Positions 1-64,000 of a stretch of 64,000 nucleotides of DNA are shown in pieces (the stretch's first letter is position 1; every line of letters begins with the position of its first letter). The notes beneath the pieces were generated by a model, which did no database searches, was not told where the DNA came from, and saw nothing but the letters and a program-made list of their open reading frames with translations. The stretch covers positions 1,116,001-1,180,000 of the forward strand of contig NZ_CP013650.1 in assembly GCF_001466725.1 (NCBI RefSeq). Reading direction: 5' to 3'. The stretch comes from Lacimicrobium alkaliphilum. GTDB lineage: Bacteria; Pseudomonadota; Gammaproteobacteria; Enterobacterales; Alteromonadaceae. A program made the position numbers and the translations under genes.

Positions 1-1
1 G

Positions 2-583
2 AATGAACTGGGTGTATTCGCCATGACCGACAAAGGCTTAAGGGAAGTCAGTAATCCTTCGGCAATTTTCCTCAGCCGTGAAGATGATCCCTCGCCGGGT
101 AGCCTGGTGATGGTAGTCTGGGAAGGAACCCGGCCGTTGCTGGTGGAGATCCAGGCGCTGGTGGATTATTCGCAGATGGCCAATCCAAGGCGACTGGCGG
201 TGGGACTGGAACAAAACCGGCTGGCCATGTTGCTGGCGGTGCTGCATCGTCATGGCAATGTGCAGATGAATGATCAGGATGTGTTTGTGAATGTGGTTGG
301 TGGTGTCAAAGTGGCCGAGACCAGTGCCGATCTGGCGCTGCTGTTGGCGATATTATCCAGTTTCCGTAATCAGGCGTTGCCCAGAGAACTGATTGTGTTT
401 GGTGAAGTGGGCCTGGCCGGGGAAATCAGACCGGTACCTAATGGGGTCGAGCGTTTAAGTGAGGCGGCCAAACATGGCTTTACCCGCGCTATTGTGCCCA
501 GCGCCAATGTACCTAAACAATCAATACCCGGAATGGCTGTGGTGGGTGTAAGGCGGTTGTCTGAAGCGCTGGAAGCGATTTAA
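2..583 (+). CDS. radA: RadA (Sms) DNA repair ATPase, 3' part only
   Basis: RadA is a RecA-like ATPase that drives branch migration of recombination intermediates. Only the last 193 codons are in the window; the reading frame is open to the left edge, so the first in-frame ATG at 23 is internal. The visible part begins at the conserved ELGVFAMTDKGL and continues through REVSNPSAIFLS into the C-terminal Lon-protease-like domain (FVNVVGG, GEVGLAGEIRPV). The N-terminal zinc finger, Walker motifs and KNRFG motif lie outside. The sequence matches the family closely enough for a firm call. The following 150 bases hold only short repeats before a PilZ gene on the other strand. Confidence 0.95.
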   Translation, partial: NELGVFAMTDKGLREVSNPSAIFLSREDDPSPGSLVMVVWEGTRPLLVEIQALVDYSQMANPRRLAVGLEQNRLAMLLAVLHRHGNVQMNDQDVFVNVVGGVKVAETSADLALLLAILSSFRNQALPRELIVFGEVGLAGEIRPVPNGVERLSEAAKHGFTRAIVPSANVPKQSIPGMAVVGVRRLSEALEAI

Positions 584-606
584 ACACTGTCATCAATGGT
601 TGATCG

Positions 607-655
607 CGCAGAGGCGCAAAGCCGCAGGGGATGGGGTTCTGATTTCACCTCTGCG
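607..655. repeat. Degenerate CACAGAG-type hairpin
   Basis: An 8-bp inverted repeat, CGCAGAGG at 607-614 and CCTCTGCG at 648-655, separates radA from the PilZ gene. It is a short variant of the CGCAGAG/CTCTGCG modules that fill several other intergenic spaces in this window, for example near 2100 and 35250. It could form a stem in RNA from either strand, but there is no T-run to make it a clear terminator. Confidence 0.55.
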
Positions 656-682
656 TGAGAGTAATGGGTATCAAGTATCAGG

Positions 683-714
683 CGTAGCCCGGATGCAGCG
701 AAGCGGAATCCGGG
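683..714. repeat. GTAGCCCGGAT dispersed palindromic repeat, copy 1
   Basis: The unit starts CGTAGCCCGGATGCAGCG and ends GGAATCCGGG. CCCGGAT at 688-694 pairs with ATCCGGG at 708-714. A second copy at 7871-7903 has CCCGTAT paired with ATACGGG, so one base pair has changed on both sides. Repeats of this general form are common between genes of gammaproteobacteria; their function is not established. Confidence 0.75.
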
Positions 715-737
715 AAAATCAATGGTTGTGATAATTA

Positions 738-1112
738 TTAATTATCAGAAGGAGAGGCCAGCTTTTCCAGTTCACGCTTAAGCAGGGCATCGTCGCCGAC
801 ATTCAGCTCGATCAGGCGGCGTAGCCTTGAAGCGCTGTCGATATCTAACATATTGATTTTGACGCCCACTTGCCTGTCATCCTGATGTTTGACCTCACCT
901 TCCATCATCAGACTGCTGCCCATGCCGGGCAGGCTCACCACCAGCAGCACAGATTTGCCACTGTCAGTAATAAAGTCTTCAGGGGCCTCCAGCAACACCC
1001 CTTTTAAGGATATATCCAGCAACCGGCATTGCCATTTTTGGGAGCCCTGCCGGGCCTCCACCGGAGCCGAGAATATGATACGGGTAAATTGACGACGGTT
1101 TTCTGTATTCAT
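738..1112 (-). CDS. PilZ domain protein
   Basis: A 124-residue stand-alone PilZ protein, a predicted cytoplasmic cyclic-di-GMP receptor. The two signature elements are visible: the arginine motif RRQFTR at residues 6-11 and DISLKG at 33-38, matching the D/NxSxxG consensus that contacts the ligand. A short charged helical tail follows the barrel. No enzymatic domain is attached, so it probably acts by binding a partner that cannot be named from sequence. It is transcribed alone, towards the radA end. Other possible nucleotide-signalling genes in the window are the EAL/HDOD gene at 47169-48386 and the GGDEF gene at 60100-61677. PilZ identity is firm; ligand binding is inferred from the motifs. 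Confidence 0.9.
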   Translation of the reverse strand: MNTENRRQFTRIIFSAPVEARQGSQKWQCRLLDISLKGVLLEAPEDFITDSGKSVLLVVSLPGMGSSLMMEGEVKHQDDRQVGVKINMLDIDSASRLRRLIELNVGDDALLKRELEKLASPSDN

Positions 1113-1248
1113 GCTTTAAGCATAGCCTTGTTAAGCTGAAAATCATACTTTTTGTATTGGCTAATTGTATGATTTCCAGTTAAAAAATATGTATAACATT
1201 ACCTATACATGGTGACTAATTACTCTGGATCAACCACAGGAGAAACCG

Positions 1249-1653
1249 ATGGCGGCAGAACGGCAACTGGAAAGACTGATCAGTCAGATGCAACCAAGGC
1301 TCGATCCCCGTACTTTTGTGTTTGCCTGCCTGGGACAGGAACAGGCAATGCCGGAGGGACTACAACCACAGATGCTGTTTATGGAAAAGGAAGGGCCAAC
1401 CCTGATTGTTGAGCAACAGCAGGCACTTAAACATGATCTCGGTTATGAGTTTGTCAGCCGTATGATCACACTGAATGTTCATTCAGCGCTGGATGCCGTC
1501 GGTTTTCTGGCCACAATTACTTCCCACCTTGCCGGTTATAATATGGGGGTGAATCCGGTTTCCGGCTTTTACCACGATCATCTGTTTGTACCCGCAGATA
1601 AGGCAGAGCTGGCTATGCAGGCACTGACAGAACTGATTGATCAACAAACGTAG
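1249..1653 (+). CDS. ACT domain-containing protein (ACT_3 / DUF2241 type)
   Basis: A 134-residue protein resembling the small stand-alone ACT proteins of the DUF2241/ACT_3 type. The second half carries the ACT-like core (EFVSRMITLNVHSALDAVG, then AGYNMGVNPVSGFYHDHLFV). ACT domains bind amino acids or similar small ligands; the ligand here is unknown. The ATG at 1249 is chosen because AGGAGA lies about 5 nt upstream, while an upstream start in another frame gives an unrelated low-complexity peptide. The gene stands alone between the PilZ gene and a repeat-filled region. Family membership is likely; a specific role cannot be given. Confidence 0.8.
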   Translation: MAAERQLERLISQMQPRLDPRTFVFACLGQEQAMPEGLQPQMLFMEKEGPTLIVEQQQALKHDLGYEFVSRMITLNVHSALDAVGFLATITSHLAGYNMGVNPVSGFYHDHLFVPADKAELAMQALTELIDQQT

Positions 1654-2210
1654 CGCAGGAAAGCGCGAGTAAAGGATAATTTCACCACAGAGGCACGAAG
1701 AACACAGAGATTTGAATGGTTAAACGCTTTGACCCATTCGTGTTTTTCGTGCCTTTAATGGTTTAAAAGTCTTTGACCACGAAAAACACTAAAGGCACCA
1801 ACAAAAGAAATATTTACCGCTGAGTCGCGGAGGGCGCAGAGGATGAAAGGTTTTATCAACTCCGCGTTCTCTGCGGCTCTGCGGTAGATTTACCATCATT
1901 AAAGGTCACTGGATGCCTGATAACGGCACTCGGGCATGACTGACTGTCGTTCCCGCATGTTGTTGGCGGGAATCCAGCGTCTTTGTTCTTTACCACGAAA
2001 AACACTAAAAGCACGAAAAAACACAGGTACTGTCATCCTGATGGCAATCAGGATCTGTTTAAGCTCAACTGAGTTCTATAGTGATCAGTGCATAAATCTC
2101 ACGCAGAGTCGCAGAGGACGCAGAGGTTTTACCGCCGTTAATACCTCTGTGTTCTCCGTGTCTCTGTGGTGAATAGCTTTTTGTTCATAATTTATAATTC
2201 AGCATTCATC
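1648..2210. repeat. Mosaic of intergenic palindromic modules, cluster 1
   Basis: About 560 bases without a convincing gene, packed with short modules. ACCACAGAGGCACGAAG begins near 1684; TTCGTGTTTTTCGTGCC lies near 1738-1754 and GACCACGAAAAACAC near 1775. CGCGGAGGGCGCAGAG near 1825 pairs with CTCCGCGTTCTCTGCG near 1860. GCAGAGGACGCAGAGG near 2111 pairs loosely with CCTCTGTGTTCTCCGTG near 2144. A GTCGTTCCCGC/GCGGGAATCCAG hairpin is at 1946-1977 and a GTCATCCTGAT hairpin at 2032-2055. The AT-rich tail TTCATAATT...CAGCATTCATCAC is at 2183-2211. The segment 1703-1769 recurs inverted at 7779-7845. The region lies between the ACT gene and the 3' end of maeA. Confidence 0.85.
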
Positions 2211-2211
2211 A

Positions 2212-3900
2212 CTAAATACTCACCCTGCGGTACTGACGATATTGCGGGGTCCAGAAATTGGCTTCTATTTTGCTGTGCAACATTTCATCGGACATTTCCA
2301 GTGCCAGCCCTTGTTCCTGTGCCACCTTACCCACTTCAAAGGCGATTTCTTTGCTCAGTTTAAATAATTCGGTGAGCGGTGGCAGTAATCCGCCCTTGCC
2401 GGTATTGGCCAGTGGTGAGGCCGCCGCCAGCGTCGTACTGGCGGCCATGAGCATCTCTTCGGTGATTAGTCTGGCCTTGGTGGCCACCACGCCCAGGCCG
2501 ATGCCCGGAAAAATATAACTGTTATTACACTGGGTGATCGGATAGGTCTTGCCCTTGTATTTAACCGGCTCGAAGGGACTGCCGGTGGCGATGATCACCT
2601 CACCCTCTGTCCATTCGATAACCTGCTCGGGTCTGGCTTCCACTTGCCGGGAGGGATTACTCAAGGGGAAAATAATTGGCAGTTTACAGTGCTGTTTCAT
2701 GGTTCTGATCACCTGTTCGGTAAACAGTCCGGCCTGACCGGAAACGCCAATCAATACATCGGGATTGGCGCAGTGGATCACATCCAGCAGGGAAGGATAG
2801 TCACCGCTGAAACTCCACTCACTGATATTGTCCTGTTGCTGGCACAGTGCCTGCTGGAAATCCCGCAATCCTTGCATGCCATCGGTGAGCAGCCCATACC
2901 TGTCGACCATATAAACCTGCCCTCTGGCCTGTTTTTCATCCAGACCTTCGGCACACATTTGTTGTACCACTTGTTCGGCGATACCGCAGCCGGCCGAGCC
3001 CGCTCCCACAAATACCACCTTTTGTTCAGATAATTTTGCCCCTTTGGTGCGACAGGCAGCCAGCAGCGTACCCACGGTTACTGCCGCAGTACCCTGAATA
3101 TCATCATTAAAACAACGTACCTGATGGCGATAGCGATTCAGCAGTGGGGTGGCATTTTGCTGGGCAAAATCTTCAAATTGGATCATGGCATCGGGCCAGC
3201 GCCGCTGTACCGCGCGGATAAATTCTTCCACAAAGGCATCGTATTCCTGCTGGCCGATACGCTTGTGGCGGGCCCCCATGTACATGGGATCATTCAGCAG
3301 TTTCTCATTATTGGTTCCCACATCCAGCATGACCGGCAGGGTATAGGCCGGGCTGATGCCGCCGCAGGCGGTGTAAAGTGACAGTTTGCCGATGGGGATG
3401 CCCATTCCGCCAATGCCCTGATCGCCCAGACCCAGGATGCGCTCGCCGTCGGTGACCACGATAACCTTAACCTTTCCTTTGGTGGCGTTATGCAGGATAT
3501 CGTCTATATGTTCGCGCTCGGCATAGGAGATAAACAGCCCCCGGGAGCTGCGATAGATATCGGAAAACTGCTCACAGGCGTCACCAACTGTAGGGGTGTA
3601 GATGATCGGCATCATCTCTTCGAGATGTTCCTGTATCAGACGGTGAAACAGAGTTTCGTTATTGTCCTGAATGGCACGCAGGTAGATATGCTTGTTAATC
3701 GGCGTATCAAAGCTTGAATATTGCATATAGGCCCGGCTCACCTGTTCCTCGATACTTTCGTAACGGGGCGGTAACAGGCCATTAAGGTTAAAGGCCTTGC
3801 GCTCTTCTGCACTGAAGGCGCTGCCCTTGTTAAGCAGAGGGGTTTCCAGCAATGAAGGGCCGGCATGGGGGATATACAAAGGGCGTTTTTTGGTTGTCAT
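2212..3900 (-). CDS. maeA: NAD-dependent malic enzyme
   Basis: Oxidatively decarboxylates malate to pyruvate with NAD, a cytoplasmic link between the TCA cycle and pyruvate. The 562-residue length fits the bacterial SfcA/MaeA type (about 565) and lacks the phosphotransacetylase tail of the longer MaeB type. Visible features are the catalytic tyrosine in [14 protein letters not shown] (Y101), the catalytic lysine in [17 protein letters not shown] (K172), metal-binding residues in FEDFAQQNA and [12 protein letters not shown], and the dinucleotide fold [17 protein letters not shown]. It is transcribed alone, and its 3' end abuts repeat cluster 1, whose hairpins may help end transcription. The 178 bases upstream separate it from the divergent sigma-factor operon. 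Confidence 0.96.
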
Positions 3901-4078
3901 TGCGTCAAGCCTTTGGATTCAGGAAACTATGGGCGCCGATCATCCCTGAATAACAGGCCGATTTCCAGCGTAAGGACATCGGATCACCACAAAAGCGAAT
4001 GTTTTTTGTTTCAGCCTTTAAACCTTAGTGTAATAGTCAGCGACTAACTCAGTACATAAACAACAGGAATCACATTCA

Positions 4079-4642
4079 TTGCAAGCAGATGGACAGCTGA
4101 TAGAGGCCAGTGAACAGTTTATCGATAAGGCCGAGCGGGCGCTTATCGAAGCGGTCAGGGCCGGTGACAAGCAGGCTTATCGCAAGCTATATGAAAAGCA
4201 CCTGGGGCGCGTCTATGCGTTGTGCCTGCGCCTGAGTGGAGACCGCTCTGTGGCTGAAGAAGCTACCCAGGAGGTGTTTATTCAGTTGTGGCGCAAAATC
4301 GACAATTATGGCGGTCAGAGTCGTTTCAGCACCTGGCTGCATGGGGTAACGTCTAATGTGTGTATTTCTTATATGCGCAAGCAGAAGAGCTGGCTGCAAC
4401 GGTTGTTCTCTCAGGACCAGGATGAACTGGAAGCGCTGCATGCAGAGCCTGAGAGCAACTGGGATCTGGATGACTATATCCAGCGCTTGCCACACAGAGC
4501 CAGGCAGGTCTTTGTACTGCATGCCATTGAGGGGTACCGGCATGAAGAGATTGCCGGAATGTTGAATATGGCGGTGGGTTCGAGTAAGGCCCAGTTGCAT
4601 CGTGCTAAACAATTGCTCAAGGAGTGGATGGATAATGCCTGA
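4079..4642 (+). CDS. ECF-type RNA polymerase sigma factor
   Basis: A 187-residue sigma-70 family factor with only regions 2 and 4, as in ECF sigma factors. Region 2 spans roughly residues 38-105 (RKLYEKHLGRVYALCLRLSG, EEATQEVFIQLWR, FSTWLHGVTSNVCISYMRK). Region 4 is about 128-180 (LPHRARQVFVLHAIEGYRHEEIA, then the helix-turn-helix GSSKAQLHRAKQLL). The start is TTG at 4079 with AGGAA about 11 nt upstream; no ATG or GTG occurs between the in-frame stop at 4034 and this codon. It overlaps the next gene by 8 nt and heads a three-gene operon with a membrane protein and a DUF4097 protein. Its target promoters are unknown; an envelope-stress role is inferred from the partners. Confidence 0.92.
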   Translation: MQADGQLIEASEQFIDKAERALIEAVRAGDKQAYRKLYEKHLGRVYALCLRLSGDRSVAEEATQEVFIQLWRKIDNYGGQSRFSTWLHGVTSNVCISYMRKQKSWLQRLFSQDQDELEALHAEPESNWDLDDYIQRLPHRARQVFVLHAIEGYRHEEIAGMLNMAVGSSKAQLHRAKQLLKEWMDNA

Positions 4643-5117
4643 CCATGATTTTGAACAGAATTTGCAACAGCGACTCAGTCGTTTGCCTGAAGAACGCCAG
4701 CCTGATCGGGATCTGTGGCCCGGCATCGAACATGCGCTGAATGCTCGTCAGAATACACCGCCAGGCTGGCGCAAGGTATCCGCTCTGGCAGCTTCTGTAA
4801 TGCTGGTGGGGTTGCTGGGGTGGCTGTCACTCAGTCAATGGCAGGCCGGTGATCAGCAGCAACAACTGGCGACACTGCTGAGTGAACAGCACCAGCAACA
4901 AAAAGATTATCTGCTGGCGGCCTATGCCGATCAGCCTGCGCTGACGGATAACTGGCAACAACAGCTGGAAGAACTGGATGAGGCTGCCAGCGCCATAAAA
5001 CTTGCCCTGGAACAGGATCCACAGAATATGGCGCTGTTGAAAATGCTCAAGCAGGTTCATCAGCAGCAGATCGATTTAATTGAACGGGTGCATGCACCTA
5101 AGTATCAACAGATTTAA
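4635..5117 (+). CDS. Putative anti-sigma factor, single-pass membrane protein
   Basis: A 160-residue protein that I cannot assign to a named family. The acidic, polar N-terminal segment (about 45 residues) is followed by one predicted membrane helix, ALAASVMLVGLLGWLSL, around residues 50-66, and then a glutamine-rich, probably helical region to the end. That cytoplasmic head, single helix and periplasmic tail fit an anti-sigma factor. The ATG at 4635 overlaps the sigma-factor stop (ATGCCTGA), implying translational coupling, the usual arrangement for a sigma/anti-sigma pair. No zinc-binding HxxxCxxC motif is present, so if it is an anti-sigma factor it is not of the ZAS type. The role is inferred from topology and position. 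Confidence 0.7.
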   Translation: MPDHDFEQNLQQRLSRLPEERQPDRDLWPGIEHALNARQNTPPGWRKVSALAASVMLVGLLGWLSLSQWQAGDQQQQLATLLSEQHQQQKDYLLAAYADQPALTDNWQQQLEELDEAASAIKLALEQDPQNMALLKMLKQVHQQQIDLIERVHAPKYQQI

Positions 5118-5129
5118 CGGGGAAAGACC

Positions 5130-6089
5130 ATGAAAAATATTCTGTTACTGAGTTTCTTGCTGCTGTTTACAGCAGGGCTTAATGCCGCAGAATCGGTAGA
5201 TAAAACACTGCCGGCAGACATGAATGGGCGGGTCAGCATTGAGCACCATTCCGGTAAGGCGGTGATCCGAACCTGGGACAAACCACAGGTGAAGGTGACC
5301 GGTACTCTGGATAGTCGCGCCAAGGGTTTTATTTTCGAGACCAGAGGCAATGAGATCCGCATTGAAGTAGAAATGCCACGCAATTATCAAAACGGCAGTA
5401 ACTGGCTGAACTGGGACAAAGAGGAGGACAATCTGGAAATTTTCCTGCCCGCTGACAGCTTTGTTGAGTATGAGAATATTAATGCAGAATTGGATGCTAA
5501 AGACATTCGTGGCGGGGTTGACCTGAGCTCTGTCAATGGAGATATCCGGGTAACAGATCTTCAGGGCAGGATTCGTATCAGTACGGTCAATGGCGATATC
5601 CGCAGTCAGGATCTGAACGGGAATATCAATCTGAATACGGTCAATGGCGATATCAAGGACAGAGACTCCCGCGGTGAAGAAATTGTTTACGAATCAGTTA
5701 ATGGTGATATCCGCGCTGACACTCAGATACCCAGAGTGAAGCTGGAAACGGTTAATGCCGACAGCGAACTCAAAATGGGGCGGGTAGAACAGTTAAAAGC
5801 CAGTAATGTAAATGGTGACACCAGTGTCAGGCTGGAGCTGGCAGAGGGCGGAGAGGTTAAAGCCAGCAGTGTCAGCGGCCGTCTGGAACTGCGCTTCCAG
5901 AAAGAGGTGTCGGCTCGCTTCGATATAGAAGGCCATGCAGGCGGTGATTTACGCAATAAACTCACCGATGACAAGCAGGGTAAAGCCAAGTACGGGCCTT
6001 CACGCTGGCTTAAATTCAGCACCAAAGAGGGTAGCGGCCGGGTAAATGTCTCTACCGTCAGTGGTACTGTGGTGCTGAGTAGTTACTGA
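5130..6089 (+). CDS. Exported DUF4097 beta-repeat protein
   Basis: A 319-residue protein with a signal peptide (MKNILLLSFLLLFTAGLNA, cleavage near 19-20). The rest is a DUF4097-type beta-solenoid built on the phrase VNGDI. Copies start at residues 135, 153, 171 and 190, with weaker versions at 208 (VNAD), 227 (VNGDT), 248 (VSGR) and near 311 (VSGT). Spacing is 18-21 residues, about one turn of a right-handed solenoid. It follows the putative anti-sigma gene by 12 nt and probably shares its transcript. A periplasmic or surface location is predicted; the function is unknown. DUF4097 proteins are often found beside sigma/anti-sigma or envelope-stress genes, so it may be a target or sensor of this system. 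Confidence 0.85.
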   Translation: MKNILLLSFLLLFTAGLNAAESVDKTLPADMNGRVSIEHHSGKAVIRTWDKPQVKVTGTLDSRAKGFIFETRGNEIRIEVEMPRNYQNGSNWLNWDKEEDNLEIFLPADSFVEYENINAELDAKDIRGGVDLSSVNGDIRVTDLQGRIRISTVNGDIRSQDLNGNINLNTVNGDIKDRDSRGEEIVYESVNGDIRADTQIPRVKLETVNADSELKMGRVEQLKASNVNGDTSVRLELAEGGEVKASSVSGRLELRFQKEVSARFDIEGHAGGDLRNKLTDDKQGKAKYGPSRWLKFSTKEGSGRVNVSTVSGTVVLSSY

Positions 6090-6102
6090 GCAACTCTGTT
6101 AG

Positions 6103-6122
6103 CAGGCAGCTTCGGCTGCCTG
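6103..6122 (+). terminator. UUCG-loop hairpin after the sigma operon
   Basis: An 8-bp stem, CAGGCAGC paired with GCTGCCTG, encloses a TTCG tetraloop 14 nt after the DUF4097 stop codon. A T-run (CCCTTTTTTG) follows only about 13 nt later, so termination is likely but the geometry is not ideal. Confidence 0.55.
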
Positions 6123-6225
6123 ATGCCGTGTTGCCCTTTTTTGAATCAATCTGTTCGGTTTTATGCTTTATACTAAGTGCCGATTCACGCATAATATCCT
6201 TCGGTGTTTATCAGGAATTTAATCA

Positions 6226-7617
6226 GTGAAAGTGGTCTCTCACAAAGAGCGTGACAGTAAGGTCGAAAAGCTCAAGATCCCTCCCCACTCTATGGAGGCC
6301 GAGCAATCGGTAATCGGCAGCATGCTGATTGCGCCGGATTGCTGGGACAGAGTAGCGGAGATCCTGCTCGAGAAAGACTTTTATAACCGCGCTCACCAGA
6401 CCATTTTCAAAGCCATTCTTAAACTGTTGTCTGACAGCCAGCCGGTGGATCTGATCACTGTTTCCGATCTGCTAGAGCAGCAGGATGAGCTGGAAACTGC
6501 AGGCGGCTTTGCTTATCTGGGCGAGCTGGCCAAGAATACCCCCAGTGCTGCCAATGTGGTGGCCTATGCAAAAATCATTAAAGAGCGTGCCATACTGCGC
6601 GAACTGATTGGCGTGGCCCATGAAATAGCCGAGTCGGGTTATAACCCGGAAGGCCGTACCAGTGGTGATGTGCTGGATATGGCCGAAAGCCGGGTGTTCG
6701 AAATTGCCGAGCAGCGCTCAGGCAACAGCGAAGGGCCACAGGATATCGAAACGGTGATGACCCATACCGTTGATCGGCTCGAAGCGCTGCTTAAATCCGG
6801 TAAGGAAGTCACCGGGGTATCAACAGGTTTTAAAGATCTGGATAAAAAAACCAGTGGCCTGCAACCATCGGATTTGATTATTGTGGCGGCCCGTCCCTCT
6901 ATGGGTAAGACCACCTTTGCCATGAACCTGTGTGAAAACGCCATGCTGCTGGAAGAAAAGCCGGTACTGGTATTCAGCCTGGAGATGCCTGCAGAACAGC
7001 TGATGATGCGTATTCTGGCCTCCTTAAGCCGGGTCGATCAGACCAAAATCCGTACCGCACAGCTGGATGATGAAGACTGGGCTCGGATCTCTAACACCAT
7101 GGCCATGCTTAAGGAAAAAGATAATCTGTTTATCGATGATGCCTCCGGCCTGACGCCCATGGAAGTGCGCACCCGTGCACGCAAACTGGCTCGCGAACGT
7201 GGCGGTATTTCCATGATCATGGTCGATTATCTGCAACTGATGCAGGTGCCCGGTTTAAGTGAAAACCGTACCCTGGAAATCGCCGAGATATCCCGCTCGT
7301 TGAAATCTCTGGCTAAAGAGCTGAATGTGCCGGTGGTGGCGCTGTCGCAGCTTAACCGGAGTCTGGAGCAGCGTGCTGACAAAAGGCCGGTAAACTCGGA
7401 TCTGCGGGAATCGGGCTCTATTGAGCAGGATGCCGATTTGATCATGTTTATCTATCGGGACGAGGTGTATCACGAAAACAGCCAGGAAAAGGGCATCGCC
7501 GAGATCATTATCGGCAAGCAGCGTAACGGCCCTATTGGCACAGCGAGGCTGACCTTCCAGGGCCATTTCTCGCGTTTTGATAATTACGCCGGCCCGGCCA
7601 TCGCCGACGAATACTAA
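6226..7617 (+). CDS. dnaB: Replicative DNA helicase DnaB
   Basis: The hexameric 5'-3' helicase at the replication fork, which also binds DnaG primase. At 463 residues it has the usual length. The N-terminal primase-interacting domain starts at PPHSMEAEQSVIGSML (about 19-34). The RecA-like motor has Walker A in ARPSMGKTT (K228), a Walker B region ISMIMVDYLQLM near 325-335 and the arginine-finger region toward the C-terminus. No intein interrupts it. The start is GTG at 6226 with AGGAA about 9 nt upstream; another GTG at 6232 is possible. In many relatives dnaB follows rplI and precedes alr; here neither neighbour is present, so the gene has been relocated. Confidence 0.97.
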   Translation: MKVVSHKERDSKVEKLKIPPHSMEAEQSVIGSMLIAPDCWDRVAEILLEKDFYNRAHQTIFKAILKLLSDSQPVDLITVSDLLEQQDELETAGGFAYLGELAKNTPSAANVVAYAKIIKERAILRELIGVAHEIAESGYNPEGRTSGDVLDMAESRVFEIAEQRSGNSEGPQDIETVMTHTVDRLEALLKSGKEVTGVSTGFKDLDKKTSGLQPSDLIIVAARPSMGKTTFAMNLCENAMLLEEKPVLVFSLEMPAEQLMMRILASLSRVDQTKIRTAQLDDEDWARISNTMAMLKEKDNLFIDDASGLTPMEVRTRARKLARERGGISMIMVDYLQLMQVPGLSENRTLEIAEISRSLKSLAKELNVPVVALSQLNRSLEQRADKRPVNSDLRESGSIEQDADLIMFIYRDEVYHENSQEKGIAEIIIGKQRNGPIGTARLTFQGHFSRFDNYAGPAIADEY

Positions 7618-7870
7618 AAAACAAACCACAAAAAGCCTATTCACCACAGAGACACGGAGGGCACAGAGAAGTAAAAGGGGCTAAACCACTAAATATCCCT
7701 GTATTTCTCTGCGCCTTTGCGCCTCTGCGAGAGGCTATTTTTAAGTTCGTGAGTTTAGTGTTTTTAGTGGTTTAAAAGCTTTTGACCACGAAAGGCACGA
7801 AAAACACGAAAGGGGTCAAAGCGTTTAACCATTCAAATCTCTGTGTTCTCTGTGTTCTCTGTGCCTTAGT
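7618..7870. repeat. Mosaic of intergenic palindromic modules, cluster 2
   Basis: The space between dnaB and smrB is filled with modules of the cluster 1 type. CACCACAGAGACACGGAG near 7641 is followed by CTCTGCGCCTTTGCGCCTCTGCG near 7705. GACCACGAAAGGCACG begins near 7784, and CTCTGTGTTCTCTGTG occurs twice near 7840-7863. The 67-bp stretch 7779-7845 is an inverted near copy of 1703-1769, including the phrase GGTTAAACGCTTTGACC. No coding sequence is supported here. Confidence 0.85.
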
Positions 7871-7903
7871 CGTAGCCCGTATAAAGCGGAGCGGAATACG
7901 GGG
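7871..7903. repeat. GTAGCCCGGAT dispersed palindromic repeat, copy 2
   Basis: The unit begins CGTAGCCCGTATAAAGCGG and ends GGAATACGGGG. CCCGTAT pairs with ATACGGG. Relative to copy 1 at 683-714 one base pair is swapped on both strands, which preserves the stem. It sits 32 bp from the 3' end of smrB and could act as part of its 3' untranslated region. Confidence 0.75.
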
Positions 7904-7935
7904 TCGCTGAAGACTGAAATCTGATAACTGTTACC

Positions 7936-8493
7936 TTACTGACTACGCAGCAACACCAGCAGGGCACCATTGCCGCCCCATTCCAGTGTGGCCTGATGAA
8001 AGGCCAGTACGTCAGGGTGCTGGATCAGCCAGTTGGGCACATGGCGTTTCAGCACATGACCGCCTATACCATGCACAATGCAGACACAGCTGCAGTGCTG
8101 CTTGCGGGCGGTATATAACAGGGCGGCAATCTCCAGTTTCGCCTCATCCCGTTTAAGGCCATGCAGGTCGAGAATCAGATCCGGTGGATAATCGCCGCGG
8201 CGCAGCCTTTTGACTTCGTGCGTGTCGATACCCGGCCTGACATATTTAACCGGCAGATTGGGATCGAACCAGGCTTCAAAACCGTCGGAAAACTGGAAGC
8301 TGGCAGCGGCCTGACGGGCGGCTCGCAGTTCCTCACCCCTTTGGTTAGTCCGATTTAATCTAACCTCAAGGGTTTTTTTCTTGCTGGCCGGTGGCAGAGG
8401 CTGTATTTTGTCCTGCTTTATGGGCTTTACCTTACCAATCTGCTGGCGAAACAGGGCAATATCTTCCTCTGCCAGTGGCGGCTTTTTCGGCAT
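7936..8493 (-). CDS. smrB: Ribosome-rescue endonuclease SmrB
   Basis: SmrB cleaves mRNA between collided ribosomes so that stalled ribosomes can be rescued. At 185 residues it has the enteric SmrB (YfcN) architecture: a basic N-terminal extension that contacts ribosomes (about 1-95) and a C-terminal Smr domain. The signatures are LILDLHGLKRDEA, with DLHG at 109-112, and CIVHGIGGHVLK, with HGIG at 141-144. It is divergent from prmB with 55 bp between the start codons, the same pairing as in E. coli, which supports orthology. Confidence 0.93.
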   Translation of the reverse strand: MPKKPPLAEEDIALFRQQIGKVKPIKQDKIQPLPPASKKKTLEVRLNRTNQRGEELRAARQAAASFQFSDGFEAWFDPNLPVKYVRPGIDTHEVKRLRRGDYPPDLILDLHGLKRDEAKLEIAALLYTARKQHCSCVCIVHGIGGHVLKRHVPNWLIQHPDVLAFHQATLEWGGNGALLVLLRSQ

Positions 8494-8548
8494 GTTCGAT
8501 ACGATCAGGTAAACTTCACCCTATGATAACAAAATCGCGGGACTTTGA

Positions 8549-9478
8549 ATGCAAAGCATGACGGAACAGGAACTGGCCGCGCAGGCTGTGCGCGATCTGC
8601 GCAGCATGCTGGATCTGATGCGCTGGTGCGCCACGCAGTTTAATCAGGCCGGTTTGTATTATGGCCATGGTACAGACAATCCCTGGGATGAGGCGGTTTC
8701 TTTGGTATTGCAGTCTGTGCATTTACCCCATGACAGCCCGCAGGAGCTGTTTGCGGCACGCCTGACCGAAGCGGAGAAGGCTCAGATTGTTGGCCTGGCT
8801 CAGCGCCGGGTCAATGAGCGTATTCCGCTCGCTTATCTGACTCATCAGGCCTGGTTCGCTGGTTTACCCTTTTATGTGGATGAGCGGGTGCTGATACCAC
8901 GCTCACCTTTTGCTGAGCTTATTCAGGGTCACTTCGCCCCTTATCTTGATTTTGAGCCTGATACCATTCTGGATATGTGTACCGGCAGTGCCTGTATCGC
9001 CATTGCCGCGGCTAACGCCTATATCGATGCCGAAGTGGATGCAGTGGATATCAGCGCCGATGCTTTAGCTGTGGCGGAAATTAATATTCAGGATCATGCT
9101 CTGAGTGACCGGGTATTTCCAATCCAGTCCGATTTGTTTGAGAATCTCAGTGGTCAGTGTTATGACCTGATTATTGCCAATCCTCCTTATGTGGATGCCG
9201 AGGATATGGCGGACTTGCCCGGGGAATTTCATCATGAGCCTGAGTTGGGGCTGGCGGCCGGAGAAGACGGGCTGGATCTGGTGCATAGCCTGCTAAAACA
9301 GGGGCCGGATTTTATGAGCGATCGTGGCTGGCTGTTTGTGGAGGTGGGCAACTCCATGGTACATGTGCAGCAGCAGTATCCGGATCTGCCGCTGGTGTGG
9401 ATCGATTTTGAGCAAGGTGGCCATGGTATTTTTGCCATCAGTAACAAAGACTTAAAAATCTGGCTCAGTAAACAATAA
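8549..9478 (+). CDS. prmB: Ribosomal protein uL3 N5-glutamine methyltransferase
   Basis: Methylates a glutamine of ribosomal protein L3 using S-adenosylmethionine. Of 309 residues, the first 90 form the helical substrate-binding domain. The Rossmann methyltransferase domain contains the SAM loop LDMCTGSACIA (141-151), the acidic VDAVDISADA (163-172) and the catalytic NPPY motif (211-214) that binds the target glutamine amide. Its place next to smrB and just before aroC favours PrmB over the release-factor enzyme PrmC. aroC follows after 27 bp, so the two may be co-transcribed. Confidence 0.95.
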   Translation: MQSMTEQELAAQAVRDLRSMLDLMRWCATQFNQAGLYYGHGTDNPWDEAVSLVLQSVHLPHDSPQELFAARLTEAEKAQIVGLAQRRVNERIPLAYLTHQAWFAGLPFYVDERVLIPRSPFAELIQGHFAPYLDFEPDTILDMCTGSACIAIAAANAYIDAEVDAVDISADALAVAEINIQDHALSDRVFPIQSDLFENLSGQCYDLIIANPPYVDAEDMADLPGEFHHEPELGLAAGEDGLDLVHSLLKQGPDFMSDRGWLFVEVGNSMVHVQQQYPDLPLVWIDFEQGGHGIFAISNKDLKIWLSKQ

Positions 9479-9505
9479 CTTTTTCAGACTAAACAGACGG
9501 GAATT

Positions 9506-10603
9506 ATGGCCGGTAATCATTTCGGAAAGCTTTTCACGGTCACCACTTTTGGTGAAAGTCATGGTATCGCTATCGGCGGAGTGGTGGATGGTTGCCCTCC
9601 GGGGCTGGAGTTAAGCGAAGCCGATCTGCAGGTGGATCTCGACAGGCGCAAGCCCGGTACCTCAAGGTACACCACCGCAAGACGGGAAGCCGATGAGGTG
9701 AAGATTCTCTCCGGCGTGTTTGAAGGTAAAACCACCGGCACCTCTATCGGCTTGTTGATTGAGAACACCGATCAGCGCTCTAAAGATTATTCCAAGATTA
9801 AAGACATCTTCCGTCCCGGTCATGCCGACTACACCTATCAGCAAAAGTATGGCCTGCGTGATTACCGGGGAGGTGGCCGCTCCAGCGCCCGGGAGACGGC
9901 TGTTCGGGTGGCGGCTGGTGCCATCGCCAAAAAGTATCTGAAAAATCGTCTGGGTATTGAGATCCATGGCTATCTGTCTCAGCTCGGCCCCATAGAGCTG
10001 GCGCCTGTAGATCTGTCTATTACCAATGACAACGCCTTTTTCTGCGCTGATGCCGGCAAGCTGGATGAGCTGGATGCCTATATGCGTGAGCTGAAAAAAT
10101 CCGGTGACTCCATCGGTGCAAGGGTGTCAGTGCTTGCAACCGGAGTGCCGGTGGGCCTGGGTGAGCCGGTGTTTGATCGTCTCGATGCTGATATTGCCCA
10201 TGCCATGATGGGGATCAATGCGGTCAAAGGGGTGGAGATCGGTGACGGCTTTGCGGTGGTCAACCAGAAAGGCAGTGAACACCGTGATGCCATGACCCCG
10301 CAGGGCTTTAAATCCAATCGCAGTGGCGGCGTGCTGGGCGGTATTTCCAGTGGTCAGGATATTGTCGCCCATATGGCATTAAAACCTACCTCCAGCATCA
10401 GTGTGCCCGGTGAGTCTGTGGATATTCAGGGTAATTCCGCCGAGGTGGTCACCAAGGGCCGTCACGACCCTTGTGTAGGGATCCGCGCCGTGCCTATTGC
10501 TGAGGCGATGCTGGCACTGGTGCTGATGGATCATTTCCTGCGTCATCGCGCTCAGAACGCCGATGTCACCAGCCCCACACCGGTACTGCCCGCTTCAGAT
10601 TAA
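9506..10603 (+). CDS. aroC: Chorismate synthase
   Basis: Converts 5-enolpyruvylshikimate 3-phosphate to chorismate, the last step of the shikimate pathway, using reduced FMN. The 365-residue protein shows the family signatures GESHG at 16-20, [14 protein letters not shown], the central [10 protein letters not shown] and the C-terminal block with [17 protein letters not shown]. It lies between prmB and epmC, the same neighbourhood as in enterics. The 275 bp after it hold a long hairpin and a fragment of the CACGAAA repeat. Confidence 0.97.
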
Positions 10604-10649
10604 TGCGTTGAGAGTTGACTCGTTACCCGGAGTCAGGTTAACAGGCAAA

Positions 10650-10743
10650 GGTGGTAGCGGATTCTGAAAGACGCCGAGATTCCGTCCATGGAGGCTTGGT
10701 TATGGCTTCCATGCCACAAACACTTTCAGAACCCGCTACCACC
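10650..10743. repeat. Long imperfect hairpin with TCCATGGA centre
   Basis: A 21-base arm at 10650-10670 (GGTGGTAGCGG, then ATTCTGAAAG) pairs with 10723-10743 (CTTTCAGAA, then CCCGCTACCACC) with one mismatch. Inside are GTCCATGGAGGC and a partner GGCTTCCATG, which form a second stem. The central TCCATGGARGCT and the TTCTGAA-type arms recur in the hairpin at 16440-16525. It lies about 45 bp after aroC and may act as an RNA 3'-end structure. Confidence 0.8.
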
Positions 10744-10828
10744 CTTGCTAAAGAGTTTCCCCGGGATTTATTGAGCCTCGCTATTATGGCGGTTACAATG
10801 CCGCGCCCGGGTTATGCTGATAACCCTT

Positions 10829-10854
10829 TTCGTGAATTTCGTGTCTTTAGTGGT
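10829..10854. repeat. Fragment of the CACGAAA/TTTCGTG repeat
   Basis: TTCGTGAATTTCGTG followed by TCTTTAGTGGT is one arm of the module seen whole at 7753-7812. It ends about 25 bp before the epmC start. Read on the other strand it encodes the spurious peptide phrase FTTKDTKFTK, a known mark of this repeat in wrongly called proteins. Confidence 0.6.
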
Positions 10855-10878
10855 AAAGACAGGACCTGAGGATCGGCT

Positions 10879-11427
10879 TTGGCAGTAACACATCATTATC
10901 AGGATCTTATTCGTTTGTTTGACGGCCAGTTTGCGGCCAGTCATAACACGCGCCTGATCAAAGGTGATGACGAACCCGTCTACCTGCCAGCCGATGCTGC
11001 TATCCCTTATCATCGCATCATTTTTGCCCATGGCTTTTACGCCAGCGCCCTGCATGAAATTGCCCACTGGTGCCTGGCCGGGCCTCGGCGGCGCTTACTT
11101 GAAGATTATGGCTACTGGTACTGCCCCGATGGGCGTAATGCTGAGCAGCAGGCTGAATTTGAGCAAGTAGAAATCAAACCTCAGGCCATCGAATGGGCAT
11201 TCTGTATCGCCTCAGGCAAAGAGTTTAAGGTCAGCACCGATAATCTTAACGGTGTTGAACCTGACCGGGCGGCATTTACTGCCAGGGTGCAGGCCCAGGC
11301 TCTGAGCTATCTTGAGAGTGGATTTCCCGAACGTGCCCGTCAGTTTATTCAGGCTCTGCAGCGTTTTTATGCCACGCCATGCATAGGCGTTAAAGATTTT
11401 ATCTCTGAGGATGCAACCCGTGTTTAA
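10879..11427 (+). CDS. epmC: Elongation factor P hydroxylase EpmC
   Basis: EpmC hydroxylates the beta-lysylated lysine of elongation factor P, the third step of its modification. The 182-residue sequence is strongly conserved: NTRLIKGDDEPVYLPADA, then YHRIIFAHGFYASALHEIAHWC and YGYWYCPDGR. The HEIAH motif (59-63) is the probable metal site. The start is TTG at 10879 with GAGGA at 10868-10872; the translation MAVTHHYQDL from this codon matches the family's N-terminus. The order aroC-epmC-yfcL resembles the enteric aroC/yfcA/epmC/yfcL region. Its partners efp, epmA and epmB are not in the window. Confidence 0.94.
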   Translation: MAVTHHYQDLIRLFDGQFAASHNTRLIKGDDEPVYLPADAAIPYHRIIFAHGFYASALHEIAHWCLAGPRRRLLEDYGYWYCPDGRNAEQQAEFEQVEIKPQAIEWAFCIASGKEFKVSTDNLNGVEPDRAAFTARVQAQALSYLESGFPERARQFIQALQRFYATPCIGVKDFISEDATRV

Positions 11428-12535
11428 GCTTGGACTGATTATTAATCCTTATGCGGGCATCGGCGGGGCGCTGGCCTTAAAAGGCAGCGATGGCGCCGAA
11501 ATCCGGCAAAAAGCGCTGGCCATGGGCGCGAAACAGCTTGCACCTGAGCGCACCGCTCAGGCGCTGGAGCTGCTACTGCCCTATCAGTCACAGATGAAAA
11601 TATACACCGCCGCGGGAGCCATGGGTGAAGAACTGGCCCGCCAGATGGGTTTTGATACCCAGGTGTGTTATCAGCCGCCAGCACAGACGGAATCCGAAGA
11701 TACCGAGCAGACGGCCCGTGAGTTAATAGAGGAGAAGGTCGATCTGCTGCTGTTTGCCGGTGGTGACGGCACCGCCCGCAATATCTGTGCGGTGGTGGAT
11801 GAGCGTATACCGGTACTGGGCATTCCGGCCGGTTGTAAGATTCACTCCGGCGTGTATTCCGTCACCCCGAAAGCCGCTGGCCGGGTGGTGGAAAAGCTGG
11901 TTAAAGGTGAACTGGTCAGCCTGCATCAGGCCGAGGTGATGGATATTGATGAGCAGGGTTTTCGTCAGGGGATCGTCAAAGCCCGGCATTTTGGTCAGAT
12001 GCAGGTGCCGGCAGAACTTGAATACGTGCAGTCGGTAAAAATGGGCGGAAGGGAATCAGAAGAACTGGTATTGGATGATATTGCCGCCCATGTGATTGAG
12101 CAGATGGATGATGAGATTTATGTGATGGGTTCAGGCTCTACGGTCGCGGCGGTGATGCAAAGCATGGGGCTGGATAATACGCTGCTTGGGGTGGATCTGG
12201 TGCAGAACCAGCAGTTGCTGGCCAGCGATGTGACTGCCCACGAGTTGCTTGAGGCGATCAAAGATAAATCAGCGAAGCTGGTGATCACCCTGATTGGCGG
12301 CCAGGGGCATATTTTTGGCCGTGGCAATCAACAACTCAGCCCACAGGTGATCAGAGCCGTAGGTAAACAGAACATTATACTGGTGGCCACCAAGTCCAAA
12401 CTTAATGCGCTGAACGGGCGACCATTACTCACTGATACCGGCGACCATCAGCTGGATCAGGAACTTTGTGGCCTGATGCCGGTGATCACCGGCTATCACG
12501 ATCAGGTACTCTACCCGGTGCAGACCCCTCAGTAG
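11420..12535 (+). CDS. ATP-NAD kinase family protein
   Basis: A 371-residue protein of the ATP-NAD/diacylglycerol kinase superfamily, in the group distinct from housekeeping NadK. The start GLIINPYAGIGG is typical of that group. The nucleotide-binding signature LLFAGGDGTARN (GGDGT about 114-118) is intact, followed by PVLGIPAGCKIHSGVYSVTP. The phosphate acceptor is not established, although NAD is the obvious candidate. The GTG at 11420 is preferred because TGAGGA sits about 8 nt before it, while the in-frame ATG at 11411 has no spacing. It overlaps the end of epmC by 8 nt (GTGTTTAA), implying coupling. Confidence 0.82.
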   Translation: MFKLGLIINPYAGIGGALALKGSDGAEIRQKALAMGAKQLAPERTAQALELLLPYQSQMKIYTAAGAMGEELARQMGFDTQVCYQPPAQTESEDTEQTARELIEEKVDLLLFAGGDGTARNICAVVDERIPVLGIPAGCKIHSGVYSVTPKAAGRVVEKLVKGELVSLHQAEVMDIDEQGFRQGIVKARHFGQMQVPAELEYVQSVKMGGRESEELVLDDIAAHVIEQMDDEIYVMGSGSTVAAVMQSMGLDNTLLGVDLVQNQQLLASDVTAHELLEAIKDKSAKLVITLIGGQGHIFGRGNQQLSPQVIRAVGKQNIILVATKSKLNALNGRPLLTDTGDHQLDQELCGLMPVITGYHDQVLYPVQTPQ

Positions 12536-12552
12536 CAGGCGAACAGACAGTT

Positions 12553-12828
12553 ATGACAGAACAGCAGTTTATAGCGTACATCGAAGAAATTGAGCAACAT
12601 TTTCATCAGACGGTGGCCGAAGGCAGCGAACAGGAATTATTTGTGTCCAGCTACCTCAATGGTCATTTTGATCTGATGGTATCCAGAGCGCTGAATCTGG
12701 GTATTTACAGCACAGAGGCGCTGGACAAGGCGGTACGGGAGAGCCTGCAACAGGCTTTTGATAATAAAGAACTGGAGCCTGACGACCAGCAACAGGTGAT
12801 ACGCCTCTGGCAGCGCTTAAATCCCTGA
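12553..12828 (+). CDS. yfcL: YfcL family protein
   Basis: A 91-residue acidic, mainly helical protein of the small uncharacterised YfcL family, which in enterics lies beside epmC. It begins MTEQQFIAYIEEIEQHF and contains the conserved region LFVSSYLNGHFDLMVSRAL. There are no catalytic motifs, signal peptide or membrane segments. The ATG at 12553 lies 17 nt after the kinase-like gene; the longer reading frame upstream lies within that gene and is not part of this protein. Co-transcription with epmC and the kinase-like gene is likely. The function is unknown. Confidence 0.85.
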   Translation: MTEQQFIAYIEEIEQHFHQTVAEGSEQELFVSSYLNGHFDLMVSRALNLGIYSTEALDKAVRESLQQAFDNKELEPDDQQQVIRLWQRLNP

Positions 12829-12840
12829 TTCATCATTAAG

Positions 12841-12888
12841 CACTCAGCACTCAGCACTCAGCACTCAGCACTCAGCACTCAGCACTCA
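12841..12888. repeat. 7-bp tandem repeat, CACTCAG x 6.9
   Basis: Six perfect CACTCAG units and a final CACTCA fill 48 bases between yfcL and the convergent glgC, with no mismatch. The preceding TTCATCATTAAG matches the AT-rich tails near 2183 and 35037 (TTCATAATTCAGCATT), so the array may have grown from one such tail. Copy number should vary between strains by slippage. Confidence 0.95.
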
Positions 12889-12903
12889 ATTTCCCCTCAC
12901 TCC

Positions 12904-14175
12904 TCACTCCGTAACAGAATGCAATGACTGCCCCAGCATTTCTGCGGTCACCAGGGTCACGCCTTTATTGGTCACTCTGAAGCCCCTGGCAATATCCTCT
13001 TCCTTATTGACGCCTATCTGGGTATTGGGCGGTATATGGGTGCCGCGGTCAATTATGGCTTTGCGAATATGGCAGTGACGGCCAATATCTACTTCCGGCA
13101 GGATCACAGAGTCTTCCACCAGGGTATAGGAATGCACATTCACATCCGAAAACAGCAGTGAGCGGTTTAACCTGGCTCCGGAGATCACACAGCCACCTGA
13201 AACCATAGAATCCGTGGCCATACCGACACGGTCGGCTTCGTTGATCACAAACTTGGCCGGTGGCTGTTGCACCTGGTAGGTCATGATCGGCCAGTTGTCG
13301 TCATAGAGGTTCAGCTCCGGCACCACAGAGATCAGCTCCATATTGGCTTCCCAGAAGGAATCCAGGGTGCCGACATCCCGCCAGTAGGCCCTTTTCCCCG
13401 AGGCATCCCTGAATGGGAAGGCCTGCACCTGGCAGCTCTCGATGATGGCGGGAATAATATTTTTGCCGAAATCGTGTTCAGAATTCGGATCTTTGGCGTC
13501 ACGGATTAACTGCTCCATCAAGAACTCAGTGTTAAACACATAATTACCCATAGAAGCGAGAGTCTGAGCTGGATCCGTGGGCAGGGGTGTCGGATGGGCC
13601 GGCTTTTCGTCGAAGCGACGAATGCGGAATTGCTCATCGACCGTCATCACACCGAAGGAGCCGGCGGCTTCTTCGATAGGTACTTCCATACAGGAGACAG
13701 TCATATCGGCACCGGATTCCACATGGTAGGCGAGCATCTCGCCATAATCCATCTTATAGACATGGTCGCCAGAGAGTACCAGCACATATTTTGGCGCCTG
13801 AGCGCGGATAATATCCAAGTTCTGAAATATGGCGTCTGCGGTGCCTTCATACCAGGCTTCCGATGTGCGCTGGGAGGCTGGCAGCACATCAACAAATTCG
13901 CCCATATTGGTATTTAAATGAGACCAGCCGCGCATCAGGTGTTTGATCAATGAGTGTGCCTTGTACTGAGTCGCGACACCAATCTTCTTAATGCCGGAAT
14001 TAATACAGTTAGATAAGGGAAAATCGATAATCCGGAACTTACCGCCGAAATGTACTGAGGGCTTGGCCCGCCACTCGGTTAATTCATGCAGCCGGGAGCC
14101 TTTGCCTCCGGCCAGAATCAGAGCATAGGTGTCACGGGTAAGGCGGCTGATAAAGCGAGGGTTGTTATCCAACAT
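12904..14175 (-). CDS. glgC: Glucose-1-phosphate adenylyltransferase
   Basis: Makes ADP-glucose from glucose 1-phosphate and ATP, the committed step of glycogen synthesis. At 423 residues it has the bacterial GlgC length. The N-terminal pyrophosphorylase loop [21 protein letters not shown] is followed by the inner [15 protein letters not shown] and then [13 protein letters not shown]; the C-terminal half is the left-handed beta-helix with allosteric sites ([13 protein letters not shown]). No glgA, glgB or glgP is adjacent, so the gene is separated from the rest of the pathway. The gene 200 bp away, divergent, belongs to an unrelated FlgO cluster. Confidence 0.95.
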
Positions 14176-14371
14176 GATTGAGTTCCTTGTTGAGGCATTT
14201 ATCTATCTGCATTTTTAGGCTGCTTAGATATACAACTATCAGCAAAAACTGCAGTGAGCAAGCAGAACAGGGAGAGAAATGGAATTGGCAGATCGCGGCG
14301 AAACTGGTGCAGTTATTGCAGGTTCTTGTGACCAAAGATACTGGAACAACCTTTTAGTCGGAACTCATGTT

Positions 14372-14959
14372 ATGAAACAACTTTGCACTGTGGCACTGAT
14401 TCTGGCGCTGATGGCCTGCAGTTCGCAAACGCCGCCGCCGGACGTCGACGAACTGGGAAATATTGAACTGCATACCTATGAACTGGCGCAGGAACTGTTC
14501 GAAAACTTTGAAAGCAAGTATGCCGCTGCCCACAACTACAGTTATGCAGTAGCGACCTTCGTGCCAGTTGCCCAACTGCAATACCAGCCAAATCAGCAAC
14601 ACCCGCTAATGTTACTGGGGCATCAGCTGGAGCAGGGGATGATCACAGAAGCCAGCCGCCGTGGTTATATTCCTCAAGACTTTAAGGTTACGGACGATAT
14701 TATTATAGAGAAGCACGCCGACAGAGTGTTGTCGCGCAATGTGGACGATTTGTCTGCCACCCAGCGGGTAGATTTTTATATCAGCGGCACAGTCGTGGAA
14801 CAGGCATCCGGAGCCATTGTTAATGCCCGGATTATTCAGGTGGATAACAAGGCCGTGGTGGCCGCTGCCACCAAATTCTTTCCTGAGAATCTGTTCTGGC
14901 GAGAGCAGAAAGTCACCACCCGCAATGGCATGCTGTATCGGCAAGACGCACCGGAGTAA
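14372..14959 (+). CDS. FlgO-family lipoprotein, copy 1
   Basis: A 195-residue predicted outer-membrane lipoprotein. The signal sequence MKQLCTVALILALMACSS has a lipobox LMAC with Cys17. The rest matches the FlgO family: FESKYAAAHNYSYAVATFVPV, LMLLGHQLEQGM and DFYISGTVVEQASGAIVNARI. FlgO of Vibrio is needed for the flagellar outer-membrane H ring. The ATG at 14372 is chosen because it gives the lipobox; a longer in-frame start at 14279 does not. Two paralogues follow directly. No flagellar gene is near, so a flagellar role is not implied by context. Confidence 0.85.
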   Translation: MKQLCTVALILALMACSSQTPPPDVDELGNIELHTYELAQELFENFESKYAAAHNYSYAVATFVPVAQLQYQPNQQHPLMLLGHQLEQGMITEASRRGYIPQDFKVTDDIIIEKHADRVLSRNVDDLSATQRVDFYISGTVVEQASGAIVNARIIQVDNKAVVAAATKFFPENLFWREQKVTTRNGMLYRQDAPE

Positions 14960-14963
14960 CAAG

Positions 14964-15731
14964 ATGAACAGAATTTTATCCCTTTGTGCAGGCAGTTTAC
15001 TGTTGTCAGGTTGTGCAAGCTGGTTTGGTGCACAGGAGTCGGCACAGCAAACAGAACCCATGGTTTCAGATGACCCCCACAAGGTAAATATCCGCCAGTA
15101 TCAGGGGCCAAAGGGCGCGGATCGTTCGGAGCGTGATCCTTCGGCGGCATTGTATGTAAGGCAGAATCAGCCAGGTGTGGATGCCTTTGGCGCCATCAGT
15201 GGCGGGACAAATTATGCGAACCGGGGTGCCTTGTATCAGAGTAAACCGCTGGTCAAGCATGTGGGCGCCTATGTACAGAATATGGCTCAGGATCTGATTT
15301 CCAATATGGAATATCTATCGGATAAAACCCCTGTAGGTATTACCCATTTCGCCTTGCTGGACAGTGACCTGCAACAAACAAATCTGCTCGGCTATCAGCT
15401 GGCGGAGTCATTTATTCATGAACTGCATAAATTCCGTATCCCGGTAGTTGATTATAAATCCACCGAGTATATCCGCGTGACCGAACAAGGAGATTTTATT
15501 CTGTCGCGGGACTATCTGGAGCTTAAAGAGAAAGCGCCGCTGGAATACGTGCTTACTGGCACGCTGGCCAAACATCAGGGCGGTTATCTGGTCAACGCCC
15601 GGATTCTGGGGATGGAGTCAAAAGCGGTAGTGGCCAGCGCCCAGTCGCTGATCCCCTTTTATGTGGTTGAGGCATTGTTACCTTCTGATCAGCAACTGAC
15701 CGACGGCGTGAAACTGAGGCAGGGGGAGTAA
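14964..15731 (+). CDS. FlgO-family lipoprotein, copy 2
   Basis: A 255-residue paralogue of the preceding gene, 4 nt downstream. The signal sequence MNRILSLCAGSLLLSGCAS ends in the lipobox LSGC. A variable polar linker (about 20-90) precedes the FlgO core: VGAYVQNMAQDLISNMEYL, TNLLGYQLAESFIHELHKF, PVVDYKSTEYI, GDFILSRDYLEL and LEYVLTGTLAKHQGGYLVNARIL. The linker is longer than in copy 1. The tight spacing indicates one transcript for all three copies. The number of copies suggests distinct partners or an oligomeric envelope structure; this is inference. Confidence 0.85.
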   Translation: MNRILSLCAGSLLLSGCASWFGAQESAQQTEPMVSDDPHKVNIRQYQGPKGADRSERDPSAALYVRQNQPGVDAFGAISGGTNYANRGALYQSKPLVKHVGAYVQNMAQDLISNMEYLSDKTPVGITHFALLDSDLQQTNLLGYQLAESFIHELHKFRIPVVDYKSTEYIRVTEQGDFILSRDYLELKEKAPLEYVLTGTLAKHQGGYLVNARILGMESKAVVASAQSLIPFYVVEALLPSDQQLTDGVKLRQGE

Positions 15732-16424
15732 ATGCGTCGCCTGCTGATAATATTTTTGCCTGCTTTAGTGTTGCAGGGGTGCTCGGTGACACTGGATTCA
15801 CCTCTGCTTGGGCGCGAGCAGGCTGATACGCCGGTGCAAACGCCTGAGCCAGAACAACAGCGGCCGGTTAACGGAATATGGTATCAACCTACGCTCACCG
15901 AACAGCAGGAGCAGGTTGACTCAGATGCATGGGTATTGCGCAGTGCCGATAACAGTTATCAGGCCAGTTACATTCACAAAACCCTGAATGACTATGCCGA
16001 GCAACTGGCCATGGGCCTGGTGCATAATCTGGCTGTGATAAAAGGCCAGGGGCGTGTGGCGGTAGGTTCATTTGTGGAGCTCGACAGTGAGCTTACCAAT
16101 ACCACCGTGCTGGGCAATCAACTGGCTGAGAAGCTGATCGCGCAGTTGCAGGACTTTGGCCTGGCCGTGGTGGATATCAAAACCATGCCCACTATCATGG
16201 TTGGGCGAGACGGAGACCGGGTTTTCAGCCGTGAAGTCAGGGCGCTGAGTGGTGAACTGCAACTGGATTATGTGGTTTCAGGTACGCTGATCCGCAACGC
16301 CAGGGGCATTCAGATAAACAGCCGCATGGTGTCACTCAAAGATCAGCAGGTGGTGGCCAGCGCCTCGGGATTTATCCCTAACGTGGTGGCACAGTCGCTG
16401 GTACCGATGATGGTGCAGCTTTAA
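15732..16424 (+). CDS. FlgO-family lipoprotein, copy 3
   Basis: A 230-residue third paralogue whose ATG directly follows the stop codon of copy 2. The signal sequence MRRLLIIFLPALVLQGCSV has the lipobox LQGC. The FlgO core is well preserved: YAEQLAMGLVHNLA, TTVLGNQLAEKLIAQLQDFGL, VVDIKTMPTIMVGRDGDRVFSRE and LDYVVSGTLIRNARGIQINSRM. Copies 2 and 3 look closer to each other than to copy 1. The end of the unit is marked by a hairpin repeat at 16440-16525, which may end transcription together with the convergent mnmC. Confidence 0.85.
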   Translation: MRRLLIIFLPALVLQGCSVTLDSPLLGREQADTPVQTPEPEQQRPVNGIWYQPTLTEQQEQVDSDAWVLRSADNSYQASYIHKTLNDYAEQLAMGLVHNLAVIKGQGRVAVGSFVELDSELTNTTVLGNQLAEKLIAQLQDFGLAVVDIKTMPTIMVGRDGDRVFSREVRALSGELQLDYVVSGTLIRNARGIQINSRMVSLKDQQVVASASGFIPNVVAQSLVPMMVQL

Positions 16425-16439
16425 CCTCAGGCAAGCGCT

Positions 16440-16525
16440 GATGCGATATTCAGAACACGCTGTGTATCCATCCATGGAAGCTCCGCCACAGCGTCCCTGC
16501 TGTGGCGGCTTCTGAATATCACATC
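16440..16525. repeat. Nested hairpin with constant GTCCCT loop
   Basis: The outer arms GATGCGATATTCAGAA (16440-16455) and TTCTGAATATCACATC (16510-16525) pair with one mismatch. Inside, CCGCCACAGC pairs with GCTGTGGCGG around the loop GTCCCT, preceded by TCCATCCATGGAAGCT. The centre and the arm ends echo the hairpin at 10650-10743, and the GTCCCT loop recurs at 25546. It lies between the convergent flgO cluster and mnmC. Confidence 0.8.
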
Positions 16526-16542
16526 ACCATCCGCATGTAATA

Positions 16543-18531
16543 TTACCCTGGCTGGCGTATCAGTTCACGAATCAGAAAGCGATTAGGATTTAACGCGGCC
16601 AGCGTGGTGCCATCCAGCGGCATAGGGTTGCCGTTTAGCTGGCAAGCCAGCGCCTCAGCGAGTATCGGGGCTGTGCATAATCCTCTGGAGCCCAGACCGC
16701 AGAGAATAAATAACCCCGGCAGATCCTGTGCTGGTGGATAATGCTCATCCTTGTGTCCCTTACGCAACTCCCCATAAGCCCGGCGCTGGGCTTGTATGTC
16801 CGGCATGGCGCCCATTACCGGCAGATGATCCGGTGTACTGAGTCTGACAGAAGCCCGCCCTTGTTGCTTTGCTGCGAGCTGGTGAACCCAGTCACAATCG
16901 GCCAGCGCCTTTTGTTGGGTCTGCAGATTCTGCAGCTCTTCGTCCCGGCGATAATCGCAGTTCTGATCATTCTTAACATAGGTTGACCCCATTGCATGAC
17001 AGCCTTCAAAGGCGGGGGTCAGGTAGCCTTTGTGACACAGCACGGTACTAAGCGCATTCAGCACACCCTGTTCGGGGATGGCTTCTACCTGACCCCGTAC
17101 CGGCCGCAGTGGCAGTGCTGAGATGGGACCTATTCCGGCACTTCTGGCGCCGGTGGCCAGCACCAGGCAGTCAGCCTGATGCCGGCCACCGCTTTGCCAG
17201 TGCAACAGCCACTGATCCCGTTCCCTTGTTAAGGCCCTAAGTGTTCTGCCCGTTTCAACCTGAAGCTTGTCGCCACAGGCCCTGAGTAATGCCTCTATCA
17301 GTCCCGCCGGATTGATCCAGCCGCCCTTGGCAATAAACAGGCCCGGATAGGGCAGGGGCAGACCAGCGATTTTACTGGCCTGAGCAGCGCTGACAGGGTG
17401 CACCAGGGATTCTGGCCAGTGGCCTTTATCCGCCAGTTTCTCCAGCCTCGCCAGCTCTTTGGGATTAAAGCCCAGTTGCAGCACCCCGCAGAATTGATGG
17501 GCAAAATCATCTGCACTGGCCAGATGCCGGTATAGACGTTGAGCATAGCCAAAGGCCTGAGCCATGAAATGGCTGCTGATATTGCCCTGGGTATGTAACT
17601 GGGGGTAAAACCCACCTTGCGGGTTGCCGGAAGCATCGCCGGCAAGGCTTTCGGTAAAAAGCCTGACCTTTAAGCCACGGCGACACAGGGCATAGCACAG
17701 ATTGGCCCCGGCCAGACCACCGCCCACAACGGTGACCTCCTGCGCCACAGATGTATGGCGGATATACCAGGGTTTGATCACCTCAGGCTCAGCTTTGCTG
17801 TGCAGCACGCCAGCGAGCATATCCCGCTTAGTGCCAAACCCGGGGCACTTGGTTACCTCAAATCCTGCCTGTTGCAGGCCACGGCGCACTGCTCCGGCAG
17901 CGGTAAAGGTGGCAAAGGTACAGCCTGGTTTCGCCAGTCTTACCATTTGCCGGTACAGCTCCTCTGTCCACATATCCGGATTCTTACCCGGTGCAAAGCC
18001 ATCTAAAAACCAGGCATCGGCCAGTCCGGTTTGCGGGCAGTGCATAGCCGGTAACAGCTGGCCAATATCGCCAAAATGCAGATCCAGTATCAGCTCATAA
18101 CCCCGACAGTGAAAGACCAGCCGGTGGCACCCCGGCGTCAGATCCGGGTACTGCCTAATCAACTGCTGACTATAGTCTTTGAGCTCAGGCCAGTGATCCA
18201 AAGCCTGTTGTATGTCGTTTTCTGATAGCGGGTATTTTTCGGTGGAGATAAAGTACAAGCGCCCCGGTCCGCATTGCTGTTCGATGTGAAGCTTGTCCAG
18301 AGCCTGCCAGCAGGCAAGAAAATTCAGGCCTGTGCCAAAACCGGTTTCTATCACTGTAAAATCGTCATCATCCTGTAACAGACGAAATCGCTGAGAGAGG
18401 TCATTATGTTGCAGAAACACATATTGGCTTTCCTGCAGGCCATTGTGGTTGGAAAAATACACATCGCCAAAGGCCTCTGCGACAGGGGTTCCGTTGTCGT
18501 TATAACTGATTTGTGCGTTTTTAATGGGCAT
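16543..18531 (-). CDS. mnmC: Bifunctional tRNA wobble-uridine enzyme MnmC
   Basis: Completes 5-methylaminomethyl-2-thiouridine at tRNA position 34. The 662-residue length fits the fused enzyme. The N-terminal methyltransferase domain (about 1-245) has VIETGFGTGLNFLACWQAL and DAWFLDGFAPGKNPDMW. The C-terminal FAD oxidase domain begins with the dinucleotide motif VTVVGGGLAGANLCYAL (about 267-283) and ends GLFILCGLGSRGLCTAPILAE. It is divergent from fabB with 158 bp between, as in E. coli, where mnmC and fabB are also neighbours. Confidence 0.95.
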   Translation of the reverse strand: MPIKNAQISYNDNGTPVAEAFGDVYFSNHNGLQESQYVFLQHNDLSQRFRLLQDDDDFTVIETGFGTGLNFLACWQALDKLHIEQQCGPGRLYFISTEKYPLSENDIQQALDHWPELKDYSQQLIRQYPDLTPGCHRLVFHCRGYELILDLHFGDIGQLLPAMHCPQTGLADAWFLDGFAPGKNPDMWTEELYRQMVRLAKPGCTFATFTAAGAVRRGLQQAGFEVTKCPGFGTKRDMLAGVLHSKAEPEVIKPWYIRHTSVAQEVTVVGGGLAGANLCYALCRRGLKVRLFTESLAGDASGNPQGGFYPQLHTQGNISSHFMAQAFGYAQRLYRHLASADDFAHQFCGVLQLGFNPKELARLEKLADKGHWPESLVHPVSAAQASKIAGLPLPYPGLFIAKGGWINPAGLIEALLRACGDKLQVETGRTLRALTRERDQWLLHWQSGGRHQADCLVLATGARSAGIGPISALPLRPVRGQVEAIPEQGVLNALSTVLCHKGYLTPAFEGCHAMGSTYVKNDQNCDYRRDEELQNLQTQQKALADCDWVHQLAAKQQGRASVRLSTPDHLPVMGAMPDIQAQRRAYGELRKGHKDEHYPPAQDLPGLFILCGLGSRGLCTAPILAEALACQLNGNPMPLDGTTLAALNPNRFLIRELIRQPG

Positions 18532-18689
18532 TTAGGCTGACAATTGTACGGCAAAGGGCGTATTTTATAGGATCTGAAGATGGAATGATAAAGGCAAGGA
18601 TACAAAGGCTGTTTTGGGTTAAAGAGCAGACCACTTTGCACGTCAAAATCATTACCATAAGGACAATTTTTTAACGCTAAGGTGAAAGC

Positions 18690-19904
18690 ATGAAAAGAGC
18701 GGTGATTACAGGACTGGGGATTGTTTCCAGTATTGGTAACGACAAAGATCAGGTTCTGCAGTCCCTGCGCCAGGGCAAAAGCGGTATTCGCTATTCCCAG
18801 CAGTTTGCCGATATGGGTTTGCGCAGCCAGGTGTGGGGGAATATCGAACTGGATGTGAAAGACCATATCGATCGCAAGGCATTGCGTTTTATGGGCGAGG
18901 CAGCGGCCTATGCTTATATCGCTATGCAGCAGGCCATTGATGATGCGGGGATCGGCGAAGAGCTGGTGTCCAATGTGCGTACCGGGCTGGTGGCAGGCTC
19001 CGGCGGCGCTTCTTCCAAGAATCAGGTGGAAGCAGCGGATATTCTGCGCGAGAAAGGCGTAAAACGTGTAGGCCCTTATATGGTGCCCCGCACCATGAGC
19101 AGCACAGTCTCTGCCTGTCTGGCCACGCCGTTTAAGATTAAAGGCATCAACTACTCTATTTCATCAGCCTGTGCCACCAGCGCTCATTGTATCGGCCATG
19201 CGCTGGAGCAGATTCAGCTTGGCAAACAGGATATGGTGTTTGCCGGTGGTGGTGAAGAAGTGGACTGGACCCTGGCAATGGAGTTTGATGCCATGGGTGC
19301 ACTTTCGACCCGCTATAACGCGTCACCGGATAAGGCATCACGAACCTATGACGCCGATCGCGACGGTTTTGTCATCTCCGGCGGTGGCGGCATGGTGATT
19401 GTCGAAGAACTGGAACATGCGCTGGCCCGTGGTGCTAAGATCTATGCCGAGATCATCGGCTACGGTGCCACCTCTGACGGTTATGATATGGTCGCCCCCT
19501 CAGGTGAGGGCGCAATACGCTGTATGCAACAGGCTATGGAAGGGGTGGAAGATAAGATTGATTATCTGAACACTCATGGCACGTCTACGCCGGTAGGCGA
19601 TGTCAAAGAGCTCGAAGCGATTCAGCAGGTATTCGGCGGCAAGTCACCGGCCATCAGCGCCACTAAGGCCATGACCGGCCACGCATTAGGCGCGGCTGGT
19701 GTACATGAAGCCATCTACAGCATGCTGATGATGGAAAACGGCTTTATCGCCCCCTCGGTGAATGTCAGCAATCTGGATGAAAAAGCCGAAGGCCTGGATA
19801 TTGTCACCCAGGCCCGTGACGCCAGTATCAATACCGTGATGTCCAACAGTTTCGGCTTTGGCGGCACCAACGCCACTCTGGTACTGCGCCGTTTCGAAAA
19901 GTAA
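18690..19904 (+). CDS. fabB: 3-oxoacyl-ACP synthase I (FabB)
   Basis: The condensing enzyme of type II fatty acid synthesis that is needed for unsaturated fatty acids. The 404-residue protein has the catalytic cysteine in [12 protein letters not shown] (C161), and the two active-site histidines in [11 protein letters not shown] and [11 protein letters not shown]. Close agreement with FabB and divergence from mnmC support FabB rather than FabF. AAGGTG lies 7 nt before the ATG. A FabR or FadR operator might be expected upstream but none was recognised by eye. Confidence 0.95.
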
Positions 19905-19928
19905 GCACAGGCTATTGCCTGCTAGAAC

Positions 19929-19955
19929 CTGCCATCGCCAGCGCGGCGATGGCAG
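19929..19955 (+). terminator. Hairpin after fabB
   Basis: CTGCCATCG and CGATGGCAG form a 9-bp stem 25 nt after the fabB stop codon, followed only by TTATT, so this is a probable but imperfect terminator. About 125 bp of unremarkable sequence separates it from the convergent arabinanase gene. Confidence 0.5.
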
Positions 19956-20080
19956 TTATTCCCCCGGTTAGTGTTTCTGATAATTTCTTATCCGGATTTT
20001 CTCTGAGTTTTGCTGTGTTTTTGGTTTTGGTGTACCAGAGGTTGTGCTGGCACGAAAAGCAATATTCAGCATCCCTCTCT

Positions 20081-21475
20081 TCAGTATTGACGAATCATCA
20101 GCCAGCGCTGGTTTGCGCCGCCATTTGGGGTCCATTGAATGATATTGGCTGAATTGGCCTGGCTCTTGGCGTTTACATCTAATACCAGGTCACTGAGTTT
20201 TGACTTAATTTCCACCTGATTGCCGTCAAAATTGATGCGCCATTGTTGCCCTTCGCTGCCCCAGTACTGCCACTGGGCAATATTGGCGCCGGGCTCATGG
20301 CTGCCTTCCCAGACATCCATACTCTTGAGGCTGTTGGCATTAATCAGACTGTAGGTTGAGGTATCCTGGCGGATCACATACCACTTCTGATGCAGGCCGC
20401 CAAAAAAATCATACTGCACAACGTTACCGCCGTTGTCTGTTGCCGCATTCTGGATCTCCAGGGGTTTACCACTATGCTGAGACACCAGACGATACAAGCC
20501 ATCACTCACCCCGCCGCAGCTGTTAGCCGAACTGAAATCAGAACTCATTGATGGCCAGTCGTCGACAAAGCTCATTCGCTGGATATCCAGTTTGGCCGCG
20601 CCATTATCATTAAGATCATAGTAGTGGGTAGAAACATAGTTACACCCTTGTTCCTTTAATACACCTATATGGCCGGGGCCTTTGCGATTTTCCACCTGGT
20701 TTGGCAGCAGGTTACGCTCTTCAGTGTAGGGGCCAAATACGCTGGTAGCGCGGGCTACCTGAACCTCATAGGTGCTGTCTTCACCCCGGCAACACAAACC
20801 ACGGGTGAAAAACAAATAATAGTAATCGCCCTGGCGGGTAATATAAGGCGCCTCAATAGATTGATGTCCACCCCCGTAAATATGGCTGACGGTCCCGGCT
20901 AATTTGCCCGTTGTCTGGTTGATCTCCGCGACCCCCAGTCCGCCAAACCAGGAACCGTACGACATATAGACCTTGCCGTCATGATCGCGAAACAGGGCCG
21001 GATCAATGGCATTGATTTCATCGGCACCACCATGAGATTGCACTACCATGCCGATGTCCTGCCAGTTCGGATTTTTCAGTGACTGAGTGCGCGCTACGCC
21101 AATCGCGGAGCGGGAACTGCCGAAGGTTGATACAGAGTAATAGACATAGAAGTAGTCGCCCATCTGAATAGCATCGGGTGCCCAGAAATGCCCTTCAAAT
21201 TCAGGCACGGCACTGCTGATCCAGCTCGGCCAGCCGGCACCAAAAATGGTGCCCGGGTTGTCCCAGTGCTTTAGATCGGTTGAGCGGCTGAACCATACGC
21301 CATTTCCCGTTGTGAACTGGAAATAGGTGTCCTGATCACGGATTAATGTAGAAGGATCGTGGGAGTTCGTAATGCCTGTAAGCTCGAGAGAGAGTGCCGG
21401 GCCGCTACTTATAATCAGCATGATAAGCAGAAGACACTGGAGTTTACCGAGTGGCGAACGCGTAGTTGATTGCAT
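20081..21475 (-). CDS. Secreted GH43 arabinanase with ricin-type domain
   Basis: A 464-residue secreted glycoside hydrolase of family 43, most likely an endo-1,5-alpha-L-arabinanase. The signal region is MQSTTRSPLGKLQCLLLIML and beyond, to about residue 29. The five-bladed propeller has the catalytic base in NSHDPS (D40), the pKa-tuning aspartate in NAIDPALF (D158) and the acid in QSIEAPY (E208); HFWAPD is typical of GH43. From about 325 a ricin-type carbohydrate-binding domain with QW-type repeats (NIAQWQYWG, NIIQWTPNGGANQRW) follows. It stands alone, with no transporter or arabinose gene nearby, between fabB and rhlE, which suggests insertion into an otherwise conserved chromosomal region. 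Confidence 0.9.
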   Translation of the reverse strand: MQSTTRSPLGKLQCLLLIMLIISSGPALSLELTGITNSHDPSTLIRDQDTYFQFTTGNGVWFSRSTDLKHWDNPGTIFGAGWPSWISSAVPEFEGHFWAPDAIQMGDYFYVYYSVSTFGSSRSAIGVARTQSLKNPNWQDIGMVVQSHGGADEINAIDPALFRDHDGKVYMSYGSWFGGLGVAEINQTTGKLAGTVSHIYGGGHQSIEAPYITRQGDYYYLFFTRGLCCRGEDSTYEVQVARATSVFGPYTEERNLLPNQVENRKGPGHIGVLKEQGCNYVSTHYYDLNDNGAAKLDIQRMSFVDDWPSMSSDFSSANSCGGVSDGLYRLVSQHSGKPLEIQNAATDNGGNVVQYDFFGGLHQKWYVIRQDTSTYSLINANSLKSMDVWEGSHEPGANIAQWQYWGSEGQQWRINFDGNQVEIKSKLSDLVLDVNAKSQANSANIIQWTPNGGANQRWLMIRQY

Positions 21476-21834
21476 GTGATACTTAACCTTTCAAATGTTA
21501 ATTTAATAAAATATTATTATCATATATTTAACAAGGTGAAAGGTTAGCAGACACAAGAAACCTTTTGTAGGGTAAATTTCGTACTTTATGACTGAGTCAA
21601 TAAACACTTATCGAAAAAGTGCTGACAGGTTAGTTCACGGATTGAGTCTTATTGCCCGGTCCTGCCGACATTATATAGACAGCGAGGGGTTTTACTGTTA
21701 GAGTGCGCGCTCATTTTGGTGCCCTTCGGTCGGCACTCCTGTCTTGTGAATCTTTCCCGCAGACATCTGAATCTCCTGCCTCGGACCGTATCCATGTCAC
21801 AGACATGAACAGGCAGGTCAAGGACACTATCTTT
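21476..21834. other. Divergent intergenic region between arabinanase and rhlE
   Basis: The arabinanase side (21480-21545) is very AT-rich, probably its promoter; TATGATAATAAT is readable on the minus strand but no regulator site was identified. The rhlE side is about 250 bp, long for a leader. It holds a hairpin GTGCC/GGCAC near 21719-21736 and CATGTCACAGACATG at 21793-21807. DEAD-box helicase genes are often controlled by such leaders, but nothing here proves it. A longer in-frame GTG start at 21703 is possible but gives no conserved sequence. Confidence 0.4.
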
Positions 21835-23133
21835 ATGTTATTTAACGAACTCGGCCTTTCGGCTGAACTTTTGCGTGCCGTTTCCCAGCAGGGTTACACT
21901 CAGCCTACCCCTATTCAGGCCAAGGCCATTCCCGAAATTCTCAAAGGCAGCGATGTATTGGCGGGCGCGCAAACCGGCACCGGTAAAACCGCCGGTTTTA
22001 CTCTGCCGCTGCTGCAACGCCTCGGCGAAACAACGCCCAAAGACGGCAAGCGCCCGGTGCGGGCGCTGGTGCTAACTCCTACCCGTGAACTGGCGGCGCA
22101 GGTGAGCGAAAGCGTGCGTGCTTATGGTAAGAACCTGCCGCTGAAAAGTGCAGTGATCTTTGGCGGTGTCAGTATCAACCCGCAAATCTCGGCACTGCGC
22201 CGGGGTGTGGATATTCTGGTGGCAACACCGGGGCGATTGCTGGATCATGTGGGCCAGAAAACCCTGGATCTGTCGAAGGTGGAAATTCTGGTACTGGATG
22301 AAGCGGATCGTATGCTCGATATGGGCTTTATCCATGACATTAAAAAGGTGCTGGCATTATTACCCAAAGCCCGTCAGAACCTGTTATTTTCGGCGACATT
22401 TTCCGACGAAATCAAGCGCCTGGCCGATGGTCTGCTGAACAACCCGGTACTGATCGAAGTGGCCCGCCGGAATACGGCATCAGAAACCGTCGAGCAGATC
22501 ATTCACCCGGTTGATAAGAGTAACAAGCGCAAGCTGCTCTCTTACCTGATTGGTTCTGAAAACTGGCAGCAGGTACTGGTATTTACCCGTACTAAACATG
22601 GTGCCAATCGCCTGGCGCAGCAACTGGATAAAGATGGTCTGAGCTCAGCGGCTATTCACGGCAACAAGAGCCAGGGTGCCCGCACCCGCGCGCTGGCCGA
22701 TTTTAAATCCGGTAAAGTGCGCGTGCTGGTGGCCACCGATATCGCCGCCAGGGGGCTGGATATCGATCATCTGCCTCATGTGGTCAACTATGAACTGCCT
22801 AATGTTCCGGAAGATTATGTACATCGCATTGGTCGTACAGGTCGTGCGGGTAATGAGGGTAAGGCGGTTTCCTTGTTAAGTATCGACGAGAATAAATTGA
22901 TTCGGGATATTGAACGTTTGCTTAAACGTCAGTTGCCCAGAGAGGTTATCGCCGGTTTTGAACCTGATCCGAATGCCAAACCTGAGCCAGAGGTCAGCCG
23001 GCCGCGCACAAATCAGGGGCGCAACAGACCAGCAGGAAGGGCCAGAAGTGGTAACGGTAATGGCAATGGTGCTTATGCCGGTAACGGCCGTAGCCGCAAT
23101 CCTTCCAGGCAAAGCCGCGGCGCCACCGCCTGA
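21835..23133 (+). CDS. rhlE: DEAD-box RNA helicase, RhlE type
   Basis: An ATP-dependent RNA helicase of the RhlE group, expected to act in ribosome assembly and RNA turnover. From the ATG at 21835 it has 432 residues, beginning [21 protein letters not shown]. The helicase motifs are complete and in order: Q motif, [62 protein letters not shown] and [10 protein letters not shown]. The tail after about residue 375 is low-complexity, rich in R, G and N ([17 protein letters not shown]), typical of RNA-binding extensions. AGGA lies 10 nt before the chosen start. Confidence 0.93.
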
Positions 23134-23156
23134 ATTAACGTAAATCAGTAACACTT

Positions 23157-23177
23157 TGCCGGGCAACACGCCCGGCA
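23157..23177 (+). terminator. GC-rich hairpin after rhlE
   Basis: TGCCGGGC and GCCCGGCA form a perfect 8-bp stem with an AACAC loop, 24 nt after the rhlE stop. A T-run is missing (ATATCCATTC follows), so intrinsic termination is plausible rather than certain. pdxB starts about 78 bp further on. Confidence 0.55.
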
Positions 23178-23255
23178 ATATCCATTCTAAACTGCTTTGC
23201 CTGTGTCTTTCGGATAAGGCAGAATAGCGCCCCTCATTGTGTTACTGCCAACGAA

Positions 23256-24386
23256 ATGAAAATATACTGCGAAGACAGCCTGCTCTATGCCACAGAGTTT
23301 TTCTGTGACTGGGGTGAAGTGTGCCTTTTCAGCGGCCGCTCCGTTAAACCTGAAGACATTCAGGATGCCGATGTTCTGCTGGTGCGTTCCACTACTACAG
23401 TCAATCAGTCCCTGATTGGCAAATGTGAAAAACTGCAGTTTGTGGGCACCGGCACCGCCGGTTTTAATCATCTGGGCACGGATTATCTCGATCACCGCCG
23501 CATCCCCTGGTCAGCAGCACCGGGTTGCAATGCCCAGGCGGTGGCTGAGTATGTGATCAGTGCCTTGTTCGCCCAGGCGCAAAAATTTAACTGGCAACTG
23601 AGCGAAAAGCGAGTTGGCATAGTCGGCGCAGGGCAGGTGGGTACAGCGCTGAGCCAAAAATTAGAGGCACTGGGTGTGGATTATCTGCTTTGTGACCCGC
23701 CACTGGCTGAGTCCGGTGACCGGCGTGCCTTTGTGGATATGCCCGACATCATGGCCTGCGACATCATCAGCTTGCATGTGCCGCTAATAGAAACCGGTCC
23801 TTACCCGACACGCCATCTGTTTGATGGCACTCTGCTGGCGAGCCTCGATCAGCAACAACTGCTGATCAATGCCTGTCGTGGTGAAGTGGTGGACAATCAG
23901 GCCTTGCTTGACCTGTGTCGTGCAGGCTCTCAGCCGCTGCTGGTAATGGATGTATGGGAAAATGAGCCGGATATTTGTGCTGAGCTGGTGCCCTACACTC
24001 AGCTGGGCACAGCCCATATTGCCGGCCATACCCTTGAGGGGAAGGCCCGTGGTACCGAAATACTCTATCAGCATCTGGCCGGGCTGCTTAATAAGCCTGT
24101 GGTGCATAAACTGGCGGATTTTCTGCCAAAACCCGATGTCAGTGAACTGGCACTTCAGCGTTCTCTGCCCTCACAACAAGCACTGGGTGAACTGGTCTTT
24201 GCGATTTATGATATTCGCCGGGATGATGCGGACTTTCGGGCTCGGGTTACCACGCCCGGGCAGTTTGAATATATCCGCAAGCACTATGCTATAAGAAGAG
24301 AATTTGCTTGTGCTGCAGTTAGCACTGGAAATTCAGCGATGACAGAGGCAATCTTAGGCCTCGGATTTTCTGTTTACACCTCATAG
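23256..24386 (+). CDS. pdxB: Erythronate-4-phosphate dehydrogenase
   Basis: Oxidises 4-phosphoerythronate in the DXP-independent pyridoxal 5'-phosphate pathway. The 376-residue D-2-hydroxyacid dehydrogenase has the NAD fold VGIVGAGQVGTALSQ, the catalytic histidine region AHIAGHTLEGKARG and a substrate loop LLVRSTTTVNQSLI. The C-terminal dimerisation extension of PdxB is present. It precedes asd, fimV and truA as pdxB precedes usg and truA in enterics. The asd ribosome binding site overlaps its stop codon, so the two are translated from one transcript. Confidence 0.95.
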   Translation: MKIYCEDSLLYATEFFCDWGEVCLFSGRSVKPEDIQDADVLLVRSTTTVNQSLIGKCEKLQFVGTGTAGFNHLGTDYLDHRRIPWSAAPGCNAQAVAEYVISALFAQAQKFNWQLSEKRVGIVGAGQVGTALSQKLEALGVDYLLCDPPLAESGDRRAFVDMPDIMACDIISLHVPLIETGPYPTRHLFDGTLLASLDQQQLLINACRGEVVDNQALLDLCRAGSQPLLVMDVWENEPDICAELVPYTQLGTAHIAGHTLEGKARGTEILYQHLAGLLNKPVVHKLADFLPKPDVSELALQRSLPSQQALGELVFAIYDIRRDDADFRARVTTPGQFEYIRKHYAIRREFACAAVSTGNSAMTEAILGLGFSVYTS

Positions 24387-24399
24387 GAGAATGACCCGC

Positions 24400-25416
24400 A
24401 TGTCCCGTGCTTTTGATGTTGCCGTTTTAGGTGCCACAGGCCTGGTTGGCCAACATATGATTGAAATTCTTGAGCAAAGAGATTTTCCGATCAATAAACT
24501 TTATCCTCTGGCCAGTGCGCGGTCTGCCGGTGGTACGGTGAGCTTTAAGGGCAAAGATGTGCAGGTAGAGGATGCCGAGAACTTTGACTGGTCACAGGTA
24601 CAGCTTGGCTTTTTCTCTGCAGGGGGCAGTGTCTCGGCTAAATATGCACCTCTGGCGGCAGAGGCTGGTTGTGTGGTCATCGATAATACCTCCCAGTATC
24701 GCTATGAGCCGGATATCCCGCTGGTGGTGCCTGAGGTGAACGCCCATGCCCTGGCGGATTTTCGTAATCGCAATATTATCGCTAACCCTAACTGCTCGAC
24801 GATTCAGATGCTGGTGGCGCTTAAACCCATTCAGGATGCGGTGGGTATAGATCGCATTAATGTGTCCACCTATCAGTCGGTATCCGGAGCCGGCAAGACG
24901 GCGATGGAAGAGCTTGCCAGGCAGACCGCCGATTTGCTCAGCTCAAAGGAAATTAAGCCCAGCGCCTTTAGTCGTCAGATTGCCTTTAACGCGATCCCAC
25001 AGATCGATGTGTTTCTGGAGAATGATTACACTAAAGAAGAAATGAAAATGCACTGGGAAACCCAGAAAATCATGGGTGATGAGGGCATTCGTGTTAACGC
25101 TACTGCAGTAAGGGTACCGGTGTTTTACGGCCATGGTGAAGCAATTCATCTGGAAACCCGTCAGCCGATTGATATTGAAGAAGTGAAAAACCTGCTGGAA
25201 AATGCGCCGGGGGTGGTATTGATGCGTGACCCAGCTGATTTCCCGACTCAGGTGGGTAATGCCAGTGGTAAGGATGAGGTATTTGTGGGCAGGGTTCGTC
25301 AGGATCTGTCACATCCCAATGGCATCAATTTGTGGGTCGTGTCGGACAATGTCCGTAAAGGTGCGGCCACCAACAGTATCCAGATAGCAGAAGTGCTGAT
25401 CCGCGATTATATGTAA
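24400..25416 (+). CDS. asd: Aspartate-semialdehyde dehydrogenase
   Basis: Reduces aspartyl phosphate to aspartate semialdehyde, the branch point to lysine, methionine, threonine and diaminopimelate. The 338-residue protein has the NADP loop VLGATGLVGQ, the active-site cysteine in NPNCST (C132), SVSGAGKTAM and the substrate histidine in VFYGHGEAIHLE, so it looks catalytically complete rather than a degenerate Usg-type homologue, which often occupies this position. AGGAGA at 24385-24390 is 9 nt from the ATG at 24400 but touches the in-frame ATG at 24391, so 24400 is preferred. A strong terminator follows. Confidence 0.94.
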   Translation: MSRAFDVAVLGATGLVGQHMIEILEQRDFPINKLYPLASARSAGGTVSFKGKDVQVEDAENFDWSQVQLGFFSAGGSVSAKYAPLAAEAGCVVIDNTSQYRYEPDIPLVVPEVNAHALADFRNRNIIANPNCSTIQMLVALKPIQDAVGIDRINVSTYQSVSGAGKTAMEELARQTADLLSSKEIKPSAFSRQIAFNAIPQIDVFLENDYTKEEMKMHWETQKIMGDEGIRVNATAVRVPVFYGHGEAIHLETRQPIDIEEVKNLLENAPGVVLMRDPADFPTQVGNASGKDEVFVGRVRQDLSHPNGINLWVVSDNVRKGAATNSIQIAEVLIRDYM

Positions 25417-25453
25417 TCAGGACTATTTCGTACTAAGCCCGGCAGATGCCGTA

Positions 25454-25484
25454 ATGCCAGTCAGTTAAGCTGACTGGCATTTTT
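25454..25484 (+). terminator. Rho-independent terminator after asd
   Basis: A perfect 11-bp stem, ATGCCAGTCAG with CTGACTGGCAT, encloses the loop TTAAG and is followed at once by TTTT. It is 37 nt downstream of the asd stop and should end the pdxB-asd transcript before the repeat region and hubP. Confidence 0.92.
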
Positions 25485-25518
25485 ATATATCTTCAAACTC
25501 TCCAGTAAAGCAGATAGT

Positions 25519-25714
25519 TTGGCTGTCCCTGCAGGTATGACACACCGTCCCTGGTGTGCCAGTTACTTTTGCATTGGGCATCCCTGCCCAATGCCTTTCA
25601 GGCCAGCTAAAGCTGTCCTGAAACGCTCCCGGCGTTTTAGTGTGCGCAACGTCCATGTAGCTCACCCGCTGTGCGGACCAACTGAAGCTGTTCTGAAATG
25701 CTCCGGGCGTTTCC
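25519..25714. repeat. Array of small hairpins with RTCCCT loops
   Basis: Successive hairpins fill this stretch between asd and hubP. CACACC GTCCCT GGTGTG begins at 25541. GCATTGGGC ATCCCT GCCCAATGC spans 25571-25594. TTCAGGCCAGCT pairs with AGCTGTCCTGAA at 25598-25623, and AAACGC pairs with GCGTTT at 25621-25637. The segment AAGCTGTCCTGAAACGCTCC (from 25610) recurs imperfectly from 25685 as AAGCTGTTCTGAAATGCTCC. A reading frame of 82 codons through it is not credible. The next 270 bp to hubP are AT-rich and unrecognised. Confidence 0.85.
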
Positions 25715-25986
25715 TGATATGGGTGAGGTTTAATGAAAACTCATTGTTGCCGATATGTGATATGTAATGAAATTTTAAGTAATCAATACCCTTGGCTTTA
25801 TGGATCAGCTAAACCATCTGGTTTATAGTTCCTGTTGGAACGCTATTTGCTGGGTTCTGTGAGATAGCCAAAGCAATGACAGAATTGCGTAAGCGATGTG
25901 CTGAGTGCCGGTTTACTTATAAAAATATATAACTGAGAAGCCTGAACCCAGGTTTATTTTTCTTTTTCGGGGCGACAAGGACAACT

Positions 25987-28761
25987 ATGAGAATGCGACA
26001 ATTGCTGATAGTAGGTTTGGCATGTTACTTGTCGTCAACTGTTCTGTGGGCTTCTGATTTTCAGCAGGTTCAGATTAAAGGACCGAAACATTCCGATCGC
26101 CAGTATTCCGGGGTCGAGTATGGGCCCATCGAGTCCAGTGATACCCTCTGGAGCATCGCCCGCCGTTATCGCCAGAATAATGATCTGAGTATCTACCAGG
26201 TCATGGCCGCCATCTATGAACTCAATCCGGACGCCTTTGAACAGCAAAACCTGAATCTGATGATCGATGGCTCTGTGCTCAGACTTCCGAGCGAAGCGTA
26301 CATTGCCCGCATCGATGCGGATGAGGCACAACGTCGAGCAGAAGAGGATGAACAACGCTGGCGGGAGGCCCGCGGGGCAGAGGGGCAGACAGTCAATATA
26401 AAACCCGCCAAGCAGGTTGCCAGTACAGAGGATCTATCCGCAGCTCGTCAGGCACTGGAGGCACAACTTCAGAACCTTGACAGGCAAAACCGTAACGAAT
26501 TTGAGCAATTGAGGCGGCAAATTTCTGCCTCAATTGAATCCGTACAAGCCTTGTTGGATGACAATGAACGGGTTTATGGCCGTCTGGATGCGGTCAATGA
26601 AGACATTGAAGAACTGCGTAATCGTATTGGTCAGGAAGGTGAGATTCAGCAGCAAATGGGCCAGTTACTGGCGCTGCAGAACGAATTACTGGCCAGATCC
26701 GAACAGCAACAGGCTAAAGAGCAACAAAAGGCCTGGTATCAGCATCCGGCACTGAAGATAGCCGCCGGTATTATCCCTTCACTGTTGCTGCTTGGCGGTC
26801 TGTTTATGTGGCTCAGACGCCGTCAGTCAGAGCCGGCCTCAGAACCCGCCCCAGTTAACAAGAGCGAGGCACCGGCTGCTGTTGCTGAAGACAATCAGAT
26901 GGATGATCTGTCCGATGCGCTGACCGAAGAGATGTCCGATGATTTCGATGAGCCGGATCAGGATGATGACGACCTGTTCGGTGAGGAATTACTCGATGAT
27001 GTCCTTACTGATGAATTAGAAGAGTCTCTGGATGCGGCGCTGGAAGATGAGCTGGAGAATTTCGACGATCTTGCCGACGAGATGTTGGTGCCAGAAGATA
27101 AGGAAGAGGAAGAACAGCCAGAGCGTGAGGAAGATGAACAAAGCTCTCAGGAACAGGACGACCTTGATGATTTATTTGCCGAAGACAACGACGATGAGGC
27201 CATCGACTTGTCTGAGCTGGATGATGAGGACGAACAAACCGCTGAGCCAGAGACGGAAGACGAGGTTGCAGATGATTTTGAGCAACTGGAAGAGCCGGAT
27301 GAAGACGACCTCTCTGCCGACGCCGATACAGGTGCAGATGCGGACAGCACCGAAGATGAAAAGCCGGAAATCAGTATTGATGAATTACTGGATGAACCGG
27401 TATCCAAAGATACTCAGGAATCCGATGATGAGTCCGATGATTTTGTCGAAAAGCTGGAAAAATCAGAGCAGCTCAGCGATGAGCTGATCGGCGAACTGGA
27501 TCAGGAAATTACCACTAAAAATCAGCAGTTGGATGAACTGACTGATGATCTGCTGGGTGAGCTGGAACAGGCTGACACCATGCAGGACGAGCTTTCTGAT
27601 GAACTGCTTGAAGAGCTGTCAGATGAAGGGGATGAATCTGAGGAGCAGGCTGACCTTCAGGACACTATTTCCGATGAGTTACTCGAAGAATTAGGAGAAG
27701 AGGCGGCAGAAGATGAGTCTCCTGAGGCTGATGCGCAGGACGAGTTGTCAGATGAATTACTTGAAGAGCTGGCTACCGGGGGTAGTGATGAGCAGCCAGA
27801 GGATACTGTTGAACAGCAGGATGAAACTGGCACATCGGAACAAGATGCTGAACCGGATGATCAGGAAGCCGCGGCTTCACAATCTGTAGAGGATGAAGCT
27901 GCTGAAGAAGCAGTGACCGATGGGGAAGCGCCTGATACAGCGCAGGCGGATACAACAGAGCAACAGGACACTGAAGATAAGGCTGACGAAGATGATGAGG
28001 CTTCGCAACAGGAACTGGATGCAATGCTCGAAGCCGAATTTGAGCAGAATGAACAGAATCTGGCTGATGATGCTTCTGATGAGTTTGAAGAGCTTGACCA
28101 GGTCTTAGAGCAGAATAAGGATGAGCCTGATACCGATGATGAGGTGACTGATACTGAGGCCTCGCAGAGTGAGTCTGAGCGTACTGAGCAAAAAGAATCA
28201 CAGGTTGATGACGAGCTGGAGAAAGAGCTTAACGAATTACCCGATCTCGGTGACTGGCTTCAAAGCCATGAACAGGGCAAGCAGGACAAGGAAGCGAATT
28301 CGGATCACGAACTGCTGGATGAACTTGAATCTTCTGATTTTGATGAAATGCTCGAGTCCATGGAGCAGGACGAGGATCAGGAGTCGGATCTTGATATTGA
28401 AACCCTGCTCAATGAGCAACTGGCTGAGCCGGAAGCGCCGGAACCTCTTGCTGATACTGAAGATGATTTTCTGGACATCGACGCGCTGTTAAATGAGAGC
28501 GTGGAGGCAGAAGAGGATGACAGTGAAGAAAAACCAATAAATCTTGATACGGCACTGGGCAGCTATGCCGGTGGTGATAAAGATGAAGAGTTGATGGATG
28601 TTGATAACGACAATGGCATGGGCGCTAAACTGGATCTGGCCCGGGCTTATCTGGAAATGGAAGACAATGAATCCGCCATCGAATTGTTGCAGCAGGTGGT
28701 GGAGAAAGGCGATGGGGAACAACAGGAAGAAGCCAAAGCCATACTGGATAAACTGCTGTAA
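25987..28761 (+). CDS. fimV: HubP/FimV-type polar landmark protein
   Basis: A 924-residue cell-pole organiser; homologues position chemotaxis arrays, flagella, type IV pili and chromosome origins. The N-terminal signal region (about 1-22) precedes a LysM-like peptidoglycan-binding domain (DTLWSIARRYRQ to DGSVLRLP, about 52-101). A coiled coil follows (about 145-250), then one membrane helix (256-275), a long acidic cytoplasmic region of about 560 residues with repeats of the type DELSDELLEEL, and the conserved C-terminal TPR-like FimV domain (GAKLDLARAYLEM to the end). Its position between asd and truA matches hubP in Vibrio. RBS AAGGAC precedes the ATG; an alternative ATG lies two codons later. 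Confidence 0.93.
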   Translation: MRMRQLLIVGLACYLSSTVLWASDFQQVQIKGPKHSDRQYSGVEYGPIESSDTLWSIARRYRQNNDLSIYQVMAAIYELNPDAFEQQNLNLMIDGSVLRLPSEAYIARIDADEAQRRAEEDEQRWREARGAEGQTVNIKPAKQVASTEDLSAARQALEAQLQNLDRQNRNEFEQLRRQISASIESVQALLDDNERVYGRLDAVNEDIEELRNRIGQEGEIQQQMGQLLALQNELLARSEQQQAKEQQKAWYQHPALKIAAGIIPSLLLLGGLFMWLRRRQSEPASEPAPVNKSEAPAAVAEDNQMDDLSDALTEEMSDDFDEPDQDDDDLFGEELLDDVLTDELEESLDAALEDELENFDDLADEMLVPEDKEEEEQPEREEDEQSSQEQDDLDDLFAEDNDDEAIDLSELDDEDEQTAEPETEDEVADDFEQLEEPDEDDLSADADTGADADSTEDEKPEISIDELLDEPVSKDTQESDDESDDFVEKLEKSEQLSDELIGELDQEITTKNQQLDELTDDLLGELEQADTMQDELSDELLEELSDEGDESEEQADLQDTISDELLEELGEEAAEDESPEADAQDELSDELLEELATGGSDEQPEDTVEQQDETGTSEQDAEPDDQEAAASQSVEDEAAEEAVTDGEAPDTAQADTTEQQDTEDKADEDDEASQQELDAMLEAEFEQNEQNLADDASDEFEELDQVLEQNKDEPDTDDEVTDTEASQSESERTEQKESQVDDELEKELNELPDLGDWLQSHEQGKQDKEANSDHELLDELESSDFDEMLESMEQDEDQESDLDIETLLNEQLAEPEAPEPLADTEDDFLDIDALLNESVEAEEDDSEEKPINLDTALGSYAGGDKDEELMDVDNDNGMGAKLDLARAYLEMEDNESAIELLQQVVEKGDGEQQEEAKAILDKLL

Positions 28762-28795
28762 TTATCTTCACTGCCAACCGCAGTAAAAGCAGAAA

Positions 28796-29006
28796 AAGAA
28801 TTATTCACCACTGAGACACAGAGGGCAAAGAGAAGAGCTACTCAGCGTCTTTACGGTGAATTATGGCATCAAAATTAAATTCTATCTCGCAGAAGACGCA
28901 GAGGTTTTACGGCTTGTATTCTCCGCGTTCTTTGCGGCTCTGCGGTGAAGGCTTTTTTATTCATAATTCCATCACTCCCTCTGTGCCTCCGTGGTGAATC
29001 TTTAAT
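28796..29006. repeat. Mosaic of intergenic palindromic modules, cluster 3
   Basis: The modules include CACCACTGAGACACAGAGG near 28807, CGCAGAAGACGCAGAGG near 28888 facing CTCCGCGTTCTTTGCGG near 28921, the AT-rich TTCATAATTCC near 28960, and CTCTGTGCCTCCGTGG near 28979. The 67-bp segment 28887-28953 matches 35245-35311 at 66 positions. The cluster lies between hubP and truA; no hairpin here has the T-run of a classical terminator. Confidence 0.85.
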
Positions 29007-29075
29007 AGAGGCCTCTCGCATCCTATTCTGCTTTGGGTATAATCCCACGCAAATTGAATATCAAAGCAGAGCAGC

Positions 29076-29870
29076 ATGCGCATTGCCTTAGGGGTCGAAT
29101 ACGACGGTTCCGGCTATTATGGCTGGCAGCGGCAACGTGAAGTCAACAGTGTTCAGCAGGAGCTGGAAACGGCCCTGAGCCGGATCGCCGATGAAACCAT
29201 TGAATTACAGTGTGCCGGTCGCACCGATGCCGGCGTGCACGCCACCGGTCAGGTGGTACATTTTGATGTGCAGGCCGAGCGGCCGATGCGGGCCTGGACC
29301 ATGGGCATGAATGCCAATTTGCCGGATAGCATTGCGGTGAAATGGGCACAACAGGTAGATGACGATTTCCATGCCCGCTTTTCTGCTACTGCCAGACGCT
29401 ATCGCTATATTATCTATAATCATGCCTATCGCCCCGGCATTCTGCGTCAGGGGGTAACCCATTATCACCGGCCACTGGATGTTGACAGAATGCAGCAGGC
29501 GGCAAATTGTTTACTTGGTGAGCATGATTTCAGCGCATTCAGGGCGGCGATTTGTCAATCCAAATCGCCGTTTCGCCATATCAGTCATCTGCGGCTGTGG
29601 CGGCAGGGTGATTATGTGGTGTTGGAAATCAAGGCCAATGCTTTTTTGCATCATATGGTACGCAATATCACCGGCTCGCTGCTGGATATTGGCAGCGGTC
29701 GCCAGCCGATTGACTGGATGCAGGAATTATTAGAGGGTAAAGACAGGGAAAAGGCAGCGGCAACAGCCAAACCCAATGGTTTATACCTGACAGAGGTCAC
29801 CTATCCGGTGGAATTCGGGCTGCCGGAATCATCGGCCGGGCCATTGTTCCTGCAGGAGGAAAGCTGCTAA
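29076..29870 (+). CDS. truA: tRNA pseudouridine(38-40) synthase
   Basis: Isomerises uridines 38-40 in the anticodon arm of many tRNAs. The 264-residue protein has the catalytic aspartate in [14 protein letters not shown] (D51), the RNA-contact ATARRYRY and the C-terminal [14 protein letters not shown]. It heads the conserved series truA-accD-folC-dedD-cvpA-purF. AccD starts 120 bp later and probably has its own promoter. Confidence 0.96.
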
Positions 29871-29990
29871 GACCAGTTTTTTTTCGGTTTACGGCGGATT
29901 TATGCTTTAATGGCGCCAATTTGGCGTGCAATTTCAGCCGCCGTGTAATCAGTGCTAAATTTAATTCTTTAAAGCATTTGAAGGGTCTCC

Positions 29991-30842
29991 ATGAGCTGGA
30001 TTCAGAAAATACTACCTCGTACCCAGTCGTCATCCGGAAAAGCGAATGTGCCGGAGGGTGTCTGGACCCAATGTAATCAGTGTGGTGCGACGCTTTATCG
30101 TCAGGAGCTGGAGCGACAGCTGGAAGTCTGTCCTAAGTGCGACAATCACATGCGTATCACCGCCCGTGCCCGTATCAACAGTTTTCTCGATCAGGGCGAG
30201 CGTCAGGAACTGGGGGCCGAACTGGAACCTCAGGATATACTCAAGTTTAAAGACTCCAAGAAATATAAAGACAGGATCAGTGCGGCGCAGAAGAGCACCA
30301 ATGAAAAAGATGCACTGGTGGTGGTCAGAGGAAAACTCAATGGCATGCCGGTGGTTGTAGCGGCCTTTGAATTTGCCTTTATGGGCGGCTCTATGGCTTC
30401 GGTAGTGGGTGCCCGCTTTGTCAAAGCCGTTGAATGCTGTATTGAGAATAATATGCCACTGGTCTGTTTTTCTACCAGTGGCGGTGCCCGGATGCAGGAA
30501 GCGCTGTTGTCTTTGATGCAGATGGCAAAAACCAGCGCGGCCCTGGCCAGATTGAGTGAGAAGGGACTGCCTTATATTTCTGTGCTGACCGACCCTACCA
30601 TGGGTGGTGTGTCGGCGAGTCTGGCTATGCTGGGGGATGTGAATGTTGCCGAGCCAAAGGCCCTGATCGGTTTTGCCGGTCCCAGGGTGATCGAGCAGAC
30701 GGTTCGCGAAACTCTGCCGCCGGGCTTTCAGCGTAGTGAATTCCTGCTCGAGAAAGGTGCCATCGATATGATCGTCGATCGCCGTCAGTTGCGGGATAAA
30801 CTTTATAGCGTATTAAGCAAACTGCATCACCAGCACCACTGA
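29991..30842 (+). CDS. accD: Acetyl-CoA carboxylase carboxyltransferase subunit beta
   Basis: Transfers the carboxyl group from carboxybiotin to acetyl-CoA, together with AccA, in the first step of fatty acid synthesis. The 283-residue protein has the N-terminal four-cysteine zinc ribbon (C28, C31, C47, C50; CNQCGATLY and [10 protein letters not shown]) and the crotonase-type core with GGARMQEA and [15 protein letters not shown]. FolC begins 2 nt after its stop, so the two are co-translated. Confidence 0.96.
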
Positions 30843-30844
30843 AC

Positions 30845-32098
30845 ATGAACCAGCCTCTGACCGGCCAGCCGCAGGATCTCAGTGGCTGGCTGTCTTATCT
30901 TGAGTCCATACACCCTTCCTCCATTGATATGGGGCTCGAGCGGGTACGCATGGTATTTGAACGCTTATGCCTGGATTTCAGTCACAGTCAAATCATCACA
31001 GTGGCCGGTACTAATGGTAAAGGTACTACCTGTGCGATGATTGAGCAGGGGCTAATGCTGGCAGGAAAATCCACAGCCGTATACAGCTCCCCGCACCTGC
31101 TCGATTACCGTGAACGGGTCAGAATCAATAATACTATGCTGTCTGAGCAGTCTCACTGTCAGGCTTTTGCTCTTGTTGAGCAGGCCAGAGGCGATATCAG
31201 CCTGACCTACTTTGAGTTTGGTACGCTGGCGGCACTGGTGCTGATCGCTCAAAGCCAGCCGGACTATGTGATTCTTGAAGTGGGTCTGGGCGGGCGACTG
31301 GATGCGGTTAATATTGTGGATGCCGGAATTGCGGTGATAACGACCATTGGATTGGATCATCAGGATTATCTGGGCACAGACACAGAACAAATTGGTGCTG
31401 AGAAGTCCGGTATATTGCGTCAGGGTTGTCTGGCTGTTATCGGAGAACCACAGCCACCCCAATCTGTGGTTAATGCCGTTGCAACGAATGCCGCCAGTGC
31501 GTTCTGGCAGGGCCGGGAGTTTAGTTATCAGATTGGTGGTCAGCAATTTACCTGGCGTTCCGGCTCCGGCTTGGAGAAGACGGGACCTTTACCCGCCATT
31601 CCGCCAGCCAATGCTGCTACCGCACTCAAAGTGCTTGAGTTGACAGGGCTGCTGGATAAGATTGATGTCCCCGGATTATTACGACAGGTAAGTGTACCCG
31701 GGCGCTGCCAGTTACTCGCAAGCAAACCTGATGTGCTGGTGGATGTGGCTCATAATCCTCAGGCGGTGAAGTATTTGTGTGAGCAACTCAAAGGGCGCAA
31801 CTGGCAACGTCTGCATTTGGTGGTGGGCATGCTTAAGGATAAAGATATCAGGGGCTGCTTTGAATTACTGATACCCTTCAAACCCATCTGGTATCTGGCT
31901 GATTTACCTGGCCCCCGTGCTGCCACGGCTGGAACACTTGCCAGTTATCTTCCCGGGCAGGACAATGTGTTTACATATAATAATGTACAGTCAGCCTATC
32001 AGCGGGCCTGCGAGAATGCCGCTGAAGATGATGTGATACTGGTATTCGGGTCTTTTCTGACCCTGGCTGAAGTAATGGAGTCGGACAATGGCCGATAA
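30845..32098 (+). CDS. folC: Bifunctional folylpolyglutamate/dihydrofolate synthase
   Basis: Adds glutamate to dihydropteroate and polyglutamate tails to folates. The 417-residue Mur-ligase-like protein has the P-loop VAGTNGKGTTCAM (about 53-65), the SSPHLLDYRERVRIN block, the omega-loop region FEFGTLAAL and GLDHQDYLGTDTEQI, and the C-terminal DVAHNPQAVKYL. It lies 2 nt after accD and overlaps dedD by 11 nt. Confidence 0.95.
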   Translation: MNQPLTGQPQDLSGWLSYLESIHPSSIDMGLERVRMVFERLCLDFSHSQIITVAGTNGKGTTCAMIEQGLMLAGKSTAVYSSPHLLDYRERVRINNTMLSEQSHCQAFALVEQARGDISLTYFEFGTLAALVLIAQSQPDYVILEVGLGGRLDAVNIVDAGIAVITTIGLDHQDYLGTDTEQIGAEKSGILRQGCLAVIGEPQPPQSVVNAVATNAASAFWQGREFSYQIGGQQFTWRSGSGLEKTGPLPAIPPANAATALKVLELTGLLDKIDVPGLLRQVSVPGRCQLLASKPDVLVDVAHNPQAVKYLCEQLKGRNWQRLHLVVGMLKDKDIRGCFELLIPFKPIWYLADLPGPRAATAGTLASYLPGQDNVFTYNNVQSAYQRACENAAEDDVILVFGSFLTLAEVMESDNGR

Positions 32099-32732
32099 TG
32101 AGGAAAAAAACACACAACGGGGCGGTTCAGCCTTTCAGAACCGGCTGGTTGGCACGGTGATCCTGGTGGCGCTGGCGGTAATTTTCCTGCCGGATATTTT
32201 TGATGGTGAAAAAGTGTCTCACAAGGATAGGTTTGTGGAGTTGCCCAAAAGACCCTCTGCAATTGAGATCGAAGAGCCAGGCTCTTTTCCTCGCCAGCAG
32301 GTAGCGGATCGTGTCAGCCGGAAAGTGGAGATTGTTGATGATGTGGCGGTGGATGATCCTCAGTCTGCCGGTGAGCCAGTTACAACAGAACCGGAACAGC
32401 AAACAGCGGTAGCGCCCCCGGAGAATAACGTCAATAACAGCGAACCCAGGCAGGGTGACTATCCGGTAGAAGATACAGCAGCGGCGGAACAGAGTGGATG
32501 GGTTATACAGCTTGGCAGTTTTCGTCATGAGAAAAATGTGGCGGAGCTGATGAGTAAGCTGGAAGAAGGTGGATATCGGGCCTTTAAGCGTAAAGTCCAG
32601 ACCAGTTCCGGTACACTGACTAAAGTTTTTGTCGGTCCCGACCTGCAAAAAGAAGCACTGGAACAGAGAGTGGCGGATTTGAATAAGCTTACCGGACTGC
32701 AGGGTAAAGTGACGGCTTACTCTGTAGAGTGA
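32088..32732 (+). CDS. dedD: DedD-type SPOR domain protein
   Basis: A septal-ring protein that binds denuded peptidoglycan at the division site. The 214-residue chain has a short cytoplasmic start, one membrane helix (LVGTVILVALAVIFLPDIF, about 21-39), a polar acidic linker and a C-terminal SPOR domain from about residue 139 (WVIQLGSFRHEKNVAELMSK, KVFVGPDLQKEAL). It lies between folC and cvpA, as in enterics, and its ATG overlaps folC by 11 nt. Confidence 0.92.
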   Translation: MADNEEKNTQRGGSAFQNRLVGTVILVALAVIFLPDIFDGEKVSHKDRFVELPKRPSAIEIEEPGSFPRQQVADRVSRKVEIVDDVAVDDPQSAGEPVTTEPEQQTAVAPPENNVNNSEPRQGDYPVEDTAAAEQSGWVIQLGSFRHEKNVAELMSKLEEGGYRAFKRKVQTSSGTLTKVFVGPDLQKEALEQRVADLNKLTGLQGKVTAYSVE

Positions 32733-32838
32733 ATAATTTCAGTGTAATAAAGAAGGCTTATTAGCGACTGCGGATAATTGAGATTTTCCTGCAACCTTTT
32801 GTTAGAATGCGCCCGGCAATTTTCAATCGAAATACGGC

Positions 32839-33345
32839 ATGAATTGGATCGACTACTGCATTCTCGGCATTATCGCCCTGTCTACCCTGATCAGTCTGGT
32901 CAGGGGCTTTGTCAAAGAGGCCATTTCGCTCGCCGTTTGGTTTGCGGCCTTTTTTATCGCCAGTCAGTTTTATCTTGATCTGGCCGCTCATCTGACCAAT
33001 TTTTCCGACCCTATGATCCGCAGCGCGGTGGCTATCGCCATTCTCTTTGTAGTAACCCTGATATTGGGGGGCCTGCTCAATTATATCGTCGGGCAGATGG
33101 TTGAGTATACTGGCTTGTCGGGCACGGACAGGGCCCTTGGTGCGGTATTCGGATTATTACGTGGGGCACTGATTGTCAGTGCACTGCTGTTTTTTATGGA
33201 CGCCTTCACGGCATTTCCGGACTCGGCATGGTGGCAGCGCTCCCTGTTGATCCCGGAGTTCAGGGTCGTGATCGAATGGTTCTTCGAATATCTGCAGAAC
33301 CATTCCAGTTTTTTAAACTCTGAAGAGTCCGCAAAGGCTCTTTAA
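32839..33345 (+). CDS. cvpA: CvpA family membrane protein
   Basis: A 168-residue inner-membrane protein with four predicted helices in the first 120 residues, beginning NWIDYCILGIIALSTLISL. The loop LVRGFVKEAISLAVW and the later GLSGTDRALGAVFGLLRGAL are the conserved CvpA signatures. It was named for colicin V production and is linked to envelope and bile-salt resistance in enterics; the mechanism is not known. It directly precedes purF, its usual partner, by 16 nt. Confidence 0.93.
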   Translation: MNWIDYCILGIIALSTLISLVRGFVKEAISLAVWFAAFFIASQFYLDLAAHLTNFSDPMIRSAVAIAILFVVTLILGGLLNYIVGQMVEYTGLSGTDRALGAVFGLLRGALIVSALLFFMDAFTAFPDSAWWQRSLLIPEFRVVIEWFFEYLQNHSSFLNSEESAKAL

Positions 33346-33361
33346 CTGATAGGTAATTTGC

Positions 33362-34876
33362 ATGTGTGGTATCCTTGGTATCGTAGGTAAAGGCCCGGTA
33401 AATCAGGCTTTGTATGATGGTTTGACCGTTTTACAACATAGAGGACAGGACGCCGCCGGCATTGTCACCGTAGACAACGGTATGTTTCATTTGCGCAAGG
33501 CCAACGGCCTGGTGCGCGACGTTTTCCACAGTCGCCATATGCAGCGGCTAACCGGTAATTTTGGTATTGGTCATGCCCGTTACCCCACAGCGGGCACTTC
33601 AAGCTCCGCTGAAGCGCAGCCGTTTTATGTCAATTCGCCCTTTGGTATCGCCTTTGCTCATAATGGTAACCTGACCAATGCCCATGAGCTTGCTGATGAA
33701 GTGTTTCGCATCGCCCGCCGGCATATTAACACCACATCGGATTCCGAGTTGCTGTTGAATATTTTCGCTCATGAACTGCAGTCCATCGCAGGTCTGACGC
33801 TGCAACCTGACGATGTCTTTCAGGCGGTCAGTCGGGTACATAAGAAAATCAAGGGAGCCTATGCGGTGGTGGCGGCCATCATCGGCAACGGTATGGTGGC
33901 ATTTCGCGACCCTAACGGTATCCGTCCGCTGGCACTGGGTAAGCGTCAGACGGAGCTTGGTGACGAGTATATGGTGGCCTCAGAGAGTGTGGCCCTGGAT
34001 GTGGTGGGTTTCAGCTTTGTGCGTGATGTGGCGCCGGGTGAAGCCATTTATGTGACGGAGGATGGTCAACTGCACACCCGCCAATGCGTTGATAATCCTT
34101 CTCACTCACCCTGTATCTTTGAGTTTGTCTATTTTTCCCGTCCCGATTCCTTTATAGACGGTATCTCCGTGTACGCTTCACGGGTCAATATGGGCCGCAA
34201 GCTAGGACAGAAAATTGCCCGGGAGTGGGCCGATCTGGATATTGATGTGGTGATCCCCATCCCGGAAACCTCGAATGATATCGCCCTGCAGATTGCTCAG
34301 GAGCTGAACCTGCCATATCGTCAGGGATTTGTTAAAAATCGCTATATCGGCCGTACCTTTATTATGCCGGGGCAGACTCAGCGCAGAAAGTCTGTGCGAC
34401 GTAAACTCAACGCCATTTCTTCCGAATTTGCCGGCAAGAATGTGTTGCTGGTGGATGACTCTATTGTGCGCGGTACGACCTCTGAGCAGATTATCACCAT
34501 GGCCAGAGAGTCTGGCGCCAAACGGGTGTATTTTGCCTCTGCCGCTCCGGAGATCCGCTTTCCCAATGTCTATGGCATCGACATGCCTTCGGCCAATGAG
34601 CTGATTGCTTATGGCCGGGAAATTGATGAGATCTGCGAGCTGATTAAAGCCGATGGTCTGATCTTTCAGGATATTGAAGATCTGGTGGAGGCTGTCAGAG
34701 AAGAGAATCCGCAGATTACCCGCTTTGAAACCTCAGTTTTTGATGGCATTTACATTACCGGCGATGTGGATCAGGAGTACCTGAACCGGCTGGATATGTT
34801 ACGCAGTGATAATGCCAAGCAGATCCCACAGATGGAACTATGTAATCTGGAAATGCATAATCTGGACTCGGACTAA
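33362..34876 (+). CDS. purF: Amidophosphoribosyltransferase
   Basis: Makes phosphoribosylamine from PRPP and glutamine, the first committed step of purine synthesis. The 504-residue protein begins MCGILGIVG; Cys2 becomes the nucleophile once methionine is removed. The glutaminase domain shows [11 protein letters not shown] and AHNGNLTN, and the transferase domain has the PRPP loop [15 protein letters not shown] PurR operator could lie before cvpA, but I did not recognise one. Its 3' end abuts a 500-bp repeat region. Confidence 0.96.
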
Positions 34877-34880
34877 ACAC

Positions 34881-35340
34881 TAAAAAGAGCATTTCACCAC
34901 GAAAGGCACGAAAAACACGAAAGAAACGCCGTCATCCTGATGAAAATCAGGATCATAATTCGTTAGGGATCTCGCGGAGGCGCAAAGACGCAGAGAAATG
35001 CGGAATGGGCGCTAAGGGCCGACAGTGAATAGCTTTTTATTCATAATTCAGCATTTATCACTAATCATTTCCCCTGCGTCTCTGCGAGAGATCATTATTT
35101 GTTCGTGAATTTAGTGTTTGAAGGCCTTTTACCACGAACCACACGAAAAAATCGCCAGGAGCGATTTTTAACGCCAGCAGTTTAATGGCGGCCCGAAGGG
35201 CGCAGGACAGGGATAGTCCGGAGTAAAAGCTGTTTACCGCCGAGTCGCAGAGGACGCAGAGGTTTTACGGCTTGTATTCTCCGCGTTCTTTGCGGCTCTG
35301 CGGTGAAGGCTCTTTACCTCGAACCACACGAAAGGCAACA
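34881..35340. repeat. Mosaic of intergenic palindromic modules, cluster 4
   Basis: The largest repeat mosaic in the window. It includes CACCACGAAAGGCACG near 34888, a GTCATCCTGAT hairpin at 34931-34954 (22 of 24 bases as at 2032-2055), CGCGGAGGCGCAAAGACGC near 34974, the AT-rich tail TTCATAATTCAGCATT near 35041, CGTGAATTTAGTG near 35105, and GGGCGCAGGACAGGGATAGT near 35199. It ends with the 67-bp unit 35245-35311 shared with 28887-28953. It lies between the convergent purF and Yip1 genes. Confidence 0.87.
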
Positions 35341-35368
35341 AAAAGGCCAGTCTGAGACTGGCCTTTTC
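35341..35368 (-). terminator. Bidirectional terminator after the Yip1 gene
   Basis: AAAAGGCCAGTC pairs with GACTGGCCTTTT around TGA. It lies 20 bp past the stop codon of the minus-strand Yip1 gene, with a T-run in that direction, and can act from either side because both stem ends are A/T-rich. Confidence 0.85.
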
Positions 35369-35387
35369 AGTATGATGTTGACCGTTA

Positions 35388-35987
35388 TCAGGCCATATAT
35401 TCAGGGCCTAATCCCATACTCCAGAGAATCACTGAGGCGGCCATAATCACCACCAGCAGCACCAATCCACAGGTAACCACCGAGCTGGCGTAAATAAAGC
35501 CTTTTTCTTCGGGTATGTGCATAATAATAGGCGTACCTGAATAAAGCAGATAAACAGAGTAAGTCAGGCCTGCCAGACCTACCAGCATCACAAACCACAG
35601 CACCGGATACAATGCAGCAAAACCCACCATAAACAGTGGAGTGGCCGTGTACGCCGCCAGCTCCAGTGACTGGGTGAAAGTCGGTTTGGCATCAAAGGTG
35701 GTGGCCATCCACTGAATCAGATAGGCCAACGCCACAACCCCGGCAATCAGGGCAAAATACATGGCGATGCTCATCATCATGGCACTTTCGTGGGTCAGCT
35801 TGATCAAATCGCCAACACCGATACTCCACCCCAGATGAGCTGCAGAGTAGTAGCTGGTTAATGACGGGATCAGAGCAATAATCAGAATATGTGTCAGGCT
35901 ATGAGACAGGCTCTCATGGCGCTTTTCAATATCCTGCCATTCTTCTTTTGGGTGGGCATACAGGCCCCACAGGTGGTTGAGTATCAT
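35388..35987 (-). CDS. Yip1 family inner-membrane protein
   Basis: A 199-residue integral membrane protein with about five predicted helices, matching the bacterial Yip1 (DUF1282) family. It starts MILNHLWGLYAHPKEEWQDI, the characteristic amphipathic motif before the first helix, and contains HILIIALIPSLTSYYSAA and the short loop MATTFDAKPTFTQSLELAAY. The function of this family is not known. The gene is monocistronic, with its own terminator. Confidence 0.85.
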   Translation of the reverse strand: MILNHLWGLYAHPKEEWQDIEKRHESLSHSLTHILIIALIPSLTSYYSAAHLGWSIGVGDLIKLTHESAMMMSIAMYFALIAGVVALAYLIQWMATTFDAKPTFTQSLELAAYTATPLFMVGFAALYPVLWFVMLVGLAGLTYSVYLLYSGTPIIMHIPEEKGFIYASSVVTCGLVLLVVIMAASVILWSMGLGPEYMA

Positions 35988-36206
35988 AAGTACCTCTCTT
36001 AGCGCAGACAGCTTTTTCTATTTGGCTTGTGCATCGGCACAAGGTTAATAAGATGATATAAGAATAACAAAAAATTAACACTGTTTTTTGACCTGAATCA
36101 TCATCATGGCTGATTATTTGATAAATCTGCTTCTGTTGTTGGTCACTGCAAGCAATTTAACCTCATTGTCGTTAAAATAGCGCCTTTGAAATCAGACAGA
36201 TTTAAG

Positions 36207-36968
36207 ATGTATCAGTCATTACTTGAGCCTATTAACGCCTTTTTGCACTGTCCAACGCCTGAACCTTGGATGGAGCAGGCAAGCCAGCCGGAAAATCTGC
36301 CGACTCTGCTGATCGATCATGCCAATTGTGAGCTTAAGGCGGCGCAAACGGCCATGTGGCTGATGCGTACCTATGCACTGGATCATGCCGGCAGTGAGGC
36401 GTTGTTGGCCTGGCTTAAGCCTTATGAGGACTATGTGTACCGGGGCATTGGCACCGCTGACTTTGAAAAAGTACGCTTATCTAAGAAACTGATCGGCAAG
36501 TCGGATTTTGAATTAGGGGATGAGCTCATCGATAAGATGGTGTTGCTGATCAAAGAAGAGTTGCATCATTTTCAGCAGGTAGTGGAGATACTTAAAGCGC
36601 GTGATATTGACTACGTAAACTTAAGTGCGTCCCGCTATGCCAAAGGATTGATGCAGAAGGTGCGCAGCCATGAGCCAGCTAAACTGGCAGATAAGCTGAT
36701 CTGTGGGGCTTATATCGAGGCCCGCTCCTGTGAGCGATTTGCCGCGCTGGTGCCTTATGTGGATAACAGCCTTGGGGAGTTTTATCTGTCTTTGCTGCGC
36801 TCTGAGGCCCGGCATTTTCAGGATTATCTGAGTCTGGCTGAAAAAGTCACAGGCGGGAATATCAGCGAGCGGGTGCAGCTATTGGGCGAAACCGAAGCGC
36901 AGCTGATTTCATCCCCGGATCCGCAATTGCGTTTTCACAGCGGTGTGCCCTTGAGTTCAGTGGACTGA
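36207..36968 (+). CDS. miaE: tRNA 2-methylthio-isopentenyladenosine hydroxylase
   Basis: Hydroxylates ms2i6A37 in tRNA to ms2io6A, using a ferritin-like di-iron centre. The 253-residue protein from the ATG at 36207 starts MYQSLLEPINAFL. Iron-ligand motifs are visible in order: DHANCELKAAQ, KEELHHFQQV, YIEARSCERF and SEARHFQDYL. An alternative TTG at 36186 is less likely because the family starts at this position. It ends convergently with lpxH, their reading frames overlapping by 34 bp. Confidence 0.92.
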   Translation: MYQSLLEPINAFLHCPTPEPWMEQASQPENLPTLLIDHANCELKAAQTAMWLMRTYALDHAGSEALLAWLKPYEDYVYRGIGTADFEKVRLSKKLIGKSDFELGDELIDKMVLLIKEELHHFQQVVEILKARDIDYVNLSASRYAKGLMQKVRSHEPAKLADKLICGAYIEARSCERFAALVPYVDNSLGEFYLSLLRSEARHFQDYLSLAEKVTGGNISERVQLLGETEAQLISSPDPQLRFHSGVPLSSVD

Positions 36969-37660
36969 GGCGTAACCCTCAGCACACTGCTCTGACTGTA
37001 CCAGTCACCCAGTACAATGCGCTGCGCCTGTTTATCACCGAGCTGAAACTTATGTATCGCAGGCCTGTGAGTATGGCCGTGGATCAGTTTGCTGACGCCG
37101 GCTTCTGTCATCACCCTGTCGACTTCAGAAGGGGTCACATCCATAATCTGTTCGCTGCTGTTCTTCTGATGTAACGCACTGGTTTTTCTGGCGTTTTGAG
37201 CCACTCTTCGGCGATACCACAGTGGTAGTGCAAGCATCAGTTTAGGCCACCACCAACCGCGGGACTTTTTACGAAAGGCCATGTATTTATGGTCCCGGGT
37301 ACAGAGGCTGTCACCATGCATAATCAGCACTTTTTCACCGTACAGATCGATCACCTGCTTTTCCGGCAGCAACTGAATACCGGTCTCCCCGGCAAACTTT
37401 TTACCAATCAGAAAGTCACGGTTGCCGTGAATAAAGTAAACCGGTACACCGCTATTCGTCAGGGTTCTGAAGGCTTGTTTGATATGTTGGTTAAAGTGGC
37501 AGGTATCATCATCACCAATCCAGGCTTCAAACAGATCGCCGAGCACATAAAGGGCTGCGGCGTCCCTGGCCTGACTTGACATAAAGGTATCAAACGCCGC
37601 AGTGATATCGGGCCTGTCTTCACTCAGATGCAGATCGGCGATAAACAGGGTGGGTTGCAT
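36935..37660 (-). CDS. lpxH: UDP-2,3-diacylglucosamine diphosphatase
   Basis: Hydrolyses UDP-diacylglucosamine to lipid X in lipid A synthesis. From the ATG at 37660 it has 241 residues, starting MQPTLFIADLHLSED. Metal-binding motifs of the calcineurin-like phosphoesterase fold are present: ADLHLS, GDLFEAWIGDD, HGNRDFLIG, IMHGDSLCT and HGHTHRPAI. A TTG at 37684 would overlap the end of ppiB and adds no conserved residues. It follows ppiB by 7 nt and is probably co-transcribed; the ppiB-lpxH pair also occurs in enterics. Confidence 0.95.
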   Translation of the reverse strand: MQPTLFIADLHLSEDRPDITAAFDTFMSSQARDAAALYVLGDLFEAWIGDDDTCHFNQHIKQAFRTLTNSGVPVYFIHGNRDFLIGKKFAGETGIQLLPEKQVIDLYGEKVLIMHGDSLCTRDHKYMAFRKKSRGWWWPKLMLALPLWYRRRVAQNARKTSALHQKNSSEQIMDVTPSEVDRVMTEAGVSKLIHGHTHRPAIHKFQLGDKQAQRIVLGDWYSQSSVLRVTPQSTELKGTPL

Positions 37661-37667
37661 AGATAGG

Positions 37668-38165
37668 TTATTCGCTGATCTCAACAGATTGGATTACCAC
37701 TTCTTCGAGAGGAACGTCCTGGTGCATGCCTGAACTGCCAGTGTCGACTTTGCGGATTTTTTCTACCACGTCCATACCGCTGCTGACCTCGGCAAAGACA
37801 CAGTAGCCCCAGCCATCCATGCTTTCACCACGGAAATTAAGAAAGTTGTTATCCGCAATATTGATAAAAAACTGGCAGGTGGCGGAATGAGGGTCATTGG
37901 TCCGGGCCATCGCCACAGTCCCTTTGTTATTGGCCAGGCCATTATTGGCTTCGTTTTTAATTGGTGCCTTGGTTTCTTTCTGACGCATACCCGGCTCCAT
38001 GCCGCCACCCTGGATCATAAAACCGTCAATCACGCGATGGAAAATGGTGTTGTCATAAAAGCCTTCGCGAGCGTAACTCAGAAAGTTCTCAACAGTGGCT
38101 GGCGCCTTGTCGGCCAGCATGGTCAGTTCAATGGGACCGTAATTGGTATTGAGTGTTACCGTCAT
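37668..38165 (-). CDS. ppiB: Cytoplasmic peptidyl-prolyl cis-trans isomerase B
   Basis: A cyclophilin that speeds proline isomerisation in folding proteins. The 165-residue chain has no signal peptide and covers the whole cyclophilin domain: [50 protein letters not shown] and the final GMDVVEKI. It is next to lpxH, and cysS lies divergently beyond an unusual repeat, matching the enteric cysS/ppiB/lpxH order. Confidence 0.94.
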
Positions 38166-38198
38166 GATGATGTCCTGATTGTGAAAAAATAGGGTGAA

Positions 38199-38468
38199 AG
38201 AGCACCATATGGTTTAAAAAACGAACACCAGAGCTGCCTGAAAAAGCCTCAATCAAGGCGTGGTTGCGCAGGAATAGTGGTGCTCTTTTAAGCAATCAGA
38301 ACGCAGAGTGAGGCTTTTTCAGGCGCTCCCTGCGGGCGAGGCTCAAAAAAACGCGCATCCGGCGGCAAATTTTCTTGATTTAGACCCACTAAACCTTCAA
38401 AAATTTGCCTTGCCTGCGCGCTTTTTGAACTCTCGCTGATGTTGTTTATTTAAACCATATTGTGCTCT
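38199..38468. mobile_element. MITE-like 270-bp element with terminal inverted repeats
   Basis: AGAGCACCATATGGTTTAAA at 38199-38218 is repeated inverted at 38449-38468 with one mismatch. Inside, GCCTGAAAAAGCCTCA (38236 onward) is inverted at TGAGGCTTTTTCAGGC (from 38310). A second long stem joins GCGCGCATCC...GGCAAATTTT and AAAATTTGCC...TGCGCGC. A third partial copy, AGTGGTGCTCTTTTA, lies near 38277. No coding frame is present, and a clear target-site duplication was not seen. It lies between the divergent ppiB and cysS. The alternative is a folded RNA or DNA repeat without mobility. Confidence 0.6.
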
Positions 38469-38601
38469 ATTGTATCCCAAAGCCGTGGCTCAGGGAATGA
38501 TCTGTCTTTTCAGGATGGAAACGGGATGCAGCGGCAGGGCCCTTAGGGTAAAATTCGCGCCTTAATCACGTCATTTATGATTTATTCTCAAGGATTTACC
38601 T

Positions 38602-39981
38602 ATGCTGCACATTTTCAACACCCTGACTCGCCGAAAAGAGCGCTTCAAACCTTTGCAGGAAGGCAAGGTGGGGTTGTATGTGTGCGGTATTACGGTGTAT
38701 GACCTTTGCCATATGGGCCACGCCCGTACCTACCTGAGTTTTGATATGATGGTGCGATACTTAAGGCACTCAGGCTATGAAGTGAATTATGTCCGCAATA
38801 TTACCGATGTGGATGACAAGATTATCAGGCGGGCACAGGAGAATCAGGAAGCCTTTACTAACCTGATTGACCGTACTATTGCCGATATGCATCAGGATTT
38901 TGATGCCATTGGTTTGTTGCCGGCGGATATTGAGCCCCGTGTGACGACCCATATGGATGAGATCATTGATGTGATCCGGCGTCTGGTGGAAAAAGGCCAT
39001 GCTTATCAAAGTAACAGTGGTGATGTGCTGTTTGATGTCAGTACTTTCGAGCGCTACGGCAAACTCAGTGGCCAGGATCTCGAGCAGTTGCAGGCGGGCT
39101 CCAGAGTGGAGGTCAGTACCGATAAGACCGATCCGCTGGATTTTGTGTTGTGGAAATCCGCCAAGCCTGGTGAGCCAAGCTGGGACTCGCCCTGGGGTAA
39201 AGGCCGGCCGGGCTGGCATATCGAATGTTCGGCCATGAACCACAAGCATCTGGGGGAGCATTTTGATATCCACGGTGGCGGCTCCGATTTGATTTTCCCA
39301 CACCATGAGAATGAAGTGGCCCAGTCCTGCTGTGCCTTTGACACTCCCTATGTGAATTACTGGGTGCATACCGGCATGGTGCAGGTCAATGAGGAGAAGA
39401 TGTCCAAGTCACTGGGCAATTTCTTTACCCTGCGCGATGTGCTCAAAGAGTACGATGCACAAACCCTGCGTTATTTTCTGCTCAGCGCCCATTACCGCAG
39501 TCAGTTAAATTACTCAGAGGAGAATATCCATCAGGCCAGAGCCTCACTGGAGCGCTTATATACGGCACTGCGGGGAGTGAATCCGGATAACAGTGTCGAT
39601 GCAGGTTATGGTGGTTATCAGGCGCGCTTTAATCAGGCCATGGATGATGATTTTAATACCCCTGAAGCCTACTCGGTACTGTTTGATCTGGCCCGGGATA
39701 TTAATAAAGCCGAAGCCGGTGAAGCGGCTAAGCTGGCGTCAGTATTAATCCGCCTTGGCGGTGTGCTGGGGCTGTTACAGCAATCACCGGAGCAATTCCT
39801 GCAGGGAACGGGTAGTGATGACCAGGCGGATGTGGCAGAGATCGAGCGCCTTATACAGGTGCGCGCCGATGCCCGTAAAAACAAAGACTGGGCGGCAGCC
39901 GATGCGGCTCGTGATGCTCTTACGGCCATGGGGATTGAGCTGGAAGACGGCCCGCAAGGCACCAGCTGGCGGCGTAAGTAA
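38602..39981 (+). CDS. cysS: Cysteinyl-tRNA synthetase
   Basis: Charges tRNA-Cys. The 459-residue class I synthetase has the zinc-site cysteine in YVCGITVYD (C28), the HIGH-type motif HMGH (37-40), the second zinc region [12 protein letters not shown], and KMSKS at 266-270. The C-terminal anticodon-binding region is complete. The 5' flank holds the MITE-like element, leaving about 133 bp for a promoter. No T-box is visible. Confidence 0.96.
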
Positions 39982-39995
39982 TTCGGCTCCACGAA

Positions 39996-40279
39996 CTAAA
40001 AGCATGACCACAGAGGGCACGGAGGATGGAAGGGTTAAACGCTTTGCTCCTTTTCGTGCCTTTCGTGGTCAAAAGCTTTTAAACCACCACAGGACCAAAG
40101 TGTCGGGAACACGTGGAACAGCCGAAGGCTGGCTTGCGTAGCGCAGGACAGAGCGAAGTAAAAGCACGAACCCGGTTGAGAAAGACAAGACCAACTACAG
40201 AGGCACAGAGAACACGGAGGTATTAATGGTTTAATCCCCTTTACCTCTCTGTGTTCTCTGTGCCTCTGTGGTTAAATTC
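39996..40279. repeat. Mosaic of intergenic palindromic modules, cluster 5
   Basis: GACCACAGAGGGCACGGAGG near 40006 is followed by GGTTAAACGCTTTGCTCC near 40033, a third copy of the phrase at 1717 and (inverted) 7812, and by TTCGTGCCTTTCGTGGTC. GCGTAGCGCAGGACAGAGCG lies near 40135. A long hairpin joins CTACAGAGGCACAGAGAAC (from 40195) and CTCTGTGTTCTCTGTGCC (from 40247). The cluster lies between the convergent cysS and PQQ-type genes and could fold as a strong two-way stop. Confidence 0.87.
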
Positions 40280-40285
40280 TTTTAG

Positions 40286-41422
40286 TTACAATGGGTTAGA
40301 AGGTATCAGGCGTAATATCTGGCCGTCAGGATGGTCGGTGAGCAGGTAAACGGCGCCGTCCGGACCCTGGCGCACATCACGCACACGCTGGCCGATGTCG
40401 ATACGTTCCTCATGGGTGACCTTGTTGTCATCGCCGAGCTCCAGTCTGACCAACTGGCGAAATTTCAGTGAGCCTACTAACAGATTGCCCTGCCAGTCGC
40501 TGAAGGTTTTGGCAGTGTAAAAGGTCATGCCACTGGGCGCGATAGAGGGCACCCAGTAATGCAGTGGCTGCTCCATTCCGGATTTTTTGGTGTCGCCAAT
40601 TTCACCACCACCATACTCTTCGCCATAGGTGATCTCTGGCCAGCCATAGTTCTTCGTCGCTTCGGCGATATTAATTTCATCACCGCCCTGGGGACCATGC
40701 TCGTGGGTCCAGAGTTCGCCAGTTTGCGGATGCAGCGTCGCACCCTGAATATTGCGATGACCGTAAGACCAGATATCTGACAGTGCCTTGTCATTATCGG
40801 TATAGGGATTGTCTTTTGGGATATCACCATTTGGCAGTACACGTACTACTTTGCCATAGTGGCTATCAAGCTCCTGCGCGCCCTGACGCTGTGAACCGCG
40901 ATCCCCTAAGGTAATAAACAATGCACCTTCACGGTCAAATACCAGACGACTGCCAAAATGATGGCCGGTATCAATTTTAGGCCTGGCACTGAAAATAACC
41001 TGCAATTCGCTCAGGCCCTGCTCTTCTAAAATCGCGCTGGCAACGGCAGTGCTGCTTTTCTCGCTGCCGGAAACCGGTTCGCTGAAGCTGAAATAAATAC
41101 GCTGGTTCTCGCTGAACATAGGATCGATGGTAACATCCAGCAGACCGCCCTGATTTTTTACCAGAATCTCCGGTAAGCCGTTTAACGGCTCTGATTTATT
41201 GCCATCGGCATCGACAATTCTGAGTTTACCGGTTCGTTCGGTGACCAGCATACGGCCATCAGGCAAAAAGGTCATCCCCCAGGGATGCTGCAGCCCGGAA
41301 GTCACGACTTCCACCTTAATACTGGCCTGTTCACTGTCAATTTGCGCCGGGGTGTTGGCGCACGCTGCAGAGCTCAGGCAAAGGGTTAAACTGGCAAAGA
41401 GTAGCGCTAGGTTACGGGTCAT
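40286..41422 (-). CDS. PQQ-dependent sugar dehydrogenase family protein
   Basis: A 378-residue periplasmic protein of the soluble aldose dehydrogenase (YliI/Asd-type) beta-propeller family. The N-terminus is a signal sequence with CLSSAAC, which may be cleaved or lipid-modified. Family motifs include LQHPWGMTFLPDGRMLVTER, HHFGSRLVFDREG, GHRNIQGATLHP, WTHEHGPQGGDEIN and NYGWPEITYGEEY. Related enzymes oxidise aldose sugars with PQQ and pass electrons to the respiratory chain; the substrate here is unknown and the PQQ synthesis genes are not in view. It is transcribed alone. Confidence 0.87.
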   Translation of the reverse strand: MTRNLALLFASLTLCLSSAACANTPAQIDSEQASIKVEVVTSGLQHPWGMTFLPDGRMLVTERTGKLRIVDADGNKSEPLNGLPEILVKNQGGLLDVTIDPMFSENQRIYFSFSEPVSGSEKSSTAVASAILEEQGLSELQVIFSARPKIDTGHHFGSRLVFDREGALFITLGDRGSQRQGAQELDSHYGKVVRVLPNGDIPKDNPYTDNDKALSDIWSYGHRNIQGATLHPQTGELWTHEHGPQGGDEINIAEATKNYGWPEITYGEEYGGGEIGDTKKSGMEQPLHYWVPSIAPSGMTFYTAKTFSDWQGNLLVGSLKFRQLVRLELGDDNKVTHEERIDIGQRVRDVRQGPDGAVYLLTDHPDGQILRLIPSNPL

Positions 41423-41524
41423 CTCGATTCCTTCAGGTTTTTAGTACTCTACTATGCTAGTGGAAAAAGCTAAGCTTTTCCCGCACTTGAGCGATTTTTG
41501 GCGCTATTTGAGCGAATCGGTTCT

Positions 41525-43252
41525 CTACAAGGCAAAGCTGATTTTCAGCAAACTCAGTACCACAACCGTATAGAGGATAGATACCGGCAGGCCGACGCGC
41601 ACGAAATGAGAAAGTTTGTAATTGGCGGCGCTGAATACCAGCAGATTGGTCTGATAACCCCAGGGGGAAATAAAACTGGCGCTGGCTGCAAAGGCCACCG
41701 CCAGAGCAAAAGGCAGTACCGGCGCATCCAGCATTTGTACCAGCCCCCAGGCGAAAGGAAACATCAGCGCGGCAGCGGCATTGTTGGTGACCAGCTCGGT
41801 AAGCAGTAAGGTCAGCAAATAGATCGCCACCAGGGCCACAAAGGGACTGCTGCCTTCGAGTAACGGAAAGACCAGATCATTAATACTGGCAATCAGTCCT
41901 GATTGCTCCAGCGCGCCGGCCAGACCCAGTGCGCCGACTATCACCATAATCAGATTGACCGGCAAGTGACGCTTTAATTCGGCACCATTGCTGATACCGG
42001 TAAACACCAGCAGGGCCAATAAAAATACCAGACCGGTGGCCAGCGACACCACATTAGTGGCACTGAGCAGTACCGTTAACAGAAAACCACCCAGGGTCAG
42101 GCGCTCCTGAACCGGACTGAGTTTTTTCGGCAGGCTGTGCTCGGTGAGAATAAAGAAATTCTTTGACAGATTATTGCGGCTGTCAAAATCCGGTCCGGTG
42201 GCAAGCAACAGGTTATCACCGGACTGTAGTCTGATATCACCGAGCTTACCGGAGAGGCTTTCACCGTCACGGCGAATGGCCACAACCGCGGCATCAAACA
42301 TGGCCCGGAACCCTACCTGCTTAAGGGTTTTGTCAATAAGCTTGGCGCGGTTGGAGATGACCACCTCGGTAAGATTTTCTCTGAGCAGGCCATTGGTTTC
42401 GGCAAATAGCGTCAGGCCGGGAATATGACTGAGGCTGTCTACCCGTTTGACATTGCCGCTGAAAATCAACTTGTCTCCGGCCTCGATAACGATTTCCGGT
42501 GTCACAGGTGTCAGCAGGTGGCCCTGGCGGATAATTTCTGCCAGATACAGCTCGGGCAGGTTACGCAGATGGTTTTCCTCAATGCTTTTACCAATCAGTG
42601 GTGAATCGGCATCCACCTTAGCTTCAATAAAATACTCTTTGTAATCCGCCTGTTTGATTTTGATATCCGGCAGCAGAGGCGACATCAGAAACAACAACAA
42701 GCCGCAGGCCAGGCCCGCGACCAGGCCATACAGAGTAAAATCCAGGAAGGCAAAGCCAGGGTGACCTTGCTCTACCAGGAAACTGTCCACAATCAGGTTG
42801 GTAGAGGTACCGATTAAGGTTACCGTACCACCGAGGATGGCAGAATAAGACAAAGGAATAAGTAACTTTGAGGCCGGATGGAACTGATTCTGGGTGACCG
42901 GACTGATCAGGCTGGCAACAATGGCGGTGTTGTTCAGCAACGCTGAACTTGTGAAGGTGAGCCCGAACAAACGCCAGTAACTGCTGGTATAGCTGGCATT
43001 AATAAGTTTCCTGCCAAGCAGCTTCAGCAATGAGGTCTTATCGATGGCGTTGCTGATAAGCAGCAGCAGTACCAGAGTGATCAGCCCCTGATTGGTAAAC
43101 CCGTGTGACAATTGCAACAGGGATAGCTGACCGCTAGCCAACAGTGCCAGCATCGCCATGGAAAAAATCGCCGCCGGGCGCTTATCGGTAAAGATAAGCG
43201 CCGCGATGGTGGCAATAAAAATCCCTGCAACCAGTAGCTGGTTTATGTCCAT
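41525..43252 (-). CDS. SLC13-type permease with TrkA-C domains, probable sulfate carrier
   Basis: A 575-residue membrane protein with two clusters of helices and two soluble RCK/TrkA-C domains between them (about 200-370; GKSIEENHLRNLPELYLAEI, then KLGDIRLQSGDNLLLATG). The membrane parts show divalent-anion transporter signatures such as NNTAIVASLISPV and GTVTLIGTSTNLIV, repeated as VTNNAAAALMFPFAW. Because it follows cysN by 10 nt at the end of the cysDCQN operon, it is probably a sodium-coupled sulfate importer. The substrate is inferred from context, not from sequence. Confidence 0.85.
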   Translation of the reverse strand: MDINQLLVAGIFIATIAALIFTDKRPAAIFSMAMLALLASGQLSLLQLSHGFTNQGLITLVLLLLISNAIDKTSLLKLLGRKLINASYTSSYWRLFGLTFTSSALLNNTAIVASLISPVTQNQFHPASKLLIPLSYSAILGGTVTLIGTSTNLIVDSFLVEQGHPGFAFLDFTLYGLVAGLACGLLLFLMSPLLPDIKIKQADYKEYFIEAKVDADSPLIGKSIEENHLRNLPELYLAEIIRQGHLLTPVTPEIVIEAGDKLIFSGNVKRVDSLSHIPGLTLFAETNGLLRENLTEVVISNRAKLIDKTLKQVGFRAMFDAAVVAIRRDGESLSGKLGDIRLQSGDNLLLATGPDFDSRNNLSKNFFILTEHSLPKKLSPVQERLTLGGFLLTVLLSATNVVSLATGLVFLLALLVFTGISNGAELKRHLPVNLIMVIVGALGLAGALEQSGLIASINDLVFPLLEGSSPFVALVAIYLLTLLLTELVTNNAAAALMFPFAWGLVQMLDAPVLPFALAVAFAASASFISPWGYQTNLLVFSAANYKLSHFVRVGLPVSILYTVVVLSLLKISFAL

Positions 43253-43262
43253 CTAATTCAAC

Positions 43263-44678
43263 TCAGAGTTTGCTGATATCCAGCGCCTGCCAATGGGGGA
43301 AATGTTTACGTACCAGGGCATTAAATTCCAGTTCGAATTCGGAATAAGCCTGATTATTTTCCTTCTCTGCGGATTTGTCAGCTTCGATAATCATGCCGGC
43401 ACCGACTGTACCATTGGTCAGACGATCGATAATGATAAAGGCGCCGGTTTTGCGGTTACGCTGGTAAGGGTCGCAGGCCACAGGCTGAGTCAGTTTGATG
43501 CTGCCAACGGCAATCTCATTCAGATTCAGGTGCAGCAGATCCTTTTTCTCCATGGTATTGACGTCGATCTGATAATCCAGACGTTGCACGGAGCCGGTCA
43601 CTGACTTAGTGGCAAACTTAAACTCATATTGTTTGTTCGGCATCAGCGGATCTTCCGCCATCCACACTAAATGGGTCTTGTAGGCTGCGCTGTGCAGTGG
43701 CAGGTTATCGCTTTTGACAATCATATCACCACGGGAGATATCAATTTCATCATTCAGCGTCAGGGTCACTGCCTGTGGGGCATAACCGATGTTCTGCTCA
43801 CCTTCGAAGGTGACAATCTGTTTGATGGTAGAGGTTTTGCCCGAGGGCAGGGCGGTGATCTCGTCACCCGGCTTGATCTGACCGGAAACAATAGTGCCGG
43901 CAAAACCACGGAAATTCAGATCCGGGCGGTTGACGTATTGTACAGGGAAGCGGAAATCCCGCTGCATCTCGTCTTTGTGGACTTCAATATTTTCCAGCAA
44001 TTGCATCAGAGTCTCACCCTGATACCAGGACATACTGTCGCTGCGGTTGACCACATTGTCGCCCTTGAGGGCAGAGATGGGTACAAAGCGAATATCAGGA
44101 ATAGTCAGTTGCTTGGCAAACTGCAGATAGTCTTCACGGATCTTGTCATACACTGCCTGGTCATAATCCATCAGATCCATTTTATTGACAGCCACAATCA
44201 CATGCTTGATACCCAGCAATGAAGCCAGGAAAGAGTGGCGGCGTGTCTGAACCTTAACGCCGCCCCTGGCATCCACCATCACGATGGCCAGATCGCAGGT
44301 GGAAGCACCAGTCACCATGTTCCGGGTGTACTGCTCATGGCCGGGGGTGTCGGCGATAATAAATTTACGCTTGTCAGTGGAAAAGTAGCGGTAGGCTACA
44401 TCGATAGTGATGCCTTGTTCACGCTCTGATTGCAGGCCATCCACCAGCAATGCCAGATCCACCTCTTCACCCGTAGTGCCGACTTTCTTGCTGTCTTTAC
44501 TGATGGCGGCCAGTTGATCTTCATAAATCATCTTGGAGTCGTGCAGCAGCCGTCCAATCAGGGTGCTTTTACCATCATCCACACTGCCGCAGGTCAAAAA
44601 GCGCAGCAGATCTTTGCGTTCATGTTGCTCAAGGTAACTGAGAATGTCCTTTTCGAGGAGATCATTTTGGCTATTCAT
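43263..44678 (-). CDS. cysN: Sulfate adenylyltransferase subunit 1 (GTPase)
   Basis: The GTPase subunit that couples GTP hydrolysis to the formation of adenosine 5'-phosphosulfate by CysD. The 471-residue EF-Tu-like protein has G1 [12 protein letters not shown] (31-42), [12 protein letters not shown] and NKMDLMDY, then two beta-barrel domains. There is no fused APS kinase domain; cysC is separate. It follows cysQ by 1 bp. In E. coli cysN directly follows cysD; here cysC and cysQ come between. Confidence 0.95.
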
Positions 44679-44679
44679 G

Positions 44680-45465
44680 TTAACAGCTCACTAGAAAATA
44701 AGGGTTTAACAGGGATTCTTTCTGGTTGTAGCGCAGCGGTGTGCGCTGCTCGCTCAGGGGTTTGTCGGCATCCAGCTCACAGACACTGCCACCGGCGGCA
44801 CGGACAACGGCATGGGCAGCCGCGGTATCCCATTCACAGGTAGGCCCAAGGCGCGGATAAAGGTGAGCCTTGCCCTGGGCCACAAGGCATAGCTTTAAGG
44901 AACTGCCCATGGCCACCAACTCGGTTTCGCCCGGTAACTGATCAAGCAGTGCCTGAATTTCAGGGCTTTGGTGAGAGCGGCTGCCAACCACTTTCCAGCA
45001 TTCACCGCTTTGGTGAGTGGCGGGTTTAAGTTCTTCGGTATTACCGGATTGGCTGAACCGGGCAAACTCGCCAACGACCCCTGAGTAGGTGGTATCGAGC
45101 ACCGGTGCGTACACCACACCTAATACCGGCTCACCATTTTCAATCAGGGCAATATTGACCGTGAACTCGCCATTTTTCTTGATAAACTCTTTGGTGCCAT
45201 CAAGGGGGTCCACCAGCCAGTATTGCTGCCACTGACGACGTTCCTGCCAGGGAATATCGGCGGATTCTTCTGATAAAATGGGCAGGTCTGATATGGCTTT
45301 CAGGCCGTCAACAATAATATGATGGGCGGCCAGATCCGCCTCGGTGAGCGGACTCTTGTCATCTTTGCTATAGATATCAAAATCTTTGGCATAAATCGCC
45401 ATAATGGCCTTGCCGGCTTGATGGGCAATGTCAGTCACCTGTTCAGCCAATTGCGCCTTACTCAT
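44680..45465 (-). CDS. cysQ: 3'(2'),5'-bisphosphate nucleotidase CysQ
   Basis: Removes the 3'-phosphate from 3'-phosphoadenosine 5'-phosphate, the by-product of PAPS reduction, and so prevents its build-up. The 261-residue inositol-phosphatase-fold protein has the metal motifs PILSEES (E66, E67), [12 protein letters not shown] (D86, D89) and [11 protein letters not shown]. It starts where cysC stops, sharing one base, and is followed by cysN after 1 bp, so coupling is tight. Its place inside the activation operon fits its function. Confidence 0.94.
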
Positions 45466-46058
45466 TACAGATAGCCCTTCTCAGTCAGTGCAGCGATTAG
45501 CTTATCGGCAGATTGATCCGGTGTTTCGCCATCGAAGGTCAGATGCACTTCCGGTGACTCAGGAGTTTCATAAGCCGAATCAATACCGGTAAAGTGCTTG
45601 ATATCGCCTTGCCGGGCTTTTTGGTACAAGCCCTTGGGGTCGCGCTGCTCGCAGACTTCCAGGGGGGTATCCACAAAGACTTCGACAAACTCTCCGGCTT
45701 CGAGCAAATTGCGGCAGAACTTTCTGTCTGTTCTGAACGGCGAAATAAAGGCGGTAATCACTATCAGCCCTGCGTCTACAAACAACTTTGCCACTTCGCT
45801 GATACGGCGGATATTTTCCACTCTGTCTTTATCGGCAAAGCCCAGATCACCACAAAGGCCATGGCGGATATTGTCACCGTCGAGCAGATAGGTGTGCTTC
45901 CCGGATGCTGCCAGTTTTTGCTCCAGCACATTGGCGATAGTGGATTTACCCGAGCCGCTTAAGCCGGTCAGCCAGATTACAGCGGGCTTCTGATTTTTTT
46001 GCCGGGCGCGATCGGCTTTATTGGTTTTGTGTTCATGCCAGACGATATTGTCATTCAT
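45465..46058 (-). CDS. cysC: Adenylylsulfate kinase
   Basis: Phosphorylates APS to PAPS with ATP. The 197-residue protein has the P-loop [13 protein letters not shown] (about 31-43), the substrate loop [24 protein letters not shown] and the [20 protein letters not shown] region. Its start overlaps the cysD stop by one base. The order cysD-cysC-cysQ-cysN is transcribed from the minus strand. Confidence 0.95.
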
Positions 46059-46972
46059 CAGAAATATCCTTCCATTTTCTTTTTCTCCATGGAGCCTGAA
46101 CTGTCATGGTCGATGACCCGGCCCTGACGCTCGGAGGTCTTTGTTAACAACATTTCCTGAATCACATCAGGCAGGGTGGCGGCATTTGATTGCACCGCCC
46201 CGGTCAGAGGATAACAACCCAGAGTACGGAATCTGACTGACTCCATCTTTGGCGTTTCCCCCTCTTCAAGGGGCATGCGATCATCATCTACCATGATCAG
46301 TACGCCATCGCGCTCTACAACAGGGCGTGGCTTGGCCAGATACAATTCAGGAATTTCGATGTTTTCCAGATAGATATACTGCCAGATGTCCAGTTCGGTC
46401 CAGTTGGACAGCGGAAATACCCGGATGCTTTCGCCTTTATTGACCTTGGCGTTGTAAATATTCCACAGCTCAGGGCGCTGGTTTTTCGGATCCCAGCGGT
46501 GGTTCTCGTCGCGAAACGAATAGACCCGCTCCTTGGCCCGGGATTTTTCTTCGTCACGGCGGGCACCACCAAAAGCAGCATCAAACTGGAACTTATTCAG
46601 CGCCTTTTTCAGTGCCTGGGTTTTCATAATATCTGTGTGCTTGGCACTGCCGTGTGTAAAGGGGCCGACACCCATATCGATGCCTTCCTGATTCTTATAC
46701 ACGATCAGATCCAGCTTATGCTGTTTGGCCATGCGATCGCGAAACTCAATCATCTCGCGAAACTTCCAGGTGGTGTCTACGTGTAACAGGGGAAAGGGGA
46801 TCCGGCCCGGCGCAAAGGCCTTGCGGGCAAGATGCAATAACACCGAGGAATCTTTACCGACGGAATACAGCATAACCGGGTTATCGAACTCCGCCGCGAC
46901 TTCACGGAAAATATGGATACTTTCAGCTTCGAGCTGCTTGAGATGGGTAACGGATGGAATATTGGCGTCCAT
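46058..46972 (-). CDS. cysD: Sulfate adenylyltransferase subunit 2
   Basis: The catalytic subunit of ATP sulfurylase, which makes APS from ATP and sulfate. The ATG at 46972 gives 304 residues, close to the family's about 302; a longer frame to 47032 adds 20 unconserved residues. PP-loop features are visible: [49 protein letters not shown] and [15 protein letters not shown]. It is the first gene of the operon, so its upstream region (46973-47168) should carry any CysB site; none was recognised. Confidence 0.95.
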
Positions 46973-47168
46973 GGTATTGATCAGACCTGTAATGTTGTCG
47001 GAAATAGAGTTATGCAAATGTGTTCTATACATAGAACAATATCACGATCCAGCCGATTTTGGCTATGCAAGATCGCTATAACAAATACCAAACTACCTGA
47101 TTGCAGTTTGTATCTTTTGGGTCAGGAAAGAGGTTGTTTGGGGGCATTGATGCCACTGCCGGTTCTGA

Positions 47169-48386
47169 TCAGCCGGCACTCTCTCTGAGTGTTGCCCAGC
47201 GTACAGCATCCAGATAATGTCGGGTGACTTTGTCGATATTGACTCCCATCCTGTTGCACTGTTTTTTTGCGCTTTGCCAGCTGGCCTGCTCAAAAGCCTC
47301 AATCAGCAACAGGTATTCGGCAAGCCTGCCCTCACCCTTAATCAGCGCGTCTTTGATAACCTGAGAGATGGGCAGGTTATCGAGTAACTCCGCCAGGGGG
47401 GCATCCAACATTCCCTCCAGCAAAGACAACAACCCGGTCAGAAAAGCCGCATTCTCGGTGGCTTGCTCACCGGGCATCGTCGAGATTAACTCACAAAAAC
47501 GGGCCCGCACCAGAGACATCACTGTGAGTGCCGGGGGCTTCCTGTCCACAAACTGGGCGGTAAAAAGCACAGATACAAAACGACGAAGTTCCTGTAAACC
47601 CAGCAGCACAATGGCTTGCTTGATATTGGAAATTTCATTGCGGCGTTTAAAAATTGGTGACTGGGCGTACCGGAGCAACTTAACGGACAGGTGAACATCA
47701 CCCTGGAATACCTCAGTGATGGCGGGGATATCCGGTTCAGGTTCGGCCAGTGCACTCATCAGCTGTGCGACGGTCATCTGTGAGGGATCCAGTGTGCGGC
47801 TCCTCATTACCTCCGGCTTGCTGAAGAAGTAGCCCTGAAAGTATTCAAAACCCAGCTCCATGGCCTGATGGTACTCATTGTGAGTTTCGACTTTTTCTGC
47901 CAGAAGCTTGATGTGGGGGAAGTCTTTGATGGCATCTTTAATCAGGCGAATCTCGTCAACCTGCGTGACCTGATAATCAATTTTTATGATGTCAGTGTAG
48001 GGATAAAAATGTTTCCATACGCCTTTGTGCTCATAGTCATCCAGTGCAATGGTATAACCATGTTGCTTCAGCTCTTTGCACGCTTCCAGCAGCTTTCTGC
48101 TCGGTGTTACTGTTTCCAGTATTTCCACTACCACAAATTCTTTGGGCAGCAGCATGGGGTAGCCGTTTAACAGGGTGTCCTGAGTGAAGTTTATAAAGGC
48201 CAGTTTATCTTCGGTTAGCTTATCCATGCCGAGATTAAACTGCAGGCCTTCAATCATTTTCGATGTGGCTTGTTCATCGCAGACATCGGGGAAAACATTT
48301 TCAAGACTGTCTCTGAATAGCAGTTCATAGGCCACTAACTGCTTTTCCCTGTTGAGTATGGGCTGACGAGCTGCGAAAAACGCCAT
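47169..48386 (-). CDS. Degenerate EAL plus HDOD regulatory protein
   Basis: A 405-residue cytoplasmic protein of the YuxH type. The N-terminal half (about 1-195) is an EAL-like fold with YELLFR in place of the usual EALLR, DDYEHKG in place of DDFG, and KIDYQ and LAEKVETHNE in the expected places. Several metal-site residues of active phosphodiesterases are not matched, so catalysis is doubtful. The C-terminal half (about 200-390) is an HDOD domain (HLSVKLLRYAQSPIF, IKQAIVLLGLQELRRFVSVL). Homologues control motility and biofilm by protein contact. The gene is monocistronic, between cysD and putP. Confidence 0.88.
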   Translation of the reverse strand: MAFFAARQPILNREKQLVAYELLFRDSLENVFPDVCDEQATSKMIEGLQFNLGMDKLTEDKLAFINFTQDTLLNGYPMLLPKEFVVVEILETVTPSRKLLEACKELKQHGYTIALDDYEHKGVWKHFYPYTDIIKIDYQVTQVDEIRLIKDAIKDFPHIKLLAEKVETHNEYHQAMELGFEYFQGYFFSKPEVMRSRTLDPSQMTVAQLMSALAEPEPDIPAITEVFQGDVHLSVKLLRYAQSPIFKRRNEISNIKQAIVLLGLQELRRFVSVLFTAQFVDRKPPALTVMSLVRARFCELISTMPGEQATENAAFLTGLLSLLEGMLDAPLAELLDNLPISQVIKDALIKGEGRLAEYLLLIEAFEQASWQSAKKQCNRMGVNIDKVTRHYLDAVRWATLRESAG

Positions 48387-48491
48387 GATAGATTTTATCC
48401 CCGAAGATAACGCTTAGACTATGCTAATAGATTGCCGCAAAGGATACCAGAGAGGATTAATCTGTCTGTAACATTCTGATACTAATAAAAA

Positions 48492-48514
48492 ATACCGGCG
48501 ATTGTCGCCGGTAT
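48492..48514 (-). terminator. Terminator after putP
   Basis: ATACCGGCGA pairs with TCGCCGGTAT around TTG. On the minus strand, 32 bp past the putP stop, the stem is followed by TTTTTTATT. This is a clear rho-independent terminator. Confidence 0.9.
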
Positions 48515-48545
48515 CTGAGTTCTGAAGTACTTATTACAGAGTTTT

Positions 48546-50081
48546 TCAGCTTAATTCTGCTTTAAGCCTGGCTTCCATTTCTTCGTGTTTACTCTGCAAC
48601 GCATCACTGGGTGGTGCGGTCAGATTACTGACAATGAAAATGGTCAGTGTACACAGAATAAAGCCGGGTACGATTTCATAGATCACACTGCTTAAACTTT
48701 CGCCCCCTATGGTAACCGGCGCATAAATCCAGAACAGTACTGTGGCCGCACCGACCAGCATACCCGACAGCGCACCTGTGCGGTTCATGCGTTTCCAGAA
48801 CAGGCTGACGATAATGACAGGGCCAAATGCCGCGCCAAAACCTGCCCAGGCATTGCTGACCAGATTCAGCACGCTGTTCTGTGGGTTCCAGGCCAGCGCA
48901 ATGGCCACCAGTGCCACTACCAGTACTGAGATTCTGCCTACCAGCACCAGTTCTTTGTCACCGGCGTCACGGCGTAAAAAGGCCTTGTAAAAATCCTCAG
49001 TCAGCGAGCTGGAGGTGACCAATAGCTGAGATGAAATGGTACTCATAATGGCGGCCAGAATTGCGGCCAGCAGGAATCCACCGATCATCGGATGAAACAG
49101 GAACTGGGAGAAAATAATAAAAATGGTTTCAGCATCATCCAGTTGCATTTTGGTTTCTGCCACATAAGCCACGCCCACAAAGCCGGTGGCCAGCGCACCA
49201 ATAATGGACACGATCATCCAGCTCATGCCGATACGACGTGCTGTTTTGATGGATTTAACCGAACGGATTGCCATAAATCGCACAATAATATGAGGTTGAC
49301 CAAAATAACCAAGACCCCAGGCCAGCAGGGATATCACGCCCAGTATGGAAAGGGCTTCTCCGGTGGCGCCGTTTACAAAAAGCTTAAGCATATCGGGATT
49401 AATGTCGCTGACCGCAGCGCTGACCTCACCGACACCGCCTAAGTGGTTGAAGGCAACAATAGGTACCAGTACCAGCGACACAAACATAATACAGCCCTGT
49501 ACAAAGTCGGTCATACTGACAGCCAGAAATCCTCCGAACAGGGTATAGGCAGCTACCACACCGGCAGTAACAAACAGCCCTGTGCTGTAATCCATACCAA
49601 AAGAGCTGTCGAACAATTTACCGCCAGCGACCAGGCTGGCAGAGGTATAGAGGGTGAAGAAGATAATGATGACTAAGGACGAGAAGATACGCAGGTAGCG
49701 GCCCTTATCATCGAAGCGGTTAGCGAAGTAATCAGGGATGGTTATAGAGTCATTGGCCACTTCCGTGTATACCCGCAGACGAGGAGCCACGATCAGATAG
49801 TTCATAAAGGCGCCAATCACCAGTCCCACGGCGATCCAGCTCTGAGAAATGCCGGCCAGATACATGGCACCCGGCAAACCCATCAGCATCCAGCCACTCA
49901 TATCTGAGGCGCCGGCAGATAATGCGGTGACGCCGGGACCCAACTTTCTGCCACCGAGCATATAGCCGGAAACATCGGAAGTGGATGTGCGATAAGCATA
50001 TAAGCCGATGCCAAGCATGGCGATAAAATATAATGCGAGCGAGATTAACGTACCCGTTTCAATATACGTACCAGTTTCCAC
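48546..50081 (-). CDS. putP: Sodium/proline symporter PutP
   Basis: Imports proline with sodium across the inner membrane. The 511-residue protein has about 13 predicted helices and belongs to the sodium:solute symporter family. Family motifs are ALSAGASDMSGWMLMGLPGA, a GRKLGPG loop near the start, AWGLGYFGQPHIIVRF and SQLLVTSSSLTEDFYK. No putA or putR is adjacent. It is divergent from the acetyltransferase gene, with 117 bp between. Confidence 0.94.
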   Translation of the reverse strand: METGTYIETGTLISLALYFIAMLGIGLYAYRTSTSDVSGYMLGGRKLGPGVTALSAGASDMSGWMLMGLPGAMYLAGISQSWIAVGLVIGAFMNYLIVAPRLRVYTEVANDSITIPDYFANRFDDKGRYLRIFSSLVIIIFFTLYTSASLVAGGKLFDSSFGMDYSTGLFVTAGVVAAYTLFGGFLAVSMTDFVQGCIMFVSLVLVPIVAFNHLGGVGEVSAAVSDINPDMLKLFVNGATGEALSILGVISLLAWGLGYFGQPHIIVRFMAIRSVKSIKTARRIGMSWMIVSIIGALATGFVGVAYVAETKMQLDDAETIFIIFSQFLFHPMIGGFLLAAILAAIMSTISSQLLVTSSSLTEDFYKAFLRRDAGDKELVLVGRISVLVVALVAIALAWNPQNSVLNLVSNAWAGFGAAFGPVIIVSLFWKRMNRTGALSGMLVGAATVLFWIYAPVTIGGESLSSVIYEIVPGFILCTLTIFIVSNLTAPPSDALQSKHEEMEARLKAELS

Positions 50082-50198
50082 AAAGCTCTCCTGTGATTGT
50101 TTTGACTGAACAAAAACACGACGAAAGGTAAAAATTAGAAAATTCAGTCAATTAGCGTACCATGCTATCAAGTTGTTAACCCATTCTCCAGAGTACCT

Positions 50199-50654
50199 AT
50201 GAATCTGCAAACACGCTGGTGTAAATTTGAACAATTAAGCAGCCTGACGCTTCAGGCCATCTGGGCTTTGCGTCAGCAGGTTTTTATTATCGAACAACAA
50301 AGTATCTATGCTGATATTGATGGTTTGGATCCTCATGCCTGGCATGTGTTACTGGAACAGCAAGGGCAACTGGTCGGTTATGCCAGGCTGCTTGGCGATT
50401 CTGCTTTTGATTGTTATCGGTTGCAGCGTATTGTGCTGGCAAACGAAGTGCGGGGACAGGGGCTGGGAAATCGATTAATGGCGCAGCTGATTGCAAAAGC
50501 GCAAGCCTTAAACGAGCATTGCCAACTGCGACTCAGCGCTCAGGTTCATCTGCAGCATTTCTACCAAAACTTGGGATTTCAGTCTCAGGGCTCAGAATAT
50601 GATGATGGCGGTATTATGCATATTGATATGCAGCGTGCGCTGTATAAGGAGTAA
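50199..50654 (+). CDS. GNAT acetyltransferase, ElaA-like
   Basis: A 151-residue GNAT-family N-acetyltransferase resembling ElaA. The early block ALRQQVFIIEQQSIYADIDG, then DPHAWHVLL, is characteristic of ElaA, and the acetyl-CoA loop is LANEVRGQGLGNRLM. The acceptor is unknown. It lies 6 nt upstream of the serine hydrolase gene and is probably co-transcribed. Confidence 0.85.
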   Translation: MNLQTRWCKFEQLSSLTLQAIWALRQQVFIIEQQSIYADIDGLDPHAWHVLLEQQGQLVGYARLLGDSAFDCYRLQRIVLANEVRGQGLGNRLMAQLIAKAQALNEHCQLRLSAQVHLQHFYQNLGFQSQGSEYDDGGIMHIDMQRALYKE

Positions 50655-50660
50655 ATAATT

Positions 50661-51809
50661 ATGATCAGGTTCTTTGCCATTACTACTATGGCGGTGCTGT
50701 TAAGTCATGCCGCGCAGGCGCAGTATTTCCCGGAGCAGGGGCAATGGCAAAGCCGGCCAGCAGGACAACTGGGCTTCGCGCCGCAGAAGCTGGAAAAGGC
50801 AGTCAGCTTTGCCAAAGATAATGAATACTCAGGCAGCCGGGATCTGCGCATTGCCATTCTCAAAGGATTTGAGCGAGAGCCTTTTCATACCCTGCTGGGG
50901 CCGGTAAAAGACCGCGGCGGTCCTGCGGGAATGATTGTAAAAGACGGCTATATTGCCGCACAGTGGGGTGATCTGGGCCGGGTCGATATGACGTTCAGTG
51001 TAACCAAAAGCTATTTATCGTCGGTGGCCGGTATCGCTGTTGATCGGGGTTTGATCGCCAGTGTTGAGGAAAAGGTAGAGGATTATGTATGGGATGGCAC
51101 TTTTGCCGGCGCCCATAACAGCCAGATTCGCTGGCGGCATTTGCTTGACCAGTCATCTGACTGGTCCGGCAGCTTGTTTGGAATCAAAGACTGGGCTGAC
51201 AGGCCGCCGCAGGAAGGTGGCCTGGATGACTGGAAGTATCGTGCTCTGAATCAGCCGGGTACCGTGATGGAATACAATGACGTGCGGGTAAATCTGTTGG
51301 CCTATTCGCTATTGCAGGTATTCCGTAAGCCACTGCCGCAAGTCCTTAAACAACATATTATGGATCCCATCGGTGCTTCCACAACCTGGCGCTGGTTTGG
51401 CTATGACGATGCCTGGGTGACATTAGACGGCCTGCAGATGAAATCTGTCACCGGCGGCGGTCATTCGGGCGGGGGGATTTTTGTTTCCACCCTGGACCAG
51501 GCCCGTTTTGGACTAATGGTGCTTCGGGATGGACGTTGGCAGGATAAACAGGTTTTATCCAAGGCCTGGCTTGAACAGGCGACAGCGCCTTCCCCGGCGA
51601 ATGACAGTTACGGATTTATGTGGTGGCTGAATCAGGGCCAGCGGAAATGGCAGCAGGTGGATGACAGCAGCCTGTTTTATGCCGCAGGATTTGGCGGTAA
51701 CTTTATTGTAGTGGATAAAAAGCAGGATCTGATGATTGTCACCCGCTGGCTGGAACCGTCTCAGATTGGCGAAATGGTAAGGCTGGTAACAGAAAGCCTG
51801 CAACACTGA
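50661..51809 (+). CDS. Exported serine hydrolase, class C beta-lactamase fold
   Basis: A 382-residue protein of the serine beta-lactamase/penicillin-binding-like family. The signal peptide runs through MIRFFAITTMAVLLSHAAQA. The nucleophile motif SxxK is in FSVTKSYLSS (S113, K116), a tyrosine motif in MEYNDVRVN, and a GHSGGG in place of KTG. Such proteins are usually esterases or peptidases rather than lactamases; a resistance role is not supported. Periplasmic location is inferred from the signal. Confidence 0.87.
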   Translation: MIRFFAITTMAVLLSHAAQAQYFPEQGQWQSRPAGQLGFAPQKLEKAVSFAKDNEYSGSRDLRIAILKGFEREPFHTLLGPVKDRGGPAGMIVKDGYIAAQWGDLGRVDMTFSVTKSYLSSVAGIAVDRGLIASVEEKVEDYVWDGTFAGAHNSQIRWRHLLDQSSDWSGSLFGIKDWADRPPQEGGLDDWKYRALNQPGTVMEYNDVRVNLLAYSLLQVFRKPLPQVLKQHIMDPIGASTTWRWFGYDDAWVTLDGLQMKSVTGGGHSGGGIFVSTLDQARFGLMVLRDGRWQDKQVLSKAWLEQATAPSPANDSYGFMWWLNQGQRKWQQVDDSSLFYAAGFGGNFIVVDKKQDLMIVTRWLEPSQIGEMVRLVTESLQH

Positions 51810-51842
51810 CGGGCCGTGTTACAGGCGGCTTCTTTTGGTTGT

Positions 51843-53291
51843 TTAGTTGTTGTCGATGAGGGCCAACAACTCGGTGGTCTTTTGCTGCAACAATGTCTTA
51901 TCGGCTTTCGTTTCCACATTCAGGCGGATCACCGGCTCGGTATTCGACTTTCTTAAATTAAACCGCCAGTTGTCAAATTCCAGCCCGATACCATCAGTAT
52001 TGTCCCGGCGTTTTGCCAGAGGCTGATATGTTGCCAGAATCCTTTCCAGAGTGGCATCTGCATCATCTACTGTGCGATTGATTTCCCCCGAAGAAGGGAA
52101 GGCCGCAATACGCTCAGCCACCAGTTCAGACAAGGGCTTGCCGGTATTGGACAATAACTCGGTCACCAGCAGCCAGGGGATCATGCCGGAATCACAATAG
52201 GCAAAGTCGCGGAAGTAATGATGGGCGCTCATTTCACCGCCATATACGGCATCTTCCTTGCGCATTCTTTCCTTGATAAAGGCATGACCGGTTTTGCTCA
52301 TCACCGGACGGCCACCGGCATTGAGGATAATATCCTGGGTATTCCAGTAGACCCTGGGATCAAAGATAATGGCAGCGCCGGGATCTTTGCTTAAAAAGGC
52401 CTGTGCAAGCAGGCCAACGATATAATATCCCTCGACAAAGTCGCCGTTTTCATCAAACAAAAAGCAACGATCAAAATCGCCGTCCCAGGCAATGCCCATA
52501 TCCGCCTGGTGTTCAATCACGGCCTGGCGGGTCTGGTGCCTGCACTCCGGTAACAGCGGGTTAGGGATACCATTGGGAAAGGTACCGTCACCCTGATGAT
52601 TAATTTTAATAAATTCAATCATTACGCCTATGTGTTGCAGCGCTTTCTCGATGGCGTCAACAGCGTGGCCGGCGGCGCCATTACCGGCATTAACCACCAG
52701 CTTAAGCGGTTTTAACTGCCCGGGATCAATATAGCTGAGCATATGTTCGGTATAGGCTGGCAGTACCGATTGCTTCTGATACTGACCAGTGGTCTTTAGT
52801 GCTTTTGCATCAACCAGACCTTCACCTTTTGCAAATTCGCCTTGCATTTGCTTTTTTGCATATTCAGCGAGACGCACAGCCACATCCTGCTCATCATAGC
52901 TTTCTGCCAGCGTTTTTACCTTATCCAGGCCGGTATCACCGCTGATGGGGCGAGAGCCCTCCCGCACCAGTTTCAGGCCGTTGTAGTCGATGGGATTATG
53001 ACTGGCAGTGACCTGGATGCCGCCACTTTGATTAAGATAACTGGTGGCAAAGTAGATCTCTTCGGTACCTGTCATGCCAATATCTGTGACCCTGGCGCCA
53101 CCATCTATTAGACCCGCACTCAGGGCCAGTTTCAGTGGTTCAGAGGTCAGGCGGATATCGGCACCCACTACCACCTCTTTGGCGTCCAGATGTTCGGCAA
53201 AGGCTCGTCCGATACGATAAGCAACAGTTTCGTTGAGCTGCTCACCGAGCTGACCACGGATATCATAGGCTTTAAAACAACTTAAATTCAT
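51843..53291 (-). CDS. manB: Phosphomannomutase
   Basis: Interconverts mannose 6-phosphate and mannose 1-phosphate. The 482-residue protein of the phosphohexomutase family has the phosphoserine loop [14 protein letters not shown] (S97), the metal-binding DGDFDRCF and the sugar-binding [10 protein letters not shown]. It follows manC by 12 bp, so together they supply GDP-mannose. PmgB- or PgmM-like activities on glucose phosphates are possible in this family, but the context favours mannose. Confidence 0.92.
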
Positions 53292-53303
53292 GCTCGTTTT
53301 GCC

Positions 53304-54719
53304 TCAGCTTTTAACCCGGCCATAGCGATCTGAAAAACGCACAATATCGTCTTCACCCAGATAGGCGCCCGATTGCACCTCAATCAGTTCCAGCGGTATT
53401 TTGCCAGGGTTTTCCAGGCTATGGGTTGTGCCAATGGGAATATAAGTGGATTCATTCTCGGTCATCAGAAAGGTTTTATCATCACAAGTGACTTTGGCTG
53501 TGCCTGTCACCACAATCCAGTGTTCGGCGCGATGATGATGCATCTGTATAGACAGCTTTTCGCCGGGTTTGACTTTGATACGTTTGACCTGGAAACGCTC
53601 GGCCTGATCAAGCGAATCGTAGCTGCCCCAGGGGCGGAATACTTCGCGGTGAAATTCGTACTCAGGGCGTTTAGCCGCTTTGAGTTTATCCACCACTTTT
53701 TTAATCTCCTGAACCTTGTCTTTATGTGCCACCAGCATCGCATCTTTGGTCTCAATCACGATCACATCGTCCAGACCAATAACCGACACCAGTCGCTGTT
53801 CGGCGTTGATATAACTATTGTTGACCTGCTCAAGGATGACATCTCCCCGTACCACGTTACCCTGTTCATCTTTGGGTAATACCTCCCACAATGACGACCA
53901 GCTGCCCACATCACTCCAGCCCGCATCCAGCGGAACCACAGCGGCGGCATCCGTTTTTTCCATTACAGCATAGTCGATAGAATCAGAGGGGCACTGAGCA
54001 AAAGTCTCAGCGTTGACCCGGACAAAATCCAGATCCTGTTGTTCAGACTCGATGGCGGCTTTACAGCTCTGGTAAATGTCCGGTACGAACTTTTGCAGCT
54101 CCTGCAGGTAACGGCTGGCTTTAAACATAAACATGCCGCTGTTCCACAAATAGCCGCCGTCCTGTAAATATTGCTGAGCCGTATCCAGATCCGGCTTTTC
54201 CACAAATTCCGATACACTAAAGCCATTTTCGTCGCCGGGGATGGCATCACCCTGGCGAATATAGCCATATCCGGTATGGGCACTGGTGGGCACAATACCG
54301 AACGTCACCAGCTTGTCCTGCAATGCCAGTTGCTCTGCGTTGGCAATAGCCTGGTGGAAAGCGGCAATATCCTCAATCAGATGATCAGCGGCCAGTACCA
54401 GCAATACCGGATCCTGACCCTGTTGCATTGCATGCAGTGCGGCAAGGGCAATAGCCGGAGCGGTATTTTTACCCATGGGTTCGAGCAGAATACCATCGTG
54501 TTCTATACCTGATTGCAACAGTTGTTCGGCGACAATAAAGCGATGGGCTTCGTTGCACACAAATATCGGCGCTTCATTGTTAAGGCCCTCGAGCCGGTGC
54601 AGGGTTTCCTGCAGCATGCTGTGCTCATTGGTCAGAGGCAGAAACTGTTTAGGAAAGGCGGCACGGGATTTGGGCCAAAGGCGACTGCCAACGCCGCCGG
54701 CCATAATGATTGGCTTCAT
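53304..54719 (-). CDS. manC: Mannose-1-phosphate guanylyltransferase / mannose-6-phosphate isomerase
   Basis: Makes GDP-mannose, and carries the type II isomerase domain. From the ATG at 54719 it has 471 residues, starting MKPIIMAGGVGSRLWPKSR with the pyrophosphorylase signature. FVEKPDLDTAQQYL and the central VVPLDAGWSDVGSWSSLWEV belong to the transferase; the C-terminal cupin has FRPWGSYDSLDQAERFQVKR and HHHRAEHWIVV. The longer frame upstream adds 26 unconserved residues. No polysaccharide cluster is adjacent, so the use of the GDP-mannose is unknown. Confidence 0.94.
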   Translation of the reverse strand: MKPIIMAGGVGSRLWPKSRAAFPKQFLPLTNEHSMLQETLHRLEGLNNEAPIFVCNEAHRFIVAEQLLQSGIEHDGILLEPMGKNTAPAIALAALHAMQQGQDPVLLVLAADHLIEDIAAFHQAIANAEQLALQDKLVTFGIVPTSAHTGYGYIRQGDAIPGDENGFSVSEFVEKPDLDTAQQYLQDGGYLWNSGMFMFKASRYLQELQKFVPDIYQSCKAAIESEQQDLDFVRVNAETFAQCPSDSIDYAVMEKTDAAAVVPLDAGWSDVGSWSSLWEVLPKDEQGNVVRGDVILEQVNNSYINAEQRLVSVIGLDDVIVIETKDAMLVAHKDKVQEIKKVVDKLKAAKRPEYEFHREVFRPWGSYDSLDQAERFQVKRIKVKPGEKLSIQMHHHRAEHWIVVTGTAKVTCDDKTFLMTENESTYIPIGTTHSLENPGKIPLELIEVQSGAYLGEDDIVRFSDRYGRVKS

Positions 54720-54903
54720 AAGGATCATCCTGACTGATATTTTATTATCTGCCAAGCATATCACTTCAAACTGCGCTGAGGTATAGGGTAAATGCACCCA
54801 ATATCATGCCGGAGGGGTGTGATTGTCTGGTGTCAATAAATTGCGGCGCCAGCGTTGCCGTGGTGATTGCGGTACGTCCCTGTACCGTTACTTCAGGCTG
54901 TAC

Positions 54904-55203
54904 TCAGTTGACGCTGATCTTGCCGCGCAGGGCATCCATGGACTTTTTGCCCACTCCCTGGACTTTGATCAGATCATCAATGGAATGAAAACCGCCATTT
55001 TCATCCCGATACTGGATGATGGCCTCGGCCTTTTTCTTACCTATCCCGGGTAAGGACATCAGTTCTTTGGCTGAAGCTGTGTTGAGGTTGATTACAGCTT
55101 GTGTTGCTGCCACTTTATCCTTGCTTACATCCTTACTCAATGCCACGGACTGTAAAGGGGCAACCAGACCGAGCATAACAACACCCCATATTAACCATTT
55201 CAT
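54904..55203 (-). CDS. ComEA-like helix-hairpin-helix protein
   Basis: A 99-residue exported protein with signal peptide MKWLIWGVVMLGLVAPLQSVA and two helix-hairpin-helix motifs: INLNTASAKELMSLPGIGKKKAEAII and FHSIDDLIKVQGVGKKSMDALR. Secreted proteins of this shape in Vibrio and related bacteria bind incoming DNA in natural transformation; competence genes are not next to it, so uptake is only inferred. It is transcribed alone. Confidence 0.88.
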   Translation of the reverse strand: MKWLIWGVVMLGLVAPLQSVALSKDVSKDKVAATQAVINLNTASAKELMSLPGIGKKKAEAIIQYRDENGGFHSIDDLIKVQGVGKKSMDALRGKISVN

Positions 55204-55350
55204 AGATCTCTCCTTTTTCCTTTGATTTCCTTTAGGGTGTGACGACTTGCGTCAATGCTACCTCGACACGGTATTCAATGAACATCGATTGCCGAAGTAA
55301 AGATTAGTGTAGAAGAAAAATATTGAGTTTGAAGTTTCGGACATAAAAAA

Positions 55351-55368
55351 GGCCGGTAAAAACCGGCC
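55351..55368 (-). terminator. Terminator after the isocitrate dehydrogenase gene
   Basis: GGCCGGT pairs with ACCGGCC around TAAAA/TTTTA. It is 28 bp past the stop codon and is followed on the minus strand by TTTTTTATG, so it is a typical intrinsic terminator. Confidence 0.9.
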
Positions 55369-55395
55369 TGAAAGATTCGCGAATGTGGTTGTTGT

Positions 55396-56403
55396 TTACA
55401 ATCTTTCCAGTACCGCCTGGGTAAAGTCTGTGGTGCCATGGTTGCCGCCGAGATCCCGGGTGGTGCGATCGCCGGACTCGATCACATCTTTTATGGCGTG
55501 GCGAATCTTCTCTGCCTTATCAGCCATACCCAGGTGCTCGAGCATCTGGATTGCTGCCAGGATGACCGAAGTGGGGTTCGCCAGGTTCTTGCCGGCAATA
55601 TCCGGTGCAGAACCATGCACAGCTTCAAAAATAGCGCAGTTTTCGCCGATATTGGCGCCGGGAGCCATACCCAGCCCGCCAACCAGACCGGCACAAAGGT
55701 CAGAGATAATATCGCCAAACAGATTGGTTGTAACAATGACATCGAACTGATGAGGATTCATCACCAGCTGCATACAGGTGTTATCGACGATCATCTCTGT
55801 GGACTCAATTTGTGGGTAGCGTTGTGCCACTTCTCTGGCAACTTTGAGAAACAGCCCTGAAGTTGATTTAAGGATATTGGCCTTATGCACGGCAGTGACT
55901 TTTTTACGCCCTTCCTTAAGCGCCATCTCATAGGCGAAAGTGAGGATGCGCTCAGCACCTTCACGGGTGATTTTACTCATCGCTTCGGCTTCGTTGCCAT
56001 CTTCGGAAACTTTCTGGCCCAAACCGGAGTACATGCCTTCCGTATTTTCCCGCACGGTAATGATGTCGATATCTTCGTAACGGGCCTTGGTGCCCTTGAA
56101 GGAAAGTACCGGGCGCACATTGGCAAAAAGCTTGAACTGTTTACGCAGACTGACGTTGATAGAAGTGAAGCCTTCACCCACAGGAGTGGTCAGTGGCCCT
56201 TTCAGGGTAATACGGTTTTTGGCAATCAGATCCAGTGTTTGCTGGGGAAGTAACTCTCCATGGTTTTCCAGCGCCATCAGACCGGCATCGGCGAAATCAT
56301 AGGCAAAATCGCAGCCCGCTTTATCAAGGATTTGCAGGGTGGCATTGACTATGTCAGGTCCGATACCATCGCCACGGATAACCGTTATACGCTGTTGAGT
56401 CAT
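55396..56403 (-). CDS. NAD-type isocitrate dehydrogenase
   Basis: A 335-residue member of the isocitrate/isopropylmalate dehydrogenase family, of the short NAD-dependent type. Substrate motifs are STIN-like SINVSLRKQFKLFANVRP and YEDIDIITVRENTEGMYSGL; metal residues are in TTNLFGDIISDLCAGL, and the nucleotide-loop phrase FEAVHGSAPDIAGKN is clear. The cofactor is inferred from similarity to NAD-type enzymes and is not fixed by sequence alone; tartrate- or isopropylmalate-type activity is less likely because of the REN phrase. The gene is monocistronic and has its own terminator. Confidence 0.88.
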   Translation of the reverse strand: MTQQRITVIRGDGIGPDIVNATLQILDKAGCDFAYDFADAGLMALENHGELLPQQTLDLIAKNRITLKGPLTTPVGEGFTSINVSLRKQFKLFANVRPVLSFKGTKARYEDIDIITVRENTEGMYSGLGQKVSEDGNEAEAMSKITREGAERILTFAYEMALKEGRKKVTAVHKANILKSTSGLFLKVAREVAQRYPQIESTEMIVDNTCMQLVMNPHQFDVIVTTNLFGDIISDLCAGLVGGLGMAPGANIGENCAIFEAVHGSAPDIAGKNLANPTSVILAAIQMLEHLGMADKAEKIRHAIKDVIESGDRTTRDLGGNHGTTDFTQAVLERL

Positions 56404-56542
56404 GGAGAGTTCCTCTGTCTGTCGTCTTATATTGGGGAGACCCCTGTATTTTGGGGTAATTTACGGGCGCGATTTATAGCATTAAATGCGCTGATCTTCC
56501 AGTAAAAACGGCAGTTCTGCGGGGAATTCCGGTGACTGCTGA

Positions 56543-58231
56543 TTATCCGGTTGGCCAATAACACTGGCTGTTTTCCATGGCCTGTAAAACCACGTCCTGC
56601 ATCTCGTCAGGCTGAAGCTGCAACACTTGCATTGCCTGCTGCAGGTAGATGCTGTTGCGACCCTGAGTTGGCTGATCGCCAAAGTAGATCTGGCGACTCA
56701 TCATGAGCCCAACACCTAACATAGTTGCCAGGGTTTTGGCCATCCCTTTCAGTTCCGACTCTGAGGGTAGCTGGTGATGACAACGTATGGCATCGAGGCT
56801 GGATTTTTCCTGCTGCCACGCCCTTGCCAGCGTCAGACTCTGTTGGGTGCAGGATACGCTGGCTGGCAAGGAAAAAAGCTGATCCAGCGAGAAAAGTTCC
56901 TCTGCCCGTGCGGGCAGTCTGACTCTGCGCTTGAATGCGGCATTGATAAACAACCCGGAGCAAAAAAAATAGCCCAGCGTAACCAGAGACTCAGTCTGCA
57001 GCTTCGATTGTCTGTCACCCAGCGCTTCGAGCACATGACCAAGCAATACGCAAAATTGCAGTGCATGTTGTTGCAACGGAAAATACTGTTGATTTAACCG
57101 GTTGAGAAGGGCCTGCTGCACCAGTATGCTGCTGGTGCGCTCAAATCCCTGAAACAGTAATGCATGCTTTACCTCTTCCAGTTGCAGCTTCATACGGGAG
57201 CGTTGGCTGGCGGTATACTTCAGTTGCCGGGCCAGGAAACCTTCGGTGGCGATATGGTTGCTGATCATATCCACATCGGGTTCATCCTGCTTGAGCAGAT
57301 CCTGGATGGCCAGTAATTTAGCCGGTGGTTTACTAAGAGGTTGAGTGTGTGGCAGCCAGCCATCTGACTCCTCAGTGTCCTGATGGGAGGACAGCCAGTC
57401 TTTATCCCACAACCTGTCTGTCAGTGACAGGCTTTTTATCCCATAGGCAGCTCGTGGCCGAATGGCCTCGGTGATTGCAATGACCTCAACCTCTTCACTG
57501 AAACTTTTACTACGGGAATGATAGCGCTTTATCAGGCGGGCGTTGGGTGTCTGTGACAAGAGTATCGCGATACCCTTATCCTGCAGTTGAATCATCGCTC
57601 CAGGGGGCACAAGGCCAAATGCGAGGAGCAGCGGTTCGAGCAGATTATAACAGTTACATGGCAGCTGTCTGGCGAGCGCACGCAGCAACTGATGCCAGTG
57701 TTTTTGGGGCGGTTTATCACGGTCTTCAGTACTGATCAGGCCTACCAGCATTAGCAGCAATTGTGGATGACTAAGGCGGGCAAAGCGCTGGTAGAAACCG
57801 TTTTTTTGGCGAAGGGGCAGTAACCGCGCCACAGGGATAAGGCTGCTGGCCCAGATCTGCTGTTCAAGGCGTTTAATTTGTTTCAGGAAATCATCGCCCG
57901 TTGTGGGCCAGCTATATAGATCGAGCGTCATCGCGGCGCACATCAGGCCAATGCTGCTCTGTGGGTGCCAGCGATGACAATGGCTGAATAACATGGCCAG
58001 TAGTGTGCGTTTAAAACGTAAGTTCTGACTGTCTGAGTAGTCAGGGAAATTCAGCTGAGCCATTGCCAGCCATGAGTCTGGTGCTTGTGCAAAACTATCC
58101 TGCAGCTGGTGGGCCTGATTAAAACAATGAGAGATAATCTGTCCGGCAGGCGCACCGTCCCGGAGCCTGTTTTCCAGTTCGATAAACCCGGCCAACTGCT
58201 CGCCGAGCGCTACAGATAAGGGCTCGGTCAC
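56543..58231 (-). CDS. Large protein with HD-GYP-like remnant and HDOD-like domain
   Basis: A 562-residue protein I can assign only in part. The N-terminal half contains FSHCHRWHPQSSIGL and the phrase LVPPGAMIQLQDKGIAILLSQ, which resembles the C-terminal strand motif of HD-GYP proteins, but the catalytic HD and GYP residues are absent. The C-terminal half (about 310-540) looks like an HDOD domain: ISNHIATEGFLARQLKY, VKHALLFQGFERTSSILVQQ. Such inactive signalling proteins usually act by protein contact. Its start overlaps the upstream DUF3192 gene by 4 nt (ATGA), so the two are coupled. No membrane segment is seen. Confidence 0.7.
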   Translation of the reverse strand: MTEPLSVALGEQLAGFIELENRLRDGAPAGQIISHCFNQAHQLQDSFAQAPDSWLAMAQLNFPDYSDSQNLRFKRTLLAMLFSHCHRWHPQSSIGLMCAAMTLDLYSWPTTGDDFLKQIKRLEQQIWASSLIPVARLLPLRQKNGFYQRFARLSHPQLLLMLVGLISTEDRDKPPQKHWHQLLRALARQLPCNCYNLLEPLLLAFGLVPPGAMIQLQDKGIAILLSQTPNARLIKRYHSRSKSFSEEVEVIAITEAIRPRAAYGIKSLSLTDRLWDKDWLSSHQDTEESDGWLPHTQPLSKPPAKLLAIQDLLKQDEPDVDMISNHIATEGFLARQLKYTASQRSRMKLQLEEVKHALLFQGFERTSSILVQQALLNRLNQQYFPLQQHALQFCVLLGHVLEALGDRQSKLQTESLVTLGYFFCSGLFINAAFKRRVRLPARAEELFSLDQLFSLPASVSCTQQSLTLARAWQQEKSSLDAIRCHHQLPSESELKGMAKTLATMLGVGLMMSRQIYFGDQPTQGRNSIYLQQAMQVLQLQPDEMQDVVLQAMENSQCYWPTG

Positions 58232-58605
58232 TGCCAGTCAGTATACTGCTGATAGGTACCGTCACCCCAGGCGATAAGAATGTCATTTTCAAACAACAGG
58301 GGCGTACACTCATTCATGGTGGTGATGCCATCGGACTCCATATGCTGGGTACGGTAGAACATGATCTGAATTCGTTGATCTTTAACCTGCTTGGCTTCAC
58401 TGATATCCGGTGCGCCCATAAGAGCGATAATCTCTTCGCGGCTGGTGCCCAGGTCCAGCTTGGCCACCTGTACTTTGTTGTATTGTTCTCTGTCCCGCCA
58501 GTCCATAGCGTCGGGATCATCGGGATAAAAAAACAATACCAGCGCAGCGAAAATCAGATAGATCAGAAAGCCAATAGCGGCACGGCGTATAATTTTATTA
58601 TTCAT
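58228..58605 (-). CDS. DUF3192-like membrane-anchored protein
   Basis: A 125-residue protein with one N-terminal membrane helix (AAIGFLIYLIFAALVLFFY, about 9-27) and an outer domain resembling DUF3192 and the SmpA/OmlA fold: KVQVAKLDLGTSREEIIALMGAPDISE, then VQIMFYRTQ-like strands and TPLLFENDILIAWG. The family function is unknown, although the related fold often mediates envelope protein assembly. It is the first gene of a coupled pair with the HDOD-like gene, which it overlaps by 4 nt. Confidence 0.78.
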   Translation of the reverse strand: MNNKIIRRAAIGFLIYLIFAALVLFFYPDDPDAMDWRDREQYNKVQVAKLDLGTSREEIIALMGAPDISEAKQVKDQRIQIMFYRTQHMESDGITTMNECTPLLFENDILIAWGDGTYQQYTDWQ

Positions 58606-58741
58606 TGTTATGTCATACTCTTGTGCCTGAAAACCATTAATGATCGTTCTGCAGAATCAGTTCTGCGAATCACCCGTTATCAGACTGAATGTTACAAAAT
58701 AATGCTTTCATTTTAGCATTGATAGTCTTCCATTTACCTTA

Positions 58742-60103
58742 TTATTTGACCAGCTTGTAGCACGGATAGTAATGATTGCCGGGTAACTTCATGCGGTTCT
58801 GGGCAACAAAAGACTCCAGCATGGTATCCAACATATCCATCAGTCTGGCGTCACCGTGGATGCTGAAGGGACCCTTTTGTTTTATCTGTTCAATGCCTTC
58901 AGCCTTGACATTACCGGCGACAATGCCGGAGAACGCCCTTCGCAATGCTGCGGCAAGATCGGCCTTTGGCTGCTCAAGATGCAGATTGAGCTGAGACATG
59001 TTGTCATGGCTGGGGGAGAAGGGCGACTGAAAATCCTGATCGATTTTCAAAGACCAGTTAAACTGATACGAGTCGCCTTTCTGACGCCGGTACTCGGTTA
59101 CCTCCGGTTGATTCTCGCGAACCGTTCTGGCCACCTCAGAAGCGTCATCAACGATGATGGTGTACAGGTTTTGCGCTGCCTTGCCCAGGGTAGCACCGAC
59201 AAATTCATCAATACTGTTAAAGTAATCTTCACTTTCTTTCGGACCGGTAAGAATAACGGGCAGCACCTGTTCACAGTTCTGTTCACTGAGCATAATGCCA
59301 AGCAAATACAGCAACTCCTCTGCAGTGCCGACACCACCAGGGAAAATGACGATAGCGTGGGCCGTGCGCACGAAAGCCTCAAGCCGCTTTTCAATATCCG
59401 GCATGATCACTAATTCGTTGACAATCGGGTTAGGGGGCTCGGCGGCAATGATACTGGGTTCAGATATGCCCAGATAACGGCCATGGCGATAACGCTGTTT
59501 GGCATGACCAATCGTCGCTCCTTTCATGGGGCCCTTCATCGCGCCTGGTCCGCAGCCGGTGCAGATGTTCATCTCCCTTAAGCCAAGCTGATAGCCCACT
59601 TCCTTGGTATATTTGTATTCCGTCTCACCGATGGAATGACCACCCCAGCACACCACCATATTCGGATCGCCGGTAGCCTGAATGGCGTTGGCATTGCGCA
59701 GCATATCAAACACCATATGGGTGATATGGGTCGACTCAGACTGATCGACAAAGAGGTTGCCCTCATATCTGGCCCCCATGTGCAGCAAGTCTCGTAATAC
59801 GGCGAACAGATGTTCATGAACCCCTTTAATCAGCTTGTTATCCACAAAGGCCAGTTCAGGAGGATTGATCAGTTCAATCTTGACACCGCGTTCCCGCCTT
59901 AGCAGATTGATTTCAAAATCCTCATAGGGTGAGAAAATATTTTCATAATTATCTTCCTGGGCACCGCTGTTGAGTACTGCCAGGCTGCAGTTGCGAAACA
60001 GCCGGTAAAGCTCACTTGATGTGGATTTCTTAAGGCGATCAACTTCCAGTTGGGAAAGCAGGCTCATGGAGCCGATTGGGTTTAACTGTACTGTTCTTTT
60101 CAT
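58742..60103 (-). CDS. ppnN: Nucleotide 5'-monophosphate nucleosidase PpnN
   Basis: Cleaves nucleoside monophosphates, chiefly GMP, to base and ribose 5-phosphate; in E. coli it is stimulated by (p)ppGpp. The 453-residue protein has the central LOG-type Rossmann domain with [27 protein letters not shown] and [19 protein letters not shown], flanked by N- and C-terminal extensions typical of PpnN (YgdH). Its ATG overlaps the stop of the upstream GGDEF gene in ATGA, implying translational coupling. This joins nucleotide salvage with cyclic-di-GMP synthesis. Confidence 0.93.
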
Positions 60104-61677
60104 TCTGGTCCTTTGTCGATAACACAGCGGTTCCGCCCCTGAGTTTTGGCGCTGAAAAGGGCTTTATCTGCCCGCTCGAATACGCGATGAATATCATCTC
60201 CCTCTGCAAAGCTGGTGGCGCCGATGGAAACCGTAATCTTGACACTCTGTTGTTTAAACTTGAAGGGGATTTTTGCAATCTGGTCGCGCAGCTTTTCCAG
60301 TGGCGCCTCGAGTTCTTCCTTTGAGGTTTGTGGAAGCAACAGAATGAACTCTTCGCCTCCCCAGCGAGCCAGGAAGTCAGTTGAGCGTAAACTCTTACTC
60401 ATTTGCTGCGCTATCACCTGCAAGGTCTTATCACCTGCAGCATGACCATAACTATCGTTAATGTTTTTAAAGTGATCCACATCCACCAGCGCCAGGCTTA
60501 AATCCGTGCCATAGCGACGCCATCGGCGGTATTCCAGTTCTGCTCTGTCGTTGTAGGCGCTGCGATTAGGAACCTGAGTGAGTTCATCATGATGACTGCG
60601 ATATTTCTGTTGCAGCAATCGCTGCTTGTATTCTGACGTTTCCTGTTCAAGATGACTCAACTGGTCCTTCATATCATTCAGCAACTTCATTAGTGCACGT
60701 TGCTCATCCTGATCTGTTTTTTCCCGTGATTCCAGAGTGGCAGCCATTTTGGTCAGATATTCATTGGCTTGTTTTCGCAACAGCTTGAGATTTTCAGCTT
60801 CTTCGATGGCCACTTCAATCTGCAGAACCTGCTGCTTTAGCTGCGCAGTGTTATTGGTTTTCAGTTGAAAAGTGGATTCGCTCTCTTTGATTGAATGGCT
60901 GACAGATTGGCTGACTTTATCCAGTGTACTGTGCAGGCTTGAGACAAAGCGTTCGGCGTGCTTACGTTCCTGAATGACTTCCCGCAGTATGGTACGGATG
61001 ATAATCAGGCAACATTCCAGCAGTTCTTCATGGTCCAGGCCTTTAGCCAGTTGGTCACGAACTTTTTTCAGTTCCTGATCTTCCTTGGCGCTGGTGCTGA
61101 GCTGTGAAATCAGCTCCCTCAGTTCATTGGTAATCTCTTTGTGTAGTATCAGTGTCGCGTCCTTGAGCGGTGGCTGCTCTTCAGAGTGACAAACTTTGTT
61201 ATGTTCCTGAAGATTGGTCAGGGCTTTCTGGAATAAGTCCAGGGCTTTTTCAAAATGAGGCAGAGAAGTAAATACAGAGGCCTGACTCTGGCGGACCTGG
61301 CGTAAAAATGCATGGGCATCATTTTTAAGGGGCTCGGGCAGTCCGCTGTTCTCGCGCAGCGCCTGAATAGCATTTTCAATCAGACTGTGTGACTTCTGAT
61401 TCTGCAGTCTGACCTGATCGCTGTTTTCCATCAGCAGTGCCGTCAGTTTGCCGATACTCACCTCGGCCAGGGTGAAATTGATCTTACCGCCAAGGTGCCC
61501 TCTGAGGGTTTGCAGCTCTTTATCCAATGCCGGTATGGCACCTTCGTAAAACTTACTCAGTCTGAGAATGAATTGAGACAGGGTATCTATCTGATGCTTA
61601 AAGCTGCGCAACACTTTCTGTTGGTTTTGAGAAGACAAATCCAGTTTGGTGTTTGTGACCTGTGACCCATTATCCAT
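60100..61677 (-). CDS. Diguanylate cyclase with long coiled-coil sensor part
   Basis: Makes cyclic di-GMP from GTP. From the ATG at 61677 it has 525 residues; a GTG four codons earlier is also possible. The first 350 residues are largely helical and glutamine- and leucine-rich, with no membrane segment or named sensor domain. The GGDEF domain holds [29 protein letters not shown] and the active-site GGEEF (440-444). The inhibitory I-site RxxD is present as RSTD, five residues before it, so product inhibition is expected. It overlaps ppnN by 4 nt. Confidence 0.93.
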
Positions 61678-61838
61678 TCTCTGCTTCACCCGGGGAGTCG
61701 CTCGTAGTTCTTTCCATTATAATGGCTAATACAAGTGTTAAGAATATTTTTTTATAACAAGATGTTAGCGAGCTTTTAGCGGCTAATGCAAACGGGCCGC
61801 CCAGGGTGGCTGTTGCTAAGGGGTTTTGGGAAAAAACA

Positions 61839-61861
61839 AAAAGGCGGGAACCCCGCCTTTT
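61839..61861 (-). terminator. Strong terminator upstream of the cyclase gene
   Basis: AAGGCGGG pairs with CCCGCCTT around AAC. On the minus strand it is followed by TTTTTGTTTTTT, an excellent intrinsic terminator. It lies 38 bp past the 21-residue ORF and 160 bp before the cyclase gene, so it ends any transcript coming from the queF side. Confidence 0.9.
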
Positions 61862-61899
61862 ATTATGACTTTCTATACCAATACTCTGGGACTAAGACG

Positions 61900-61965
61900 C
61901 TAGTCGTCGTTTAAGGGACGTTTGACCAGATAGTAAGGCAGTCTTTCCTGTGCAGGTTGTAACAT
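61900..61965 (-). CDS. Possible 21-residue small protein
   Basis: A reading frame from ATG at 61965 to TAG at 61900 on the minus strand, encoding a peptide that begins MLQPAQERLPYY and ends KRPLNDD. It lies between the queF stop and a strong terminator, and there is no other explanation for that terminator. The peptide is rich in prolines and charged residues and has no membrane segment. No strong ribosome binding site is seen (CGGACA about 6 nt upstream). I know no family for it; it may be a real small protein, part of a small RNA, or chance. Confidence 0.4.
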   Translation of the reverse strand: MLQPAQERLPYYLVKRPLNDD

Positions 61966-62069
61966 GTTTTGTCCGTCAGTTGAAAAACTGAGGCTATTTT
62001 ATTTATCTGACAAAAAAATGAAAGTTGTTTTGTAATCTTTCTTTTTGTGTTTCAGTTTTTTTTGGTTTT

Positions 62070-62906
62070 TTATTGTCTTATCAGGCGCTCAAACTGTGGG
62101 TTAGCCTCAAAGTTACTGCGAAAAGGGCTGATATCAAGCCCGCCTCTTCTGGTGTAGCGGGCATAAACGCTGAGTTTTTCCGGTTGGCATTGACGCAGGA
62201 TGTCACAGAAGATGCGCTCGACACATTGCTCATGAAATTCGTTGTGCTGCCTGAATGTAATCAGGTATCTCAACAGGCTGTCGGCAAAAATTTCTCTGCC
62301 CTGGTAATGAATGCTGACGCTTCCCCAGTCTGGCTGTTGGGTAATCAGACAATTGGATTTGAGCAGATGACTGATATGCTGGCGTTGCACCACACTATCG
62401 CCACATTGCAGTATACCGGGTTCCGGGTGATACTGGTCGACTTCAATATCGAGATTGTCCAGTAACTCGCCTTCACCGGCATGGATCTGGAATGCCTGTA
62501 TATCATCCAGCGAATACAATTTCACCTCAACATCAGCTCCAGCGCATTGGCTTAAATCCTGAATCAGAATCTGTTGCAGCTCTTCTGAGTCGCGGACTTT
62601 CCATTGGTTAAAACTGTTCAGATAGAGTTTGAAAGACTTGGACTCAATCAGGTTCGGGCTGCTTGCTGGAACGTAGGCCTGAAGCACGGCGACACAGGGT
62701 TTTCCTTTGGGGTTGAGCCAGGAAAGCTCATAACCATTCCAGATATCTACCCCGGTGAAAGGTTGCCGTTGAACAATTCCTAACTCTTCCCGGTTAAGAC
62801 TCCTCGGCACCGGCTGCAGCAGTTGTGGGCTGTACTGGTCAATATATTCCGAAGTCTTACCCAGGCTCAGATGAGTCAGTGAAGCCGGTGTGTGTGCGTC
62901 AGTCAT
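62070..62906 (-). CDS. queF: NADPH-dependent 7-cyano-7-deazaguanine reductase
   Basis: Reduces the nitrile preQ0 to preQ1 in queuosine synthesis. The 278-residue protein is the large two-domain (YqcD-unlike, E. coli-type) form. The catalytic cysteine is in SNCLITQQPDWGS (C186, with D193), the NADPH-binding region and the FxxIxESKSFKLYLNSFNQ-like phrase IESKSFKLYLNSFNQ are present, and the end has RSNFEANP. It is divergent from syd with 71 bp between, the same order as in E. coli. CAGGGTA precedes the ATG. Confidence 0.95.
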   Translation of the reverse strand: MTDAHTPASLTHLSLGKTSEYIDQYSPQLLQPVPRSLNREELGIVQRQPFTGVDIWNGYELSWLNPKGKPCVAVLQAYVPASSPNLIESKSFKLYLNSFNQWKVRDSEELQQILIQDLSQCAGADVEVKLYSLDDIQAFQIHAGEGELLDNLDIEVDQYHPEPGILQCGDSVVQRQHISHLLKSNCLITQQPDWGSVSIHYQGREIFADSLLRYLITFRQHNEFHEQCVERIFCDILRQCQPEKLSVYARYTRRGGLDISPFRSNFEANPQFERLIRQ

Positions 62907-62977
62907 AAATTACCCTGAGATCTGGAAATGATACAATGGATGTTAGCAGTGCATTATATCGCTTAAATGGATAACAG

Positions 62978-63535
62978 ATGAATAACAGTGTTACACAAAG
63001 CCTGGACGATTTTATTCAGCGCTATATTGAGGCTCATCAGCAACAGAACCATGGCCTGAAAACGCAGTGGGATGAGCAATGGCCATCACCCTGCGAATTG
63101 GGGCAGCCGGATCCACAGGGGCTGATCCGATGGCAACCGGTGAAACGACATCAACAAGCTGACTTCAGCGCAACCGAGCAAGCGCTGGAGATGGTTTTTC
63201 ATGCTGATATCAAAACGTATTACTCCAGTTACTGGAGTGAGGGCCTTAATGCCAGTACGGCACGAGGAGGCTTACAGTTGCTTCAGGCCTGGAACGAGGA
63301 TGATTTCGAACGCTTGCTGCAAAATCTGGTCGGCCATGTATTGATGAAACGGCGGCTGAAGCAGCCTGAGACGCTGTTTTTTGCTGTTACCGATGATGAT
63401 GATTTTATCATCAGTCTGGACAACGCATCGGGTAAGGTGATGCTCGAACAGGTTGGTCTGGAACCAAAAGAAGTGCTGGCTGAGAGACTGAGTGAATTTC
63501 TGACAAAAATCGAACCGCAGGTTCAGTCAGTGTGA
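62978..63535 (+). CDS. syd: SecY-interacting protein Syd
   Basis: A peripheral cytoplasmic protein that binds SecY and may check the translocon. The 185-residue sequence shows the family pattern: GLKTQWDEQWPSPC near 46-59, an acidic surface and FHADIKTYYSSYWS. Divergence from queF is the enteric arrangement. Its 3' end overlaps the convergent coiled-coil gene by 13 bp. Confidence 0.92.
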   Translation: MNNSVTQSLDDFIQRYIEAHQQQNHGLKTQWDEQWPSPCELGQPDPQGLIRWQPVKRHQQADFSATEQALEMVFHADIKTYYSSYWSEGLNASTARGGLQLLQAWNEDDFERLLQNLVGHVLMKRRLKQPETLFFAVTDDDDFIISLDNASGKVMLEQVGLEPKEVLAERLSEFLTKIEPQVQSV

Positions 63536-63822
63536 TCTGTCCGCATTTTCTTATCTAACAGTTTTTCCAACAGCGTTTCCAGCCTGTCCATGCGGACCTC
63601 CAGCTTGTCCAGTCGCTGCTCCGTTGATATCGGCGTGACAGCCGCTTGCCGGGGTTTGGGTAACTCAATATTCGGATTCTTTTTCCATTTTTGCAGCACT
63701 GCCAGAATTTCCGGTAGTGGTAACGGGTGACTGGCGTGGCGTTTAATCAGGGCTACAGAGGGCGTTTTTCCGGATTGGCTCAGCGACTGACACAGCGACA
63801 GAATGTAGTGGTGATGTTGCAT
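63523..63822 (-). CDS. Small coiled-coil protein of unknown function
   Basis: A 99-residue protein of no family I recognise. The first half is helical and starts MQHHHYILSLCQSLSQSGKTPSVALIKR-like residues with a KRHASHPLPLPEILAVLQKW segment; the second half is a short predicted coiled coil, RLDKLEVRMDRLETLLEKLL (about 69-88). There is no signal or membrane segment. In enterics yqcC lies in this position, but the sequences do not look related. It overlaps the end of syd by 13 bp. Confidence 0.7.
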   Translation of the reverse strand: MQHHHYILSLCQSLSQSGKTPSVALIKRHASHPLPLPEILAVLQKWKKNPNIELPKPRQAAVTPISTEQRLDKLEVRMDRLETLLEKLLDKKMRTDHTD

Positions 63823-63955
63823 GGTGGTGTTGGTCTCTTTGTTGGTATTGCTAAAAACTGGTCAGATTCGCTATTTTATCATGGGGTACCGAGATGGGTA
63901 TTTTAATAAACTCATATTTTTCAGTTAGTTATCTTTTGGCCTTGATGTTGCAGAG

Positions 63956-64000
63956 CTAAAACTCCAATCCCGAGCAGAGACGGGTGAGTTCAGGGTTGTG
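63956..64000 (-). CDS. Possible 3' end of a further gene, cut by the window
   Basis: On the minus strand a reading frame open to the window edge ends at TAG (63956-63958) and gives HNPELTRLCSGLEF as its last 14 residues. A second frame is open here too, so coding is not certain. In E. coli truC lies on this side of syd, but the fragment is too short to identify. The 133 bp between it and the coiled-coil gene are AT-rich and hold nothing else I recognise. Confidence 0.3.
   Translation of the reverse strand, partial: HNPELTRLCSGLEF

What the first reader, a model, noticed from the sequence alone, without database searches (positions are those of the whole stretch)
1648..2210. A dispersed family of CACAGAG / CACGAAA palindromic modules
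The sequence shows purine-rich arms (ACCACAGAG, CACGAAA, CGCAGAG) facing pyrimidine-rich partners at 607-655, 1648-2210, 7618-7870, 10829-10854, 28796-29006, 34881-35340 and 39996-40279. They make up most of the long gene-free DNA in this window, always between genes and often at convergent or 3' ends. Repeats of this look occur in many bacteria and cause spurious protein calls such as FTTKDTKFTK, but I know no accepted name, origin or function. Density near 3' ends suggests a role in transcript ends or chromosome structure.
Basis: partly seen in the sequence, partly recalled or inferred. Interest (0 to 1): 0.75.

Follow-up and report, generated by a model that had tools for sequence, protein, structure and literature searches.

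The report
Nuclease-gene mobile palindromes across bacteria
The odd repeated palindromes between genes here appear to be the gene-less relatives of a tiny mobile element, found in many bacterial phyla, whose only gene makes a small nuclease of unknown role called GxxExxY.

Summary
Palindromes built from 9-bp units (CACAGAG, CGCAGAG, CACGAAA) recur between genes: 16 perfect arms in the window against 0 for a reversed-pattern control; 297 against 27 in the genome with up to two mismatches. They favour convergent gaps.

Not found in my literature searches: the same arms, inverted, bracket the gene of GxxExxY, a ~123-aa PD-(D/E)XK nuclease. Of 80 such genes, 68 have inverted flanking repeats above the 95% background level, 42 of the 50 not chosen for arms among them. 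In this genus one sister species has two GxxExxY genes, one in CACAGAG arms, one in CACGAAA arms, the genus's repeat kinds; the third has none and almost no arms. A gene-bearing element has a clean empty site in the window's genome; the finding's array is a bare 34-bp gap in the third species.

Best reading: a widespread mobile family in which GxxExxY elements are autonomous and the palindromes are non-autonomous derivatives, as REPINs are to RAYTs but with a Cas4-like nuclease. Movement itself is inferred. A T-rich tract beside many arms leaves a side role at transcript ends open.

The parts
603..658 (.). degenerate palindromic module (CGCAGAG type)
   Evidence: sequence, one-mismatch arm at 607; gap is 83 bp without it in G449
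1681..1768 (.). palindromic module, left arm CACAGAG type (1686), right arm CACGAAA type (1736-1764, two mismatches): hybrid
1773..1805 (+). single CACGAAA/CACTAAA arm
   Evidence: direct repeat with 1989-2021
1810..1892 (.). palindromic module, CGCAGAG type
   Evidence: perfect arms at 1818 (+) and 1860 (-); DNA hairpin z -6.4
1989..2021 (+). single CACGAAA arm
   Evidence: perfect arm at 1994
2097..2176 (.). palindromic module, left arm CGCAGAG, right arm CACAGAG: hybrid
   Evidence: perfect arms at 2102 (+) and 2145 (-); hairpin z -4.5
1654..2211 (.). whole array of the finding, between two convergent genes; bare 34-bp gap in G449, different smaller array (185 bp) in G448
7636..7873 (.). 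array: CACAGAG/CGCAGAG module, CACTAAA arm, CACGAAA + CACAGAG module; gap is 72 bp in G449
   Evidence: perfect or one-mismatch arms at 7645, 7707, 7745, 7787, 7839
10826..10855 (-). single CACGAAA/CACTAAA arm
   Evidence: perfect arm at 10828
28803..29000 (.). two nested or adjacent degenerate palindromes; the inner one folds no better than shuffles (z -1.5)
   Evidence: inverted repeat 28803-28825/28977-28999; arms at 28809, 28921
34889..35348 (.). array of CACGAAA arms and CGCAGAG palindromes beside a terminator-like stem (35339-35369) that the arm-free site in G449 also has
   Evidence: gap is 29 bp in G449
39990..40290 (.). CACAGAG/CACGAAA hybrid module and a strong CACAGAG palindrome (40193-40273, 93% complementary)
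   Evidence: z -10.0; gap is 89 bp in G449

Best explanation
The palindromes are non-autonomous copies of a mobile-element family whose gene-bearing form is: inverted arm of about 27-30 bp made of three 9-bp units with outer ends like TTCACC...GGTGAA, then one gene for the GxxExxY nuclease, then the matching inverted arm; about 450 bp in the copy measured. Shown: arms bracket the gene in many phyla; arm type and gene go together within this genus; a gene-bearing copy and gene-less arrays are absent from orthologous sites in sister species; a deleted intermediate exists; the catalytic residues are conserved. Inferred: the nuclease acts in trans on the hairpin or cruciform that the arms form (on single-stranded lagging-strand DNA or by extrusion), cuts at the element ends, and host replication or repair copies the element into intergenic breaks; selection then leaves copies mainly between convergent genes. 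The window genome has one such gene (G000:C1:89176-89529, CACGAAG arms), outside the window.
Against: No transposition was seen and no target-site duplication could be called at the empty site. Most arms in G000 are CGCAGAG or CACAGAG (26 of 31 unselected perfect arms) but its only GxxExxY sits in CACGAAG arms; only sister G448 has a CACAGAG-bracketed gene. Left and right arms of gene-less palindromes are often of different kinds: 1 of 7 unselected pairs alike, 12 of 26 in a sample partly chosen by pattern. 20 of 62 arm-positive and 23 of 65 gene-positive Pseudomonadota genomes lack the partner by these tests. Arms of the gene's own element count as arms, so that test is partly circular for genomes with one or two. 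12 of 80 genes show no inverted flank above the 95% level; a neighbouring palindrome could also raise a score; and many of the 80 are relatives at one site, so not independent. In one search six other genomes have 7 to 57 GCCAAG matches, though in the five of them where I had a GxxExxY locus that gene had other arms. 49 of 106 loci had no partner arm within 180 bp. A PD-(D/E)XK nuclease alone is not a known transposase as far as I recall.
Confidence: 0.75

Rival explanations
1. GxxExxY is a passenger or homing-type gene: it invades the loops of palindromes that some other machinery (host replication slippage, another transposase) spreads.
For: About 300 arms to one gene in G000; 20 of 62 arm-positive Pseudomonadota genomes have no gene; most G000 arms are not of its gene's kind; a small nuclease gene in a loop is how homing genes sit in introns (recalled).
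Against: Arm similarity tracks protein identity (61 genes, r 0.44; 0.35 for pairs under 75% identical; 0 of 999 permutations reach it), though common descent would do the same; G448's two distantly related genes sit each in its own arm kind; a gene-bearing copy has an empty site with no palindrome in either sister; G449 lacks the gene and nearly all arms.
Confidence: 0.15
2. REP/REPIN elements mobilised by a Y1 (HUH) RAYT transposase.
For: Same look: hundreds of intergenic palindromes, mosaics, 3' bias; the genome has three Y1 transposase genes.
Against: No arms within 1.5 kb of any of the three; no GTAG or CGTC tag in the 12 bases outside the arms, where no column is over 71% one base, and the outer ends TTCACC/GGTGAA pair; the window also has separate GTAG-tagged repeats that fit RAYTs better (681-714).
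Confidence: 0.04
3. Host-made functional elements: transcription terminators, mRNA 3' stabilisers or nucleoid-protein sites.
For: Strong hairpins, bias to convergent gaps; a T-rich tract outward of many arms: TTTT within 24 bases in 15 of 31 unselected arms, background 18%. I raised these odds from 0.04 to 0.06 when that control came in, and lowered the best explanation from 0.77 to 0.75.
Against: Nearly absent in a sister species and no match to the arm pattern in 14 of 14 sampled same-family genomes; the T tract mostly starts 8 or more bases after the stem, and may be part of the element or its target; a terminator-like stem exists apart from one array and without it in G449. A host use of single copies, or an element that carries a terminator, is not excluded.
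Confidence: 0.06

Closest known systems
REPIN/REP elements with RAYT (TnpA-REP) transposases
   Same: Single-copy nuclease gene, many short intergenic palindromes, mosaics, bias to 3' ends, patchy spread (PMC3733652 abstract and passages; PMC6006769 abstract; one-RAYT-to-many ratio recalled)
   Different: Enzyme is a PD-(D/E)XK nuclease, not a Y1 HUH enzyme; no GTAG/CGTC tag seen; arms are tandem 9-bp units; arms sit close to the gene's start and stop
MITEs of insertion sequences
   Same: Gene-bearing and gene-less copies share terminal inverted repeats; a deleted intermediate exists (L139)
   Different: No known transposase; gene-less copies are near-complete palindromes of about 74 bp; target duplication not resolved
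GxxExxY protein, TIGR04256 / PF13366 PDDEXK_3
   Same: The encoded protein is a full-length member (148-149 bits, cut-off 35; Pfam)
   Different: Known to me as an uncharacterised protein; the bracketing arms and gene-less palindromes are the new part. Library search for GxxExxY gave 2 papers, both passing mentions; PF13366 gave 1, likewise
Cas4 / lambda-type exonuclease / Hjc nucleases
   Same: Fold and DxnExK plus QxxxY residues
   Different: Standalone 123-aa protein inside a mobile palindrome; I did not search the loci for CRISPR or recombinase partners

Membership tests
TIGR04256 GxxExxY / PF13366 PDDEXK_3 (protein) | profile score over the curated cut-off | tested here: met
   149.2 bits against 35; 144.5 against 22
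TIGR04256 GxxExxY / PF13366 PDDEXK_3 (protein) | PD-(D/E)XK catalytic residues | tested here: met
   D67 0.99, E77 1.00, K79 1.00 in 80 genes; Q91 0.96, Y95 0.99; model pLDDT 93.5
REP/REPIN-RAYT | high-copy intergenic palindromes, often in inverted pairs or mosaics | tested here: met
REP/REPIN-RAYT | unpaired GTAG or CGTC tag at one end | tested here: not met
   no such tag in the column counts outside or inside the arms; outer ends pair
REP/REPIN-RAYT | Y1 (HUH) transposase gene flanked by the same palindromes | tested here: not met
   0 of 3 Y1 genes of this genome have arms within 1.5 kb; other genomes not tested
MITE with an autonomous partner | gene-less and gene-bearing copies share terminal inverted repeats | tested here: met
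MITE with an autonomous partner | presence/absence at orthologous sites | tested here: met
MITE with an autonomous partner | target-site duplication | tested here: inconclusive
   junction in G000 is TAGGTTATTTATG; ends ambiguous by a few bases
MITE with an autonomous partner | partner gene is a transposase able to move it | not testable with these tools
   needs biochemistry or a mobility assay
Intrinsic terminators | GC-rich stem followed by a T run | tested here: inconclusive
   the scan of two arrays found sites only outside the arms, but it takes loops of 3-8 only and these loops are about 20; T-rich tracts do occur outward of about half the arms, mostly not adjacent to the stem

The most novel reading that the evidence does not exclude
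GxxExxY elements are a new class of autonomous prokaryotic mobile element, perhaps among the smallest, that moves with a standalone Cas4/lambda-exonuclease-like nuclease acting on its own tandem-unit hairpin arms, and it is the source of a very widespread unexplained repeat family in bacteria.
Probability: 0.5. Interest if true: 0.95.

Novelty: new variant of a known kind. Interest (0 to 1): 0.86.

Why it matters
Tying them to one small nuclease gene gives a common but uncharacterised protein family (7999 relatives in one capped search) a probable role, and turns 'what are these palindromes' into a question a single gene deletion or a cleavage assay can answer. A mobile element run by a PD-(D/E)XK nuclease alone would widen the list of enzymes known to move DNA.

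Tried and rejected
Rejected or not borne out: RAYT link; known RNA families (no Rfam match in the window at gathering thresholds); plasmids as main vehicle (8 of 72,556 plasmid records carry a relative, all typed non-mobilizable). Terminator role: not rejected outright. A parallel idea, that the four-helix-bundle gene (TIGR02436) is bracketed in the same way by another repeat family, was not met (inverted-repeat score 20, background 95% level 21). No solved structure matches by sequence. Left/right co-evolution at one shared site was weak: 8 genes before the same downstream gene, matched mean 41 against 28 mismatched, own partner best in 3 of 8. Literature: searches for FTTKDTKFTK, CACAGAG, CCACAGAG, GxxExxY, PF13366/PDDEXK_3, REP/RAYT and palindromes with nucleases gave no paper in their listings that joins these repeats to this gene; bioRxiv and most subscription journals are not held. 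Papers seen: PMC3733652 abstract and passages; PMC6006769 abstract; PMC8934634 abstract and one passage; PMC12085832 and PMC9756366 one passage each; the rest as listings.

Full report
WHAT IS THERE. The window holds arrays of short palindromes between genes. An arm is three units of about 9 bp: CACAGAG-N-CACAGAG-NN-CACAGAG, the same with CGCAGAG, or CACGAAA (and CACTAAA) spaced by two bases. Two arms face each other across a loop of about 20 bases, with outer ends like TTCACC and GGTGAA; 26 sampled inward pairs have a median span of 74.5 bp. Left and right arms are often of different kinds: 1 of 7 unselected pairs alike, 12 of 26 in a sample that includes 30 loci chosen by a CACAGAG/CGCAGAG pattern. 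Of 31 unselected perfect arms 18 are CGCAGAG, 8 CACAGAG, 5 CACGAAA-like. Four of five window modules are far more stable as single DNA strands than shuffles, one is not. Outward of the stem a T-rich tract is common: TTTT within 24 bases in 15 of 31 unselected arms against 18% of windows in arm-free gaps.

IS IT MORE THAN CHANCE. Perfect three-unit arms: 16 in the window, 0 for the reversed pattern, all outside ORFs; 17 and 0 in 400 kb taken at even spacing, 14 of the 17 outside ORFs. Genome: 150 forward and 147 reverse with up to two mismatches against 16 and 11; 58 and 54 with a stricter pattern against 0 and 0. With one mismatch arms occur in 5 of 9 convergent, 2 of 23 tandem and 0 of 10 divergent gaps of the window (Fisher p 0.003), and in 5 of 49, 2 of 172 and 0 of 57 in the stretches (p 0.002). 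ORF calls are mechanical (longest ORFs of 100 aa or more).

HOW FAR IT REACHES. Titles name Planctomycetes, Verrucomicrobia, Kiritimatiellae, Acidobacteria, Chloroflexi, Cyanobacteria, Bacteroidetes, Spirochaetes, Gemmatimonadetes, Armatimonadetes, Nitrospirae, Elusimicrobia, Sumerlaeota, several classes of Proteobacteria, Myxococcales, Firmicutes such as Sporomusa, and one Methanothrix archaeon. Taking the first match of each locus, 10 lie too near an end; of the other 106, 51 have an inward partner arm within 180 bp (17 of 2320 random positions do), 6 an outward one only, 49 none.

THE GENE. The lead was my own recollection that GxxExxY genes seem to sit among such sequences; it comes from no call or paper. 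I searched TIGR04256. The genome has one such gene, and it lies exactly between two inverted arms of the CACGAAG kind, the first ending at the start codon and the second beginning just after the stop. In the 116 loci, three ORFs of 50 aa or more match it (L055 Algoriphagus, L082 Scytonema, L146 a Verrucomicrobiales genome), each bracketed by arms. Without choosing the gene first, I asked what arms bracket at 206-2600 bp in those loci at a strict match score: eight rows from six elements, of which the only ORFs of 36 aa or more are GxxExxY in L055 and L082 and, in L139 (Prevotella; two rows, one element), the N-terminal piece of a GxxExxY whose further pieces lie between the same arms, an internally deleted copy; the other three elements have ORFs of 26-32 aa; L146 fell below the score.

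TEST ON 80 GENES. I took 80 GxxExxY genes: 50 of the 103 matches from Pseudomonadota (30 given as loci, 20 chosen, 19 of them outside family f39; 65 of 398 genomes had the gene) and 30 of the 114 matches from 50 arm-bearing genomes. L208 and L226 are the genes already seen in L055 and L082. Flanks were compared with 1402 pseudo-gene positions in the same loci. Median inverted-repeat score 41 against a mean of 16; 68 of 80 exceed the 95% level and 61 the 99% level; of the 50 not chosen for arms 42 and 37. A score can also come from a neighbouring palindrome, and many f39 genes are relatives at one site. With two more genes from G448, matched flanks have median 41 and mismatched flanks 16; the gene's own right flank is the best of 82 for 31 and in the top three for 49. 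Arms need not be CACAGAG: L225 has GCCAAG units and L190 GGCGCGAA units, yet left and right match. Arm similarity follows protein identity (61 genes with a score over 25, r 0.44, 0 of 999 permutations); common descent alone could give this. Of eight plasmid records with a relative I opened four (Gemmatirosa, Bernardetia, Sphingomonas, Bacteroides): all four have inverted flanks, in Gemmatirosa with the arms turned the other way.

WITHIN ONE GENUS. Three species are held. G000, the window's: 112 arms, one GxxExxY. G448: 148 arms, two genes. G449: one arm, no gene (this pattern covers the CACAGAG/CGCAGAG kinds only). G448's two proteins are 45% identical over 97 residues; one sits in CACAGAG arms, the other in CACGAAA arms, the repeat kinds of the genus. 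The 14 sampled genomes of other genera of the family have neither pattern match nor gene. The CACAGAG-bracketed copy of G448 lies between genes that I read by eye as relA and mazG (recalled names); in G000 the same junction is TAGGTTATTTATG with nothing inserted, and G449 has about 100 bp of other sequence there. The array of the finding (own 1626-2213) corresponds to 34 bp in G449 and to a different 185-bp array in G448; the other four gaps that I printed are also arm-free in G449. In syntenic stretches, all arm kinds, one mismatch: 21 arms in 64 kb (own, control 2), 9 in 80 kb (G448, control 1), 0 in 80 kb (G449, control 1). Beside the array at 34877-35387 a terminator-like stem is present both here and in G449.

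CO-OCCURRENCE. In 398 Pseudomonadota genomes: 42 have both, 20 arms only, 23 gene only, 313 neither (p 5e-25); without the dominant family f39 7, 8, 13, 296 (p 5e-6); within f39 35, 12, 10, 17 (p 0.003). Arms of the gene's own element are counted, so this is partly circular for low counts. Of 50 arm-bearing genomes that I picked for taxonomic spread out of the 116 loci, 39 have the gene. A prediction: the GCCAAG arm of the GxxExxY in G402 was searched in those 50 genomes; 10 have matches and G402 has the most (69, control 0), with inward pairs but also overlapping matches in tandem runs. G414 has 57, its listed ones a tandem array; G441 25, G421 18, G447 12, G404 9, G429 7, although the GxxExxY loci that I held from five of these six have other arms. 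So the prediction was met but is not specific.

HOW IT PROBABLY WORKS. Shown: bracket structure, arm/gene matching, presence and absence between species, a deleted intermediate, a conserved active site. Inferred: the nuclease recognises the arm hairpin and makes the cut that frees or copies the element; copies without the gene can be served in trans; selection keeps those between convergent genes. Not shown: movement, cutting, target duplication. The chief rival is that the gene is a passenger that homes into palindromes spread by something else.

KNOWN OR NEW. It works like REPIN/RAYT and like MITEs, but fails two defining tests of REP/RAYT in this genome (no Y1 gene with arms, no GTAG/CGTC tag). 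I found no paper joining these repeats to GxxExxY in the held library; this does not cover bioRxiv or most subscription journals.

Noticed in passing
window 681-714 and 7868-7904: GTAG-tagged palindromes (GTAGCCCGGATGCAGCGAAGCGGAATCCGGG) of REP look; the genome also has three Y1 transposase genes that could be their partners.
   Followed up: no
window 1897-1985; G449 C12:185367-186047 and C18:192191-192955: A further family, GGTCACTGGATGCCTGATAACGGCACTCGGGCATGAC, single here but in arrays in the sister G449 that has almost no CACAGAG arms.
   Followed up: no
window 2176-2216 and 35030-35070; L151: Repeats like ATTCATAATTCAGCATTCATCAC; similar sequence flanks the four-helix-bundle (TIGR02436) gene of this genome, but the inverted repeat there is not above background.
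   Followed up: partly
window arms, outward 24 bases: T-rich tract (as in GGTGAATAGGCTTTTT) outside about half of the arms, so the other side of a palindrome reads A-rich: part of the element, a target preference or a terminator.
   Followed up: partly
L139 1071-1420: Internally deleted GxxExxY copy between intact arms in a Prevotella genome, a possible step from gene-bearing element to bare palindrome.
   Followed up: partly
These look like old insertions kept at one site.
   Followed up: partly
G401 (Chloroflexaceae genome of L037): The reversed control pattern GAACCG x 3 gave 69 and 82 matches, so a GAACCG tandem family is abundant there.
   Followed up: no
L001, L008, L009, L013, L014: Arms joined to another repeat, of the look TGTAGGGTCGAATTTATTCGACAAATATCC, in the same mosaics.
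   Followed up: no
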